Origin: Eumeta japonica
Lineage: Eukaryota > Arthropoda > Insecta > Lepidoptera > Psychidae
Direction of reading: 5' to 3'
NCBI GenBank assembly: GCA_005406025.1
Contig: BGZK01000134.1
Coordinates: 124,001 to 188,000, forward strand
Length of the DNA stretch: 64,000 bases
In this document: one piece after another, positions 1 through 64,000 of the stretch
Layout of the letters: the number at the start of each line of letters is the position of its first letter
How positions within the stretch are numbered: the stretch's first letter is position 1
Position numbers and translations under genes: made by a program
Notes under the pieces: model-generated
Told to the model about the DNA's origin: nothing
The model's database searches: none
Seen by the model: only the letters and a program-made list of their open reading frames with translations

Positions 1-424
1 ACCTGATAAGTTTTATCATGACATAATCTTTTAAACACCGAAGCCATCGGTAATTAAAAGATTACCGTGTAATTTCGAATCAACACGTGTATTCGGTGAT
101 CGAGTGATTGTGTAAAATCTTCTGCGTCTATCAAAGATCAAGTTTTGTTTATGTCAAGCTTCGTTCAGATTCCGAACAGAAATACAATATATATATATAT
201 ACACACACATATACATACAAAAAGAGAAGCTGACTGATTGATCAGCGCACACCCAAAATAGTCGAGTCTAGAAGAAACTTAATGTTTCGCTTGTATTACT
301 TTTATAATGGAGGCAAATAATAAGAAAGGTTTTTTCAGGCTTAAATTTTAAATACTGTTCCATTTAATTTAAACTTATAAAATAGCATTAATATATAGCC
401 TATTCGTAATGTATTAATGCTATT
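1..424. other. AT-rich non-coding DNA
   Basis: No ORF with a recognisable product is present on either strand. A short TA/CA microsatellite lies at about 187-215. The stretch is presumably intron of the minus-strand SOAT gene, whose last visible exon ends at 7393, or DNA beyond it. I could not find the next SOAT exon here, but a short exon is easy to miss by eye. Confidence 0.5.
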
Positions 425-580
425 AAAGCATCGAAACAATGATTAGGGCCGAAATCAGTTCTGAAAGTCGAGCCGGGAAAAATTCTAGAATTGCATCTAG
501 ATTGGAACCGTAAGCAGAACCGAGATAAATTATTTTAAATTATTTCTAGATCGAGGCTAGGAATGGAATTAATATGAAAT
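425..580. repeat. Degenerate TTCCGA/TCGGAA-type island
   Basis: This block of GGCCGA, TCGAGC, TTGGAACCG and AACCGAGA words has a drifting 6-bp beat. It resembles islands at 6047, 11725, 21678, 22795, 32395 and 36380. It is most simply a decayed simple-sequence stretch carried inside a dispersed repeat. Confidence 0.4.
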
Positions 581-1520
581 CGATGTAAGATATGAATTAT
601 TAGGTATACATTCACACTGGTGTACATCTAGTCTATATGTAAACCACAGGTATAGAATATGTAATAACAAGATATATTACTTCTTAGAAAGCGTTGCCCG
701 CTTCCGCCACAACTTTGTTCCGTGCCTCTCATTGTTTACTAAATACGTAATTCTACGGTCGATGATACTGTAAGCCCAGTTATCTACGGATAAACTTAAC
801 GGAAGTTCCGTTAACGTTCCGCCAACGGGTACATCGGTCGGGCCGAGATGTACGACCTCCGACAATTTATTAAGGCAGTTTTATCGCGAAACTCATACAG
901 TGAAACGTCGCGCGACGATATACCCCGATCGACGGCAAATCACTTGAGCTATGGTGGAAACATGTATGTATCGTTACAAATAAAGACATTTCACTCAAGC
1001 GCAATATATGAGATCTATATACGTTACGCGTTGTACATAATATGCATTTCTATAATAAAAAAATAAAGTAAACAAACAATATTGTTCCCGTCCCGGTGAG
1101 GGTCGACGTCGATTACAAGTAAAATGTTATTTATGCAAGTTACGCGAAAGCTTAATAGATACACCGAGATTTATGACGGTGGGAGTCGGCCACCTAAAAG
1201 TTACATTTTCGGATGTAACTTTCGCACGAGTCAGCCTGCTTTATTCGGATGAGTTTCCATTCACAAAGTTGCGTCGGTTTGGGTGTTGTTTGAATTTTGT
1301 TTGAAATAATGTTTAAATATTATGCAGCGGGAGTGATGTGGGGCGCAGTTCTGTTAGTTAGACGATTACATCCATTTATAAGTTAAAAATATTGCTTCTA
1401 TTTGGTTGTGAAGTAAAATACTTATTTATGTATTATTTATTGCATATACACGTTTTTTTATCGTAAAAAGAGGGGAGTGCATTTCTTAGGAGTGCCTGCA
1501 CTAAGAAGAATAGGTACATA
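581..1520. other. Non-coding stretch, no gene seen
   Basis: Two short overlapping ORFs on opposite strands (677-865 and 848-1066) match nothing I recognise and lie in slightly GC-richer DNA. A short hairpin word, AGTTACAT...ATGTAACT, lies near 1199-1222. I see no splice-supported exon. Confidence 0.4.
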
Positions 1521-1673
1521 TTAGCATGTCAATGTAATTTCATACGTGGGACGCACCATAAGTTTCTGGAACTGACCACTTACATAAACAGTATTTAAAA
1601 AGTAGTTACTACATTTGAAAATGGAATTTTTTGGCTGTAGAATACAGTTTGTTTCATTGAATTGTTAATTGTT

Positions 1674-1717
1674 TTTAAATTTCGTGTTTTCATAGTTATG
1701 AAAACACGAAATTTAAA
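1674..1717. repeat. Perfect hairpin palindrome, 20-bp arms, AGTT loop
   Basis: Positions 1674-1693 are the exact reverse complement of 1698-1717, with the 4-nt loop AGTT at 1694-1697. It sits immediately before the start codon of the mariner transposase relic and beside a second palindrome with the same centre, CATAGTTATG. Confidence 0.9.
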
Positions 1718-1720
1718 TCC

Positions 1721-1773
1721 GAAAATTCACGACTTAAGTCCATAGTTATGGATTTAAGTCGTGAAAATTTTCG
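1721..1773. repeat. Near-perfect palindrome overlapping the mariner start codon
   Basis: Positions 1721-1743 are an inverted copy of 1748-1773, with two missing T residues and one mismatch. The loop is again AGTT (1744-1747). The right arm is the first 26 bases of the transposase ORF, so the left arm is an inverted duplicate of the transposase N-terminus. Confidence 0.85.
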
Positions 1774-2826
1774 TAGTATGATTTTCTACGATTTTAAGTG
1801 TAATTTGACAGCCGAGCAAAGCTTCGCTCGGCTTAGGACTGCTTTTGGCGAAGAATAACCATGCAAGGCAACTATTCATAAATGTTTTGCAGAATTAAAA
1901 CGCGGGCGTGTCAATCTCAGTGACTAATTTCGTGATGGTGGTCAGTCTACTGTTGTGAACAACAAAAACATTGATTTTGTGCGCCGTATGATCGAAACAG
2001 ATAAGTATCTGTACTACCATGGGTTTTGGGTCTCCTTAGGCATAGGCATGAGTTAAATATATTCAATCTTACACAAACATTTGGGTATGAAAAATCTATA
2101 CTTGCGGTGAATACCACACAATTTGACTGAGACTCAAAAAAAGGATCACGTCACTTGGTGCAATGCCAAGTTTATCAGATTCAAGGAAGGGGCGCCATAT
2201 TTGACGTGGAACATGGTGACAAGTGATAAAATATCTATTTATCGCTACGATTCCAAAACAAAGCAGCAATCGACCTTATGGGTCTATCGAGATGAGCTGA
2301 AACCAACCAAAGTGACGTGCGAGCGAGTGCCTCTAAGCGGAGGATTGCTTCTTTTTTAATAAAACTTTACACGTGGCTACTGTTGCTTTGGAGTAATGTC
2401 GTACTATGATAATAGTGGTTGGTACATAATCAAACAAACAAATCAGGCAAACTTTGCCGGAAGTTATTGACGAACTCTTTAAAAATAACCGTAACTATCG
2501 TATCATCTTGCACCACGACAATGCAACTGGCATTGTCAATACCAGTTCTCATATTGCCAAATAGAAAAATAATTTTTGAAGGAAAAAAACGTAGAATTTA
2601 TGAGCCATGCTGCATTCAGTCCTGGCCTGACACTTTGTCACTTTTTTTTGGACGCAAAAATTAAGAACGCGGTCAACGATCGTCATCACCAGAAGAGACT
2701 GTTGAAGACTATGAAAAATATGTTTCCGTGGTCACTAAGGGGGAGTGGCATAAATAGTTTTAAAATTGGATTATTCGTATGAAAAAGTGCATTTATCCTA
2801 ACGGAGAATATTTTCAGACAAAATAA
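1748..2826 (+). pseudogene. mariner transposase relic (cecropia-like), dead
   Basis: This is the remains of a DD34D mariner transposase of about 350 codons. The start reads MDLSRENFR, as in moth cecropia-type mariners. The helix-turn-helix part (FAELKRGRVNLSD), the linker (ILHKHLGMKNLYLR.IPHNLT) and the segment STLWVYRDE can all be followed with frameshifts and stops. The first catalytic motif is altered (TSDKIS for TGDETW). The HDN motif survives in another frame near 2513. The last motif reads SPGLTLCHFF, so the third catalytic aspartate is replaced by histidine. The C-terminus (CIYPNGEYF) stops at 2826. The element cannot make active enzyme. I could not delimit its terminal inverted repeats. 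Confidence 0.85.
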
Positions 2827-3337
2827 ATTCATTTTTGACTAATCATAGTAATTTTTTCTCATTCATTCCAGAAATTTTCAGTACGCCCTTCGTTTAAATA
2901 CTTAATGATCGTATTCTAACATTCACTTTTATTTATGAATATTATAGTGATATTCATTATGAATATGACTGTTAATTCATAAAATTAATGTGTGATTTCA
3001 TTTCACTAATTCTTATATGAGTAATGCAATTAGTATAACTCATAAAATAATGAATATGACTCATGCAATCGTATATATGAATCATATAAACATGGTAAAC
3101 ACGGATTAATCTTTAAAGAGAAGATAAGAGACCCATTAATAATTTTAGATACTGGATCGATAATTTATGTTTGAACTTCGAATGCTATATTTTTTGTTGA
3201 AAATTGTTTTTTTTATACTCACTCACATAAGAACTGCTGAACTTATTAGTGTTTGAGTATGACCAGTCGACGCGGCATCGTCTGTAAATGGTTTTGCGTT
3301 ATTTATTTTTGGAAATCTATACGCCCTTCATCTTGTT
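2827..3337. other. AT-rich non-coding DNA with ATTCAT/ATGAAT words
   Basis: ATTCAT and ATGAAT words recur in both orientations between about 2925 and 3090, making weak hairpins. No coding sequence is visible. Confidence 0.4.
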
Positions 3338-4140
3338 AGGGTTCCATACCTCTAAATGAAAAGAAACAGAATTCTTATAGGTTCACTAGTGTGTCTGAGT
3401 CTCTGCCCGTCTGTCATAGCCGATTTTCTCTGAATCTACTGGATCTATTATATTGATGTTTGGAGCACATATGTATGTTTCTGGCCCAAACACAGAGGGT
3501 ATATCGTAAATAAATAAATTTTAAATATCAGGGTCAGTTTTGAGGGGTAAATTAGATAATAAAAAAGGTTTTTAAACTATGTCACTTTCAAATAAAAGCG
3601 CTTTTTAAAATGAATTTGAATATCTTTTTTTTTTTTATGATATTAAAGTAAGTACTGTAAAAGTTATTCGGGAAATAGGTGAAAATTTATCATTCCTCTT
3701 ATCACCGAAACATATTGGTCTAAAATTTTGAAAAAAATACAGTTATACTAATAGATTACAAGACAACCTATAAAACCTATAAAACTTTACGGTTTACTTC
3801 TTTTGGTTCGTTTCAACGTATAGTATAAACTGACATTACTAAGTACGTGAGTACTCAGTCTAAGTTTATATTTGTTTTTAGTCTATCGTAAAGGCAATAA
3901 TATATACGTCACTACAACGTAATATATGTGTCAAACTTGGCATAATCATAGTGTAAACTTAATGAAAACAATACATAAAAATTTGTCGAGTGTGAGTGAG
4001 GTTTGTGCTAAGATTCCGCAAATAAAGGAAGTAAAATAATTTATTTTAAGAATTTAACAAAAACATATTGTGCTATAGTGCGGAATACTCAGTGTGCGAG
4101 TGCGACTCGCACTTAGTCAATTTTATTGATTTATTTTCGA
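3338..4140 (+). repeat. Dispersed lepidopteran repeat, AGGGTTCC-starting family
   Basis: The order of words (AGGGTTCC, CTTATAGG, a CTGTCATAGCCGATTTTCTC block, GGGTCAGTTTTGAGGGGTAA, TCTAAAATTTTGAAAAAAATA, GCGAGTGCGACTCGCACTTAG) is that of a moderately repetitive non-coding element I know from many moth and butterfly genomes. The copy is old and has no ORF. Family assignment is from memory. Confidence 0.6.
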
Positions 4141-4259
4141 AACCCATAACGCCCAATGAAGAGGGTGGGTTATGCTTATATTGAATAAAATATATTATGG
4201 CAGGAAATCGCTTGTACATCGTTTTTTTTATTGCAAATCAAAGTTTGTCGTTAGCAACA

Positions 4260-4650
4260 AAACAGAATTAACGCGAAAAGAAGTGAGGACGATGGTTTTT
4301 TTATTATCCTGAAAGTTTTCTTTTGTCCCAAGGTTACTGCTCGTCTTGAAAATGCTTTTGGGAAGGAAGTACATCACCTTGAGCTCCGAGAGATATTAGT
4401 ACCCTGATTTAATTGTCACCGTAGTTCTCTCTGTGATGAGATTTGTAAAGTTTGGTTCTTTACTGCGACCACTAAAGAAACTGTCTGGCGAACAATTTAA
4501 GAAAATCCACATATCATCTACGAAGAAATTCAAGGTCATAGGATTGGTATGAATTCAATCCTAAAAACATTTGAATGCTAAGAAAATCAGTTATCGCTGG
4601 ATTCCGCATGGACTACCTCATTCAGAACAAAAATAAGGAGTGATCCACAA
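4260..4650 (+). pseudogene. mariner-like transposase fragment
   Basis: This is a short, badly broken stretch. Translated pieces TVWRTI.ENPHIIYEEIQ and a segment that reads, with one frame change, as ILKTFEC-KKISYRWIPHGL match the helix-turn-helix and linker of mariner transposases (TVWRTIRKNPHLTYDEIQ-like, then RWIPH-L). No catalytic motif remains. It differs from the copies at 1748 and 20040, so a different subfamily is likely. Confidence 0.55.
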
Positions 4651-6046
4651 ATAACGTCAGAAGAATTACATGATTTTCGGAGATCCCGTCGTCCTTGTCA
4701 CAGATGTCATATTTTGTGACCCATTTCTCCTGATGAGAAGTCATATACTTCAACTATTCAAAATTTAAAAACTATTAAAGTGAAACAACACTATCTTATT
4801 TTCTGTTAAATTTAAATATTTCGTTAAAGTTTAGAGTTTAAATATTATAGATTTATACATGTGATGTCACGAAGCTTACGACTCGCTCCCCTTGTCATAC
4901 GATGTGCTCCCCCTTAATATGTAATGTAATTCATGGATAATCCCCAATTTCATAGTGACGGATGTAAAAAAACCGTCGATGACGACATAGTGACAGGAGA
5001 TAAATAGAAATATATTGTTACTATCCAGGCAGAAGGTAACAGCGTTCCGAATAGACGTACGAAGACCGCAAAGGCATAAAATTGAAACTGACGAGACGAA
5101 CGGGTAAAAGCGATTGCATTTCTCTTCCAGACGCATCTAATTTGCGTGATCCTCTTGCAATAGTTAACACAAAAGGCAGTTAATGCTGAGTGATGTATTG
5201 GGGTTCGTGCGTGTTTCGAATGTTACAGTATGAATAGGGTTAAATCATCAGTCAATCCAATCATCAGGCAATCAGACAAGTCAATCAGATTTCGGCTTGT
5301 GAAAAGAAAGAGCTCCTGATCCATCTTATACGCAATTCGGACCTGGCACCATCCGATTTCTTTGTAGCGTCAAATGTGAAAAAATACACGTTATATTTGA
5401 TGTTTACGGAGTTAGAATGTACTGTGATAACTTTCGACCCATACGTGATAATCATGTATTTAAATCAATCAGTAGTACTTACGTTTAGAAAAAATGAAAG
5501 GCAAGCGAGTGAAAAAGCGCCAAAATACAAATAAGAATATTTTGAAAATGCATTTCTTCTCTTATAAGCCGTGTTATTTATGAGTCGTAAAAAACAGTAA
5601 ATGTGCCCCTTGTAATCGATAATGTTCGTTGTAATACACTAAAAGTTCTCTGAATGTTAACTATATTCAAAGTTTACGTACATATTAAGGTACACACGAT
5701 TTTGAATTGTCAATAGTTTAAAGTTCATAAAAGTTACGAAAGTAAAACTACTGTTTTAGCTTCGCAACTTCGGAACTCCCAATTTCATAACTCACAAGAG
5801 TTCATACACAATGTATGTCTTATCGTGATGTATTAACTAACATTGGAGTATACGTAGATGAAAGTAAAGTTTTCTTTCTATTTGTAATAGTTCCTGGTAC
5901 TTAACGATGATAACATTGTCACGAGATGAACTAATAATTTCCTTGACTTTTAGGGTTCCGTTCTAAAGCAGAATTATAAACAGCTGGCTTTCTAATACAC
6001 ATCATAGAATATGACATCACACATCACATACATAGAATATGTTCTC
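4651..6046. other. Non-coding stretch
   Basis: The ORF on the minus strand at 4876-5136 resembles nothing I know, and its composition equals that of the surroundings. Part of 5280-5470 reads like decayed mariner C-terminus (LIRNSDLAPSDFF-like on the plus strand near 5330-5365), but it is too broken to annotate. Confidence 0.35.
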
Positions 6047-6262
6047 TTATATTTCTTTTCTGTTTTCAATTTTGGACTCGATAGTGTTCCCGATGTCGAC
6101 CCTAGTCACGCTCTCTCTTCTAACTGCAGACCTACATTCATTTTCTCGGTCCCGTTCTCGATTTTGGCCCGAGTCCCGGTACTCAGTTCTTTCGTTTTCT
6201 CCGTTCGTTCCGCTTTCGATTCCGATGCCGTTATCGATCACGGTTTCGATTTGTACGAAGCT
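6047..6262. repeat. Degenerate TTCCGA-type island with conserved flank
   Basis: This run of TCTCGG, TCCCGTTCTCGA, TTCCGATGCCG and similar words is followed by a flank (AGCAAATGTTGATAT...) that recurs after the island at 32395 (AGCAAATGCTAATAG). The shared flank shows that the islands belong to one dispersed element and did not arise independently. The long overlapping ORFs here are by-products of the biased composition. Confidence 0.55.
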
Positions 6263-7392
6263 GGAGCAAATGTTGATATTACGAGTTATGGTAAAACAAA
6301 TGACATTAAAATTTACTCCGTGTTCAAATACTTAATTTTCATGGCAATTGGTTGAACAATTTAGTAGTTGACGTGCTGCAGCGCCATCTAGTGGCTAGTT
6401 ATAGTTAAATGAATAGGCTATATATATATATATATATAGCCACGTAGATGTGCTTACTTTCATGATGATCGATGAAACGATGTTGGAGTTCAGAGACCAA
6501 TATAAATATATATCGTATATTAATGACATACACTTTTTTCATAAAATATCTTTATATATATATATATATATACATATATTTGATATACATAAACAATATT
6601 ATTAAGTTTGATAGAATTTATTAAAATGTGACAGAAATGATGAACGATTTATGAATTAAAATAAAAATTGATTTTATTAACGTTTACTTATTATAAATTA
6701 TTTTATAAGGCAACATTTATAAATAATACAATGGTATTAACATCTATGTCAATCTATTTTTCATTAATTCACTTTTTCATTTACTTTTGACATTAATTGG
6801 ATTTCCTCTAAAAAGGAATTCAATTAGTGTCACTTAAAGGAAATGTATTCGATATTTCCTCTATCGTATTATACTTTATTATCTAATTTGACGTTTAATA
6901 TCTTCCAGTATTGGTTCTCCATGTTTATCTTCCGTTTCCTATTTTATTCTCATAATTAAGAAAGTGTAGTTGTTTTTTCAATTACAGTTCAATCTCTTTT
7001 CATTATTATTAATTGCAGAATAATACGACAATAGTTGGACGGTGCGCGACGAACTCTCCAATTGTTCATTTGGTGCACTCTCGTTTTCCAATTAATTTAC
7101 AGCGTTGTGTGGGTTCATATTTTGTAACAGCTTATTATCGACGTCTCGAACAGGCTTCGTAAGGAAATTGGGAAACACATCACACGCAATTGACAAGATA
7201 CGATACAGGCTAAATACGAAATCGTGAATGTGTAATAACGTTAATATCCGTAAGGGTATTTTTAGAAGGAATGGAAAATATTTTGAGTCGATAGATATAT
7301 TGCGAATATATTTTTAAATAGTCCCAGCGTCGTATTATATATTTATATCATTTATTTAACAATATGCATAAGCGTTTTGTCGTCGTACATAC
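6263..7392. other. AT-rich intron DNA
   Basis: The stretch contains the short word GCAGCGCCATCTAGTGGC (about 6379), which is common in lepidopteran repeats, and two (TA)n runs near 6420 and 6555. It lies downstream of SOAT exon 4, so it is intron unless the next exon is missed. Confidence 0.4.
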
Positions 7393-7529
7393 CATTTCAC
7401 ATGTGACAGTGACGGCGGAAGCCAACGCGAGGTGTTCTTTGGAAATGCTCCACAGGGGCACGCCGAGCAACAACGTGTGCGTACCGAGCAAGCCCAGTAG
7501 ACCTAAGGCAGTCCATACTCTTCTTATCG
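7393..7529 (-). CDS. SOAT: SOAT third coding exon
   Basis: The acceptor is TTCAACAG|CGATAAG and the donor is GAAATG|GTATGT. The 137 bases complete the split codon GCG and then give 45 codons, beginning IRRVWTALGLLGLLG and ending in VTCEM, phase 0. This matches the second or third membrane segment of SOATs and the segment preceding the conserved F(E)QIR-type motif. The longer ORF on the opposite strand here is a shadow. Confidence 0.8.
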
Positions 7530-10500
7530 CTGTTGAATTAAAATCATTAATTAATATTTCATTAATTAATTATAAAATAATAAAATCATTAATTAATTAA
7601 TCAGTGTTGAACTGATAAACATATTGTCTAAGTGCTGGATAGTTTGACATTCAACGGTAGATAGTGACGATGGATTTAATAGTGTATCTGAATCTATGTT
7701 AATGGTAGAACTGTGTTTGACATATCGGTGTGTGACAACTCCAACTGCTGTTTAGACGAGTGAGCTGTTTTTTTTAGGAAAATACCAACTGTAATTTGCA
7801 AATAAGGTACAAATAAATGAAACGAAAAAATATGGTTTTATAAAAGTTTTAGGTTATCGTATGATCAATGAACGTTATTTTGTTTACATACGCTTTACAC
7901 TAACACTGGCACGTTATAGCTAAAGTGTTAGTGCTTATTTTTTTTAAGTGGGGAAGTCCTCATGGATACCTGGAACTCGAGCATGGCCAGACGAGATATG
8001 TCAGACTCCTATCGACTAAAATCCCATGGCGTCCTTCTCGTAGCCTCGGGTACGCTTACGCGTTCGTCCATTAACCCAACAGCATTGAACCTTTCTATTT
8101 AACCATGACGGCCGAAGAAAAAGTCGAAGAAAGACGGTCGAATATCTATTGCGCGTGGACTTCCTCGAATCCACCAACCACGATCATAAGTTGAGGACGG
8201 GGCTGGAGGAGCGCATACGCATTGATCCTGCGCCCGGTGCGTCGGATTCCAAGCAGAGGGCTGTCTCCGTGCTTCCGTTCCGCCGCTTTCTTTTGTGATT
8301 TAGTTTCTTTACAGAAGGTCGGTAACGCCTCCCGTGACTCGTCATTACCGATCACCCTTTCCACGACGGTCGGTAACCAGAGGTCATCCCTACCCGGACG
8401 TCAGGGCCGCACGCTGCGTTGTCCAGCCAGGGCATGTCTCCAGCGTGTCAAGTGATAGTATTTAAGTTTATTTACAAAAGTGGGTTAGACGTATAATTTT
8501 CTTTTTTTTAAGTAAATGGATAATCCACAAAGAAGGTGATTTTGTACCCACCTGTTTTACAAATTAAACACATTTATATTGTAGTAAATATGTCTAGTTT
8601 GTGTAGTATTAAGGTCAGTATTTTCTTAAAATCTTAAATCCTAATCAAAAAAGTAGATTTAATTTGTATTTATTTTACACTTTCAATTTTAAATTGTAAT
8701 GAATTCTCATAAACAATTTTATGATACAGTTTTATTGTATTTAAAGTTAAGAACTGTTAATATTTTTTATTTCTTGTATTTTCACACAAATTTTGTCCAA
8801 CGTCTTCTTGAATTAATTCTGAACACCTTCAAGCGAATTTGTGAACTTATTTAAATACGTTAATTTTAATTTGTCAATGTAACAGACGGATTAATTTGGA
8901 GAAACAACAAATTTAATTTATACATGGTTTAAACTTTTTTCCGCAGTCGGTTTTTACATTTTTAATTCAGAATCTACGACACCTAGTGAGTTACGTCAAT
9001 TCAAATCAGTGACAAATATTCGACGCTTATCATAAAGTAGTGTATATAACATCTTTTATATATCACAAGGACAAGATCTTATATGATCATTTTACAAAAA
9101 AAAAAAATGAAATTTTATAACAGTCACAATTTTTATTAGTACAGATTTTAGATCGCATACGAACAAAGGGAACATAAAAATAATAACGGACATGTGTAAT
9201 TTTCCTTCAGAGACGTAGCGAAAAGGAAACGATGCCCTTTATAGCGCCCCCGACACGTACGTAACGGCTTCGCATAGGAGTGCCGGCTAGGTGGCGCACG
9301 GTCGGATGTTTCAGTGGCGGGCGGCCGGGCGGCGGCCGGCAGCCGGCGAACCGGCTAATTGGAGCGGCGCTGCACAGCGCGAGGACAAAGGGCCGTTCAG
9401 GAAACGCCTCGTGTCCGCCAGTTACGAGTTTTACTATCGATAACACACTTATGTACGATATCGCGCTCGTTTCTCATATGTGTATTGATGTTTGGGACGA
9501 AGTTCCATAACGCGGCTTGCGGTAGGAGTTGATTGGTAAAAATGGTAACATAACGAAAAAGCGTTACGTCCCCTCCATGAGACTTTTTATATCTGTTTCG
9601 AAATTTATTTTTGGAACGAAGTTCCTTAGCGCGACTTGCGGAAGCTGTTAGTTGGAAGAAATTGTTATGTAAAAAAAAATGTGCCCACTCCATTCGACTC
9701 TCAGCGACTCTCTTTTGCTGTCTCACTCTGAAAAACTCTAGTTAAGTAGTTAGTAGTTGTCTCAAGTTTATTAGCATTTTTTGAAAATTTAATTTACAAT
9801 TCACTATTTCATATCTAATTTTTAATAAACCAATATTTTTCCTTAAACATTAAGTGAATCTCTTCGATTTTATTCTTACCTTTACATTACTCATATTGAA
9901 AAAAGAAACTTCGTTTTTGACGGGGGTCCCCCGTACTGCCATTTAAATTTATCCTTCAAATCGAGCCTCCCGGTCCTATTCATATATATTTATGATCCAG
10001 GCAAACGCCCGGCGCGCGACTGACAACGCTCAATATCCGACCAATAGCCGAGTACAAACATGGAAATTTGCTTGATCTGGCTGGATGCGTGTGCCACACT
10101 CGCTCACCGTGATTTATTAATTAACCTAGACCGTATAAGGTAACGCCATTAGAGCCAGTCCGAGCGGTCTTGTTGCAAATCAAGTGCTATAGGGGATACG
10201 TGACGTGTGCTTCTTTATAGCTATGGTTTTAGCCCTATGATATAAATGTGTGTAGGCTCTTTTAGTTATGTTTTTTGTAGTTTCTAGTTTTGTAGATTTC
10301 TCTGGTTCATCGTTTTGAAGACGTTGAAGAACGAAGAACAAGTACATAAATCTAATATCTTGCTTTGTTTTACTTAGAAAGATTTATTGCACGTATGAGA
10401 AAGAAATTGTTAGAACAATTACCTTCGATATGCGAAAGCAAAATAAAATAAACACAATTTTTTTGTTTTAATAAATTTGAGCAGTGATAAAAAAAATAAA

Positions 10501-13500
10501 TGATTGTCTGTAAGGTCGGTTTACGAACGATAGTTTTATGTGATAATGTCATAAGAAAACATTTATGAAAAATCGCATTATTTTATGAATGGAATTGAAT
10601 TATTATCATTGAATTACCATTATTTTGTATAATACAAAGGACTTAACTGAAAATGACGATGTTTTTTGAAAGATTAACATTTATTGGCACTCGTTAATTC
10701 AAATATTTTTCTACTTAAATTATACAGTAAAGAGATAGATGCGTCACAAGCCGAACGCTTAGGCCGATCGAGCCTCTCTATTGTTCCGCGCTCTCGCTCG
10801 CACGCTCGGCTCAGGCGGAACGCGACAATGAGTCATGCTTTTTCGTGTGAGTAGCCGACGTTCATCGATTTATAAGACGTTATCGCGTCAAAAAAAAGTT
10901 CAAGGAAATGAAAAAAAAAACGTGAATTTATTCATCCCCAATATCGAAAAGACCTTAAGACAACAAAAGTGTTCACGTAGTTAAGTTTTTGGAATTGAAA
11001 ACAGTGAATAGTGTAGGCAATGACGCCAAGGATTAATTTTTTCCCGTATCTTGTATACTGATATTGATATAATAAAAAAAAGCAAAAAAAAAAACTGCCA
11101 AAAAAGATTCAGTTTTTTTAAAAAACATAACGAGATAAACAGACAGATAAGACTTTGAGACTAATTAGAGTTAAGATACTCAACTAATTCGATAACTCGA
11201 AAATACGCTACCGCGAGTACGAGATCACATCTCTGAAGTTGATGTAACGTAATGTTGAAACGACGACATGAAATCGCTTCGATCTCTATTAATGTCCTAA
11301 ATTGCCGAGCACGTCGAGCAGAAATAACATAATAAATAAATAATGAACCTTAAATAGAATCCGGCCGGGTCACGCGTCATGGCAAATTTGAAGGCTTTCC
11401 GGCTTACTTAATTTTCTTAATCGATACGTATCCCCTCCAGCGATGCGGATTGCGGCTTCGTGCCTTCGCAGACTCGTGGAGAAGCTGATTCTGTTCGGAG
11501 GGAAGGTAACGTTTGTGTGAAAGCTCTCTGCCGTGAAATCGGATTAAAAAACGGCATCCGATAGGATAAAGCTTTCGACGTAATCGTCTTTAGCTGATCA
11601 AAACAAAGTGACCATTGTTTTGTGTTGTACCATTTACATATACGTTACTAACTTTCGTCCGAGGCTTAGCGCGTCTGGGCACAGAATTGATACCTTCATT
11701 TCTTATGTCTAGCAGTCTCTCTGTCCATCACGGTACCGTTTTCGGTCGTGTTCTCTATTTAAATCGGCATTCTAAATTCTTATTCCGATTTTGTTCCCGA
11801 TTCCGATCCCGGGTCCATTCTGGATTTGTTATGTCGAATATCTGATTCGTTTATTTATTTATTATAATAACAATATAAAAATAATGTGACTTCAAAATGA
11901 AGGAACTCTCGTATAATTTCAAACTCTCCCCCCATTTTAGCATTTTAAAGGTTCAGTTTCTGAAAACCGTGAAATAAGCGTTTCTTTATTTCTAACAAAG
12001 ATTTGAAATACCAGTTTTTATGATCCTAACTTAAAAACTAACGCTAGTCTTATACAAACTCACAACTATCATTTTATCCATTTAGGGTTGAATTTTTGAA
12101 AATTATGAAGCACTTAAAGCTCGAATAACTTTTTTCGTGATTGCAATTCCAAAATAACGATACTTGGAAGTATCGTTATTTTGGAATTATTGTATTGTAT
12201 TGATACTATAACAATAAAAGTCCATTGAATATTTCACCCTCTTTATCACCTTCTCAAGGATGAGATTTCTGAAATGTCTTTTTTAGTTTTCGCTTACAAT
12301 ATGAAAGTAAAACTTGTGAAAAATTTCTAGCTTTTAGATCCTAGTTAGTCAGTCAGTAAATCAGTTTCTACGGTAACAGCTTCAATGAAGTTGTTGATCT
12401 AGTGGCTACGTTTACGACGTTGTGATTAATTGAAAATTGACGTATATGAAGAGTTTATTTCGTTACATGATTTGTGAGTTTTATACTAACACATGTTGTG
12501 AAACGATTTAAAACGGTTATTTGTGGTAGTCGCATAATCGATATTTGTGTATATATTTTCAAAAAAAAAGTATGTATGTATTATATCAACTACCTGGTAC
12601 TCATAATACAAGTCCCGTTGCTTAATTTGGCACCAGATGGTGTTGTGTTTATGACTGTTTATCTTAAAAAAAAATGTATTTAGTATTGTGCTTAGTCGAG
12701 TATCTTTTAGGATTACAGTGCAAAATTTTTTCAATGAGAGGAATTAGCGATGATTTGTTCAGCACTTTTCTTTCACATTTCAATGTAAAAGAAACGGCCT
12801 CGAATTTCACATAATATAATTAACGTCGCACACATGATTCTGTAATTGTTTTTATTTATTTTTTGTTATTAACGAGTTATATCTCATTTTAATCGCTCAG
12901 TATGCTACTTTGTACGCTCACACAGATAAGAGATGATAACCTATTTTTTTAGTATATACTTCCTCGTTTTAAGTGAGACATCCAGATAAGGGATCGTTAA
13001 TTCACCACTATAAAATGTTACAATGCAAACTCCTTGAGTGTCTGTCTGTATATATTATTTTATTTGGGTTTTCAACAATGGGTACTATGTATTAAAACGA
13101 AGATTGAAATGCATAATTTGTAAAAGTTTTCGTACGTTTCGTAATTTTTATTGCATATGTATCAGTTATGTTAAATACGTACGTGTCAAATACGTTAGTA
13201 TTAAAAAAAAGTTAATACTTGGTTGGGTAAAAAAGTCAATAGTTGGATGGGTAATTTGTGTGTGAATGAGAGTAAGTTAGGTTAAAATACTTAACTATAC
13301 CGAAACCTAAAAAATCTAGTTTTGATAGAACGTCAACCTTAACGTAATACATTTAGTTATTAAAGTTAATCGACATAAATCGTTGAGCTCTAAGAATACA
13401 CAAAGTGCCGAAAGCATAAGGTGAAAAGTTGTAAGAGGTATTATATTTCTATTTATTTTCATCTTCTATTTTTATTGACGTTTCAAGTTTCCTACTATAT

Positions 13501-16500
13501 TAATGACGGACACAAAAAATCAAGAGCTTGACATGACTTAAACACAATAACCACGTAAAAAAATACATATTCTCCTAAAATAGCGTGATGCGTCCGTTTT
13601 TCGGGCAATTAGCCACCCATTGATGGTGTTGAACAATGAGAAATTTATTATACAGAGTGCTCTGCATGCCCTCGATTCGCGTTCGTTAGTGCTAACAAAC
13701 TTTACGACTTTATTATGGACGAGAAAACACTTGGTAAATATACACAATCATAATTTATTATTTTTAGGTTTATTTTTTAGAAACATGTAGACGTTTCTAC
13801 AATGTCTGATACAAACGATACAATGTTAGTAATTTTCCATATGTTTAACAAAAGTTTATCGCTTTTGATTCGTCTTTACGCATATCGTCAAAAAAACGTC
13901 ACAATTATTTAATTCGTTTGAGTGACGTCGCCACCGAAACAATTTCTATTAACATTTCGCAACTTACTACCCGCCAGCGACATGGAGGAGTAATAAATAA
14001 ATAAACTGTCAAACTGGGAGTACAACCCAAAACTTTTTGCATTTAATAAAAAGTACACCTTACCCACCACATGAGGGACATATTTTATTTATTCGTTTGC
14101 TTGATGATTTCGCAAAACTCACGACACGGAAAAAAATTTGAGTTTTATTTGGATTATACGTTTGCGATCCATATTGATACTTAGACTGCGTTTTATTATT
14201 GTTTACCTGCATGTGCAATGCATGCATAATGCATTTTCGCATTGACTAATTTTCAGAAATAATAGACACCGACGTGGTCACGACCAGGTGACCAGGATCA
14301 ATACGAAGCAATCCTTCGCTATCGTGTCGGTACGTCTTGGAGTGTCGTTCAAAATTAAAAACAAGTCCAGTATGGCAGAACCTTAAAACTCACACAGCCC
14401 GATGCAGTCCATCGCCTTATTCAGACGCTGCTCGTGCGCCGCCCGGCCGGCGTACAAAACGCAACGAAGCGAAAACAAGCAAAGTAACTATGAGCGGATG
14501 ACTTTGAATACAGTACAGTGAGGGCGGCAGGTGATTGTGTTTGAGATGCATAAAATGCGTGTACGGCAGGTTATTGTGTTTGAGATGCATAAAATGCGTG
14601 TACGGCAGGTGATTGTGTTTGAGATGCATAAAATGCGCGTACGGCAGGTTATTGTGTTTGAGATGCATAAAATGCGTGTACGGCAGGTGATTGTGTTTGA
14701 GATGCATAAAACGCGCGCACGGCGGTTATTGTGTTTGAGATGCATAAAACGTGTACGGCAGGTGATTGTGTTTGAGATGCATAAAATGCGCGCAGGTTAT
14801 TGTGTTTGAGATGCATAAAATGCGTGTACGGCAGGTGATTGTGTTTGAGATGCATAAAATGCGCGTACGGCAGGTTATTGTGTTTGAGATGCATAAAATG
14901 CGTGTACGGCAGGTGATTGTGTTTGAGATGCATAAAATGCGCGTACGGCAGGTTATTGTGTTTGAGATGCATAAAATGCGTGTACGGCAGGTGATTGTGT
15001 TTGAGATGCATAAAATGCGCGTACGGCAGGTTATTGTGTTTGAGATGCATAAAATGCGTGTACGGCAGGTGATTGTGTTTGAGATGCATAAAATGCGCGT
15101 ACGGCAGGTGATTGTGTTTGAGATGCACAAAATGCGCGTACGGCAGGTTATGTGTTTGAGATGCATAAAATGCGCGTACGGCAGGTTATCAGGTTTGAGA
15201 TGCATAAAATGCGGCACGGCAGGTGATTGTGTTTGAGATGCATAAATGCGTGTACGGCAGGTGATCAGTGTTTGAGATGCATAAAATGCGCGTACGGCAG
15301 GTTATTGTGTTTGAGATGCATAAAATGCGCGTACGGCAGGTGATTGTGTTTGAGATGCATAAAATGCGTGTACGGCAGGTGATTGTGTTTGAGATGCATA
15401 AAATGCGCGTACGGCAGGTTATTGTGTTTGAGATGCATAAAATGCGCGTACGGCAGGTTATTGTGTTTGAGATGCATAAAATGCGTGTACGGCAGGTGAT
15501 TGTGTTTGAGATGCATAAAATGCGCGTACGGCAGGTTATTGTGTTTGAGATGCATAAAATGCGTGTACGGCAGGTGATCAGGTTTGAGATGCATAAAATG
15601 CGCGTACGGCAGGTTATTGTGTTTGAGATGCATAAAATGCGGTACGGCAGGTGATTGTGTTTGAGATGCATAAAACGCGCGTACGGCAGGTTATGTGTTT
15701 GAGATGCATAAAATGCGTGTACGGCAGGTGATGTGTTTGAGATGCATAAAATGCGCGTACGGCAGGTTATCAGGTTTGAGATGCATAAAATGCGCGTACG
15801 GCAGGTTATCAGTGTTTGAGATGCATAAACGCGCGTACGGCAGGTTATTGTCGAGATGCATAAAATGCGCGTACGGCAGGTTATTGTGTTTGAGATGCAT
15901 AAAATGCGTGTACGGCAGGTGATTGTGTTTGAGATGCATAAAATGCGTGCACGGCAGGTGATCAGTGTTTGAGATGCATAAAATGCGCGTACGGCAGGTT
16001 ATTGTGTTTGAGATGCATAAAATGCGCGTACGGCAGGTGATTGTGTTTGAGATGCATAAAATGCGTGTACGGCAGGTGATTGTGTTTGAGATGCATAAAA
16101 TGCGCGTACGGCAGGTTATTGTGTTTGAGATGCATAAAATGCGCGTACGGCAGGTTATTGTGTTTGAGATGCATAAAATGCGCGTACGGCAGGTTATTGT
16201 GTTTGAGATGCATAAAATGCGTGTACGGCAGGTGATTGTGTTTGAGATGCATAAAATGCGTGTACGGCAGGTGATTGTGTTTGAGATGCATAAAATGCGC
16301 GTACGGCAGGTTATTGTGTAAATGTTTCTGTTTTCACGAATCCTCATAAAACAGGCGTATCGACTTGAAGGCAATTTAGGAATGGACAGTTCTTATCTGT
16401 TATTATTACAAACTCACGCCTATTTCCCCGAAGAGTGGTCAGAGACTACAGATTTACGCATGGTAATGATCTTTGCACATCTCTTTTGCTTCATTGACAT

Positions 16501-19500
16501 TCATCAATTTTAATGCAGGCTCGCCGTTTTCGGGTGCTTAAAATTTGCACCTATAGTTACTATACCAGCACTTAGTCTGCAATTTTGTTTATTGGAAATA
16601 TTCAAAGACAAGACATTATTATGAGTGAAAAGGTTGTGTTATAATGATTTATAGAAATGCGTGGAAAATAGGAACATGCACAATGTACGTGCACATTTTC
16701 TCACAATCTCGAGGGATATTTGTCGTATGAGAAAGCTTTGTCGAGGAGTTATTGTGTCTACTTATATTTTTCTCTGTGAAAACATCACGATCTATAAGCT
16801 ATAACATTATTAAAAATGTTTCAAAATGGCATTATACAATTACTATCAAATAGGTATTCGAGTTTGAGGTAAATCATAATTTTAACTTGTGTAATAGGAA
16901 TCGGCCGATTCATATTTGGCCAGAAAAGAATGATGATATTAAGTGTTATTATTAAATACGGGTGATGATCTAAAAAAAGCACAATTCGCATTTTGTATTT
17001 ACGTGTGGATTCGCAAAATGGTTTAAAATTACGACAAAGTTTGCTTATAATTTTAACTGCTCCCACTGGTAGAGATTTGAACAAATTTAATTCTCAAGTT
17101 TACAATTATAATTTCTAATTTACGTTGCGACAGTTTCTAATAAAACACAATACATAGACATGGCATATCAATGGAGTGACGTCAGTAAACACAGATGATT
17201 AATGTATCAAAAGTACTAAGATTTGTATTTATTAAATCAAAAATGAAATTTGAGACACCTGAAAATTATCTCAGAAAATCAGTTTTTTATTAATTTTTTT
17301 TTGCATAAATTTTTATTTCGCATTGATATTTCTATGCAACGCAGTGATTTTGCAAAGTCTTAACAATTTTTTTTTTGTGTTAGTAATTGACATAAGAACG
17401 TCGGAAAATATATCGGGCATTGGACATGTATAGTACAACGCACGATACTCTGCCGCTCCGAATTGCTTACGAATGATTCAATGCGCAGGTAGACAGAAAA
17501 CTGCCCGACTCTTCATTCTTATTTTACACATTTATTTTACGCCTTCTTGGCTAACTTCACAGCAGCAGAGTTTCGTGCGTTGTACTTGTACTCCGATGGC
17601 TCCGAAAAGCCATTCGCAGAGGAGAATGAATGAGCTACCGGTATATGATATAAGACAGGAAACACAGTTAAAAGTGTAAAAAAAAATCTTATTATTCGAG
17701 GAGCGCGTTTATGCCCAACTACCCATCATCATCTATCAGAAATTCAAGAAAATATTGTAGTAGAAATTTTGATCGTCAACGAAAACATGAGCACAAATAT
17801 ATATTTGGATAATAGCTAGATGACACATCAAAACGCAAGTTCGGGTGTGTAAATCGGCCCATATAGATACGGTATAGATTATTTTAGATTATTATAGATT
17901 GACAATCGAAAATTGTAAATATCAAGTACTTTTTTTTAAAACATTTTATTCAATATAATTTTCCTTGAATTTATTCGGAAAGATCTATTAGTGTGATTTT
18001 CCAGAGTTTCATAATACGTGCTTCAAAAGTTAGAAGCGAAGGCAAAAAGGTAATGATTTATATAGCTAATGAGCCAAGAATTATTCACCTCAGAGGAAAA
18101 CTCACTTAAGAGCCTTTATCACATTATCAAATACTTATAAAAGGACACTCCACATAATGGAGTTCGCAAGAAATAATTTTTTCAACTCTCGACTTTATAT
18201 AATATAAGGAAAGCTACTATTTAAATCTGTATTTTATAAGTTTATTCCATGAATGAATGCTGGTTTGCTAATGTAAGCCTGTTATTTAAACAGATCTGTA
18301 TATTTTTTTTCACAATCGATGAAAAATTGTACAGTAATAATAAAGTTATGACATACGGACGAACGGATAGATGTGGACAACGGAACATACAGACGGATGA
18401 ACAGGACGAAAATGTAAGGGTTCCTTTTTGAATTCAGCTACGGAACCCTAAGAATTATACGTAAATAATTTTAAGCAGCCATTTGCTTCGTGCAGGTGGT
18501 ATGAGTCATCAAACATTTATCAAAGATTTAAATTATGGCAGGCTAGATAATTTATTAAAATAAAATTAGTCATCAAGTTACTATTAATCTTTTGTAACTA
18601 TTTCAAAGATAAGCTGATTAAATGTTTATATAATTGTTATTGTGTTGTGTTGATGTATGGGAATTCCCAACATTTTATATAGGCGATTCTAAACTACGAT
18701 TACAATAAAGTGGGGTAGTCAGCTATTTATAATATGAACATGCGAAATAAATTGAATTTCCCAAGTCTAAAATTTAATAGAATTATTATATGATTTATTT
18801 ATAAAACATATATTTGATAGCAACAGGACTTACGTTCTATTAATTTTGATAGTCTATAATAAATGGTCGATATTTATTAAATTTGCGTATAATGGATTGC
18901 TTAAACTTTATATAAATTATGATACCATTAACATACTCTTAACAAACTACAACTCCTAAACATTATCAAACAGTTTATCGCGGTTTCCTTTGATAATGAA
19001 AGTGTATATAAAGTTCTGGGTAAGAATAAGAGAGTAAGAGGAATGCTCTAATAAACAATAATAAAAATTCGGTCTTAGACAAAGTTTTTCGTATTTCATA
19101 ATTTAAAAATTGGAATAAAATCTCTTTGGTTGAGCTGTTTGTATCTGGGTAGTTTTGACACAATTAAATAGATGACCTTTTAAAAAATTAAAATAGAAAT
19201 AAAAAACCGGCTAAGGGCATGTCGCACCATGCTCACTGTAAGGTTCCGAAATTGTTACTACAAAGAAATGCATTACAGACGAAACAAACTATGTTGTTAC
19301 ACATTTTTCCATGTTTCCCGCAAATAATAGTTCTGATCATTTGAGCCGACTATAAATAGAGAAACAAGTAGGAATGTCAATTACTCTTAAACCAGTGTAA
19401 ATTAAAGTGCACCAGCAAAAGAGCGTGTGTTCCTAGCACTTACGTTCTTTTGTCGAGAAATGCAGTTTTTCGGCAACAACTCAAAAACGGTAAGTCCGAT

Positions 19501-22500
19501 TATGCTTAAGCGTTACCTTTATAATTTTTTTCCTAGTTTTTGGATATATGGTTTAAAAAATAAAAGGGAGGACACAATTTCTGCTATTTTTGAAGCGATT
19601 ATTCCTAAAATCATTCAATTAGTCAAAAAATATTTATTTTTTATATTCAACTATTAAACTAACTAGCGGCTTATACAAGACACCTACACTCTAAATTTCA
19701 TCAATATAAATCTAGTAGTTTTTGAGTGAAATGCCCGTGATGTACAAACGGGCGGACAGATGGACAGACATGATGGAACAACAAGGGTTCCGTTTGTGCC
19801 ATTTTAACTCGGAACCCTAATTAAAAACCGTGGCACATCATTTTTCTATTGCTTTTCTGTCCCCCAAAATGAGTGAATCAAACGTAAAAACTTGATATAT
19901 TTTGAAATTTTATTACAAAAAAAGAAAAAAATGTGATATAAGGCGCGAATAAATTTTTGATGTTTATGTACCTAATGCAGTATCGTTAAGAGTAGCAAAA
20001 AACTGGTCCAAGTGTTTTTAGTCAGGTAGTTTTGATGTCATAAAAAAACCTCGTTCTAGTCGACTTGTTACAAATAAAGTAGATGTCAATTTAGAAAAAT
20101 GAGAGCAATATCAGCTTATTAGTTCTATAGATATAGCTAAAGAGTTAGGGATTGATCAAAAAAGAGTTTTGACCCATTTAAAAAAGCTGGATATACAAAA
20201 AGCTCCATACTTGTGTCCCACACGAGCTCACTAAAAGAAATCTAATGAATCCTGTACTTATTTGCGATTCTCTATTGAAACCGAACAGATTTTGAAAAAA
20301 ATCATGACTGATAAAGAAAATAGATTACCCAACAAGAAGCGCGAAAAGGTTATGGTTAAAACGAAAGCAAACTCCACGGACTATGGTGAAACTCGAATTA
20401 ACTTACAATAAGATAATACTAAGTGTATGGTGGGATTGGAAAGGCATTATTCATTATGAGCTTCTACCGCCGGGCAAAGCCATCTAGTTCGGATTTCTTC
20501 GGTCAACAGCTGATGAGACTCAAGCAAGAAGTAAAAAAAAACGGCCGAAATCGATCAACAGAAAGGGTGTCGTTTTTAACAATGATAACACCAGACCACC
20601 CACATTTTTAGCCACTCAGCAAATATTGAGAGAGTTTGGTTCAGAAATGTTAATGCATTTACCATATAGCCCTGACCTTGCACCCCCAGATTTTTACCTG
20701 TTTCGGTCGCTTCCGAATTCTTTAGGTAGTGTTAGATTAATATCAAGAGAGAACTGTCAAAAGTACTTGTTTTTTGATCAGAAGTTACAAAATATCTACA
20801 GCAATGGGACTACGTCACTATAGTGACATAAGTGTCCTTACGAAATGGAAACAAGTTGTTGAATAAAATGGCTTAAGTATATATTATAATTAGATCTAAA
20901 TAAAATATAAAGGAAAATTATCTTGAATTGGTGTATATATAAAATACAAATTTAAAATATTTGTAGTTGTATTTTTCAGTTTAAATACACTCTATTTTAA
21001 TACTTCATACACAATAGAATGATACAAAAGGAATTCAAAATAGTCTCAATAATAATCTTGATAAGAAATTAATATTAGTACAAAGATAGTTAAAATAATT
21101 ATAAAGTTGTTGTTTAGTTAGGTGTCGTCATGTTAATGTATGCATTATTTAATTTTTTTTGAGTGTTACGACTTAAATTTAAAAAGTCAACAAGAAACTA
21201 AAATTAATAATGACTAGCCATCATAATAATTTTATTTCTTGTGGCTCTGTTTATCCTTTAGTTTTAAAACGCGACGAACAAAATATCTCTCTATCCTCTC
21301 ATCGTCTTCCAAATAAAACTCGAGATGGCAGAATTACGCTATGGACAGAACATAAGTAAACACTACAGCCGTAAATCACGTGCGTCGACTGCTACCTCCA
21401 TGGAAGCTTTATTTTCCCCGACTACTAGAAATTCGCGTCGTTTGTTGTTTTAGCAGCTTTTCATGAAATCAACGAAAACACTGGGTAAAATACTTAGCTA
21501 TGGGATTTGTAAGAGCAAAAGAGATATAATATGCCCATATATATATCTATCATATCAATAATATTGTAATACCGAAGTCGTCTACGTCAAAGGCCGAGCG
21601 GGCAAGATTTTTATGATTATAATAAACTAGCTTTTGTCTGCGGCTCTGCTCGCGTGGACATTATAAGTGATTCCTCATTTATTCAATCCCGATTCTGTAT
21701 TCGATTTTCGTTCCGATTTTGCACTTAGTTCCGATTCCATAGTGTTCTCTATTCCAATCTTAGTTTGTCTCTTTTCCAATTTCGCTAAGAGTCTCAATTT
21801 CGATATCGGTCCCGGTTTCTTATAAATTATTGTACCGCAACGAATTATTCGACAGTACACAAAATCATGTGTAAAATCAAGTAAATCTGTGTGCCAAGTT
21901 TCATCTAAATCTATTCAGCCGTTTATAGTTTGCAGTTTAAGTAACCAAAGTTCGTCACAAAATATCACATTTGTAATATTATAATAAAAAAATATAGTAT
22001 CGACAAAAGATGCTGTGTAAAAATCCTATCCATTCATTTTAATCAGCTATGATTTTTTGATTATACTATGATTTTATTACATAACTTTCTTACTATTAAA
22101 CTATTTTCAATAATCATAGTTACAATCGAATTCTCGACACTCTTTTACTTTCGCTTTCGCTCTACTTCACCCTCTCACACCAAATCTTCCTTTTTCTCTC
22201 ACCCTCCCTCCCAATCCTCATCGGCCACTGATAGCGATCCTTCTCTAAGCCAAGCAAACAATAAATATGGCCGACAAAATAAAATAAAAGTAATGATTTT
22301 TTATTGTTTAAGTTATAAAGAGATTGAACATTTGTTTATTTTATTTACAAATAAAATAGACAATTTGTTTATTTTATTGTATGTTTAGTTGTAAATAACT
22401 GCATAAATTTTGAAAAAAAAATACCAATGAACAAACAGATCCACAACAAAAGGTAGCCAATGCCCGTTACTTGATATCCAACTATCTATGTGCTAAATTT

Positions 22501-25500
22501 CATCAAAATTGGTATAGAAGTTTAGGCGTGAAAACGTAACAGGTATGCGGACAGACAGACAGTGACACTTTCGCATTTATAAGTATGAATTTCATAAAAC
22601 TAGTTTAGAGGGTATTAAAAGCGTTGGTAGAACATATTTCAATGATTTCTAGAATTTTTGTCTGTCCGCGAACTTCGCAAAAACCACTGGATAGAATCAG
22701 ATTAAATTTGTTATGGTAATATTTTATACACCGAGAAATAATTTTTATAGTTTTTACTTTGTTTTTCTGCTATTTTTCCAATATTATTTTTATTTCGAAG
22801 AGGACCGGAATTGAAATATAGATTAGAATCGGAATCTAAAACATTGAAATCGAAAGTAGAAAATAGATTGGGATCATGGTCGACCGCGTGATCGGTCAAT
22901 ATTAGAGACGAGATACCTTCGATGTCCACACGGGTGGAACCGCTCGCAAACATTTGTATACGATATATACAAAAGGGGTTTCAGGACGAATAGAAAGAAT
23001 TCTAAGGGGGGCACCGCTAATTAATAATGTAATCATGCAATTTTTGATATGCTTCCTTCTGAACGTATAATACAATGTGTATTTATTACATAGATAATAA
23101 AACATATACAAAAATATCATCGAGAAAATATGTGAAACTATCCCGAATTTTATTTTATGTAAGCTTGGGCCACAGATTTTTAGGTTTCCGCTAAGTTTCA
23201 TCATCACAGATCCACAACGAAGAGTTGGAGCTGCAAATGTTTGACTCTAAAATACATTATTTTATCAGTAGAGGTACTTACAATATGTATGTAGGTAGGA
23301 GGGAGAAATAACTTTGGTAGATCTCTGTTTGTGGTAACTACTGGACAAGGAATCCAAATTCCAAAACATGGTGAAATACGCATGTTTTTGTTTTATCGAG
23401 CGCTACTTGCTTTAATTATTGTTCACCGCAACATATTTCAGAGTTACGGAGATGGAAGTGGAACGTGTTTTAGTTACTGCCACTTTCCACAAATGCACTT
23501 CCCTACGAAGTGAAAGGGTGAGATACGGAATTTTATTGCGCATCAGAATAAAGCGATGGCACGCTCTGTACGCACGTGAGAACAGTGAATAGCATTGAGG
23601 TTGTGTGAGGATTTGGCTGGAATCTGATCGAGTTGAAATTAAATTGTATAGGAATCCATACGAAATCTTGACCTATTAGATGCGAGTGAAACTTTGAGGT
23701 AAAAACTATTATAACAATGTCAGTTGTGGCAATGTTACTCACGGAATAAGAACAACTTTTGATTTTAGAGTAATACTTGTACGTAGCAAGCGTTGTATTT
23801 CAAGAAATTAGACTATTCTAAGAAAACGCTATTGATCATAGTACCTATGGTAGCTCAGCGATGGTCTTGATTATCGCATGGAAAATTTGCCGTCACACAA
23901 GTTTTTGAACTATTTTTTTCTGCACAGTTAAGGCGAGTGACATTTACATTTCAATTTACACAAACATTAAAAATTTACTGAGCTATATTCATAGTTAACG
24001 GCTTGTAACTCGTTTGTCAAGCGGGTGTTCATCATAATCACTAGGCTATCACTCCTGCCGCGTGTCAGTCTAGATAGGAATAATCAATGTTATTGTGTAT
24101 ACATTGCGCTGGCTGTATGTTTGTTTTAGAATTACCCATGTGGGGTCGCAGCATGCGGTATACGGCACCGTAGAAGTGCAGTCCCGGTAGAAAAGTCATA
24201 GCGACCATCAGCTCGAACAGCCACAGCCTCGCGGCGCGCTTCACGTCGCCGAAGCCGGCCAGGACGGTGCCCACGCCTGCGTCGATCCTGAAAATTACGT
24301 TACAACCGTACACTCCAACAAAGTGACGGCAGGCGTCAAAAACAGGAATAAAGTAAATTAGTCACCCCAAAAGAAAAAAATGTTTGAATATTGAATTTTG
24401 TTAGCTATATATGGACAATTGGTGGAATTGAAACTTGTGTTGGGATTTGTACTTCTAAGATATTGATGATCGTAAAGTAATATATACATTTAAAAAAAAT
24501 ATTCGGCATGAAAATAGTCAAAAGTATGCTAGATTCGTATATTTTGATGTTTCTATTGAGTTATCGACGTTGATACGTGTGTAATGGTTTATAATAAAAA
24601 TTACAATAATAATGAATTTTCTACTCGATTTTCTTATAAGCAAAATAAAGTTGCTTCCACATTCACATGGCCGTTTGAATTTCCGACTATTACCGGGGGC
24701 GTCGATCATAATTTTATTACAATATAAGTGAAGGTTTCAACCCAAAAAAAAAATGACACTAGTTTTCATACGTAGTTTACATAAGCATAGCAAGTTCGAA
24801 CCTCTCAATAAGCACCAATATTCTAAAGTTTTTGCCCGAATATCCAACGACGTTTTCACATGTCTTTATTAATAAAAATTTTGGTTTGCAGCTCGTCTTC
24901 CATCACGAGTCATCTTCGTAGTTATATACGTTCTAATATATAGCATTATGTTTTACTTGATGGAAATCCATAATAGGACATTTGTATGCACTAATGTGCA
25001 GAATACAACTTGCCGCTGACCATCAAATCGGCTCTTCCATTAGAAATCATTCACTTGAATTTCAGGATTAGATAGTGCAGTTACACATATAGCTTTTGTT
25101 GGCTCCTTGCCACAAGTGGAATTTACGATTATATGATACATCTTTTACCCGCGACTTTGCATGTGTAGATTTCACGATTGTATGTTATAGTTTCCGACCG
25201 CTACTTCGTTCATGTGATTGTATGTTATTCTCGACCTCATCCACATGGACCCCACTATTCACAATATTTCGAGCCTCCTACACCGTAATGTGACGAAACA
25301 TTTTTCAAATTTGGTTTAAATCAGTTCGTTCTTTATGTATGCCGCTTGAATAAACAAACAAATAAACTATAATGTCAAAAATTTGTTTTGACCTAGAATA
25401 TATTTTATTAGTTCAATGTATTCATGTTTTCTAAAATATCTTCAACGTATACTTTTATACATTTATAGATACACTTACAAATTTATAATAGCGTTGAGAT

Positions 25501-26330
25501 ATTTTCCTTGTCGAATTGAATTTATTTTTGGCGATGAAGTCTTTTATACTGTATAAGTAGAACTTAATATTTTCTTAAACTTGACTATGTATCAAAATTA
25601 ACGTTAGAATTTAAATTTGTATGCTAAAAATACTCCAGTTAATTAAATAACTAATTTAGATCTGTGTGGTAAATTGACTCTGAGAGAAAAGGCCGTGATA
25701 AATGGAGCAGACGGAGAGCGAAGTTGATCCCTTAGGGCTTAAGCGAGCCCGTTTTCATTTTCGGTACAGACAACTCAAAATTTTTCTTTTTTTAATTTTC
25801 AGATAATCATAAACGGCATTCATTTCGATGTTTACATCGAAATAGTCTTAAAAAACACGTTTTTCTGTGTAATTTTAGAACATTTTTGGTGCGATTTGTG
25901 AAAAGTTAAAAGCGGTCAAAGCTTTCACGTGATGTTATTTTCGTGTAAATAAATTTTGATAAACATATTTAAGCTGTGATTTTTTTAATTTACGCGCAGT
26001 AAATAAAGGAATAACTGCCGTCAAATTTTAAGATAAAAAAAAGTAGATAATAAACAATAATCATCAAAAAGTATTCAAATCATATCAAAGAAAATTCACT
26101 TACTTGCCATGCTGGAAGAAATCGTACAGTACCGTGTCGAGGAACAGCATCGCCAATATGACCAGAAATATATGATAGATCGCACGAATGTGGCCCGACG
26201 TGGTCAAAAGCTGCGTGAGTAGAGAGTCCCGCGGCACGAACTGAGTCTTGGACTGCGCGTGCGGCTGCAACTCCGGCAGACTCGACTTTTTGTGGTTTTT
26301 AATGCGCTGTCGGACTCCCGATCCCGTCAT
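7393..26330 (-). CDS. SOAT: Sterol O-acyltransferase (ACAT), N-terminal part, 3 coding exons
   Basis: Joining 26330-26104, 24287-24136 and 7529-7393 gives 172 codons without a stop. The intron phases agree (2, 1, 0). The protein should be an ER multi-pass MBOAT enzyme that esterifies sterols with fatty acyl-CoA. Evidence is similarity to the N-terminal third of animal SOATs. A hydrophilic start of about 30 residues is followed by FVPRDSLLTQL...GHIRAIYHIF, the SOAT signature before membrane segment 1 (about 49-70). HGK then marks the loop. Further hydrophobic segments lie at about 95-118 and 131-152. The MBOAT catalytic histidine and asparagine lie further on and are not in the window. Introns of 16.6 kb and 1.8 kb separate the exons. 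The remaining exons were not found in 1-7392 and probably lie outside the window. Confidence 0.8.
7530..7935. other. Start of the 16.6 kb SOAT intron, AT-rich
   Basis: Repeated TTAATTAAT words lie at about 7550-7605. No gene is seen. Confidence 0.4.
7940..8455 (+). repeat. GC-richer dispersed lepidopteran repeat
   Basis: The block starts GGGGAAGTCCTCATGG and runs through GCATGGCCAGACGAGATATG, a GTCGAAGAAAGACGGTCGAAT segment and GCATGTCTCCAGCGTG. I recognise this order of words from repeats in other moth genomes. The composition differs sharply from the AT-rich flanks. Overlapping ORFs on both strands are not conserved proteins as far as I can tell. The element class is unknown to me. Confidence 0.5.
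8456..9189. other. AT-rich intron DNA
   Basis: No coding sequence or structured repeat is visible. Confidence 0.5.
9190..9475. promoter_or_regulatory. CpG-rich island inside the SOAT intron
   Basis: This is a strongly GC-rich patch (GGCGGGCGGCCGGGCGGCGG near 9317-9336) in AT-rich DNA. It directly abuts the repeat at 9485. It could be an intronic promoter or enhancer, or the GC-rich end of a mobile element. No splice-supported exon was found. Confidence 0.3.
9485..9970 (+). repeat. Dispersed repeat with partial tandem duplication (ACGAAGTTCC family)
   Basis: The phrase GGACGAAGTTCCATAACGCG at about 9493 recurs as GGAACGAAGTTCCTTAGCGCG at about 9612, each followed by related sequence, so the first part is duplicated with a period of about 118 bp. 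The later part (CTCAGCGACTCTCTTTTGCTG, then AATAAACCAATATTTTTCC) is familiar from a lepidopteran repeat. No protein is encoded. Confidence 0.55.
9971..11724. other. Non-coding intron DNA
   Basis: GC-richer patches lie at 10010-10180 and 10745-10860 (CGCTCTCGCTCGCACGCTCG). No ORF of interest, RNA gene or element end was identified. Confidence 0.4.
11725..11835. repeat. Degenerate TTCCGA-type island
   Basis: TCTAAATTCTTATTCCGATT followed by CCCGATTCCGATCCCG shows the clearest hexamer beat of the family. Same class as 425, 6047, 21678, 22795, 32395 and 36380. Confidence 0.5.
11836..14524. other. AT-rich intron DNA
   Basis: No coding sequence was found. The stretch includes a perfect palindrome (12145-12188). 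The GC-rich words just before the minisatellite (14420-14460, GCGCCGCCCGGCCGGCG) are unlike the flanks. Confidence 0.4.
12145..12188. repeat. Perfect palindrome, 21-bp arms, GG loop
   Basis: Positions 12145-12165 are the exact reverse complement of 12168-12188, separated by GG. The arms are intact although the region is otherwise unremarkable AT-rich intron. Confidence 0.9.
14525..16318. repeat. Minisatellite, 46 units of 39 bp
   Basis: Each unit contains TTGAGATGCATAAAATGCG, then C or T, then GTACGGCAGGT, then T or G, then ATTGTGT. I count 46 copies of GAGATGCA. Two subtypes differ at two linked sites, and in the first third they alternate strictly, giving a 78-bp dimer. Rare variants (ATCAGTG, ATCAGG, ATGTG for ATTGTG) recur in blocks. 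Units 20-24 have the same subtype pattern as units 38-42, which indicates segmental duplication. Because 39 is a multiple of 3, long ORFs appear in several frames on both strands; none should be taken as a gene. The array lies in the 16.6 kb SOAT intron. Confidence 0.97.
16319..19195. other. AT-rich intron DNA
   Basis: No recognised gene is present. A fragment at about 18335-18450 (GACATACGGACGAACGG, GGGTTCCTTTTTGAATTC, then CTACGGAACCCTAAG) is the 3' end of a CGGAACCCTA-ending repeat. Words near 18105 (CTTAAGAGCCTTTATCACA) may be a remnant of the MITE seen at 29621 and 42511. Confidence 0.4.
19198..19822 (+). repeat. CGGAACCCTA-ending dispersed repeat, copy 1
   Basis: It runs from AAAAAACCGGCTAAGGGCATG to ACTCGGAACCCTAA. 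The middle part (CACCAGCAAAAGAGCGTGTG, GCAGTTTTTCGGCAACAACTC) is shared with copies at 26765-27378 (inverted) and 28362-29140. A GGCGGACAGATGGACAGACA run precedes the end, as in many lepidopteran copies. Non-coding and non-autonomous. Confidence 0.75.
19823..20005. other. Short non-coding spacer
   Basis: AT-rich DNA between the dispersed repeat and the mariner relic. Confidence 0.4.
20040..20875 (+). pseudogene. mariner transposase relic (DD34D), dead
   Basis: Recognisable in order: SIDIAKELGIDQKRVLTHLKK (helix-turn-helix, about 20126), a degraded first catalytic block (MTDKENR for TGDEKW), WWDWKGIIHYE with a frameshift at about 20430, LLPPGKA-like, QQLMRLKQEVKK, then NDN for HDN, and YSPDLAPPDFYLF with the third aspartate intact. 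The spacing between the last two aspartates is 34 residues, which defines a mariner. Several frameshifts and stops inactivate it. It differs in sequence from the copy at 1748 and belongs to another subfamily. The C-terminal part ends near RWKQVVE.NG at about 20860. Confidence 0.85.
20876..21620. other. AT-rich intron DNA
   Basis: No gene or clear repeat is visible. Confidence 0.4.
21621..21990 (+). repeat. Dispersed lepidopteran repeat with an island inside
   Basis: The start (CTAGCTTTTGTCTGCGGCTC, then TGCTCGCGTGG) and the end (TGCCAAGTTTCATCTAAATC, TTCAGCCGTTT) are those of a very common moth and butterfly repeat. Between them, 21678-21835 is a TTCCGA-type island, so one is inserted in the other or they form a composite. 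Confidence 0.6.
21678..21835. repeat. Degenerate TTCCGA-type island
   Basis: CCCGATTCTGTATTCGATTT, CGTTCCGATTTTGC and ATCGGTCCCGGTTTC show the same decaying hexamer as at 6047 and 11725. Confidence 0.5.
22450..22595 (+). repeat. 3' part of the CTAGCTTTTG-type dispersed repeat
   Basis: ATGTGCTAAATTTCATCAAA, then a GGACAGACAGACAG run and ACACTTTCGCATTTATAAGT: this is the usual 3' end of the family (compare 21870-21990). The body is missing. Confidence 0.55.
22795..22915. repeat. Degenerate island, inverted orientation
   Basis: GGACCGGAATTG, AGAATCGGAATC and ATTGGGATCATGG are the complement-strand form of the TTCCGA islands. Confidence 0.45.
22916..24135. other. Intron DNA near SOAT exon 3
   Basis: No other coding exon is seen. 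A phrase ATGGTAGCTCAGCGATGG at about 23848 resembles a tRNA A box, but no B box or cloverleaf follows. Confidence 0.4.
24136..24287 (-). CDS. SOAT: SOAT second coding exon
   Basis: The acceptor is ATTTTCAG|GATCGAC and the donor is ATGG|GTAATT. The exon is 152 bases, starting in phase 2 and ending in phase 1. It encodes IDAGVGTVLAGFGDVKRAAR and a hydrophobic segment (WLFELMVAMTFLPGLHFYG), matching the region of SOAT that follows the first membrane helix. GC content is clearly higher than in the surrounding intron, which helps to mark the exon limits. Confidence 0.85.
24288..26103. other. SOAT intron, 1.8 kb
   Basis: This is the intron between coding exons 1 and 2 of the SOAT fragment. A decayed copy of the CTAGCTTTTG-type repeat lies at about 25087-25350 (AGCTTTTGTTGGCTCC, CCCGCGACTTTGCATGTGTAG). 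Confidence 0.6.
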
Positions 26331-26340
26331 CTTGCGTGAG
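26104..26340 (-). CDS. SOAT: SOAT first coding exon
   Basis: The acceptor TTTCCAG ends at 26341. The exon then reads CTCACGCAAG before the ATG at 26330-26328, which is the only start consistent with the family. The donor is AA|GTAAGTG at 26103, phase 2. The exon encodes the hydrophilic N-terminus and the first membrane segment. The 10 untranslated bases before the ATG imply a separate upstream 5'UTR exon. Confidence 0.85.
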
Positions 26341-26764
26341 CTGGAAATGAATTACAATTTGGAGTCGCTGCTATTAATTTAATGAATTGGAAATTTCTTG
26401 TACTGCATTTCCAAGCACTTGAAACTATTTCAAACACTTAAAATGACTAATAGCGTTTGTCTCAAAATTATAAGAAGCGTCTATGAGCGATAATATGTAT
26501 TTAGCGGATTATCTTCGTTTTATGCCGTACAATATTACTTAAATTTTCACTGGCCTTTTCATTGGTATTTATTTTCATGCCTCAATTGCGCTCGTTTCTT
26601 CCGTTCAGTTTTAATAGAAAATTCATATGAAATAGTAGCTTAAGACGTTTCTACTTAAGCTACCATCTACTGCTACTACTACACTATTTTTGTACCTATG
26701 TCATAAGCATTGTACTCAAAAAATACAAAATTTATGTTGATGAAGTTTCGAGTTAGAGAGTATA
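26341..26764. other. Intron upstream of the SOAT start-codon exon
   Basis: AT-rich, with no features beyond the splice acceptor at its left edge. Confidence 0.45.
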
Positions 26765-27378
26765 GGGGTCTTGTATAAACCGCTACTTAGTTTGGTAATT
26801 AAATAATAAAAATAAATATTTGTAGGGGGGTAATGTAACAGAAGCTGAAAAAAAAAATTTTTAGCAGACATCAGCGTGTGTTACATATTTCGACAGATTT
26901 TTTGTTAAATATTTTAAGGTTTTTAAGCATTTTTTTTAGATAAAGAATATTTTTGGAAATAATTGCTTCGAAATTAGCATAAATGATGTCCCCACCCCTC
27001 TATATTTTTTAAACCATATGCCCAAAAAAATCAAAAAGATAACGCTTAATAAATAATTTCAACGAAAATTACTTTGATAAATATCGGTTATAGCATTTTT
27101 GAGTTATTGTCGAAAAACAAAAGGACGTAAAGGACATGTAATGAAGATACATTCTTTTGCTGGAGCACTTTACATAAGTTTAACAGTTATAGTCGATATA
27201 GCTATTAATTTCTCTAGTTATAGGCGACTAAAATGCTTATACATACCTACTTTGTGCGGAAAACAAGAAAAAAAATTGTAACAACGTAGTGTTTTTATCT
27301 GTAGTGCATTTGTTTGTAGCAACGGCTACGGAACCTTACACTGAGCATGGCCCGACATGCTTTTGACCGGTTTTTTGT
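26765..27378 (-). repeat. CGGAACCCTA-type dispersed repeat, copy 2 (inverted)
   Basis: Read on the minus strand, it starts with CCGGTCAAAAGCATGTCGGG, then CAGTGTAAGGTTCCGTAGCC. It continues through TGCTCCAGCAAAAGAATG and TCGACAATAACTCAAAAATG, as copies 1 and 3 do. Its distal end is truncated or diverged. Confidence 0.7.
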
Positions 27379-28361
27379 TGATATTAATCACCAAATTGCT
27401 TATGATGTATTTCTTTCTCATAAACGGCGAAGATGCCATTGAGTGTGTATTTATAGTCGTAATATATTTAATTCGCTAGCTATAAATGAGTTTGTAAGAA
27501 TTTTTTCTACGGAACCATATGCCGTTTGCAGTAATACACCGATAATTTGTATGTTAAATATCTTACTATTAAAGTGGTCATAACATCAAATCGTTCCATA
27601 AATAACATATTTCTACACGTTTAATTAATCACAACCCATACCAATTCTAGGATAATGCTCAGCTATAAATATGATATGTCAAATATGTTTTATGATGCGT
27701 CAAATTTGATAGCTGTCGAGCTAAAGCCACTCGATACGCTATATTCGGAGTCGGCAGGGATGGGTCATCGTCCTCGGGCCCAGCCCGTGGCCCCGCGCTG
27801 TAGGGGTTCATGACTAATAAAGCACTGATTCGCACCATAAAATATGCTTTAGCCCGGTTCCTTAAAGGCGCGTGTAACTTCTTTACGTACAAATTCTCTG
27901 CTATAAAGAAAATATCTGTTTCAGACCTAACTTAAAAATGACTTAAGCATTTAAGTAAATTTTTTTTTATCCCTTCAACCTACGATATAATTTGAGATTG
28001 AAGCGAAAATAAATCGTTAGGTCGGTATTCTAAAACTACAGTCAACTAAATTTTTTTTCCTTCATTTGTGGAAAATAATAATGTTATTGCGGAACATTGG
28101 TGTCTTTTTTTATCCTACTGCGCTACCTTATTGTATAATAGGGTAATGTGTTTATTAAACTTGGAAACATTTTTGCCGGTAGGATACACCCGATGTGTTT
28201 TCCCTAATGTGATTTCTTTATACGCGAGCGTCTAAAATGAATTATGTGAAACTCCGTTCTGAGGTAAGATTCTTCGACGGAAACAGATAAAAGGATTACT
28301 TTTTCGCTGTATCGGGTTAAGAAAATTAGGAGCTTTATTAAAAAGTTCTGGCTCTTGGCTG
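27379..28361. other. Intron DNA
   Basis: A GC-richer stretch at 27745-27800 (CGTCCTCGGGCCCAGCCCGTG) lies in a region (27620-27900) that looks like an old transposon fragment. I cannot name its family. Confidence 0.35.
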
Positions 28362-28696
28362 GTTTTCATTTTTTTTACTTATTGTAGGGTTCCGAAGCCG
28401 TTACTACAAAGAAATACACTATAGATGAAAAACTATTTTGTTACAATTTTTCATGTTTCCCATATAGAATAGGTATAAGCACCATGATTGCTTATAACTA
28501 GAGAAACAAGTAGGTATGTCGACAACTACTCTTAAACTAGTGAAAATTAAAGCGCACCAGCAAAAGAGCGTATCTTCGTAGCACTTATGTCCCTTTGTTG
28601 CGAAACGCAGTTTTTCGGCAATAACTCAAAAACAGTATATCCGATCAAGTTTAAAATAATTTTCAATGAAAGTATTTATTAAGCGTTACCTTTGTA

Positions 28697-28758
<62 letters not shown>

Positions 28759-29140
28759 AGTTACAGTTTAAAAATAAAGAGGGACACACAATTTATGTTA
28801 TTTTTGGAGCGATTATTTCAGGTAATATTCCCTTAATCAAAAAAAATACTTAAAAACATTGAGTGTTTTAAAAGAACTGTCAAAATATGTGCCACAGGTT
28901 GATGTATGCTGAAAAAAGGTTTTTTGAGCTTTTATCACATGTATGGAGTGCCCTTCCTAGAAATATTTCTTTTTCTTATTCAACTACTAAACTAAACCGC
29001 AGCTTGTACAAAACATTTATATACTGAATTTCATCAATATACATGTAGCTTTTGAGTAAAATGCCTGTGACATATGTACGGACGGACATGACGAAACTAT
29101 AAGTGTTCTGTTTTCTCCATTTTGGCTCGGAACCGTAAAG
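28362..29140 (+). repeat. CGGAACCCTA-type dispersed repeat, copy 3
   Basis: It shares GTAGGGTTCCGAAGCC, GAGAAACAAGTAGGTATGTC, GCGCACCAGCAAAAGAGCG and GGCAATAACTCAAAAACAG with copy 1. It ends near GGCTCGGAACCGTAAAG. It contains a (TA)n microsatellite at 28700-28756. Confidence 0.75.
28700..28756. repeat. (AT)n microsatellite
   Basis: About 28 uninterrupted AT dinucleotides inside the dispersed repeat. Confidence 0.95.
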
Positions 29141-29615
29141 ATGAAATGAGCATTTCGGTCAAGTGATATTAGAGGGAAATTTTATATGATATAGTTTACA
29201 TTTGTCTAAGTCTTACACGAAGATTGGTCTCACTTTGATCTTCGACCATGTTTGAGAAATACGTTTTGCTATATCCTGTGGGCACGTGCCCCTGCTTCAG
29301 TACATAGAAGTTGAAGAAGATTTTTGGGCAATGTGGCAATTCAAAATTTCGTTGTTAAATAAAACAAATACTTAACACTTTTGAATTACAATTCGTTATA
29401 TTCACAGAAAGCGAAAAATAGTGATTGATTCTTGGCGTCCACAACATCACTCAGCCAGAACGGCGAAAAAACAGAGTCGGTTCTTTTGCTCAGTGTAACT
29501 CTTGTAAGAGGAAGAAAAAAAATAATAGATGTGTTCGACATCAGTGAACCCTAAATATATTTAGTGACTGATGCTTCGTAAAAAAATAGCCAAAATATTA
29601 ATTTCATAAGCAACA
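29141..29615. other. Intron DNA
   Basis: Nothing recognisable. Confidence 0.4.
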
Positions 29616-29620
29616 CTAAC

Positions 29621-29745
29621 TAAGAGCCTCTTCCACCATCCCCTTTTAAACTGACTTTATGTAAAAGTTCACATTTAAAATAAAATTTGCCTTCCACGAC
29701 TTCCTTTTAACGGTTGTTCGGGCTAAAACCCTTTTAAAAGGAAAC
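29621..29745. repeat. MITE fragment (AAGAGCCTCTTCCACC family), interrupted
   Basis: AAGAGCCTCTTCCACCATC, CCTTTTAAACTGAC, TTTAAAATAAAATTTGCC and TTCCTTTTAACGG parallel the complete-looking copy at 42511-42706. The fragment is cut by the hAT-like insertion that starts at 29746. It may resume after 29949. Confidence 0.6.
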
Positions 29746-29941
29746 CAGTGGCGGCGCTAGGCGTCGGCGACGTCGGCGACCGCCGACGGCCTCGCGCCTG
29801 AAGGGGCCTCGCAAACAAAAAAGTTTTGCCTACAAGTTATTAAAAAGAGGCCTCGCAAAAAGTTTTGCCTACAAGTTATTAAAAAGAGGCCTCGAAAACC
29901 TGATGTCGCCGACGTCCACGAGTGGTGTAGCGCCGCCACTG
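29746..29941. mobile_element. hAT-like MITE with perfect 8-bp target duplication
   Basis: This is a 196-bp element. Its ends CAGTGGCGGCGCTA and TAGCGCCGCCACTG are perfect 14-bp inverted repeats. The flanks AAGGAAAC (29738-29745 and 29942-29949) are an exact 8-bp duplication, the hAT hallmark. Inside, GCAAAAAGTTTTGCC-type DNA ending in GGCCTCG occurs twice in tandem (about 29808-29890). No ORF. It is inserted in another MITE, so it is the younger of the two. Confidence 0.9.
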
Positions 29942-29949
29942 AAGGAAAC

Positions 29950-30650
29950 CGTGAAATGAAAATTTTATTTTTTGATTTAAACTTATTTTTTAGAGATCCT
30001 AGTCATCTTAATATCGTCTATCGTCTATCATATCAGAAAATGATGAATAACTAAATTCTTAATAAATAAAATTGCTTGAGCACTTACATACATATAATGG
30101 AATACTAATATGTATATTAATTTGAGAAGAAGTCAAAAATCAGATCTAGGAGCACTTGTGACAGCAAGGTGACGTGGTAAAGGTTTTCTAAGCCAGAATA
30201 CTCGTTGCCTGTATTGACAGGCGAGGAGTATTCTGAAGAAGCTGTTGTTCAGAGCTGAAATATAGTGCTGAGCGGTTCAGCGTTAGGTTAAAGTAAGTTG
30301 TCCTTGAAATCGTAATTAGCAATCTATTATCAATTAGTTTAAAAATATAGTACGTAACTTAATAAAAAAAACAGTATTAAAGTTTTAACAATTCAAGAAC
30401 TAAATTCGGAAAATTAGACTGAAAAGTTTAATAATTAAAGTTGTGTAAATTAAGAACCTCATAACAAACAGTTATATTAGTAGACATTTTATTTTTTGTC
30501 TTTTAAATGCAGTTCACAGCAAAAGAACTTTAGTGCCGACTGAGTAGTTCATGAAATTCATAAGGAAATTAAAAACAAAAAAGAACCGTGGTCTTAAGAA
30601 CATTCTTTTTCGAAAAAGAAATCGCAACTGACGGGGAAACGTTAACGTCA
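29950..30650. other. Intron DNA
   Basis: An imperfect hairpin (arms of about 18 bp, CAGAATACTC / GAGTATTCTG) lies at about 30202-30238. No gene is seen. Confidence 0.4.
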
Positions 30651-30654
30651 CTAT

Positions 30655-30850
30655 AATTCAGCCTTTTACTAAATTTTTTTAAGATGGCGACGTAAATTGA
30701 GCTTTAGACTGATCGCGTCTAAGCCTAAAGCTGCGAGCGCTGTCAGTACTCGACATTCGCGGCTGTGTTTCGACGCCCGGCGCCCGCGCGCTCTACACCA
30801 CGGTCGTCCGCTTTAACTCACGAGTCTTGTGTCCGGTCTTTAATACTAGT
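30655..30850. promoter_or_regulatory. CpG-rich patch with AAGATGGCG word
   Basis: It contains AAGATGGCGACG (a YY1/Pho-like word) at about 30682 and a GC-rich run (CGCCCGGCGCCCGCGCGC) at about 30774. It lies in the 8.1 kb first intron of SOAT and may be an internal promoter or an old element. No exon could be supported. Confidence 0.25.
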
Positions 30851-32369
30851 CTGTGGCAGGTTAATTGAATACAGAGTGTTTCTTTAATACATCAGCTTGT
30901 AGACGGAAAAAATATGTTTCGACATTAATTTAAATCCTTATTCATTGCACTTTTAAGAGTATTATAAGGTGTAGTCCTAAGGAACTTTGTATATTATTGG
31001 TATTTGAACATGCTCCACTAGTGTTATGAATTATAAAGAGTCCTTATGTAGTACATAGTGCAATAATCCATTTTAAATTACGAGTGGCAACCCTATTTGT
31101 ACTTCGCATCCGACAGTGATTGCATGCAAAACCGAAAAATTGGACGAATGTGCGGACACGAGTAGGTCAATGTTTAAATGTCTATGTTTCTAATTAAACA
31201 TTCTAGTCTAAGTTATACTAATACTGAGTTAAATTAAAATAATTACTGACAATTACCTAATCGTGTATTTTTTTTAACATCCAAAATTAGAAATTTGTAA
31301 TATAAGTTAAAGTAGTTTAAAATTTATAAATGACGAGCGGAGACGCGTAGTTTTCATTACTCGCAACCGTTTGACGGTCCTCCGGTGCTCCTGCACCCAA
31401 TGCACTAAACACAGCGATGTCGTAATAGATACCGTTGTTTCCGTTTGTCTAGCCGGGTTCTGTTGGACTCTGATAAGCCTATGAGCACTTTATCGTCGAG
31501 TTATCATAACCGGTTATCACTAAAGCGTATTGGAATTAGACGAACTACGGCTAATTCTATAGAAATCGTAAACAGGCATATTGATTAGAAAAAGTATGCT
31601 TCGAAAATTAGCCGCTATGTCCGTTAGTCTTGCTCTTAAATTGATAAATTAAAGACAATATTTCATTTGATTACGTAGACGAGAAGAATGCTGTAAGGAC
31701 AATTATAAAATTTGTCATCGTACAGTTGAATATTAACATGTTATACAATCTGCTACTTTTGCTGTAGATGCAAGGCAAGGCAAGAAATTTAAATCTGAGT
31801 AATAATGAAAAACAACCAATATGAATTCTTCGTTCTTTATACTGCATAAAAAAATAAAAGGCCACTGCCTCAATAATAGGATCTTTTTCGAATAAGATTT
31901 AATATAGAAAGTTTATATATGGGAAAAGTGAAGAGGAAAACGGTTAGATCTTAGAAATATGGCGGCCGAAGCTTAAAGACGAAGGCGTTGCTATTCTTTC
32001 AATAAGGCTTATCGGAAAAGAAAACACAAAAGAAGGGCCTTAGAGATAGATGATCGTCTAAATGCAAAAGTAAAGCTGTCTCGTGAGCGCGTTCGGTTCA
32101 AAATACGTTTCCTTTATATTTACATAATACGAGTTCCTTGCAGATTAATTACCTCAATGTCAATTACATTTTTTTAAAATCAATAACAACATGTCATTAT
32201 CATACTACTACAATCACGTCGTTGTCTCCATCAAACAACGACTGGAGCTCGGGCACCGCACGTGTGGCGTTGTCCTTTATGGAGTTCCGCTTGTTGCGGT
32301 CGGAGTGTAACATCATGTGATCTAATGTTATTGAGTTATAGACCTGCAACACGATGAAATCAATCCATG
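30851..32369. other. Intron DNA
   Basis: Mostly AT-rich. A GC-richer patch lies at 31335-31480. No gene was recognised. Confidence 0.4.
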
Positions 32370-32409
32370 GAGAGAGCTATTTTACCTCTAGCGGTAAAAT
32401 AGCTCTCTC
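32370..32409. repeat. Perfect palindrome, 17-bp arms, 6-nt loop
   Basis: Positions 32370-32386 are the exact reverse complement of 32393-32409 (core GAGCTATTTTACC-like arms, loop TCTAGC). It directly precedes a TTCCGA-type island. Confidence 0.9.
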
Positions 32410-32500
32410 AGTTTCGATTTTGCTACCGGTCACGGTTCTAATTTGGACGATGACGTAGCAAATGCTAATAGTGTCAAAATAAAATTTGGGTTATATTAGG
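32395..32500. repeat. TTCCGA-type island with the conserved AGCAAATG flank
   Basis: CAGTTTCGATTTTGCTACCGGTCACGG is followed by GACGTAGCAAATGCTAATAG, matching the flank of the 6047 island. Confidence 0.45.
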
Positions 32501-32717
32501 TGGCAAAAAATATAAAGACGAAGAAGCTAAACTTTTTTTTTTGAAAATTTCTTGTGCGCGTGTACAACATACAGCTTGTTTGATAGCAACCAAATAAATA
32601 GTTTAAGCAAGCGAAAGAAAAACGGATAAAATAAACATGCCGGTTTCGATTTTTCATAAAACAGTATCCCTCATTACGCCCCCTTAGTTGCGTCATTATT
32701 TTTCATTTGTAAAAAAT

Positions 32718-32973
32718 CAATGGCGTAGCTAGCATGGGTGGCACCTGGGGCGGATATCGTAGTATCACTCAAAAAAATGCAAGTAGTAGTATCTCAATTT
32801 GCCATACTTTTACGAATTTTTATAGGTGAAAGAACTGATGTATGGTTAAGATTCTTTTGTTGTATATTTTTTTTGAATTCACAATTCACGATCGGGTGAA
32901 CTCGGGTGTCACCCCTAAATGGGTGGTATCCGGTGCGGGCCGACCTCGCCGCCTCCCCTTAGCTACACCACTG
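32718..32973. mobile_element. hAT-like MITE, GGCGTAGCTAG family
   Basis: The left end CAATGGCGTAGCTAG and the inverted right end CAGTGGTGTAGCTAA form imperfect 15-bp terminal inverted repeats. Both ends are flanked by AAAAAAT (7-8 bp), as expected for hAT target duplications. The ends adjoin GGGTGGCACC- and GCCGCC-rich sequence familiar from insect MITEs. It is 256 bp long with no ORF. Confidence 0.7.
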
Positions 32974-33362
32974 AAAAAATAGTTAATATATAAATTTTGG
33001 CATCAACGGTTTAGTATTTCTATGTAAAGATTTCAACCCCAATTTTACTTCCTTTCTTCGTTACTATAAAAAAAATATGCAAGTAATTTTATTTTTATTG
33101 ATAACAATTAGTTAAAATATAAATAATGAAATCAATATCGTTAGTGCATTTATTTTACCTTTTTATTGGGGTAAATTTGAAAAAAACTATCTATGTAATT
33201 ATTTTTCTATTTCTGTAAGTAACTAAAATGATACGTTTAACATCTGTATCTTCAACAGTTTCGATTTCTCATATAACAGAATTCACCCTTTTCATCCCCT
33301 TAGGGGTTGTATTTCCTAAAATCCTTTCTTAGTACTCGACTACGCTGTAAAATAAACATCTG

Positions 33363-33495
33363 TACAAACACACACACGCACTCGCACGCACGCACGCGCA
33401 CGTACGCACGCATGTACACACGCACGCACGTATACACGCATACACACACACGCACGTATACACGCATACACACACGCATATACACACTCATATCT
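33363..33495. repeat. CA/CG-rich purine-pyrimidine microsatellite
   Basis: Alternating CACACG, CGCACG and CATACACG runs give long open frames on both strands rich in threonine-arginine or valine-cysteine. They are composition artefacts. The alternating pattern can favour Z-DNA. Confidence 0.9.
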
Positions 33496-33499
33496 ACAT

Positions 33500-34440
33500 G
33501 TATTTATTGAAATTGCAATATATGGCACATTATCTTATAGAATTAAAATAATTAAAAATATTCTAGAAAAAGATATTTGATGACACTATAAAACAAAAAA
33601 TTGTTTTGTTTCTCTTTAATATAATGAGCCCACCATTGTATACAAAGTAGAGTAAATAGATTATGAAGATATAATTTTTGATGCGTTTCAAAGGATTTGT
33701 AAATAACAACTTCATTGACGGAAAGATAGAAAACGAGATCTGAATTTACAACATCTTAAATAGTCTACGTCGTGCGATTTGTCAAATCGCGTGGCTCCTT
33801 AAAGGTCAGTGACCGACAGTCGAATTGATAACGTTCTTACCTTTTTTTATTGACGAAAAGAAAATCATTCCGAGTTAATAGTCAATAAATCTATCATAAA
33901 AAATATACATCTGAAATTAAAATTACGTTTGTGATGATTTTCAATTTGTGTATTATAAAGCTTATTACAGATTGATAAATTAATTTTGTTGTGAAGCTAT
34001 AGCGGTTCTAATTAATGTTTGAATTAAAACAAACAGAATGTCTAACATAGTTTGAACTTAAATCTCGTTTGATAAAACATGCTTGTATTTTATATTTTTG
34101 TATTTTATAATTTCACTAGACGAAATTGAAATAAACATATTCATTAATTTTTGATCGCAACAATAATAGATAATAATTTAATTTTTTAATCCGCACTCCT
34201 GTGTTTAAATGTAATTTTATGCAAAATATTAATTTTTTTGTCAAATAGTTTTTAAAGGCAATTAACTGCATCAGACGAACGGCCCTCTCAGTGATCTATG
34301 CTCATGATTTATTTACAATTCTTTTAGATAGGCTTTATACAAATAAAAATCACCTATTGAAGAGAGATTAAAAATATCCATCCGAAAAGTCATATCAGTG
34401 ACAGCAGTTTAGTTCCATAAATAATTTTGATTAATATACA
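33500..34440. other. AT-rich intron DNA next to the SOAT 5' exon
   Basis: No gene or repeat was recognised. Confidence 0.4.
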
Positions 34441-34457
34441 CATAAATTAACGCTTAC

Positions 34458-34560
34458 CTTATTTCAGAATATACAATAATATTCCCTCTAAAATCGTTCG
34501 GTACTCGGCCGTGGTCGCGGCGCCGCCTGTCGGACACTCACTGACCCTTGCCACTCGTAA
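34458..34560 (-). promoter_or_regulatory. Candidate SOAT 5'UTR exon and core promoter
   Basis: On the minus strand a GC-rich segment contains the arthropod initiator-like word TCAGT (GGGTCAGTGAGTG, about 34540-34550). About 90 bases later it ends in the strong donor ATAAG|GTAAGCG at 34458/34457. The first SOAT coding exon begins with 10 untranslated bases after an acceptor, so an upstream non-coding exon is required. This is the best candidate within range, implying an 8.1 kb first intron. Inference only; no transcript data. Confidence 0.5.
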
Positions 34561-34564
34561 ACGT

Positions 34565-35265
34565 TAGAAATCTCAGATCGTTGCGATGTTTTTGTTTACA
34601 TCTAACACTTATTTCTGCAATGGACGTTTGAATTAAACGAAGTACATTTCTTTGCAATGCAATGTAGCCTTTTAAGGTGCGCGGTGTGCTTTCCGCGTGC
34701 CGTGTACAGCGACACTAGTGCGATATTAAATGTTTATTATCTGTCCGATATGTCAGACCACGTGGCTTATCTTGTTATCGACGACACAATAATTATTATT
34801 ATTTAGTCGGGCTGTCTGCCGCTAAATTGATTCTAGTCGATAAGTTACATACATGTAGTAACAAGTCGATTTTGACTGTCGATTGAAGTGTTTTTTTTTT
34901 TTGGGGAAATTCGTGGGTATTTAGCTATTTACACTTAATATAAATTTATAAAAAAGATTACCACAATGTGAGTATGTTGCTATTATGAAACGACGCAGAA
35001 AGTAAAATGCAATATCCGTATTGGTTCTATTTGTTCTATTTTATATAATCAATTTATTATAATTGATAAAAATGCTGTCGTAATTGTACCTCCAGCAATC
35101 TAGATCACAGTACGCATGCTTATCTTTCTAGATGTAGCATTAAAATCCATTTTAATACTTCATAAATCCAATTACTGCTGGCTGCCGTAAATAAATCGTA
35201 TCTTCATACCAAATTTGATGCTATTTTGCCCAAATTCATCACCAAATCAAAATTTTGTTCATTTA
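34565..35265. other. Upstream intergenic DNA
   Basis: GC-richer patch at 34670-34720, otherwise AT-rich. It may hold upstream control elements of the promoter above; nothing specific can be named. Confidence 0.35.
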
Positions 35266-35269
35266 GACC

Positions 35270-35490
35270 AGGAATGGGCAACCTTTGACATGTTGTGGAC
35301 CAAACTTTAGTGTGCAAGGGCCGCGTTCAAAAGTAGTGCATTTTAAAATAGTGTTCATAATTTTTAGCGATAGATATCAGACATGAATTTTTTCAAAGTG
35401 TCTCGCGGGCCGGATGAAATCTTACAGCTATACGTGGGTCTAAATCATACGTGGGCAACCAGCGGCTCGCGGGCCGCTGGTTGTATGATT
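35270..35490. repeat. GGGCAACC/GGGCCG-type hAT-like MITE remnant
   Basis: CCAGGAATGGGCAACCTTTG at the left, GTGCAAGGGCCGCGTTC and TCTCGCGGGCCGGATG inside, and the inverted phrase ACGTGGGCAACCAGCGG at the right are typical of hAT-like non-autonomous elements. A palindrome (CCAGCGGCTCGCGGGCCGCTGG-like, about 35459-35480) lies at the right end. Confidence 0.5.
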
Positions 35491-36379
35491 TAGACCGTAT
35501 ATGGAATTTCTAAAAATCAATGACTATTAGAATAACAGTTATTGTAAGATGTGATCCTAACACTTGCGCGCGACATACGTGTCTTTTAAGGAACGTTTTT
35601 CCTAGATACTGCGTTCCATTGTCTCATGTCTTTATGCAGTTGAATCTATTTCTAGAGTTTTGTATCTGAACTGTTTCATTGTTGTTGTATCGTAATTTAG
35701 ACATTTTGGCACTTCAATGCAATCGTCCCTCTAGTTGTAGATATTCCCTGACAATTAATGACTCGGAGTCATAAGGAATCCTTAGGTTTTGCACATTTAG
35801 GGCTTAAGGGCTGATTATATAGTTATGATGTTATAATATGTATATGCTTTTTTATGAATTTCCACTTTGCAGTTTTACTGTCGTTTAGGTGATGCATAAA
35901 ATTGGCAGCCGTTGTAAAAAAAACCTACAGACATGAATTTCGCCCAATAATGGTTTAAAAATCGTGAGTAAGGATAAATATTTGATCAATATATGTTTAT
36001 TCAACACCTTTGAATTTGTCTTATTTTGTATTACAAAATTAACGGTGTTTTCGCTTTTGGAATGCATTTAATTTTTAAGTTTCATAGTTAATGTCCACGG
36101 GCTTTTCTAAATTCGGTTCTGGTACTTTTTGTACAGTGACGGGCGATTGTAACTCTGAAAATTTTGTTTTAATAATCTTCAAATATAGTAAAACTTCAAT
36201 GTAGATTTTCTGTCCGAATTTTAAATAAGGGGGTCCTTATAAGCTTATGTAAAACACTTGGGGGGAAATTATTAGAAGCAATCTGCTTGCTCGTGAAATA
36301 TCAAATTTTTATATCAAATTACTCATATCAAATCTCTCTTATTTGGTTTAGAATCTTCTTGTGATTATACAGAAAGGTG
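35491..36379. other. Intergenic DNA
   Basis: No gene was recognised. Confidence 0.4.
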
Positions 36380-36780
36380 CATAAAGGATGTATTGATAGA
36401 TCGGAATTGAGAGTAGAACCAGTATAAGAATCATGGGCGGGATCGGAAATACAATCGAATACTGGACTGGCAATGCGGGACGAGACCTGGACCGAAACAG
36501 GCAGTGGAACCGGGAACACGAGCAAAACCTAGACTAGAATCTAGATCACGAGCGAAAGACAGACCGTTCGATAAAATTAATGGAGAAATTAATTTTACGT
36601 TATGTGGAAGAGCCACAGGGAAAGCTACTTTCTTTCAATCGAAAGTTATCGTTATTCGTAAAAACTGTTTTTCTCGTTTTTGCCAAAATGAGAATGTCCT
36701 TTCGATGCAGACTCTCAGCTTCAGAGATTCGAATCGGCGTTTCGATTCCAGATAGAAACCAGATTAGAGAATGCGGACAG
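36380..36780. repeat. Largest TTCCGA-type island, inverted orientation
   Basis: GGGATCGGAAATAC, ACTGGACTGGCAATGCGGG, GACCTGGACCGAAACAGG and GATTCGAATCGGCG show the complement-strand hexamer rhythm over about 400 bp. Several overlapping ORFs on both strands result from the biased composition. Confidence 0.5.
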
Positions 36781-39700
36781 CTGAATTTTAAGCAGTGTTA
36801 TTGTCAGGACTTAAACTGTACCAGAAGAGTTCTTTTAATCATGAATGTGATATTTGGAATATATTTTAGAAAAAATTAAGATTGCAATTGTTATTATATC
36901 TAATGATCATTGAGACATTTACGAAGTATACTTTTTAGTATCATGGTACACTCGATAACATTACCACTTTTCTATGGAAAGCTTTGGCTATTTGGCACAC
37001 TTTTCATTATTTTACATCTGAATGTGTAATAAAAAATAAACTTGCAATATTTAAAGGGAGCAAATAAGTCTAGATCGATTTAATTATCATACGAGATACG
37101 CCATTCGTAGTATCAAAATGAAGATCTCCATACAGGGTCTACGTCGCCGTCAATGTAAACATTGTTGTCGAAAAACACCACCTCGGTATGTTATCATCTC
37201 GTCGTCAGAGTAAATGACCGATCTATAGATTTATTAAACAATATCTTCTCACTATCCCTTTCGTCCTTCACTAGGCCTTACAAAGTAATTTTTCAAGTTT
37301 CCGTGATAGATGTAATAAGCATAGTAAAATACTCATATATAGCCAATGTTTTTCTCTCGGAGATCCTAACCGTCCATTTATCGATTACGTGAATGTGATC
37401 GCTTCCATGGTCAATGTTTGTGGACAGCTAGCAACCGACGGAAGGTACAAAGGCAACATCGCCTTTATCATGACGGCACACAGGGTGCGAGCCCCGTGCC
37501 CCGGCATGACGAGGACATCGAAATGTTGACGTCATCTGAAATTGCATTGTGATATTTTCCTTTACCTGTTTTTGGTTGGCTTCCTAAAAGGGTCTCATAT
37601 TCTGGTTACCCAAGCATGTAGCCTGAATCGCCGCATCGGGATCGTGATGTACACGGTAACGCGAAGTTTTTTAAGGGTTGAGTTTAGTATGACCGATAAA
37701 TGAATAGTAGCCGGAAAATTATTTGATCGCCCCTCAGTCATCTTTTATTTTATCCCATTGAATAGTAGTGGTCTAACGATTATTGCAATAAAACATGCAC
37801 GGTTATCAAAGCGGACGAAGCCATAGAAACGTAATAGTGTGATATTAATTAAGAGATATTAACTAACAGGACGGAAACCAGGCGTTAAATTATAATCTGT
37901 GGCCTTACTTAACCTTGCGCGCATACAGAGGTTAGCAAATACCGGTTCAAAGGCTTCATATAAATATTTGCACTCCTGAGACTGTCTTTGCATTGACTAC
38001 CGACCAATGACAAATTACACAAGACTTCGTCATAGTCTAATGAGAAACAACTCTATGGCTGTTGTGTGAGGAATCTTATATTCCTATTTCCGAAGACATT
38101 AATCTCATCTATATACAAGTAAAAAAACCTCTACATTTTTATGATAAATTATTTATTTATCTTCGTTTTAATAACAAAGATAATAGGCTGTATTTCACAT
38201 TTGTTCAATCAAGTATTGTAAAATAGTTTACAATTTATTAACATTGAAAAATAAAGGGAAAAGTAGGAAGAATTTTTTCTGCAAAGAAAAGCTTTTTATT
38301 CGCTTTCATTTAAAGCAAATAAAGGCCGTTGACTGAACCTCGTACATAGTAATTTTAAAAGACCCTGTCTAATGACACCATAAAATTATGCTCCATAGCA
38401 GAATTTGTATATCGGCATAGACTTTTGTTTTCTTTGCTCGTCTCTAGGACGGGCAATGATTAGTGACGGAATTGCTCACACTGTGTTTTTATTTTTGCAA
38501 AGTGCTGTTATTCTGAAAGGCAACAACTCGCAATCAGCTGCTTCTCAAATTCTCGCCACTGTGATGTTATGCACTTGTATGGCGAGCTATCAGTCGAATT
38601 ATTGTTCGCATTTCCTGTACGGATAGTGGCGTATTTTTTTCATACAGACCTATTTAATAATAATATGCGCTATTTGTAAAAATGATCAGTTGAAAAAATA
38701 TGTGATCTAGGGTTTGTTATTCTTTCTTGTAGTATTCGTATACAGGCGTACCATTCATCACCATTTTAAGTAAATGCAATATATTTTGATTTGAATCAAA
38801 TTAGGTCGCTTGTGATATATAAGACTTTATTTATTTTTTCATTAGGATTTATAGAAAATCAAAATACTTTATTTATTTCCGCTTTCTTCTACATCTGCAA
38901 GTTACAGGCCTGTTACTTCCTTATCGTATTGAGATAAGGTTGATTCCTGTTTTTACTAATGTTAGCAAATATTTTCTTTTATTTAGCAAATATTTTAGCC
39001 GTAAAACTCGTATCAGCGGATTCAAGATTTAGGTTGTCAGACAATATTGAGAATTATTTTTAAGCCTCGAACCAAGAAGTTGACGCATCCATTTACATTT
39101 ATCCCATTGTGCGATGATATATCCATATATTAATATTTCCATATTTCAGATTGTTAGGTATGCTCCTAATGTCGTATATATAATTTAATTAGTTATGGTC
39201 TCTCATTTATTTATTCTCAAGTGCATTAAATACATTCGCACTGTCACTCATTATTAACCCCATATTTAACTGTTTTTGATGTTTCAGCAGAAAATGTTAA
39301 TGTTTTTTATTCAGTTCCTATTCTTTGATTTAGCGTCGTATCTTTCTACAAAGACACTTCTCATTTTTGGAACCATCAGCGAATATAATTCTACGATTTG
39401 CCAATTTAACATTTTTTTCATTTATTGGATGATTATTGCATAGCTTATAATCAATAATAAATTCTATATCAGGGTAACCTCAATAGCTGGGCTAATTTGC
39501 ATGTGTTTATGTTGTAAGTTTGTTTGGATAATAAAATTTTGTGCTAAATATTTTAAAATGTATTAAAAGTTATTTCATCAGGATTGGACGTATTGTAGCT
39601 TAGATATCTTTTTAATCAAAGAGGTTTGAGAATGAATTCACACATCAGAAATCTTTTTATTTAATTGTCAATTTCAAATATTTGTGTCGTCGTTACTTCT

Positions 39701-40810
39701 GTGTTTTTTTTTAGAAAAAGAGAAAACATAAATATCTTTATCCATAATACAGAAGTTTTAAAATGAAACTTTGCAATTTCAATAACGCTACTGTAAATGT
39801 ACAATGAAGCATAAAAATCAATTTTTATTTAAATGATTCATATTAATTTATCTGTGATTTGGCCACTTAAATTCGTAATTTATTTCGATCACGACCCGCT
39901 TCTCGGTGCGCCGATGCGGTTTGCGGCACACGTACAAAATGAATGTGTCAGTTTGGTCTAATATATCAGAGTCACGAAGAATTTAATACGTGAAATAGTC
40001 TAGGTACTTACCGTAACTCCCTAAGTTATCTAGGAACATAATAGGTTGTGTTTTCAGAGATATAATATTCTACAAATATTCATAAAAAAGAAGCAGTAGG
40101 GGCCGACTAATGGATGTTTTTTCATCTCAACTTCTGAAAAAATCGAAAAATACTTCCTCCAGATATCGAAGGATACGTTAAACGTCTTTCACGGCTTTTT
40201 ATCATTATAGTATAATTACAACGACTAGTTAGAACTACCATCAAGACCATTTTTTGGTTACTATAAAATTACTTTTCCATTACATCAATCGTGCAAGACG
40301 ATAAACTTTATTGCCTATATTAGATTTTGTGAAATCCCACCGACATATAAATATATCATATATATTTACTATATATATATATGACAAAGTTTTAAAAAAG
40401 GAGGAGATTATGAATATTTGCAGAAAGCTGCAAGATCGATTCCATCCTTATACGATAATATGACGAACGTGCATCGATCGTGTTTATTTGAATGAAATTG
40501 AGGATTTTATCTTTACTAAACGAACAATGAAAAACCACTCGAATGTAAGAAATCCGATTTTGCGTCTTCGATTCGCTTTAAGTAAAATATCGCATTGAAT
40601 ATAAGAGCGTATTAATTGTGAAGCAGTGTGGTTATAAGAGGCTTTACTGACTTATTAATTCCTAATACCCACTGTGTTTGCCAAGTATTTGCTTGTGTTT
40701 TTCGAATAAGTTACGAACTAAGAAAATTTGTACTTATAATCGTATCATGTATACGTTAGTTTTATCATACGCAAGTCACAATCCTTTTTATGATTTTGTT
40801 TTGGCTAACC
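36781..40810. other. Intergenic DNA without a supported gene
   Basis: A region at 37420-37660 has GC-rich words (AGGGTGCGAGCCCCGTGCCC) faintly like a tRNA-derived SINE head, but I could not confirm A and B boxes. An ORF at 38405-38626 is discussed under findings. The rest is AT-rich. Confidence 0.35.
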
Positions 40811-40856
40811 AAAACAATATTAATGCGAATCCTAAGATTCGCATTAATATTGTTTT
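40811..40856. repeat. Perfect palindrome, 21-bp arms, CTAA loop
   Basis: Positions 40811-40831 are the exact reverse complement of 40836-40856, with loop CTAA. The arms include AATATTAATGCGAATC. Confidence 0.9.
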
Positions 40857-41470
40857 ATTAATTATACATTTGTTTGTCGCTCTGTTGTTTAGGCGTCATT
40901 TCTGAGATACGTTCCTATTTGAATATAACATTACATCTTTTTAAGTTAAAATATTCTAAAATTCATCATGAATTCATTCTCACTAGTTTACCAATTTTTA
41001 AGTTTATTTGCCACAAAATTTATAACACATTACCTGTTTAAGTTTTTGAGATCTGTTTAAAAAATTATTTGAATAGGTTTTTGAAGGCGGTTTTTTTTTT
41101 AGCAATTCATTTTATTTCATATTATTTTGGTTATCGAGCAATTATAATTTTATAATTTATTTACTACTTCGCATTAAGTCATGGTTAATAAAATTGGTTA
41201 GGTATCTCCTTTACTTTTCTACTGAGTTAGCGGAAAAGCGGTTACGATCCGGAATTTATTGCTCATTGGTAATAATTCCCAATTTAAATTCTTAAAATTC
41301 TTAGTGCAACTACCTATAAATTATACTTATTCTTTATTATACAAAAGTTCTACAATACATACAGATCATATTTTCATTCACTTCCACGTTAAATTAATTT
41401 ATTCTATTTCTGCTGTTGATTGAATTTTACATTTATTCGCTGTGCGGTTAAGACCAAACTACAAAAGAAA
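40857..41470. other. Intergenic AT-rich DNA
   Basis: Nothing recognised. Confidence 0.4.
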
Positions 41471-41474
41471 TCAA

Positions 41475-42065
41475 AAAAAAGAATAGCCAACCGTCACTGA
41501 AAAAAGTGATGAAATTCACCGAATTCAATAAAGCAATCAAGAGAAAAGTGTTTAACACCTGCATTTTACCCTGCCTCACCTACAGATGTGAAACCTGGTC
41601 CCTTACAAAACACCACAGAGACATGCTCTCATGTTGTAAAGAGCCATGGAAAGAAGCATGATGAGTATCAGAAAACAAGACAAAATAAAACACACAACTA
41701 TAAGAAGTAAAACTCAAGTAACAGATATACTTACAAATCTAGACCAACTGAAGTGGAGATGGACCGGGCATACATTAAGAAGTAACCAGGAAAAATGGAG
41801 TAAAATTGTCACAGATTGGTACCCAAGAGACGGAAAAAGGAAAAGAGGAAGGCAACACAGAAGATGGGAAGACGAGCTGAAACGAACAGCAGGACCCAAC
41901 TGGAGAAGGGTCGCTAGAGATAGAAAACAGTGGAAAATGTTAGAGGAAGCCTTTGCCAACAGGCACACTGAGCTCAGAGACATACTGTAGATGTACTGAA
42001 AATCATGGAAAAAAAAAAACATAAACTGTACGGAAAGCTCAGAATCAAAAGGCTTAATATAATGT
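41475..42065 (+). pseudogene. RTE-type LINE, C-terminal fragment
   Basis: The reading KRKVFNTCILPCLTY.CETWSLTK followed, after a frameshift near 41640, by TDILTNLDQLKWRWTGHTLR, a WYPRDGKRKRGRQ block and AFANRHTELRDIL is the C-terminus of RTE-clade endonuclease-reverse transcriptases that are abundant in Lepidoptera. The last 115 codons (41646-41990) are open. The upstream reverse transcriptase and endonuclease are absent, as expected of a 5'-truncated insertion. The 3' end runs into AATATAATGTAATGTAA, a short tail-like repeat. Confidence 0.85.
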
Positions 42066-42069
42066 AATG

Positions 42070-42505
42070 TAATTTCTACTGTTATCGCTAAAAGTTCCGA
42101 TATGTTCCTGCTAAGATTGTCACGTTGAAATTGTATAAATGAATGAAAATAAGCAAGTGGATTAATAAGTGATAAATTTTAATTCTGTGTATTCTAGGTT
42201 TTACTAATAGCCATTGAAGAGTAGTTAACTCCCAATCGTTAAGGAGTGCTGCGACTTCCATATCAGTTCCGCAGAGTGAAATGATAACTATCGTACGCAA
42301 AAACTTAAATAATTAAAAAGAAAGCTTAAACAAAAAACAAAAAAGTACGTGCCTATAATATTTGAGGGTTTCTTTCGATTTCCCTGGGATCCCATCATTA
42401 AATCCTGATTTGCTGACTATTGGACCATCTGGAAAAAAGAATATTTGAAAGCGGTTCAAAGTGACGAATGTACTTTGAAGTCGGTTAAATACATTCTTCA
42501 TGTCT
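42070..42505. other. Intergenic DNA
   Basis: Nothing recognised. Confidence 0.4.
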
Positions 42506-42510
42506 TCGTA

Positions 42511-42706
42511 CCCTTTCCACCATCTCCTTTTAAACTTACATTTAACAAAAAGACACTTTTAAAATAAAATTTACGTTCCATGTCTTCCTTTTAACTGATT
42601 TTAGCCCGAATAACTGTTAAAAAATGCAACAAGTAATACAAATATTATTTTATAATTCAATTTTTGTTAAACTTCTGTTTAAAAGGAGCTGGTGGAAGAG
42701 GCTCTT
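42511..42706. mobile_element. MITE, AAGAGCCTCTTCCACC family
   Basis: The left end TTTCCACCATCTCCTTTTAAAC is matched by an inverted right end ending in GGAGCTGGTGGAAGAGGCTC. The element is about 200 bp. It shares TTTTAAAATAAAATTTACG, CTTCCTTTTAAC and TTAGCCCGAA with the interrupted copy at 29621. No ORF. Target duplication unclear. Confidence 0.65.
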
Positions 42707-44137
42707 AATCTTTGTTATTAACTTTATGCATCATCGACATGTTAATGTTAACGGTGTATTTTTAGCTCCAAATGCGACATTATGCTTGGACAGTACTGAA
42801 AGTATAAATTATACTTGTATAATATAACATACTTATATGCGCGTACGCCAACATGTATATTGGCATGCGCGTAGCAGCCTGTGTACACATATGCGCATGT
42901 ATACACAAATAGATTTAAGATACATACGCTATACACGTCCTCAGTCGTCTTAGAAGATTGTATAAAATCGTAAGTTTTTTTACTATCTAGAATATAATTT
43001 TTATTATTATAAAACTGTAACATTGCTCGGAGCACCGATATTTATCAAAACCAGATTGATATTAATGATTTCGAATCATAAAAAATATGAAATTTTAATA
43101 TTTGGTACTATAGTTAAATTGGAATTCCAAAAAAAGCTGTTATTTCATAGATTCAAGTTATAACTCTTTTATTTGATCTAGCGTTATCGGGCGACAACTG
43201 TCCTAAATAAACGTGAGATGGTTCGACAAAGAGCGGGCCGCTACATACGGCGGTGACGGCTGTCCGCTTCGGCGCCAATATACCGCGCGTCGTTGCAACA
43301 CGTTGGTCTTACGATTCGCGTATCGCGAATATGGATTCGAATTCACGTTATTCTTGCATAGCTTAAAAGAATTTGACTTTTATTAGATGTTTTTAATAAT
43401 ATTGTCGCAGAAATATATATTATTTACGAAAAATTTTACGAAAAAAAAAACATGAGTTTAAAATAATCGCAGAAAATTTAAGTTTAAAATTTTTGGGCAT
43501 TTATAATATTTGAGTACTTGTGGCCGGCCTAAAAGAAAACGAAATGTAAAAAAATATACTATTATATACTTAGCAGGCGTAGCTGAACTTTTTATAGAAT
43601 TCAGCTGTTGATTGCGTACCTTGGTTTAAATTCCTATTATCGCCACAATACATATATATAATGTTTGATTATACATGTGTGCTTTAGCACGCGTGATCGC
43701 ATAATAAATAAATTTAGTAAAATTATGCAACGTGAAACAGTCTAATTTTAAATTGGGAACAGAAGTTCGACTTTCCCAAAATGCACGATCTGAACCTAGG
43801 TTTTATTGGATTGTCGTGAAACTCCACGGGCTGATGTTTGATGTTGCGTGCTTTTCACGTTCTACGAAAAATAGAGCTATTTGCTCTCTTCTCGCGATTA
43901 AGGCGATACTGCAATGAGAAGAGGGATATCCCGCGAGTTTATATCAATGATGGGCACCAGACCGATGAATAAACGAGTAAGATTATTACTACCAGCGCAT
44001 TTAGAAAATGAAATAGCAGTAGTGCGCGCGGCCTCAAAGTAAAAGATATGAGCGCTAAACCACATAAAGTCGTTTAAAATAAAACGGCTCTAATCAATAA
44101 AAATTTGAAAAGCGGTTGACCTTGTAGCCAATCTTGA
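42707..44137. other. Intergenic DNA
   Basis: An alternating purine-pyrimidine patch (GCGCGTACGCC, ATATGCGCATGTATACAC) lies at about 42838-42910. A CpG-rich patch lies at 43225-43325 (GCGGGCCGCTACATACGGCGG). No gene was recognised. Confidence 0.35.
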
Positions 44138-45062
44138 AACTTCCCGCTAATTTCGAGTTCGAAACACTCTATATTTTACTGGATTTGATGCTATTTTTTG
44201 AGTAAAAAATCGGAGGTACTTATTAACCAGATAAAAAATTTCAAGGATATTAGGAAAAAATAGTTATCTTTGATTTCTGTTGACAATGATTTTTCACGAA
44301 CCGATTTTAACTCAGTTTGCGGCAATCGACGTGTTTTTACAGGGTCATGAGCTGGTTAGATTTTAGAATCGATCGGTCAAGACGTTTCGTAGTTATTTCA
44401 AAAAAAAAACGGTTTGTTTCGATTTCTTTTGACAACAATTTCTCGCAAACGAATCAACCGATTTTGACTTGGTTTGCGGCAATCAACGTGTTTTTACTGG
44501 GTAAAGAGCTGGTTAGAATTTGAAATCGATCGGTTAAGCCGTTTCGTAGTTATTCCAAAAAAACTGTTTTTTTTTCTTTCGACAACGATTTCTTAAAAAC
44601 GAATCAACCTATTTTGACCCGGTTTGCGGCAATCGACGTGTTTTTAATAGGTTAAAAGTTGATTAGATTTTGGAAGTGATCGGTAAAGCCATTTTAAAGT
44701 TATTTTGAAAAAACCACTTTTAAAAAAAAAATTTTCTTACTTTTAAGAAAATTTCTCAAAATCTACCTTTAAAAATCGACCCAAACCTTCAGGAAGTCTA
44801 AGTTTGGTGAAATTCTTTGGAACGCCGTTTACATACGTCCGAACGAGGTTTACATACATCCACACACGCACACGCACACACACACACACACACACCCACG
44901 CATCCACAAAGACATACGGACATCATCTCAGGGATGATCAGAGAAGCTTCCTAGACCCTCAGAACGTCGAGATCTGATGAGAACTCGATTTTTGCAAAAT
45001 AGGGTGAAACCAATAACTTCCCGAAAATTTTAGAAAATTTTCAATATTCTTAGCGGGAAGTT
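44138..45062. mobile_element. 925-bp element with AACTTCCCGCTAA inverted ends
   Basis: AACTTCCCGCTAA at 44138-44150 is exactly inverted at 45050-45062. The interior carries three tandem units of about 150-157 bp, anchored by TTTGCGGCAATC at about 44317, 44474 and 44624. A (CA)n tract follows at 44858-44900. The words GTCAGAACGTCGAG-like (TCAGAACGTCGAGATCTGAT) and GGGTGAAACCAATAACTTCC near the right end are known to me from many lepidopteran copies. No transposase; non-autonomous DNA element. Confidence 0.7.
44858..44900. repeat. (CA)n microsatellite
   Basis: Lies inside the 925-bp element. Confidence 0.9.
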
Positions 45063-45301
45063 AAAAACACTATTTTACCAGTTTGTTAAAAATTGTTAGT
45101 ACCGTTATCCTTAAAAACAAGTACTGAGAAATACATTACCGATTCCAAATAATAGCTAAAAAGGCAAAATGTGGGGCTCTGTTTTAAAATTTAATTCTGT
45201 CTTTAAAATTTTTTCCAATCGTGTGTTCCTTTTACAGTACACTAATTTAAATAGTTGACAAACATATACTTAAAAATCAGGCTCGTAACACATGCATAAT
45301 C
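45063..45301. other. Spacer or 3' tail of the LINE
   Basis: AT-rich. It may hold the decayed 3'UTR of the minus-strand LINE. No poly-A tract is clear. Confidence 0.4.
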
Positions 45302-47560
45302 TTAAGACCTAAAAACCTTCAACAGATTTAGGAAATTGGCACAATGTCGCTTTACCTCATTAATATATTTGCACCACAGTAGATTTCTGTCAAACCATAA
45401 GCCCAAGTATTTTACACAATCTGATAAAATTAATGATGGTCCACCAATTGTTATATTTGGTAACATTCTTTTTTTACGTCGACTAAAAAGATATAATTTA
45501 GTTTTGTTACTAGACAGTTGTAAATCCAATTCATCTACCACTTGGACAATACAATTTAATGAAGTTTGGTTATAAGATTCACATAGTTTGATGTCCTTAT
45601 CTTTTACGTAAATCACAAAGTCGTCGGCATATTGTGAAATACATATATTTTGTGTTAAGAAACGCCAGATTTTGTATGTGGCTATATTAAAAAGAAACGG
45701 TAAAATGGGATCCCCCTGTGTTAATCTTTTGTTTGTTTTTCTGATGATTGTTGTCTCTCTATCATCAGACCTGACTTTTAAATCTCCTTCACTTAGGAAT
45801 GACCAAAGATATTTACAATACTTACTTCCAACCTGTAATTCGTCCAACATACTTAATACACTTTCGATGGCAACATTGTTATAGGTATTCTAAATATCTA
45901 AGAAGTAAGCCAATGTTGGTTCATTTTCTGAGACACATATTTGAATATATGTAACCAAACGACTTAGACAATCTATGCATGATTGAGATTTTCTAAAACC
46001 AACTGTGTAAGGGGATAATATTTCATTATTCTCCACATACCACTCTAAACGTCTTAATGGCATATTATGAAAAACTTTGCATATACATGACATCAAAGAC
46101 ATAGGTCGCAGTTTAAGACCTACGGAACCACGATTAGAGACTTTTGATATAGATAGAATTAAAACATCGCGCCATTGTACTGGGAAAATTCCGGATTCAA
46201 AAATCAAATTATATAACATTAAAAGAAATCTTTATCCGTCTATTGGAAGATTATATATCAAACTGTATGTAATTTCATCATCACCAGGTGCGGTATCTTT
46301 CTTTTTTAAACAGCTCTCTAGCTCTGTTATAGTAAAATCTGATTCTAATATATCATTTCTGGATGTAAACTTTGGATGTTTATTCGTTATGGAATCTGGA
46401 GTGAGAGAAAATAACAGTTTTTTCTGTTTGTTTAAAGGAACAAAATATCTTTGCTTTTTAATACCTTTCATCCATCTCATTCTTCTTAACATTTCTGATG
46501 CTGTCGTACTTTCATCTATTGAATTACAAAAATTATGCCAGTGTGATGACGTGGCTTTCCGTATGAGTTTATAAGCTTCTCGAGTTTTTGATTCCATTAC
46601 AGTGAGATTGTCGAAAGTTGGATTTCGTCTAAATATACTAAGGGCTAGGTAATTTCCTCTGAGTTCTGAGGTTTGAATTTCGATTCCGGATCTTTCCATA
46701 TTCCTATTAAAGGAATACTGACTTCTGCAGCAGTTTTGAATTGCGTTAGTAGGTAATTATACATTTCCTGTACGTGTGATGCGTCCGATAAATTAAAATT
46801 ATCGATTCTATCTACACCAAATGACGTTATTAGGGTATCATTGAATGCTGTCCAATCAATCTTCTTAAAATTCCGTCTACGAATGTTTTTATCAATTTTA
46901 GGAATGTTCTTATTTAATTTACTCATCAAGTGATCACTACCTAGATTTTCATTCATAACTTACCATTCAAATCTTACAGCGATATCAATAGAGACAAACA
47001 AGATATCTGGCGACTTTTTTTGTAGGAATCCGTTAATCAATTTAACTCTAGTGTCTGAACCTTCATTGAGGAAAATATGACCATTTTCTAATGAAGAGTC
47101 GGAAAGTTGTTCTCCTTTCAAGTCTGATTTAGAAGACCAGTTACTATGATGGCAGTCAAAGTCACCACATATTAATGTATTGTTTGAGAAAAGTGTAAAC
47201 AATTCGTCCCAGTCTGATGCCTGTGTTCTGACAGACGATGGACAATACATTAAAACAATGGTATGTATATATTGACAGTTATATAATCTAACATGAGAAA
47301 CTTCTATATCGGCGTGTCGCATTTGAATGCTTTTCAATTCACTTCTAATTGACCAATGCACAAGTATGGCCACCCCACCATAAGAATCATTTCTATTCTT
47401 TCTGTAGTTGTCATAATCTCGTATACGTATATTGTCGTATGAATGTAACCAAGTTTTACTCAATACGGCTACGTGAATTTTTTCCTTATTTAGAAGTTTT
47501 TGGAAACTTACCAATTTAGGCTTCAAACTTTGTGCATTCTATTGCAGAATCTTAATGCTA
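45302..47560 (-). pseudogene. LINE ORF2: endonuclease and reverse transcriptase, inactivated
   Basis: The endonuclease begins near ILQ(stop)NAQSL, where the conserved W of ILQWNAQSL has become TAG. LSKTWL, YGGVAILV and GDFDCHHSNW follow. An in-frame stop lies at 46960 and a frameshift near 46690. The reverse transcriptase shows APGDDEITYS, RPMSLMSCICKVF, GFRKSQSCIDCLSRL, TQGDPILPFLFNI and the catalytic QYADDFVIY. Two more in-frame stops interrupt it at 46232 and 45890, the latter in LDI(stop)NTYNNV. All breaks look like single-base decay rather than rearrangement. The enzyme would copy LINE RNA at a nicked target in the nucleus. Confidence 0.85.
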
Positions 47561-47906
47561 ATATTTTAAATAGTGTATTAACCATATTTTATGCTAAAAA
47601 TGTATATAATTGTCATAAAGATTCTTTGACCCGATAGATAACACCTTATAAAGACTTTCATTTCATCAAAGATCACCACAAATACGGCACAAATTTTTTC
47701 TTCCGTTGATTTTTTTTGACATCTAAATAGCGTAAACTTTTTCAGTAATTTCTTTAGCTCCAATCTTCTATGTTTAATATCTTTGCTATCTGTCAAACTT
47801 TTTAGTTCATCTTCCGTTTCTCCACATTCATTGATATTTTATTCTGCATTTTGAACCTCTATTTTTTTTATTTTCTCTTTTCTGGACTTCTTACTTTTCT
47901 TTTTTT
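47561..47906 (-). other. LINE ORF1-ORF2 junction, decayed
   Basis: The ORF at 47578-47796 is lysine-rich and probably belongs to the ORF1 C-terminus or spacer. No motif is recognised. Confidence 0.4.
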
Positions 47907-48460
47907 TTAAGCCATAAATTCTGTGTCTCTTATATTTCTTTTTGGGCTAGCCTCTCTGTGGATTTCAGCATTTGTAAGAATTTGACTATATGTTGAGCGG
48001 ATTGCATTGCTTGTTTGCATTGGTACTTCCAAAGATTGAATTATTTTCATCGGGTTTTCTCTCTGACTTGTCCCTACTACAATCTGGAGTGCGTTTCTGC
48101 AGGTGATATTTTCTCTACTCATACCATTCTTTTTCTTTACGATACGAAAGACAAGATCTGTCTAGGACAAGATGAAGGCCTTTGCAATTAAGGCACTTAA
48201 ATGTTTTTAAATCGCAATTAATATGTTCCGAACTTCCGCATTTAGGGCATAATATTTTCTTCGTTGCGCATACTTTAATTATATGTCCAAATATCCAACA
48301 TCCGGAACATTGAGTTACAGGAAAAATGTAACTGTGTACGGCGAATTTGCATTCATATGCGGACACATATGTAGGTAACGTTTTATCTTCAAAACATATT
48401 CTCAAACTTTCACTTTCAACCCATTTCCCATTAAAGTTTAAACGTTTCAATCTTTTATTG
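47907..48460 (-). pseudogene. LINE ORF1: gag-like zinc-knuckle protein, inactivated
   Basis: CSGCWIFGHIIKVC is a C-x2-C-x4-H-x4-C knuckle. It is followed by CPKCGSSEHINC and CLNCKGLHLVLDRSC, the triple-knuckle arrangement of Jockey/I ORF1 proteins that bind element RNA. The frame changes near 48120 and continues as NALQIVVGTSQRENPMKII. The N-terminal half (to 49104) is broken into several frames. Confidence 0.75.
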
Positions 48461-49196
48461 CTAAAATCTTTATTTCGCTTTTCATTACCGTTAAAATTTC
48501 TTCTTCAGTGAATTCTAAATCCACACTTTTTATCAATCCATATGTCATAGTAGTTTCTAAAGTTTTCCAGTTACACGACGACGAGTTATACAAGACAGTT
48601 ATACTCAAGCTGTTTGGATTTTTCATTTTTTACCAGTTTAATTGTATCATTATCATTCTCGAAGTAAATGAGAACCTTGAAGGGAGATTTGTACTTAATA
48701 TTACTTATGTTACAAATATTTTCATTTCTTAGTAATTTTGCCAAAGCCATTTGTTTGTGTAATTCATTTTTGGAAGTAACGAAAATTTAGAATTTCGACA
48801 TCTCTTCTGATATAATTAAACTTTCTTCGACTTGATACTGATTTAAAGAATCACTTCTTAAAGAACTTTTTTGTTTCGTCTTACTTCTATAAAACCTTTT
48901 TCACTATTCGTATCTTCTTCATGTCCTTTCCAATTTTCCGATCTAATGTCAAAATTCTAAGAAGTCAGAGTCGTGCAATCTTTCTCTAACTCCAAAAACT
49001 GATTTACTCTCGTTTCTAATATTTGATTTAATTTCAATTCACATTCTTTTTAATAATTCCGTATCGTTTTTATCATTCCCGTCCGCAGAGTTATTGTCAT
49101 CCATAATTAAGGAAGATTGTAAGTATCACAACAAAACACATGCGCGCGTACTCTGCTAATGACGTGTGATCTTATGAGCGGTCGCGAGGGACTGAA

Positions 49197-49209
49197 CCCA
49201 AGTAACAAA
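49197..49209 (+). repeat. Left 13-bp terminal inverted repeat
   Basis: CCCAAGTAACAAA; a perfect inverted match to 56701-56713. The preceding bases are GACTGAA. Confidence 0.85.
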
Positions 49210-49260
49210 GTTCTCCTGTAGTGCACAGTTTACAGGCTTACAGCGCTAGTATCTCTCTCT

Positions 49261-49620
49261 TAGTGGTTCCAGGTTTTGCTACCAAGCTTATAACAGGTCA
49301 CACGGAGTTTGTTTGCGTTTATAGTACATCTGTTCTTATAAGTTCACTTATAGTCGTGTATAGAACAAAATTATAGGCGCAGTAAAGGCTAAGATAGCTT
49401 ATAAAAGTGGTGCAAAGGTGTAAATACACTTGAGAAAACTTGCTCCAGTAAGTTAAACTTATAATCCCATACAAGAAGTAATTATAAATCCGCTATAAGT
49501 GTCACACGCTAGTAATAGTAATTTATAGAACTAAATACACTTAGAACCATTTGCACTTGTTACTTGACCTTGTAGGGGTGTATAAGTCAACTTTATGTGA
49601 CAATTATAAGTGAATTAGTT
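49261..49620. repeat. Left subterminal motif array
   Basis: TATAAGT or its complement ACTTATA, with close variants, occurs at about 49337, 49346, 49399 (TATAAAAGTG), 49455, 49493 (CTATAAGTGT), 49580 and 49603 (TATAAGTGA). The array starts with TAGTGGTTCC, shared with the right end. Such arrays are typical transposase or accessory-protein binding zones in CACTA elements. Confidence 0.6.
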
Positions 49621-49849
49621 CTACAGTGGTTTCTTTTAAGAGTAAGTGTACTTGGTATTATTGTGGGCTCTCGAATGCTATTATAGTCTTAATTTCTATA
49701 TAAGGGTTTCTTATAAAACTATTAGTGTCCAAAGATATCTTAGTGAAGTCCATTTAAGAAGATAATTGCTTTTAATATTTGTCGCATCTTCACGGCCATT
49801 TTGATTTCTTTTGAGTCATTGGGTTTTTGTTAAATTATATCTTACAAAA

Positions 49850-52079
49850 ATGGATGAAAACAAATGGAAGCGATTTAAAAAAAGCGGTTCATATAAGAGG
49901 AAAGTACAGAAAATATACCAACAAATGATAAGTGTGCCGTGTGCATCCATATCGAGCCAAGAACGTTCTGTAGAAGTTGGCGAGGGTTCTGGACGAAATA
50001 ATAATTTTCAAGACATTAATCCAGGAGTTTGCAATGGCGTTTCTATACAAAACGAGGTTTTACCCACAACACGTGATTTAGATTCGGACGATGACGAAGA
50101 ATATATTTGTGACGACTCTGATTCTGTGCAGGAAGATGAAAGTGACTGCTATTCAACATACGAGGAAAATAATAAACTACATAGTACCCTTAGTGAATGG
50201 GCTGTAGAACACAATGTTCCACATGTGGCGTTAAACTCATTATTAAAAATTTTAAATAAAAAGTTGAAAAATATCCTCCCTAATGACGCAAGAACTCTTC
50301 TGCAAACTAATAAAACAAATGTGGATATTATATATTCAGCTCCAGGGGAATATTGGCATAATGGCCTGAAAAAATGTTTAAAAAATATTTTGGAAGAGCT
50401 CTCCGACCCACCTAACGAAATTTCTTTAAAAATAAATATTGATGGCCTTCAAGTGTTTAAAAGTTCAAAGTACCAGTTTTGGCCCATTTTATGTTCAGTA
50501 TCTGAAATTCCACTGCCGCCTTTTGTCATAGGTAAGTAAGTACCTTTTGAGTCAGCTTCGTAGAAAAAATCATGAAAATCTTAGATAAAAATGTTTGCTT
50601 TTTTCATAGGTATCTACGCTGGTGATGGAAAACCTGAAGATCTTGACACTTTTTTGGGACCTTTTGTAACAGAAATGCAGCAACTTCAAGAGGGACTTAA
50701 AATAACAGACAAAGCACAAAGAGAAAAAATAATACATGCCAAATTACTAGCATTCATTTGCGATTCACCTGCAAGAGCTATGATAAAAGGTTTTTATTTC
50801 ACTAATAAGTATAGAAACATCTAGTACAGCTAACTAACTAATTCAGCTAATTAAAAGCAAGATAATTGTTTCAGGTGTATCGAACTTTAATGGTAAACAC
50901 GGATGCCTTAAATGCACGGTGGTCGGGGAATACTCTCACAAATCAAATACTGTGACATTTCCTCAATTCAATGGCCCCAAAAGAAATGACCAAGACTTTC
51001 GTGAAAGGAAATACGGGCAACACCACAAGTTGGACTCGCCGTTACTCAAACTCAACATTGATATGATTGAAGATTTTCCGGTGTCAGATTCGCTGCATCT
51101 CATTGACCTGGGGCTTATGAAAAGATTACTAATAGGATGGCGTGATGGCAATTTTGGTATTTATCTAACGAAATGGAGTGCTAGCGATATAGGGAAGGTT
51201 AACAATTTCTTAAATGATTGTAAAATGCCTACAGAAATACATCGGTCAGTTAGATCATTGGACGTTTTAAAACACTGGAAAGGTTCAGAGTTTCGTAGTT
51301 TTCTTTACTACCTTAGCTTTGTGATTCTTAAGAAGGTCTTAAAAGAAGAAGCTTATATACATTTTATGCATTTATTTTGTGCTATCACAATTTGTTCGAA
51401 TGAAAAACATTTTAAATTCTTTCGGATTGCTGAAGAAATGTTGGCACATTTTACAGAACAGTTCAAAAGAATATACGGTAAAGACTATGTCACAAGTAAC
51501 ATTCACAATCTCTCACATTTAGTTGACGAAGTTAAAAAATTCGGGACTTTGCAAAGTTTTAATGCCTACGAATTTGAAAATAAACTTCAACATTTGAAGC
51601 ATATGATAAGACATGGAAAAAAGCCATTACGTCAAATTGCAAGGAGAATCATTGAAATGGATTTAGTTGAGTTAAAAAGTTTAACAACAGAGAACAACAA
51701 ATGCCCAACAATAAAGAAAAGCAAACGCGGTAACAATGTTTTATGTTTAAGTGCATTTATATTATCAAATAAGAAACAAGACAAATGGTTTCTCACTAAT
51801 GATAATCAAGTGATCGAATTCATATCAGTTTATGTAAAAAAAAATGGTCAGACCCAAGAGCAAGATATAGAAATACGCGGTTATGTTGTGCAACAAACTC
51901 AAGATGCTTTTGAAAAGCCACTAAAATCTTCTTTTTTAAACATTTATCAGTGTGATTATGATGAATTCCACCGCAATAGAGAGGCTGATATCTTCAAAAT
52001 TTCAATCATTAAGTGTAAAATGTTGAGTATTTCGTATGGTAGGAAAATGTTTTTCATACCTTTGTTACATACTCTGTAA
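49850..52079 (+). CDS. TNP2/CACTA-like transposase, intact, 3 exons, 688 aa
   Basis: Exons 49850-50531, 50610-50789 and 50875-52079 join in phase (G|GTAAGT, G|GTTTTT donors; CATAG and TTTCAG acceptors) to 689 codons including the stop, with no interruption. The start is AAAAATGGATGAA; an in-frame TTG lies 39 bases earlier. Residues 78-104 are acidic. TNP2-family landmarks follow in order: NIDGLQVF with D198, YQFWPI and PPFVIG, a CDSPAR segment with D279, KHGCLKC (C298, C301), HLIDLGL (about 362-368), and HNLSHLVDEV...NAYEFENKLQHLK with E522, matching the plant YPFERYLG-LK motif. D198, D279 and E522 are the likely DDE triad. The role would be binding and cutting the 13-bp ends. Polyadenylation signals AATAAA follow at about 52089 and 52102. 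A host-domesticated copy is less likely, because the flanking repeats are intact. Confidence 0.8.
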
Positions 52080-52084
52080 GTAAG

Positions 52085-52110
52085 TGAACAATAAAAGTCT
52101 ATAATAAAGA
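52085..52110 (+). terminator. Polyadenylation signals of the transposase gene
   Basis: CAATAAAAG and TAATAAAG lie 8-30 bases after the TAA stop. Confidence 0.5.
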
Positions 52111-52580
52111 AAATTTAAGTTTTATTATTTCAATAACAATTTTCTTTCTTACAATAATATAAAAGCGAGACCAAAATCAGTCATAAAAGGTTTAATCAAT
52201 GAGGTAATCACGTTCCTTTCCTTTAGCTTATTGACGAGAAACATAATTAATCAATTATCACAATTACAAGTCTTTCAGTATCGTGTGTATCAAATATGTT
52301 TTGCTAAAAATACACTAAATTCTTTATTTATTCTAACATGTAGATAAAAATATATACTTTTAACTAACCAAACGCGACTTTTAAATCAATAGCCAAAATT
52401 CGTCAGATTACTAAGTTAAGCTAATGAAATAATCTATAGCTGTAAGTTAAACAAAAAAAGTTGAAAAGTTCAACATTAAGAATTCTGTACTTAAAACTCA
52501 CAATTCAAATAAAATAAAAAAAAATGTGTTCTACAAAACCATGGTAAGACAGCATTTGGCGCTACCTTTTGTTTAGCGCT

Positions 52581-52868
52581 AAACTTTTTTGTGAAAAGTC
52601 GCAGCTATTGATGAAAATTTCATAAATCAATAGTTTGCTACAATATAAATCGAAACTCAAGATCGACAAAATCTCCTAAAGTGACACATTTCCAAGATAA
52701 ATGCTGTAAAAAGTTTGAGAACTCCAATATTAGAAAGTTTGATGACCTGTATTTAGGAAATGTGACACTTTAAAAAATTTTATCACTCTTCAGTTTCGAT
52801 TTGTAGTAGAACAAACCATCGATTTATGGAAGATCTATCAATGACTGCGACTTTTCACAAAAAAAGTT
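52581..52868. mobile_element. MITE with about 120-bp inverted arms, nested in the transposon
   Basis: The left arm (ACTTTTTTGTGAAAAGTCGC, AATCGAAACT, AAAGTGACACATTTCC) is inverted at the right (GGAAATGTGACACTTT, AGTTTCGATT, GCGACTTTTCACAAAAAAAG). It sits between the two convergent genes, so neither ORF is cut. The arms differ by point changes; no ORF. Confidence 0.75.
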
Positions 52869-53300
52869 GTAGGTGAGGCGCAACTCCTCGGGCTCAACAC
52901 AAAAATCTTCTAACCCTTTTCGAAGGCTTTGTTTCCACATGGAGACGATAGCATTCATCAATATAAACAGCTTTTACTGTTGATACTACTATTTTGTACA
53001 TTGTTTGTTTGATTTTTAATTTTAGTTATACTACAATACAAAATTTTGTTGTATAGGTACATCAAAAATCACTTTTTTCACGTTTAGTTAAATAGGTGTT
53101 CGTCTATTCAACCAACAAATCTTAGTTACCAAGGCAACTTTAAAATAAACTTAGAAAATAAAATAAAAACTACGAAACAACTAATACCACCATCAATAAT
53201 TATTCCCACCTAATCTAGGATTATTCAAAAATCAGTAACAAAAAATGAATCAAGGTACCAAATATAGGTATGTTCTAAAGGTTCAGCGTATATGAACACA
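52869..53300. other. 3' spacer between the convergent genes
   Basis: AT-rich, presumably the 3'UTR of the minus-strand gene. Confidence 0.4.
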
Positions 53301-54796
53301 TTAACTACGTACGCAATTACCCGGGAATCCCTTGGCCTTTTTATCAGGCTTCTCCTCATTATTTTGATAGAGAATCTGAACACTGTTTTGGTCAGATCTC
53401 TCTTCATTATTTTGTTCAGGAGCCTCAACATTGTTTTGACCGGAGACCTCTCCGTTAACGTTCTCAATTGGCATATCTATTGGATGAGTTTTTGCTGTTG
53501 CTTTTTTCTTTACTCTAACTTTTGGAGCCGACATCCTCTGATTGCTTTCGCTGCGTTTATGAGCATTTTTCAAAATGGTTTTAAAAAATTTATCGCAGTC
53601 CACTTTTGTAAAACTTTCATCTGTTGCATGGATAATATCAAAAAAAAGAGAAATTGTTCTCGTAAACGCTTTGAAACATATTTTTACTGCTTCCTTCTTA
53701 GAAAAACCAGTCCACGTACATTGCTTTAGAAAATTTCTTTCAAACAAAGAATCGACCAAATGGTAAGCATTTACGCCTTTGCCCAAACCTTTAGAACACA
53801 CGCCGACAAATTTCATCAACATATTTTCCTTGAATGTTCTATTCGATAGCTTTTTTTCAAATTCCTCAAGGTCTTTGATATTTTTTATTAGAATTGGCTC
53901 TCCGTCAATCGTTTTTTGTGATGCACTCACTTTTATGAATGATCTTATCTCTGTTTGTATTTCTGAGATTTTTACACACATATTAGTTTGGATTTCGTAT
54001 AAGGCATTTTGGTTGGCTATAATTGTTGCTATGCTCTCCTTAATAGCTTTAATTTCTTTAGTTGGTGTTGAAATTTCCGGTTCTATGTGTGTATAAAGGA
54101 GGAAACTCTCTTCCGGAATCGTGACAGGGAAATTGCCCTCAACTGTTTCAACAATCTGGTCTTGGGGCACAAAACAGCAATCTTCTTGGATTTTTTGGGC
54201 TACTTGAGTGACTGTCGACGTGGTACTTTGCTCTTGATCATGATTCTGAAAAAAAAATGATTATAACATTTTTATGATTAAGTCTGTAAGTGGGATACGA
54301 GGGTACTATTGTATAATGGGCGAAAGGTTGACCATCTCTCACCATTATACGTACAACTAGTTCTATCTTATAATACCTAATAACCCTCACAATGTATGTC
54401 AAACATGTATCTAGTGGTTCTAGAACTGGTATAGGTTTAAGTAGCTTACATCTGTTAAAGTCTTCGCCAATTCGTTGAAAGATTTCTCTGGCAAGGGATA
54501 TTTTTCCTTGCGCGATGATCGACGGTTCGTATCTCTTTCGTCAGTTTCAGTGTCTGATTTGTCACTCATTGTATCAATTTCATCCTGTGCCTCTTGAAAC
54601 GTTTTATGGTTTTTTCTTTTTACATCACACGACATGATTTCCCAAGAAGCATCAGGTGAACTATTTTCCTGCCTCCTTAATTTATTTGCTGAATTCTTTG
54701 GCCAAAAAAAAGTAATTTATTGTGCACCCACAGATCTGGTACGGCTGTCAATCTTAATTCGCCTTTTTCAATTGTTTGCACTACTGAGAAAGGCAT
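53301..54796 (-). CDS. DUF4806-domain protein of the transposon, one frameshift
   Basis: Two exons: 54796-54450 (donor ACAGAT|GTAAGC) and 54245-53301 (acceptor TTTTTTCAG), phase 0, about 430 codons if one base is restored in the A8 run at 54704-54711. The start MPFSVVQTIEKG and the W-containing VPDLWV...WPK segment (residues about 1-34) are the usual N-terminus of insect DUF4806 proteins. The middle (MSDKSDTETDERD) is acidic. A coiled-coil-like stretch (about 175-225) precedes the DUF4806 domain (about 232-311; KDLEEFEKKLSN...CTWTGFSKKEAVKICF). The tail is basic (KVRVKKK) and then has about four copies of a QNN-containing 10-11-residue repeat. Function unknown; it may bind the subterminal motifs. 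It is transcribed toward the transposase gene. Confidence 0.75.
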
Positions 54797-54911
54797 GACA
54801 GGAATCTGTAAAAAAATACACGTAACAATAAATATATTTGACATCCAACCAAAGAAATATACCGAACTTACGGAGAGAGATGCAATAGTTTACATAGAGT
54901 TTCCGTAACAT
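54797..54911. other. 5' region of the DUF4806 gene
   Basis: On the minus strand a splice acceptor (TTTTTTTACAG|ATTCC) lies 9 bases before the ATG, so an upstream non-coding exon is likely, perhaps starting in the CpG-rich patch at 55410-55530. Confidence 0.4.
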
Positions 54912-55047
54912 TGGCAGCATTGCGAATTGTTAAAAAAGAATCCGTATCTCCATGCAATAAGGTCGTCCTTATGCCCATTCTTTAATGTACGTCCTTATTG
55001 CATGGGCATGGATTCTTTTTAAACAATTTCGCAATGCTGCCCAACAT
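54912..55047. mobile_element. Short MITE with inverted arms of about 55 bp
   Basis: TGGCAGCATTGCGAA at the left is inverted at the right (TTCGCAATGCTGCCCA), and the arms continue through AAAAGAATCC and CATGCAATAAGG. Both ends are flanked by ACAT, a possible 4-bp target duplication. It lies within the 5' region of the DUF4806 gene. Confidence 0.75.
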
Positions 55048-55289
55048 AACGAAAAGAAAGCTTAGTTGCGAAACGCACTCTAAGTTACTTTGCACCTAAT
55101 ACGATTTTTTGCTTAAACGATATAGGTGCAATATTAGGGACAAACGTAAGCACTAAGAAAAGCACCCGTTCAGGGACAGGTACGCGAGGCATCATGAGTC
55201 AAGATACAAGAACTATTGAAATTTTAGGCCCAATTGCACCAATACTTATCCCAAAATATGTTCTTATGGTATGACGTTGTCAAAGCTCG

Positions 55290-55540
55290 GTTAACCGGCG
55301 CCGGCGGCTTACCTTTGGTGCTAGTGGGCGTCAGATGAACATATTAAGTAAGTAGTGCATAATATCAACTTTTCTGAGTAAACGAAAAATTATTGCTCAA
55401 TATTATTCACGCACGTCCGCCGTCGTCACATTAGCACAGCTAAGAGTTTACTGAACAAGAACAGACACGCACGCGGCGTGCGAGCGAGCGCCGCGCCAGC
55501 TTCTCCGCGCGCGGCTAACTTCAATTCAAACATTACCTAC
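55290..55540 (-). promoter_or_regulatory. CpG-rich patch, possible promoter of the DUF4806 gene
   Basis: GCGGCGTGCGAGCGAGCGCC and CTCCGCGCGCGGCTAAC lie about 650 bases upstream of the start codon. The minus strand carries TTCAGTAAAC, initiator-like, just downstream of the GC-rich run. Inference only. Confidence 0.3.
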
Positions 55541-56340
55541 ATAACACAGGATTCCCCGCAGTTATACCACAGGTTATACCCTAAAAATACCTATCTAGTA
55601 CATTTACGGATGATTTCCAACAAGCAGCAATTACATTCTTTAAAAAATATTTAAGAAATGAAGTAATAAAACTAATTACCTAGTTAACACTCGTCACTGG
55701 TGAAATGGTCGTAAAAAGGGAAGACGTTGCAATTTTTACACCAATTTTTTTTCCTTTAACAATAATTTTGTGCGTTCTTAGTTCAAAACAATGTGAACTG
55801 GCCTTTCTTCAGAATATGTTAAAACTTTATGGCCACAACGATGGCAATTGCGAGATAACAATAATGAGTTTCAATCCAAGGCCATCGTTTTTAAGGCTCT
55901 AATATCATTTTTAGTCAAAAAACGGTCTATGTCCAGAAATATAACCATAATAGTTCGACTAAAGTCACAACTAAAACATAAAAATAATAAAACTCTTCGC
56001 TATTATACGCTATATATTAATAAAACGCTAATAAAAAATAATAATAATAAAACGCCATTATAATTAAGCATTAGACATTTGTATGCGGAACCCTAATTCG
56101 TCATAATATGGCGCGACAATGCTATTGGGACTAACATTATTTTTAAATACAACTTAGTAAATACGCCGTGTTCAAAAGGCGAACGAAAATTGAGATGTAA
56201 AACACAATATACTTCACCGAAAATACTTACGCGGTTGCGGTGCAAACGTGTATGCACGTGTAATATAACGTGCCAAATACTTGTTAATACGTTTAATATA
56301 AAATAGATTAACTTACCTTTTATTTTTATTCTCAATCGCA
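55541..56340. other. Transposon interior without a gene
   Basis: AT-rich. ORFs at 55705-55902 and 56093-56341 match nothing known. A CGGAACCCTAATTCG phrase at 56086 is the end of the common dispersed repeat, so a fragment of it is nested here. Confidence 0.4.
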
Positions 56341-56394
56341 CAACACTACAAAACAGGAAAGTAACAGAAGCGCGGTGTACGTTACAAGCTTGCC

Positions 56395-56600
56395 TGGTTC
56401 TATTAAATGCTTATAGGGAGCGTCGCGGGAGTAAATGGTTCTCCGGAATCTAACTATAAGTGTATTATGGGCATAAGTCGTGGTGTCTGGTTCTATTAGA
56501 TGCTTATAGTTGGCTTCGCGGGAGCAGATAGTTCTGCGTAGTCCAACTATAAGTGTATTATTGGTCTAAGTGGTGCTCGTCAAATCTACTATGAGTGTTT
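56395..56600. repeat. Right subterminal array with 93-bp tandem duplication
   Basis: TGGTTCTATTAAATGCTTATAG at 56395 recurs as TGGTTCTATTAGATGCTTATAG at 56488. Each unit ends with AACTATAAGTGTATTAT (about 56452 and 56545). A third relative, CTACTATGAGTGTTTTATTAG, follows at 56585. This is the same TATAAGT motif as in the left array. Confidence 0.75.
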
Positions 56601-56700
56601 TATTAGCAAAAATACGCGTATAAAATGGGCCCTTTTCCGTGGTTATAAACTTTTACTAGCTTGTTATAGACCTGGCTCCGGAACCACTACAAAACCACAT

Positions 56701-56713
56701 TTTGTTACTTGGG
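56701..56713 (-). repeat. Right 13-bp terminal inverted repeat
   Basis: TTTGTTACTTGGG, the exact inverse of 49197-49209, followed by AAATAAC. Confidence 0.85.
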
Positions 56714-57049
56714 AAATAACGAAGTAAAATACGCGCTCTTCATTTCATGCCAAAGGAACAATGTTTTAATGTAGATAGCATAGAGATGGTAATAATGTTT
56801 CAAAGCTCTCAGTTCGGCTCAAGCAGCCAAAGCGTTCGCATGTAGTTTCCGTGTCTCTTGTTCTGATGTTTAGGTATCATTCTTAGTATTGCACTGATTT
56901 TTGTATGAAAATAAAAAAAAATGTAAAGGAAATATTTTTACCTACTAACGATATCGCTCTGCACGATCTCTAAATGACATTTTTCGATTTTTTGAATTAT
57001 ACTACTACCTACTATATAAGGATACTATTCTTGTATATTAGACAACGAT
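56714..57049. other. Flank of the transposon, possibly the rest of the LINE 5'UTR
   Basis: If the transposon landed in the LINE, its upstream remainder should be here. I see no LINE coding motif, so this is only positional. Confidence 0.25.
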
Positions 57050-58015
57050 GAAACTGTGAAGGTTTCCTCCTACGATGGAACTCTTCAATGGTAAAAAGCA
57101 TAGACTTGAAATTTTGCATACAGTTTGTTCTAAGGGTAGATAGTGTCTTAGTACATCAGATGACCATGCAGTCATGTGGGTTCCTTCTAAAATGGAATCC
57201 TCCAACGGTGAGAAGAATAGTCTTAAAACTTTGCACACAGGTTGTTTTAACTGTGGATAATGTTCTTGTGCACTAAAAAACGCTGCAGCCGTGAGGGTTT
57301 TTTTACGATGGAACTTTTCAACTGTGAATAGCAAAATTTTAAAATTTTGTATGTTCTGTGTTCTGAGTATGTTCTGAGAATTAATCATGTGCTTATACAC
57401 CAGAGTACAATACAGCCGTGAGAATTTCCTTCTACAATAGAACCCTTCAATGGTAAACAGTGTAGACATGAAACTTTGTACACAGACTCCTGGGGATGGA
57501 TCGCGTCCTCATACACCATACGATGATGCAGCCGTCAGGGTTTCCTTCTACAATAGAACTTTTCAACGCTGAACGGCATAGATTTGAAACTCTATATACG
57601 GACTGTACTAACATTATATCATGTCCTCATAAACCAAATAACGATGCAGTCATCAGAGCTTTCTTCTGCAATGGAACTTATCAACGGTATACAGCGTAGA
57701 GTTGAAAACTTTATATACAAACTGTTCTGACGATGGATCGTGTCCACGTACCCTAGAGGACAATGCAGCTGTAAACGTTATGTTCTATGGTGGAAGTTTT
57801 CAATGGTGCACAGCATAGACTTAAAATTTTTTAGTACAGAATGTTCTAAAGATGAACCACGTTCTCATACACTAGAAGACGATGCAGCCAGGGGGGTTTC
57901 ATTCTACGGTGAAACGATCAATGGTGAATAGCCATAAAATTAAATTTTGTATACCGCTTTTTCAGAGGATGGACCGTCTCATGGTATACCAAAAGACGAC
58001 GCATCTGCGAGAGGC
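57050..58015. repeat. Diverged tandem array, 8 units of about 117 bp
   Basis: Unit starts (GGTTTCCTTCTACAATAGAA-like) lie at about 57060, 57178, 57293, 57420, 57537, 57655, 57772 and 57892. Each unit has the order TTCTAC-ATGGAACTTTTCAA, then CATAGACTTGAAA, then CTGTTCTGA, then TCGTGTCCTCATACACCA, then GATGCAGCCGT. Copies differ by many point changes and small indels, so the array is much older than the 39-bp minisatellite. ORFs in it are unsupported. Confidence 0.85.
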
Positions 58016-58433
58016 GCATCAATAATCAACCACGGAATTGAAATATTGAGTCCAAAACGAAGGTATTGATACAAATCATGAAAATTGATGCAAAAACATA
58101 TTTGGCATATCTCTAGTTGGTATCAACTTCGAAAACAAGTCATTTGTAACGGCGATTTCTCCATGGCTGCCTAAGCCCACACCTCGGATTTCTTTTATAA
58201 TCGCCTCGAAGAATGGATTTCTTGCGATGAGGGTAAAAATTATGGACAGCGTTGATGTTCAGATTTCTTTATTACAGCACGAGCTTCATTTGTGGCGGCC
58301 GGAGCACATCTGCGATGGATGCACCAAATCCACTGAAATTTTATAGATGGTGCATCTGACTGCACATATGAGTTGCATACATTATATTTTAGAGGGTGTG
58401 GCCGTGTACTTCACATATTTCATGTTTGAGTTT
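58016..58433. other. Unassigned sequence
   Basis: GC content rises toward 58433. No recognised protein. It may belong to the same element as the repeats at 58434 and 59695. Confidence 0.3.
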
Positions 58434-58740
58434 GTTCGTTCGTGGGTCGTCCACGACCTTACCTTTTTGGTTGCTGATGCGGGACGGAGGACTTATTTGT
58501 TGCCTCATACCCGGGCGTTTTCTCGTCGGGGATACGACCCGATGGATCCAGTGGTGATGGCCCCCTTTCAGGGGTCCAATTCACGGAGTTTTCTCGTTTC
58601 AGCCGGAGATCCAGAGGAGGTGTCAGTGGTTTCATGAGTTAGTTCGCAGGTTTTCCACACCTTGCTACGGGTGCAGGTGCGGTTATGAGCCTATGGCTCG
58701 AACCCGGGCATCTTTTCAGGAGGGACACTGCCCTCTTGGA
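58434..58740 (+). repeat. Direct repeat A flanking a reverse transcriptase fragment
   Basis: It shares GCGGGACGGAGGA, TCTCGTCGGGGATACGACCC, CCAGTGGTGA and GTGTCAGTGG-type words, in the same order and orientation, with 59695-59892. A further partial copy of the repeat head follows at about 58645-58735 (TTCCACACCTTGCTACGGGTGCAGGTGCGG). Confidence 0.75.
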
Positions 58741-58774
58741 TCAATCTGTTATGGCGACTATCGTTAGCCGTCGG

Positions 58775-59695
58775 GTGTCCGTTGGCTCACACTTTCTCTT
58801 CGTTGGAAGATTTGGATAGCAGGTCTCGTAGGAGCTGATATCCTTTTTGTCGGTCGATCGTACTGTGGTGCTACATTGCGTAGCGAGGTGTAGGGTTTGC
58901 GTCTGCGCGATTGAAGGAATGTTGCACCAGCATCTTTACAAACTCTTTGAGGGTTTCGACTTTCAAGTCTTTGGCGATCATGTCGTTTTTGACATACCAC
59001 CTGGCCCTCGCAATCATACGGAGCACTATGTTCTGTTGGGCCTGGAAACGTTGGCGCTGCAGTTCCGAGCAAAGGGCATACCAAGTCGGTGCAGCGTAGG
59101 TCAGGCGGGAGTGTATGTAACATTTGTAGATAGCTATTTTTGTCCTAATGGGTAGTCTAGAGGTGAGAATCGGTCGTAGTTTTGCGCGCGCACAGCACGA
59201 CTCAAGTGGATGACGTAGTCTTATTGGGGTACAATACACAGTGAACGGTGGATATGAACGCCCAGGTATCGGACGCATGTTTTCCATTCTACCGCCTGAC
59301 CTCTTAGGCGCAATTGATCTGACATGATACCTTGGCTCCCAGTCAATAGAGCGACCATCTTGCTGACATTGACGGCCATTTTCCATTTATCCAGCCATTT
59401 GGGTAGCAAATCAAATACGCGCTGGATTCTCTTCACGGCTAGATCGGCTCTTCGAGACGACGCGAAATACGCGCTGTCATCAGCATACAGCGCCAGAATT
59501 ACATCGTCCTCCCAGTCTTCGAGATGACCACGCAGCGTGGGTATATCGTCCGTGTATAATGCATACAATTCGGGAGATAGGCAGCTGCCTTGTGGTACTC
59601 CTGTACGTATCAGGCGTGGGGCGGATAGCACGTCATCGATAGCAACGCAGAAACTGCGACGTCGAAGAAAGCTGGCGATGACTTTTTCATGAGTT
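58775..59695 (-). pseudogene. Jockey-clade LINE reverse transcriptase fragment
   Basis: Reading leftwards from 59690: KVIASFLRRRSFCVAIDD, GVPQGSCLSPELYALYTDDI and the catalytic ALYADDSAYFAS (about 59490) in one frame, then, after a frameshift near 59230, RPILTSRLPIRTKIAIYKCY and LTYAAPTWYAL, with another shift near 58880. These are reverse transcriptase motifs 3-5 and the thumb region of Jockey-clade elements. The endonuclease and reverse transcriptase N-terminus are absent. The fragment begins abruptly at the edge of repeat B and ends near repeat A. Confidence 0.85.
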
Positions 59696-59892
59696 CGTTC
59701 GTTCGGTCGCGGATCTTCCACACCCCCTTTCTTGCGGGTGCAGGTGCGGGACGGAGGATTTATGTTGCCTTATGGCCCGGCGTCTTCTCGTCGGGGATAC
59801 GACCCCAACGGTCCAGTGGTGACGGCCCCATTTCAGAGGTCCAAACTTGAATAATTCCCGAGCCAGCCGGAAATCAAGAGGAGTTGTCAGTG
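59695..59892 (+). repeat. Direct repeat B flanking a reverse transcriptase fragment
   Basis: Same orientation as repeat A. Shared words include TCTCGTCGGGGATACGACCC. It starts CATGAGTTCGTTCGTTCGG, and the second head of repeat A starts CATGAGTTAGTTCGCAGG, so both junctions with the reverse transcriptase fragment carry the same phrase. Confidence 0.75.
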
Positions 59893-61520
59893 GGTACACC
59901 GACATTATCGTCGACTGTCACGACCGTCTCTGGGAGTGGTAGTGAAGTGGTGGGTCGCCGCTCCGTCCGGACCGGAGAAACTCGACAATGGATAACCTCG
60001 ACGGTACGGAAAAACTACGGCGATCACTCACTTGTCTTTCATGAGTGCCACATGCGCTCGTTACACCGATTCGCAGCTGTACCGTATAACCGCCGCAGTT
60101 TTCGGCCTCTAATTGGTTCCCCTCGTCAAGGCACAATTTTATATTGCGACTCATATGTGCATCACAATACTTTCGTTTTGTATTTTTACAATAATAAAAT
60201 ACGACAAAATACAATAAAGACAACAAAACAAAAAATATTTCACGCAAACAAAAAATACAGGCGAACAAAATAGACAAATATTACAAAACGAACAATGCCT
60301 AACAACTAATCCCTACCTGGGTAATAAAATATTTAAATTTATTTTCATCAAAACACACACAAACACAATTAAACACATAAAAATCTTTAACTTAAGTCCG
60401 TTTACATAATATTTATATTTTTAACTACACATCATTAAATTTAATAACTAAAAGCGCGGTTGTTCGTAACAAAATTATTGTATTATTTTAAGATATAATA
60501 TTTTAAGAGTTTTTATTTTTTTTGGAAAGTCTTTTATTAAATGTACTTGCAATCAATAGCTACCAAAAATATTAGATTGATTTCGTCGATTATGGGAAAA
60601 TGAGTATTATGTTATTGACATGCTGCTAAGGTAACAAACATGTGATTATATTACGTACGTTGGAATAATTAAAATTGACAATTACAATTTAAATAAAATA
60701 ATAACAAATTACGTTTAACAGATAAACAATGGTGTGCGTCAAATTTTCATTTGTAATAGGTCAAAATATCGGTAATCGTAGAAATGTATTTGTGACATTA
60801 ATTTAATATCACCGATGTCAATATTTTAAGACTAACTTAGTCAACTGCCAGTTGTGAAAATAAGGAAACATATTTTGACGTGTTCAGTTTTTAATTTTAA
60901 CTGTTAACAGCTAATTATTTCCAATGAGAATTTGAAGCATACCGCTAATTATTTAATAAAATTTGAAATGTGATAATTCAAAATCCGTATTAGACTACAA
61001 ATTAAATAACATAGTTAAAAATGTAAATAATTGATTTGTATAATGAAATAAAAATATAATTTACTTAATAATATTATTTCTTTCAGTATTGTATACCCTT
61101 ACTGACGTTCGAATAGTCGTCAGTTTAGTACATATTCGAAAAAAAAAATAGAAATAGTTCCGATGGAGTGTAGAAATTAACAATGAAAGTTTGATTACAA
61201 GTTATTTATTCACAACTAATGTTACTACACATTCACGTACTATATTTCATGACGTTGACAGCAACATAGTTAAGAAATTTCATAGCATTATTGCAATATA
61301 TATATATATATATATATATTGCATTGAATCAATCATATAATCATATAGTATCAATCATTTATAATAATCTAATAGTTTCACCACTCTTTTTTTTAAATAA
61401 AAAAATATAACAAATAAAAATTACCGCGCATTAACACAATTATTCCTCAGTTTTATTCATGATTACAAATTATATAAAGGAAGTACTTTTTAATTTACTC
61501 TTCGTTTCTATAAATTCATA
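59893..61520. other. Intergenic DNA
   Basis: GC-richer to about 60130, then AT-rich. A (TA)n palindrome lies at 61293-61322. No gene was recognised. Confidence 0.4.
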
Positions 61521-61527
61521 AACTTAC

Positions 61528-61770
61528 GTGATGTCCACTGTGCCCGTTATGGATAGCTGGCGGCGCTAGAACGTCATTGGCTAAACAACGCGTTCGTACC
61601 ACCTTCTGTTTTTGACAAACACTCCCACTTTTGAAATTTACGTCAAGTTCTATGTCACGTCAAAGCATCAAGACGTTTCCGTTCGTTTGTTCGGTATGTT
61701 ATACCGACATCAATCTCCGTAGCGAGACCGTTAGTTATTAGAGCGACCTCTGTATAGCTCTCTGTTGAAT
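61528..61770 (-). promoter_or_regulatory. Possible minus-strand 5' exon or solo LTR-like block
   Basis: This GC-richer block ends on the minus strand with a strong donor, ATCAC|GTAAGTTT, at 61528/61527. It could be a distal first exon of the minus-strand SOAT gene or of an unseen gene. Alternatively, the sequence style (GAGCGACCTCTGTATAGCTC, near-duplicate GGTATGTTATACC) suits a retroelement LTR. I cannot decide between these from sequence alone. Confidence 0.25.
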
Positions 61771-64000
61771 TTGTAATTAAGGAGACACATTTTGCGTGGC
61801 CGAGTTGGTTGTGTTATTTGGCACAGTGGAGCTTTTCCAACCCGTATGGTAAAAAGATATTAACAATTAAATTTATGTGCTGTACATCAATTATAAAAAA
61901 AATAATTGATTTTTTGAGTTGTTTAGTGTTTCAATCACATTGAAAATGTCTATATAGAATAAAGTCATATACTCAAGACTTCTAAAGCATCGTAACCTCA
62001 GAATAATCGTCTTTAGTACTAGGTTAAGCAACGTAAAAGCTCAGTATAAGACTATTTATGTTATAGTAAAGTCAAATAATATATCATCAAAGTATCTGGA
62101 GGAATTTACTCAAGACTCGAATGAGATAAAATGATATCTAATAAAATACTAATATCAATAAAATCAGTCAAACATACGATCGAATTTCGTACTTGTGCTT
62201 GAGCGCTCCGATAAGTTTAAACGTATTGAAAAGTTAATTTCATAAATTACTTCAAATAAATAAGTTCATATAAAAAAAAAATAATTACAATGCAATAAGC
62301 AAATAACACATTTTACACGATACACAATGAAATAAAATAATATACAATAGAAATAAAGAAAAAGAAAACTATATTAAAATTAAAAGTTAGCAGTAAAACC
62401 ATATAGTCATTAATTTACAACATAACTATCACCATTGCGTCGTGCAAGAGTTCTTATATTTTTTTATGTATTTTAGCAAATGATTTATTACGTGACTCTA
62501 TTACAATGTTTAATTTTTGTTTAGGTATCAGAACCACATCTCTGGATAGGAGTTCAATTTGCAATGGAGCTAGGAGTTTGAGCATATCCTCTTGCAAATG
62601 GAGTTCCTTTGTAATACTCAACGATCAGTTTTAATGCGTATCAAACCTGCTCATCTATCTCCGGTACTTTTAAATATGACATCACCAAAACAGATCTATT
62701 CAAAAGAAGAAATTTAGTATCTCAGTTACTAAACTTACTTTTAAAAATTGGGAATAGCTCCAAGGAGCCAGTTCATATTCAGAAGAGTGGACTGCCTATT
62801 GACTTGAGAGTGGGAAAGATGACTATTATGAAATCTGTAAACCTGAAAGACAATATAAGAATATATATCAATAGGCTTTTCTGTTGGCCACGGCCCGTGG
62901 CTTCTTCGCAGGATTACTGAATTCTATTTAGTTGAAACTGGTACTAGTGTTGACACACAGCAAGGAGAAGCTCCCAAATTCTTAATTTATCAGCGAACGA
63001 GACCCACCGGGGTCCGGCCGTGACCTCTCCGATTCTCTTTCCATACCAACTTTCCGTTTTCCAAAATCTTGTGGACTTGTGTCGTCCCCTGCTCAGCGTA
63101 GGCGCATACGCCGCATTGTTTCTTTTAATATTTTTTCTTGTAAAGACAAATGCGCTTTTTCCTTTTCTTTCTTAGAGACGCTGACGCAAAGCGCGCACAT
63201 TTGTTATTACAATCATGTGTATATTCATATGTACATGCAACATAAGTAAGACTTATTAGGTAAATATATAAACAATAGAAATCTAATTCACGTCATGAAT
63301 TGAAATAAACAAATAAAAGCAAATTACGTACCAATGAATATTGATGAATCAATCAAATAAATCAACCACTGTACCTAAATAGTTAAATGAAGCCATAACT
63401 CTGATCTTAATTAATTTTAAACAAAACTATTATCAACAGCATACTTAATCAATTAATAATTGACAGTTCACCTAATCATCTAAATTAAAGTATGCAAATA
63501 TCACACCTAATTCAATTCACAACGTCAATCATAATCATATTCAATAATATAATTTATGATATTAATAGTAAATCGTCCCCATATAAAAATGTGAACAAAA
63601 CGTGATAACACAATAAATAAAGTGAAATATATACAATTTTATAGTAAAATCGAAATTTTAATATTTTCGGACAGCCAGAACAACGTGAATTTCTTATAGT
63701 ATTATATAAAAAGTACTGTGTACTTTGCTTTTTTTTTTTATAAATAGTCTAGTGTGGCTTTTAAACAACGACATATTTTTATTACAATTTATGTGATCCA
63801 TCTTTCTTACAATGATTATTTTTAATTATTCTTATAGAAAATGTGTTAGTCGAATTAAAGGCATCCGAAATAAGACTTTTTTATTATCATTTTCAACGGC
63901 ACAAACTCATCCACAGGAATAACTTACACTGCGTTTCTATGAACACGAAATCATTCTTTAGTATTTATTTTGTAGGAAACCGTTTCAGTACACAATAAGT
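61771..64000. other. Intergenic DNA without a supported gene
   Basis: AT-rich except for 62540-63200, which has a different composition and is discussed under findings. No RNA gene or complete element end was found. Confidence 0.35.

What the first reader, a model, noticed from the sequence alone, without database searches (positions are those of the whole stretch)
49197..56713. Two-gene CACTA/EnSpm-like animal transposon pairing a TNP2-type transposase with a DUF4806 protein
Sequence shows one 7517-bp unit with perfect 13-bp inverted ends, AA on both flanks, TATAAGT-type subterminal arrays, an intact 688-codon spliced transposase gene and a convergent DUF4806 gene. Plant En/Spm is known to use a TNP2-family protein on 13-bp ends plus a second protein on subterminal motifs. 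The same architecture with a DUF4806 partner in an insect would be a distinct animal lineage of the superfamily. I do not know whether it has been described.
Basis: partly seen in the sequence, partly recalled or inferred. Interest (0 to 1): 0.88.

Follow-up and report, generated by a model that had tools for sequence, protein, structure and literature searches.

The report
Moth jumping gene with DNA-binding partner
This is a 7.5 kb cut-and-paste jumping gene of a bagworm moth that carries its own transposase plus a second gene whose product looks like a DNA-binding protein, a candidate for the helper role in the animal relatives of maize En/Spm.

The parts
49197..56713 (.). whole transposon, 7517 bp
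   Evidence: ends shared by 18 fetched two-ended copies and the window
49195..49196 (.). left target-site duplication AA
56714..56715 (.). right target-site duplication AA
49197..49209 (+). left terminal inverted repeat, 13 bp
56701..56713 (-). right terminal inverted repeat, 13 bp
49197..49760 (.). left subterminal region with 11 CTTATA motifs (either strand)
56390..56713 (.). right subterminal region with 4 CTTATA motifs; 92-bp direct duplication at 56391-56575
49850..50531 (+). transposase exon 1 (D198 codon 50441-50443)
   Evidence: Pfam; alignment
50610..50789 (+). transposase exon 2 (D279 codon 50762-50764)
50875..52079 (+). transposase exon 3 with stop (C298, C301, H498, H502; E522 codon 51576-51578)
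54450..54805 (-). DUF4806 gene, first coding exon (ATG 54794-54796), conserved N-terminal domain; frame interrupted at the 8-T run 54704-54711
53301..54245 (-). DUF4806 gene, last exon with stop: long helix and BEN-like domain
   Evidence: fold from homologue P0122
53637..53888 (-). DUF4806 domain
54806..56318 (-). inferred 5' intron of the DUF4806 gene (GTAAGT donor, CAG acceptor)
   Evidence: sequence only; no transcript seen

Best explanation
A two-gene cut-and-paste transposon of the animal CACTA/EnSpm (TRC) lineage. The left gene makes a CMC-type DDE transposase that cuts at the CCC...GGG ends and inserts with a 2-bp target duplication. The right, convergent gene makes a protein with a long helix and a BEN-type (DUF4806) DNA-binding domain. 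Most likely this partner coats the repeated CTTATA motifs inside both ends, brings the ends together and loads the transposase, as TNPA does for TNPD in maize En/Spm; it may also regulate the element's two promoters. Internally deleted copies that lack both complete genes were multiplied in trans. Shown: ends, duplications, copies, pairing, fold model of a close homologue. Inferred: motif binding, the partnership, trans-mobilisation.
For: Copies and ends. Second two-gene copy inside a trypsin gene on C4. Same convergent pair at diverged loci on C51 and C1784. Adjacent Chilo models evm_013644 (DUF4806) and evm_013645 (transposase), both on a contig of 226,028 bp. Catalytic and zinc motifs. BEN fold. 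Motif arrays concentrated at the ends. Fifteen derivatives built from the same blocks.
Against: The partner's frame is interrupted in the window, and the C4 copy is full of small indels, so neither of the two full-length copies reads intact for both genes. Both diverged pairs (C51, C1784) also carry stops. Two of four DUF4806-domain loci, C595 and C2648, have no transposase within about 9.3 kb, nor has a DUF4806 fragment of this family on C647. Only 2 of 23 diverged transposase places gave a DUF4806 neighbour in the one DUF4806 protein search that was answered. No binding, expression or transposition data.
Confidence: 0.76

Rival explanations
1. The DUF4806 gene is a passenger: a host BEN-type gene captured by the element, with no part in transposition.
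For: DUF4806 genes at C595 and C2648 have no transposase within about 9.3 kb; most diverged transposase places show no DUF4806 neighbour at this sensitivity (2 of 23 do); the frame is interrupted here.
Against: The same convergent arrangement at loci whose transposases are 51-61% identical at best and adjacent genes in Chilo need an old, kept association; the N-terminal part and the DUF4806 domain are conserved among homologues.
Confidence: 0.14
2. The BEN-type protein is a regulator only: it represses or activates the element's promoters through the subterminal motifs and is not part of the transposition complex.
For: BEN domains of known structure include DNA complexes, and BEN domains are said to recruit chromatin-modifying factors (PMC11075544 passage); the motif arrays lie where both promoters probably lie.
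Against: Deletion derivatives that have lost both complete genes keep both end regions, which fits a need in cis for movement; but derivatives arise with their ends anyway, so this is weak.
Confidence: 0.3
3. A dead element: the window copy is a relic whose partner gene is broken and which no longer moves.
For: 8-T frame interruption in DUF4806; C4 copy with many stops in both genes.
Against: Transposase is open over 688 codons; window and C4 copies differ by only 36 substitutions in 7366 sites, while C4 has 75 deletion events against 10 insertions, the pattern expected of assembly errors; three derivatives compared with the window have 90, 93 and 90 substitutions and 8, 9 and 15 deletion events over about 2900 sites.
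Confidence: 0.3

Closest known systems
Animal TRC elements (SmTRC1 of Schistosoma, TRC of Tribolium and Aedes; PMC1636069)
   Same: Transposase_21 protein, ends starting CCC (Tribolium CCCTAGTAGCA..., 9 of the first 11 bases the same as here), 2-bp target duplication, spliced genes.
   Different: The second protein there (SmTRC-PrA/PrB) had no relatives found by its authors; here it is a convergent DUF4806/BEN-type gene.
Maize En/Spm (CACTA)
   Same: TNP2-family transposase plus a second protein (PMC1636069 introduction); subterminal motif arrays and deletion derivatives (recalled).
   Different: CACTA ends; 3-bp duplications (recalled); TNPA and TNPD come from one alternatively spliced unit; TNPA is not known as a BEN protein (recalled).
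Spongebob / EnSpm-4N1_HM (Hydra, insects; PMC4298943)
   Same: CCC ends, 2-bp duplication, horizontally shared among animals.
   Different: No intact transposase could be found there; no second protein in the passages read.
Nuwa Harbinger transposons (passage in PMC12730594)
   Same: Two-gene logic: transposase plus a separate DNA-binding (Myb/SANT) protein.
   Different: Another superfamily and another DNA-binding domain.

Membership tests
EnSpm/CACTA (CMC group) | Transposase_21 (TNP2) domain | tested here: met
   PF02992 36.7 bits, cut-off 28.6; 20 of 28 family members at E<=0.01
EnSpm/CACTA (CMC group) | D, D, E with C(2)C and H(3-4)H between second D and E (definition from PMC12730594, passages) | tested here: met
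   D198, D279, C298 invariant; C301, H498, H502, E522 at least 90% in 28 sequences; in 42 sequences the first D falls to at least 90%
EnSpm/CACTA (CMC group) | RNase H-like fold of the catalytic domain | not tested
   structure job for alignment A4 never accepted
Plant CACTA | CACTA ends and 3-bp target duplication (the duplication recalled) | tested here: not met
   CCC ends; 2 bp in 19 of 19, 3 bp in 0 of 19
Animal TRC elements | ends begin CCC | tested here: met
   window and 17 of 18 fetched two-ended copies at both ends; L037 has ACC at its left end
Animal TRC elements | 2-bp target duplication | tested here: met
   19 of 19; empty sites
Animal TRC elements | Transposase_21 motif I (I/L/V-X-..-D-G-X3-F/Y-X7-9-W-P) | tested here: met
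   read by eye in the window protein, residues 191-213 (motif)
Animal TRC elements | L/V/I-D-X-L/M-H-X3-L-G motif | tested here: inconclusive
   window reads SDSLHLIDLG: all positions but the first (motif)
BEN domain | BEN fold | tested here: met
BEN domain | sequence match to Pfam BEN | tested here: inconclusive
   1 of 11 members at E 0.11
BEN domain | sequence-specific DNA binding | not testable with these tools
   needs protein

The most novel reading that the evidence does not exclude
DUF4806 genes across animals are at root transposon genes: BEN-type DNA-binding proteins evolved or spread as the end-binding partners of animal CACTA elements, and DUF4806 genes without a transposase beside them (two in this moth; perhaps the 69 and 54 counted in two Hydra species and the four in one block of the zebrafish sex chromosome) are stranded or domesticated copies.
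Probability: 0.3. Interest if true: 0.8.

Novelty: new variant of a known kind. Interest (0 to 1): 0.64.

Why it matters
Plant En/Spm needs two proteins, and the 2006 description of the animal branch found no relatives of its presumed second protein. A conserved BEN-type partner gives that role a candidate that can be tested with two cDNAs and a donor plasmid. It also links an animal family of DNA-binding proteins of unknown function (DUF4806) to mobile DNA, and may explain its patchy expansion in some genomes.

Tried and rejected
Tried without result. Scans of viral contigs with P0001, A1 and A3 and of prokaryote contigs with A1 confirmed no relative. P0116 (transposase) and P0133 (DUF4806) share a contig length of 2843, which suggested linkage; their coding sequences are too long for it and no overlap of 30-599 nt tried was compatible, so this was dropped. 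Solved-structure searches by sequence gave only weak matches, E 0.048 or worse, coiled coils among them. Pfam Transposase_21 against the whole genome found nothing, not even the window's own gene, so it says nothing about absence. A DUF4806-transposase fusion was looked for among 143 fetched proteins: by tblastn against the window only P0134 matches both genes, and that is a mis-joined trypsin model running through the C4 copy; by profile none matches both. The Foldseek search proper was not accepted; the VIA-align second look was used. A horizontal-transfer reading (91% transposase identity to Pararge, a butterfly of another superfamily) was not tested against host genes and is kept as a remark only.
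Full report
What is there. The unit runs from 49197 to 56713 (7517 bp). Its ends are CCCAAGTAACAAA and the perfect inverse, with AA on both sides. A spliced gene on the plus strand, join(49850..50531, 50610..50789, 50875..52079), has 688 codons with GT-AG splice sites and no internal stop. It matches Pfam Transposase_21 (TNP2) at E 3.4e-9, and DUF4218 below its cut-off. A convergent gene on the minus strand has coding exons 54805-54450 (first ATG at 54796) and 54245-53301, and matches DUF4806 at E 2e-8. CTTATA, in either orientation, occurs 11 times in the left 564 bp and 4 times in the right 324 bp, but only 4 times in the 6.6 kb between; 0 and 2 of 300 shuffles reach the end counts.

Whose genome. 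DUF4806 protein P0121 (EVAR_7130_1, Eumeta, contig 692,203 bp) matches the window's frame at 100% over 87% of the query. Names in the sources say Eumeta japonica or variegata, taxid 151549, a bagworm moth of Psychidae, Tineoidea. The held assembly has 701.7 Mb in 5067 contigs, and the window is C133:124001-188000.

It is a mobile element with these boundaries. A search with the left 604 bp gave 20 matches, the window included; this is a lower bound. I fetched the other 19. Of these, 18 have both ends; in L025 the right end was not found. Together with the window, 19 of 19 two-ended copies show an exact 2-bp duplication and 0 of 19 a 3-bp one. One of them, L037, has one mismatch in its left terminal repeat. 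L032 and L039 lie in the same kind of repeat at a matching position, so not all 19 need be independent events. Joined flanks gave 10 rows that span the junction (one, L035 on itself, trivial); I looked at 5 of them. For three insertions the repeat around the element occurs elsewhere without it, with the duplicated 2 bp present once: L031 against L029 (91.6% identity), L032 against window 20344-20922 (74.7%), and L033 against window 2199-2829 and L004 (71-75%); L039 against the window agrees with L032 but has a gap next to the site.

Kinds of copies. One further copy, L021 on C4, spans the whole unit with both genes (7378 bp). It sits inside a trypsin-like gene: model P0135 carries trypsin profile positions 1-52 and then runs into DUF4806, while P0134 starts with the DUF4806 end, then antisense transposase exon 1, then trypsin from position 50 on; both models are on a contig of 1,707,558 bp, the length of C4. 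Fifteen of the 19 fetched copies are 2.6-3.0 kb derivatives built from the same three blocks (element 1-1441, 3834-4631 and 6836-7517, with small differences in L026, L028, L031, L034 and L039). L025 starts in the same way. L037 (5786 bp) and L038 (6493 bp) are older, blocks 84-90% identical, with other deletions. Fourteen derivatives (L039 left out) differ pairwise by a median of 1.57% substitutions, range 0.41-4.01%. They lack both complete genes and yet have their own duplications, so they were moved in trans (inference).

State of the genes. The transposase reads open in the window. The DUF4806 frame is interrupted at the 8-T run 54704-54711; the six homologues that cover this place (P0122 and P0126 to P0130) continue without a break. 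The C4 copy has many stops in both genes. Against the window it has 36 substitutions in 7366 sites but 75 deletion events and 10 insertions. Three derivatives compared with the window show 90, 93 and 90 substitutions and 8, 9 and 15 deletion events over about 2900 sites. The C4 pattern looks like residual assembly error, and the 8-T break could be of the same kind. That is a suspicion, not a result.

Is the pairing real? (1) Two copies of this family have both genes. (2) A search with transposase P0001 (67 of 157 candidates scored) found relatives at C51:522629-524379 (+), pieces 51 and 54% identical and others 34%, and at C1784:67091-68258 (-), pieces 53 and 61% and one 40%. A separate search with DUF4806 protein P0141 found matches at C51:525246-525876 (-; 29 and 38%, best E 3e-13) and C1784:65586-66051 (+; 27 and 42%, best E 9e-11). 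In both cases the genes converge, as in the window, with about 0.9 and 1.0 kb between the matches (1.2 kb between the stops in the window). Pieces of both pairs hold stop codons, so these are broken copies. (3) In Chilo suppressalis, evm_013645 (transposase P0004, 58%) and evm_013644 (DUF4806 P0129) have adjacent numbers and a contig of the same length, 226,028 bp. Against: of 4 loci with the DUF4806 domain, 2, C595 and C2648, have no transposase within about 9.3 kb. A DUF4806 fragment of this family at C647:275944-276443 has none within about 9.4 kb either; a distant transposase (37%) lies 15.6 kb away. Of 23 diverged transposase places that I count, only C51 and C1784 had a DUF4806 neighbour; of the 3 that reach 50% identity in some piece (C51, C1784, C211), 2 had one. 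Searches with P0122 and P0129 did not complete, so the denominator is poorly tested.

How it most likely works. The transposase cuts at the CCC ends. The BEN-type protein, perhaps a dimer through its long helix, covers the CTTATA arrays and brings the ends together for the transposase. In maize En/Spm, TNPA and TNPD are both essential and TNPD interacts with TNPA (PMC1636069 introduction); that TNPA binds subterminal motifs is recalled. Each gene seems to start near its own end, so the same motifs may also control expression. Binding and partnership are inference.

Against what is known. The 2006 TRC paper (I read parts 1 to 4 of 6) reports CCC ends, 2-bp duplications and Transposase_21 proteins in Schistosoma, Tribolium and Aedes. 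It says that the presumed TNPA counterpart of SmTRC1 had no detectable relatives and calls for tests. Hydra Spongebob has the same kind of ends and duplications (PMC4298943, passages). So the lineage is known, and the plant type (CACTA ends, 3-bp duplication) is not met. In the held library, DUF4806 occurs in 4 papers, 3 of which also hold 'transposon'; I read one passage in each of these 3 and only the listing of the fourth, and none of the passages describes it as a transposon partner. 'BEN domain' with 'transposon' and 'CACTA' gave 1 paper, in which the two terms are far apart and unrelated; 'BEN domain' with 'EnSpm' gave 0. Of the other searches I saw mostly listings; apart from the TRC paper none of these showed a second protein of animal elements. 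Repbase and most subscription papers were not available, so prior description there cannot be excluded.

Verdict. A real, multi-copy two-gene animal CACTA element, recently active by its near-identical copies; a new variant of a known kind by virtue of its BEN-type partner.

Noticed in passing
P0001, P0122, P0142 against the window: Transposase 91% identical to Pararge and DUF4806 86% identical to Maniola (butterflies) although Eumeta is Tineoidea; Maniola and Pararge DUF4806 pieces are 100% identical over 180 aa. Suggests horizontal transfer of the element.
   Followed up: partly
14525-16319: Minisatellite, 39-bp unit, about 46 copies, open in several frames.
   Followed up: no
45302-47538 (-) and 58871-59769 (-): Open frames that look like non-LTR retrotransposon reverse transcriptase and endonuclease pieces, by eye only.
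   Followed up: no
52585-52864: 280-bp imperfect palindrome (115-nt arms, 79%) in the spacer between the two convergent genes.
   Followed up: no
54900-55054: Second hairpin inside the inferred 5' intron of the DUF4806 gene.
   Followed up: no
L040-L043 (C595:75450-76040, C2648:28443-29084): Two DUF4806-domain genes with open frames of 249 and 265 aa and no transposase within about 9.3 kb; candidates for stranded or domesticated copies.
   Followed up: partly
G000 C647:259071-260378: A more distant relative of the transposase (37%) with an open frame of 471 aa; a fragment of this family's DUF4806 gene lies 15.6 kb away on the same contig.
   Followed up: no
L021 against the window: Deletion-heavy small differences suggest under-polished repeats in this assembly, which would break transposon frames artificially.
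   Followed up: partly
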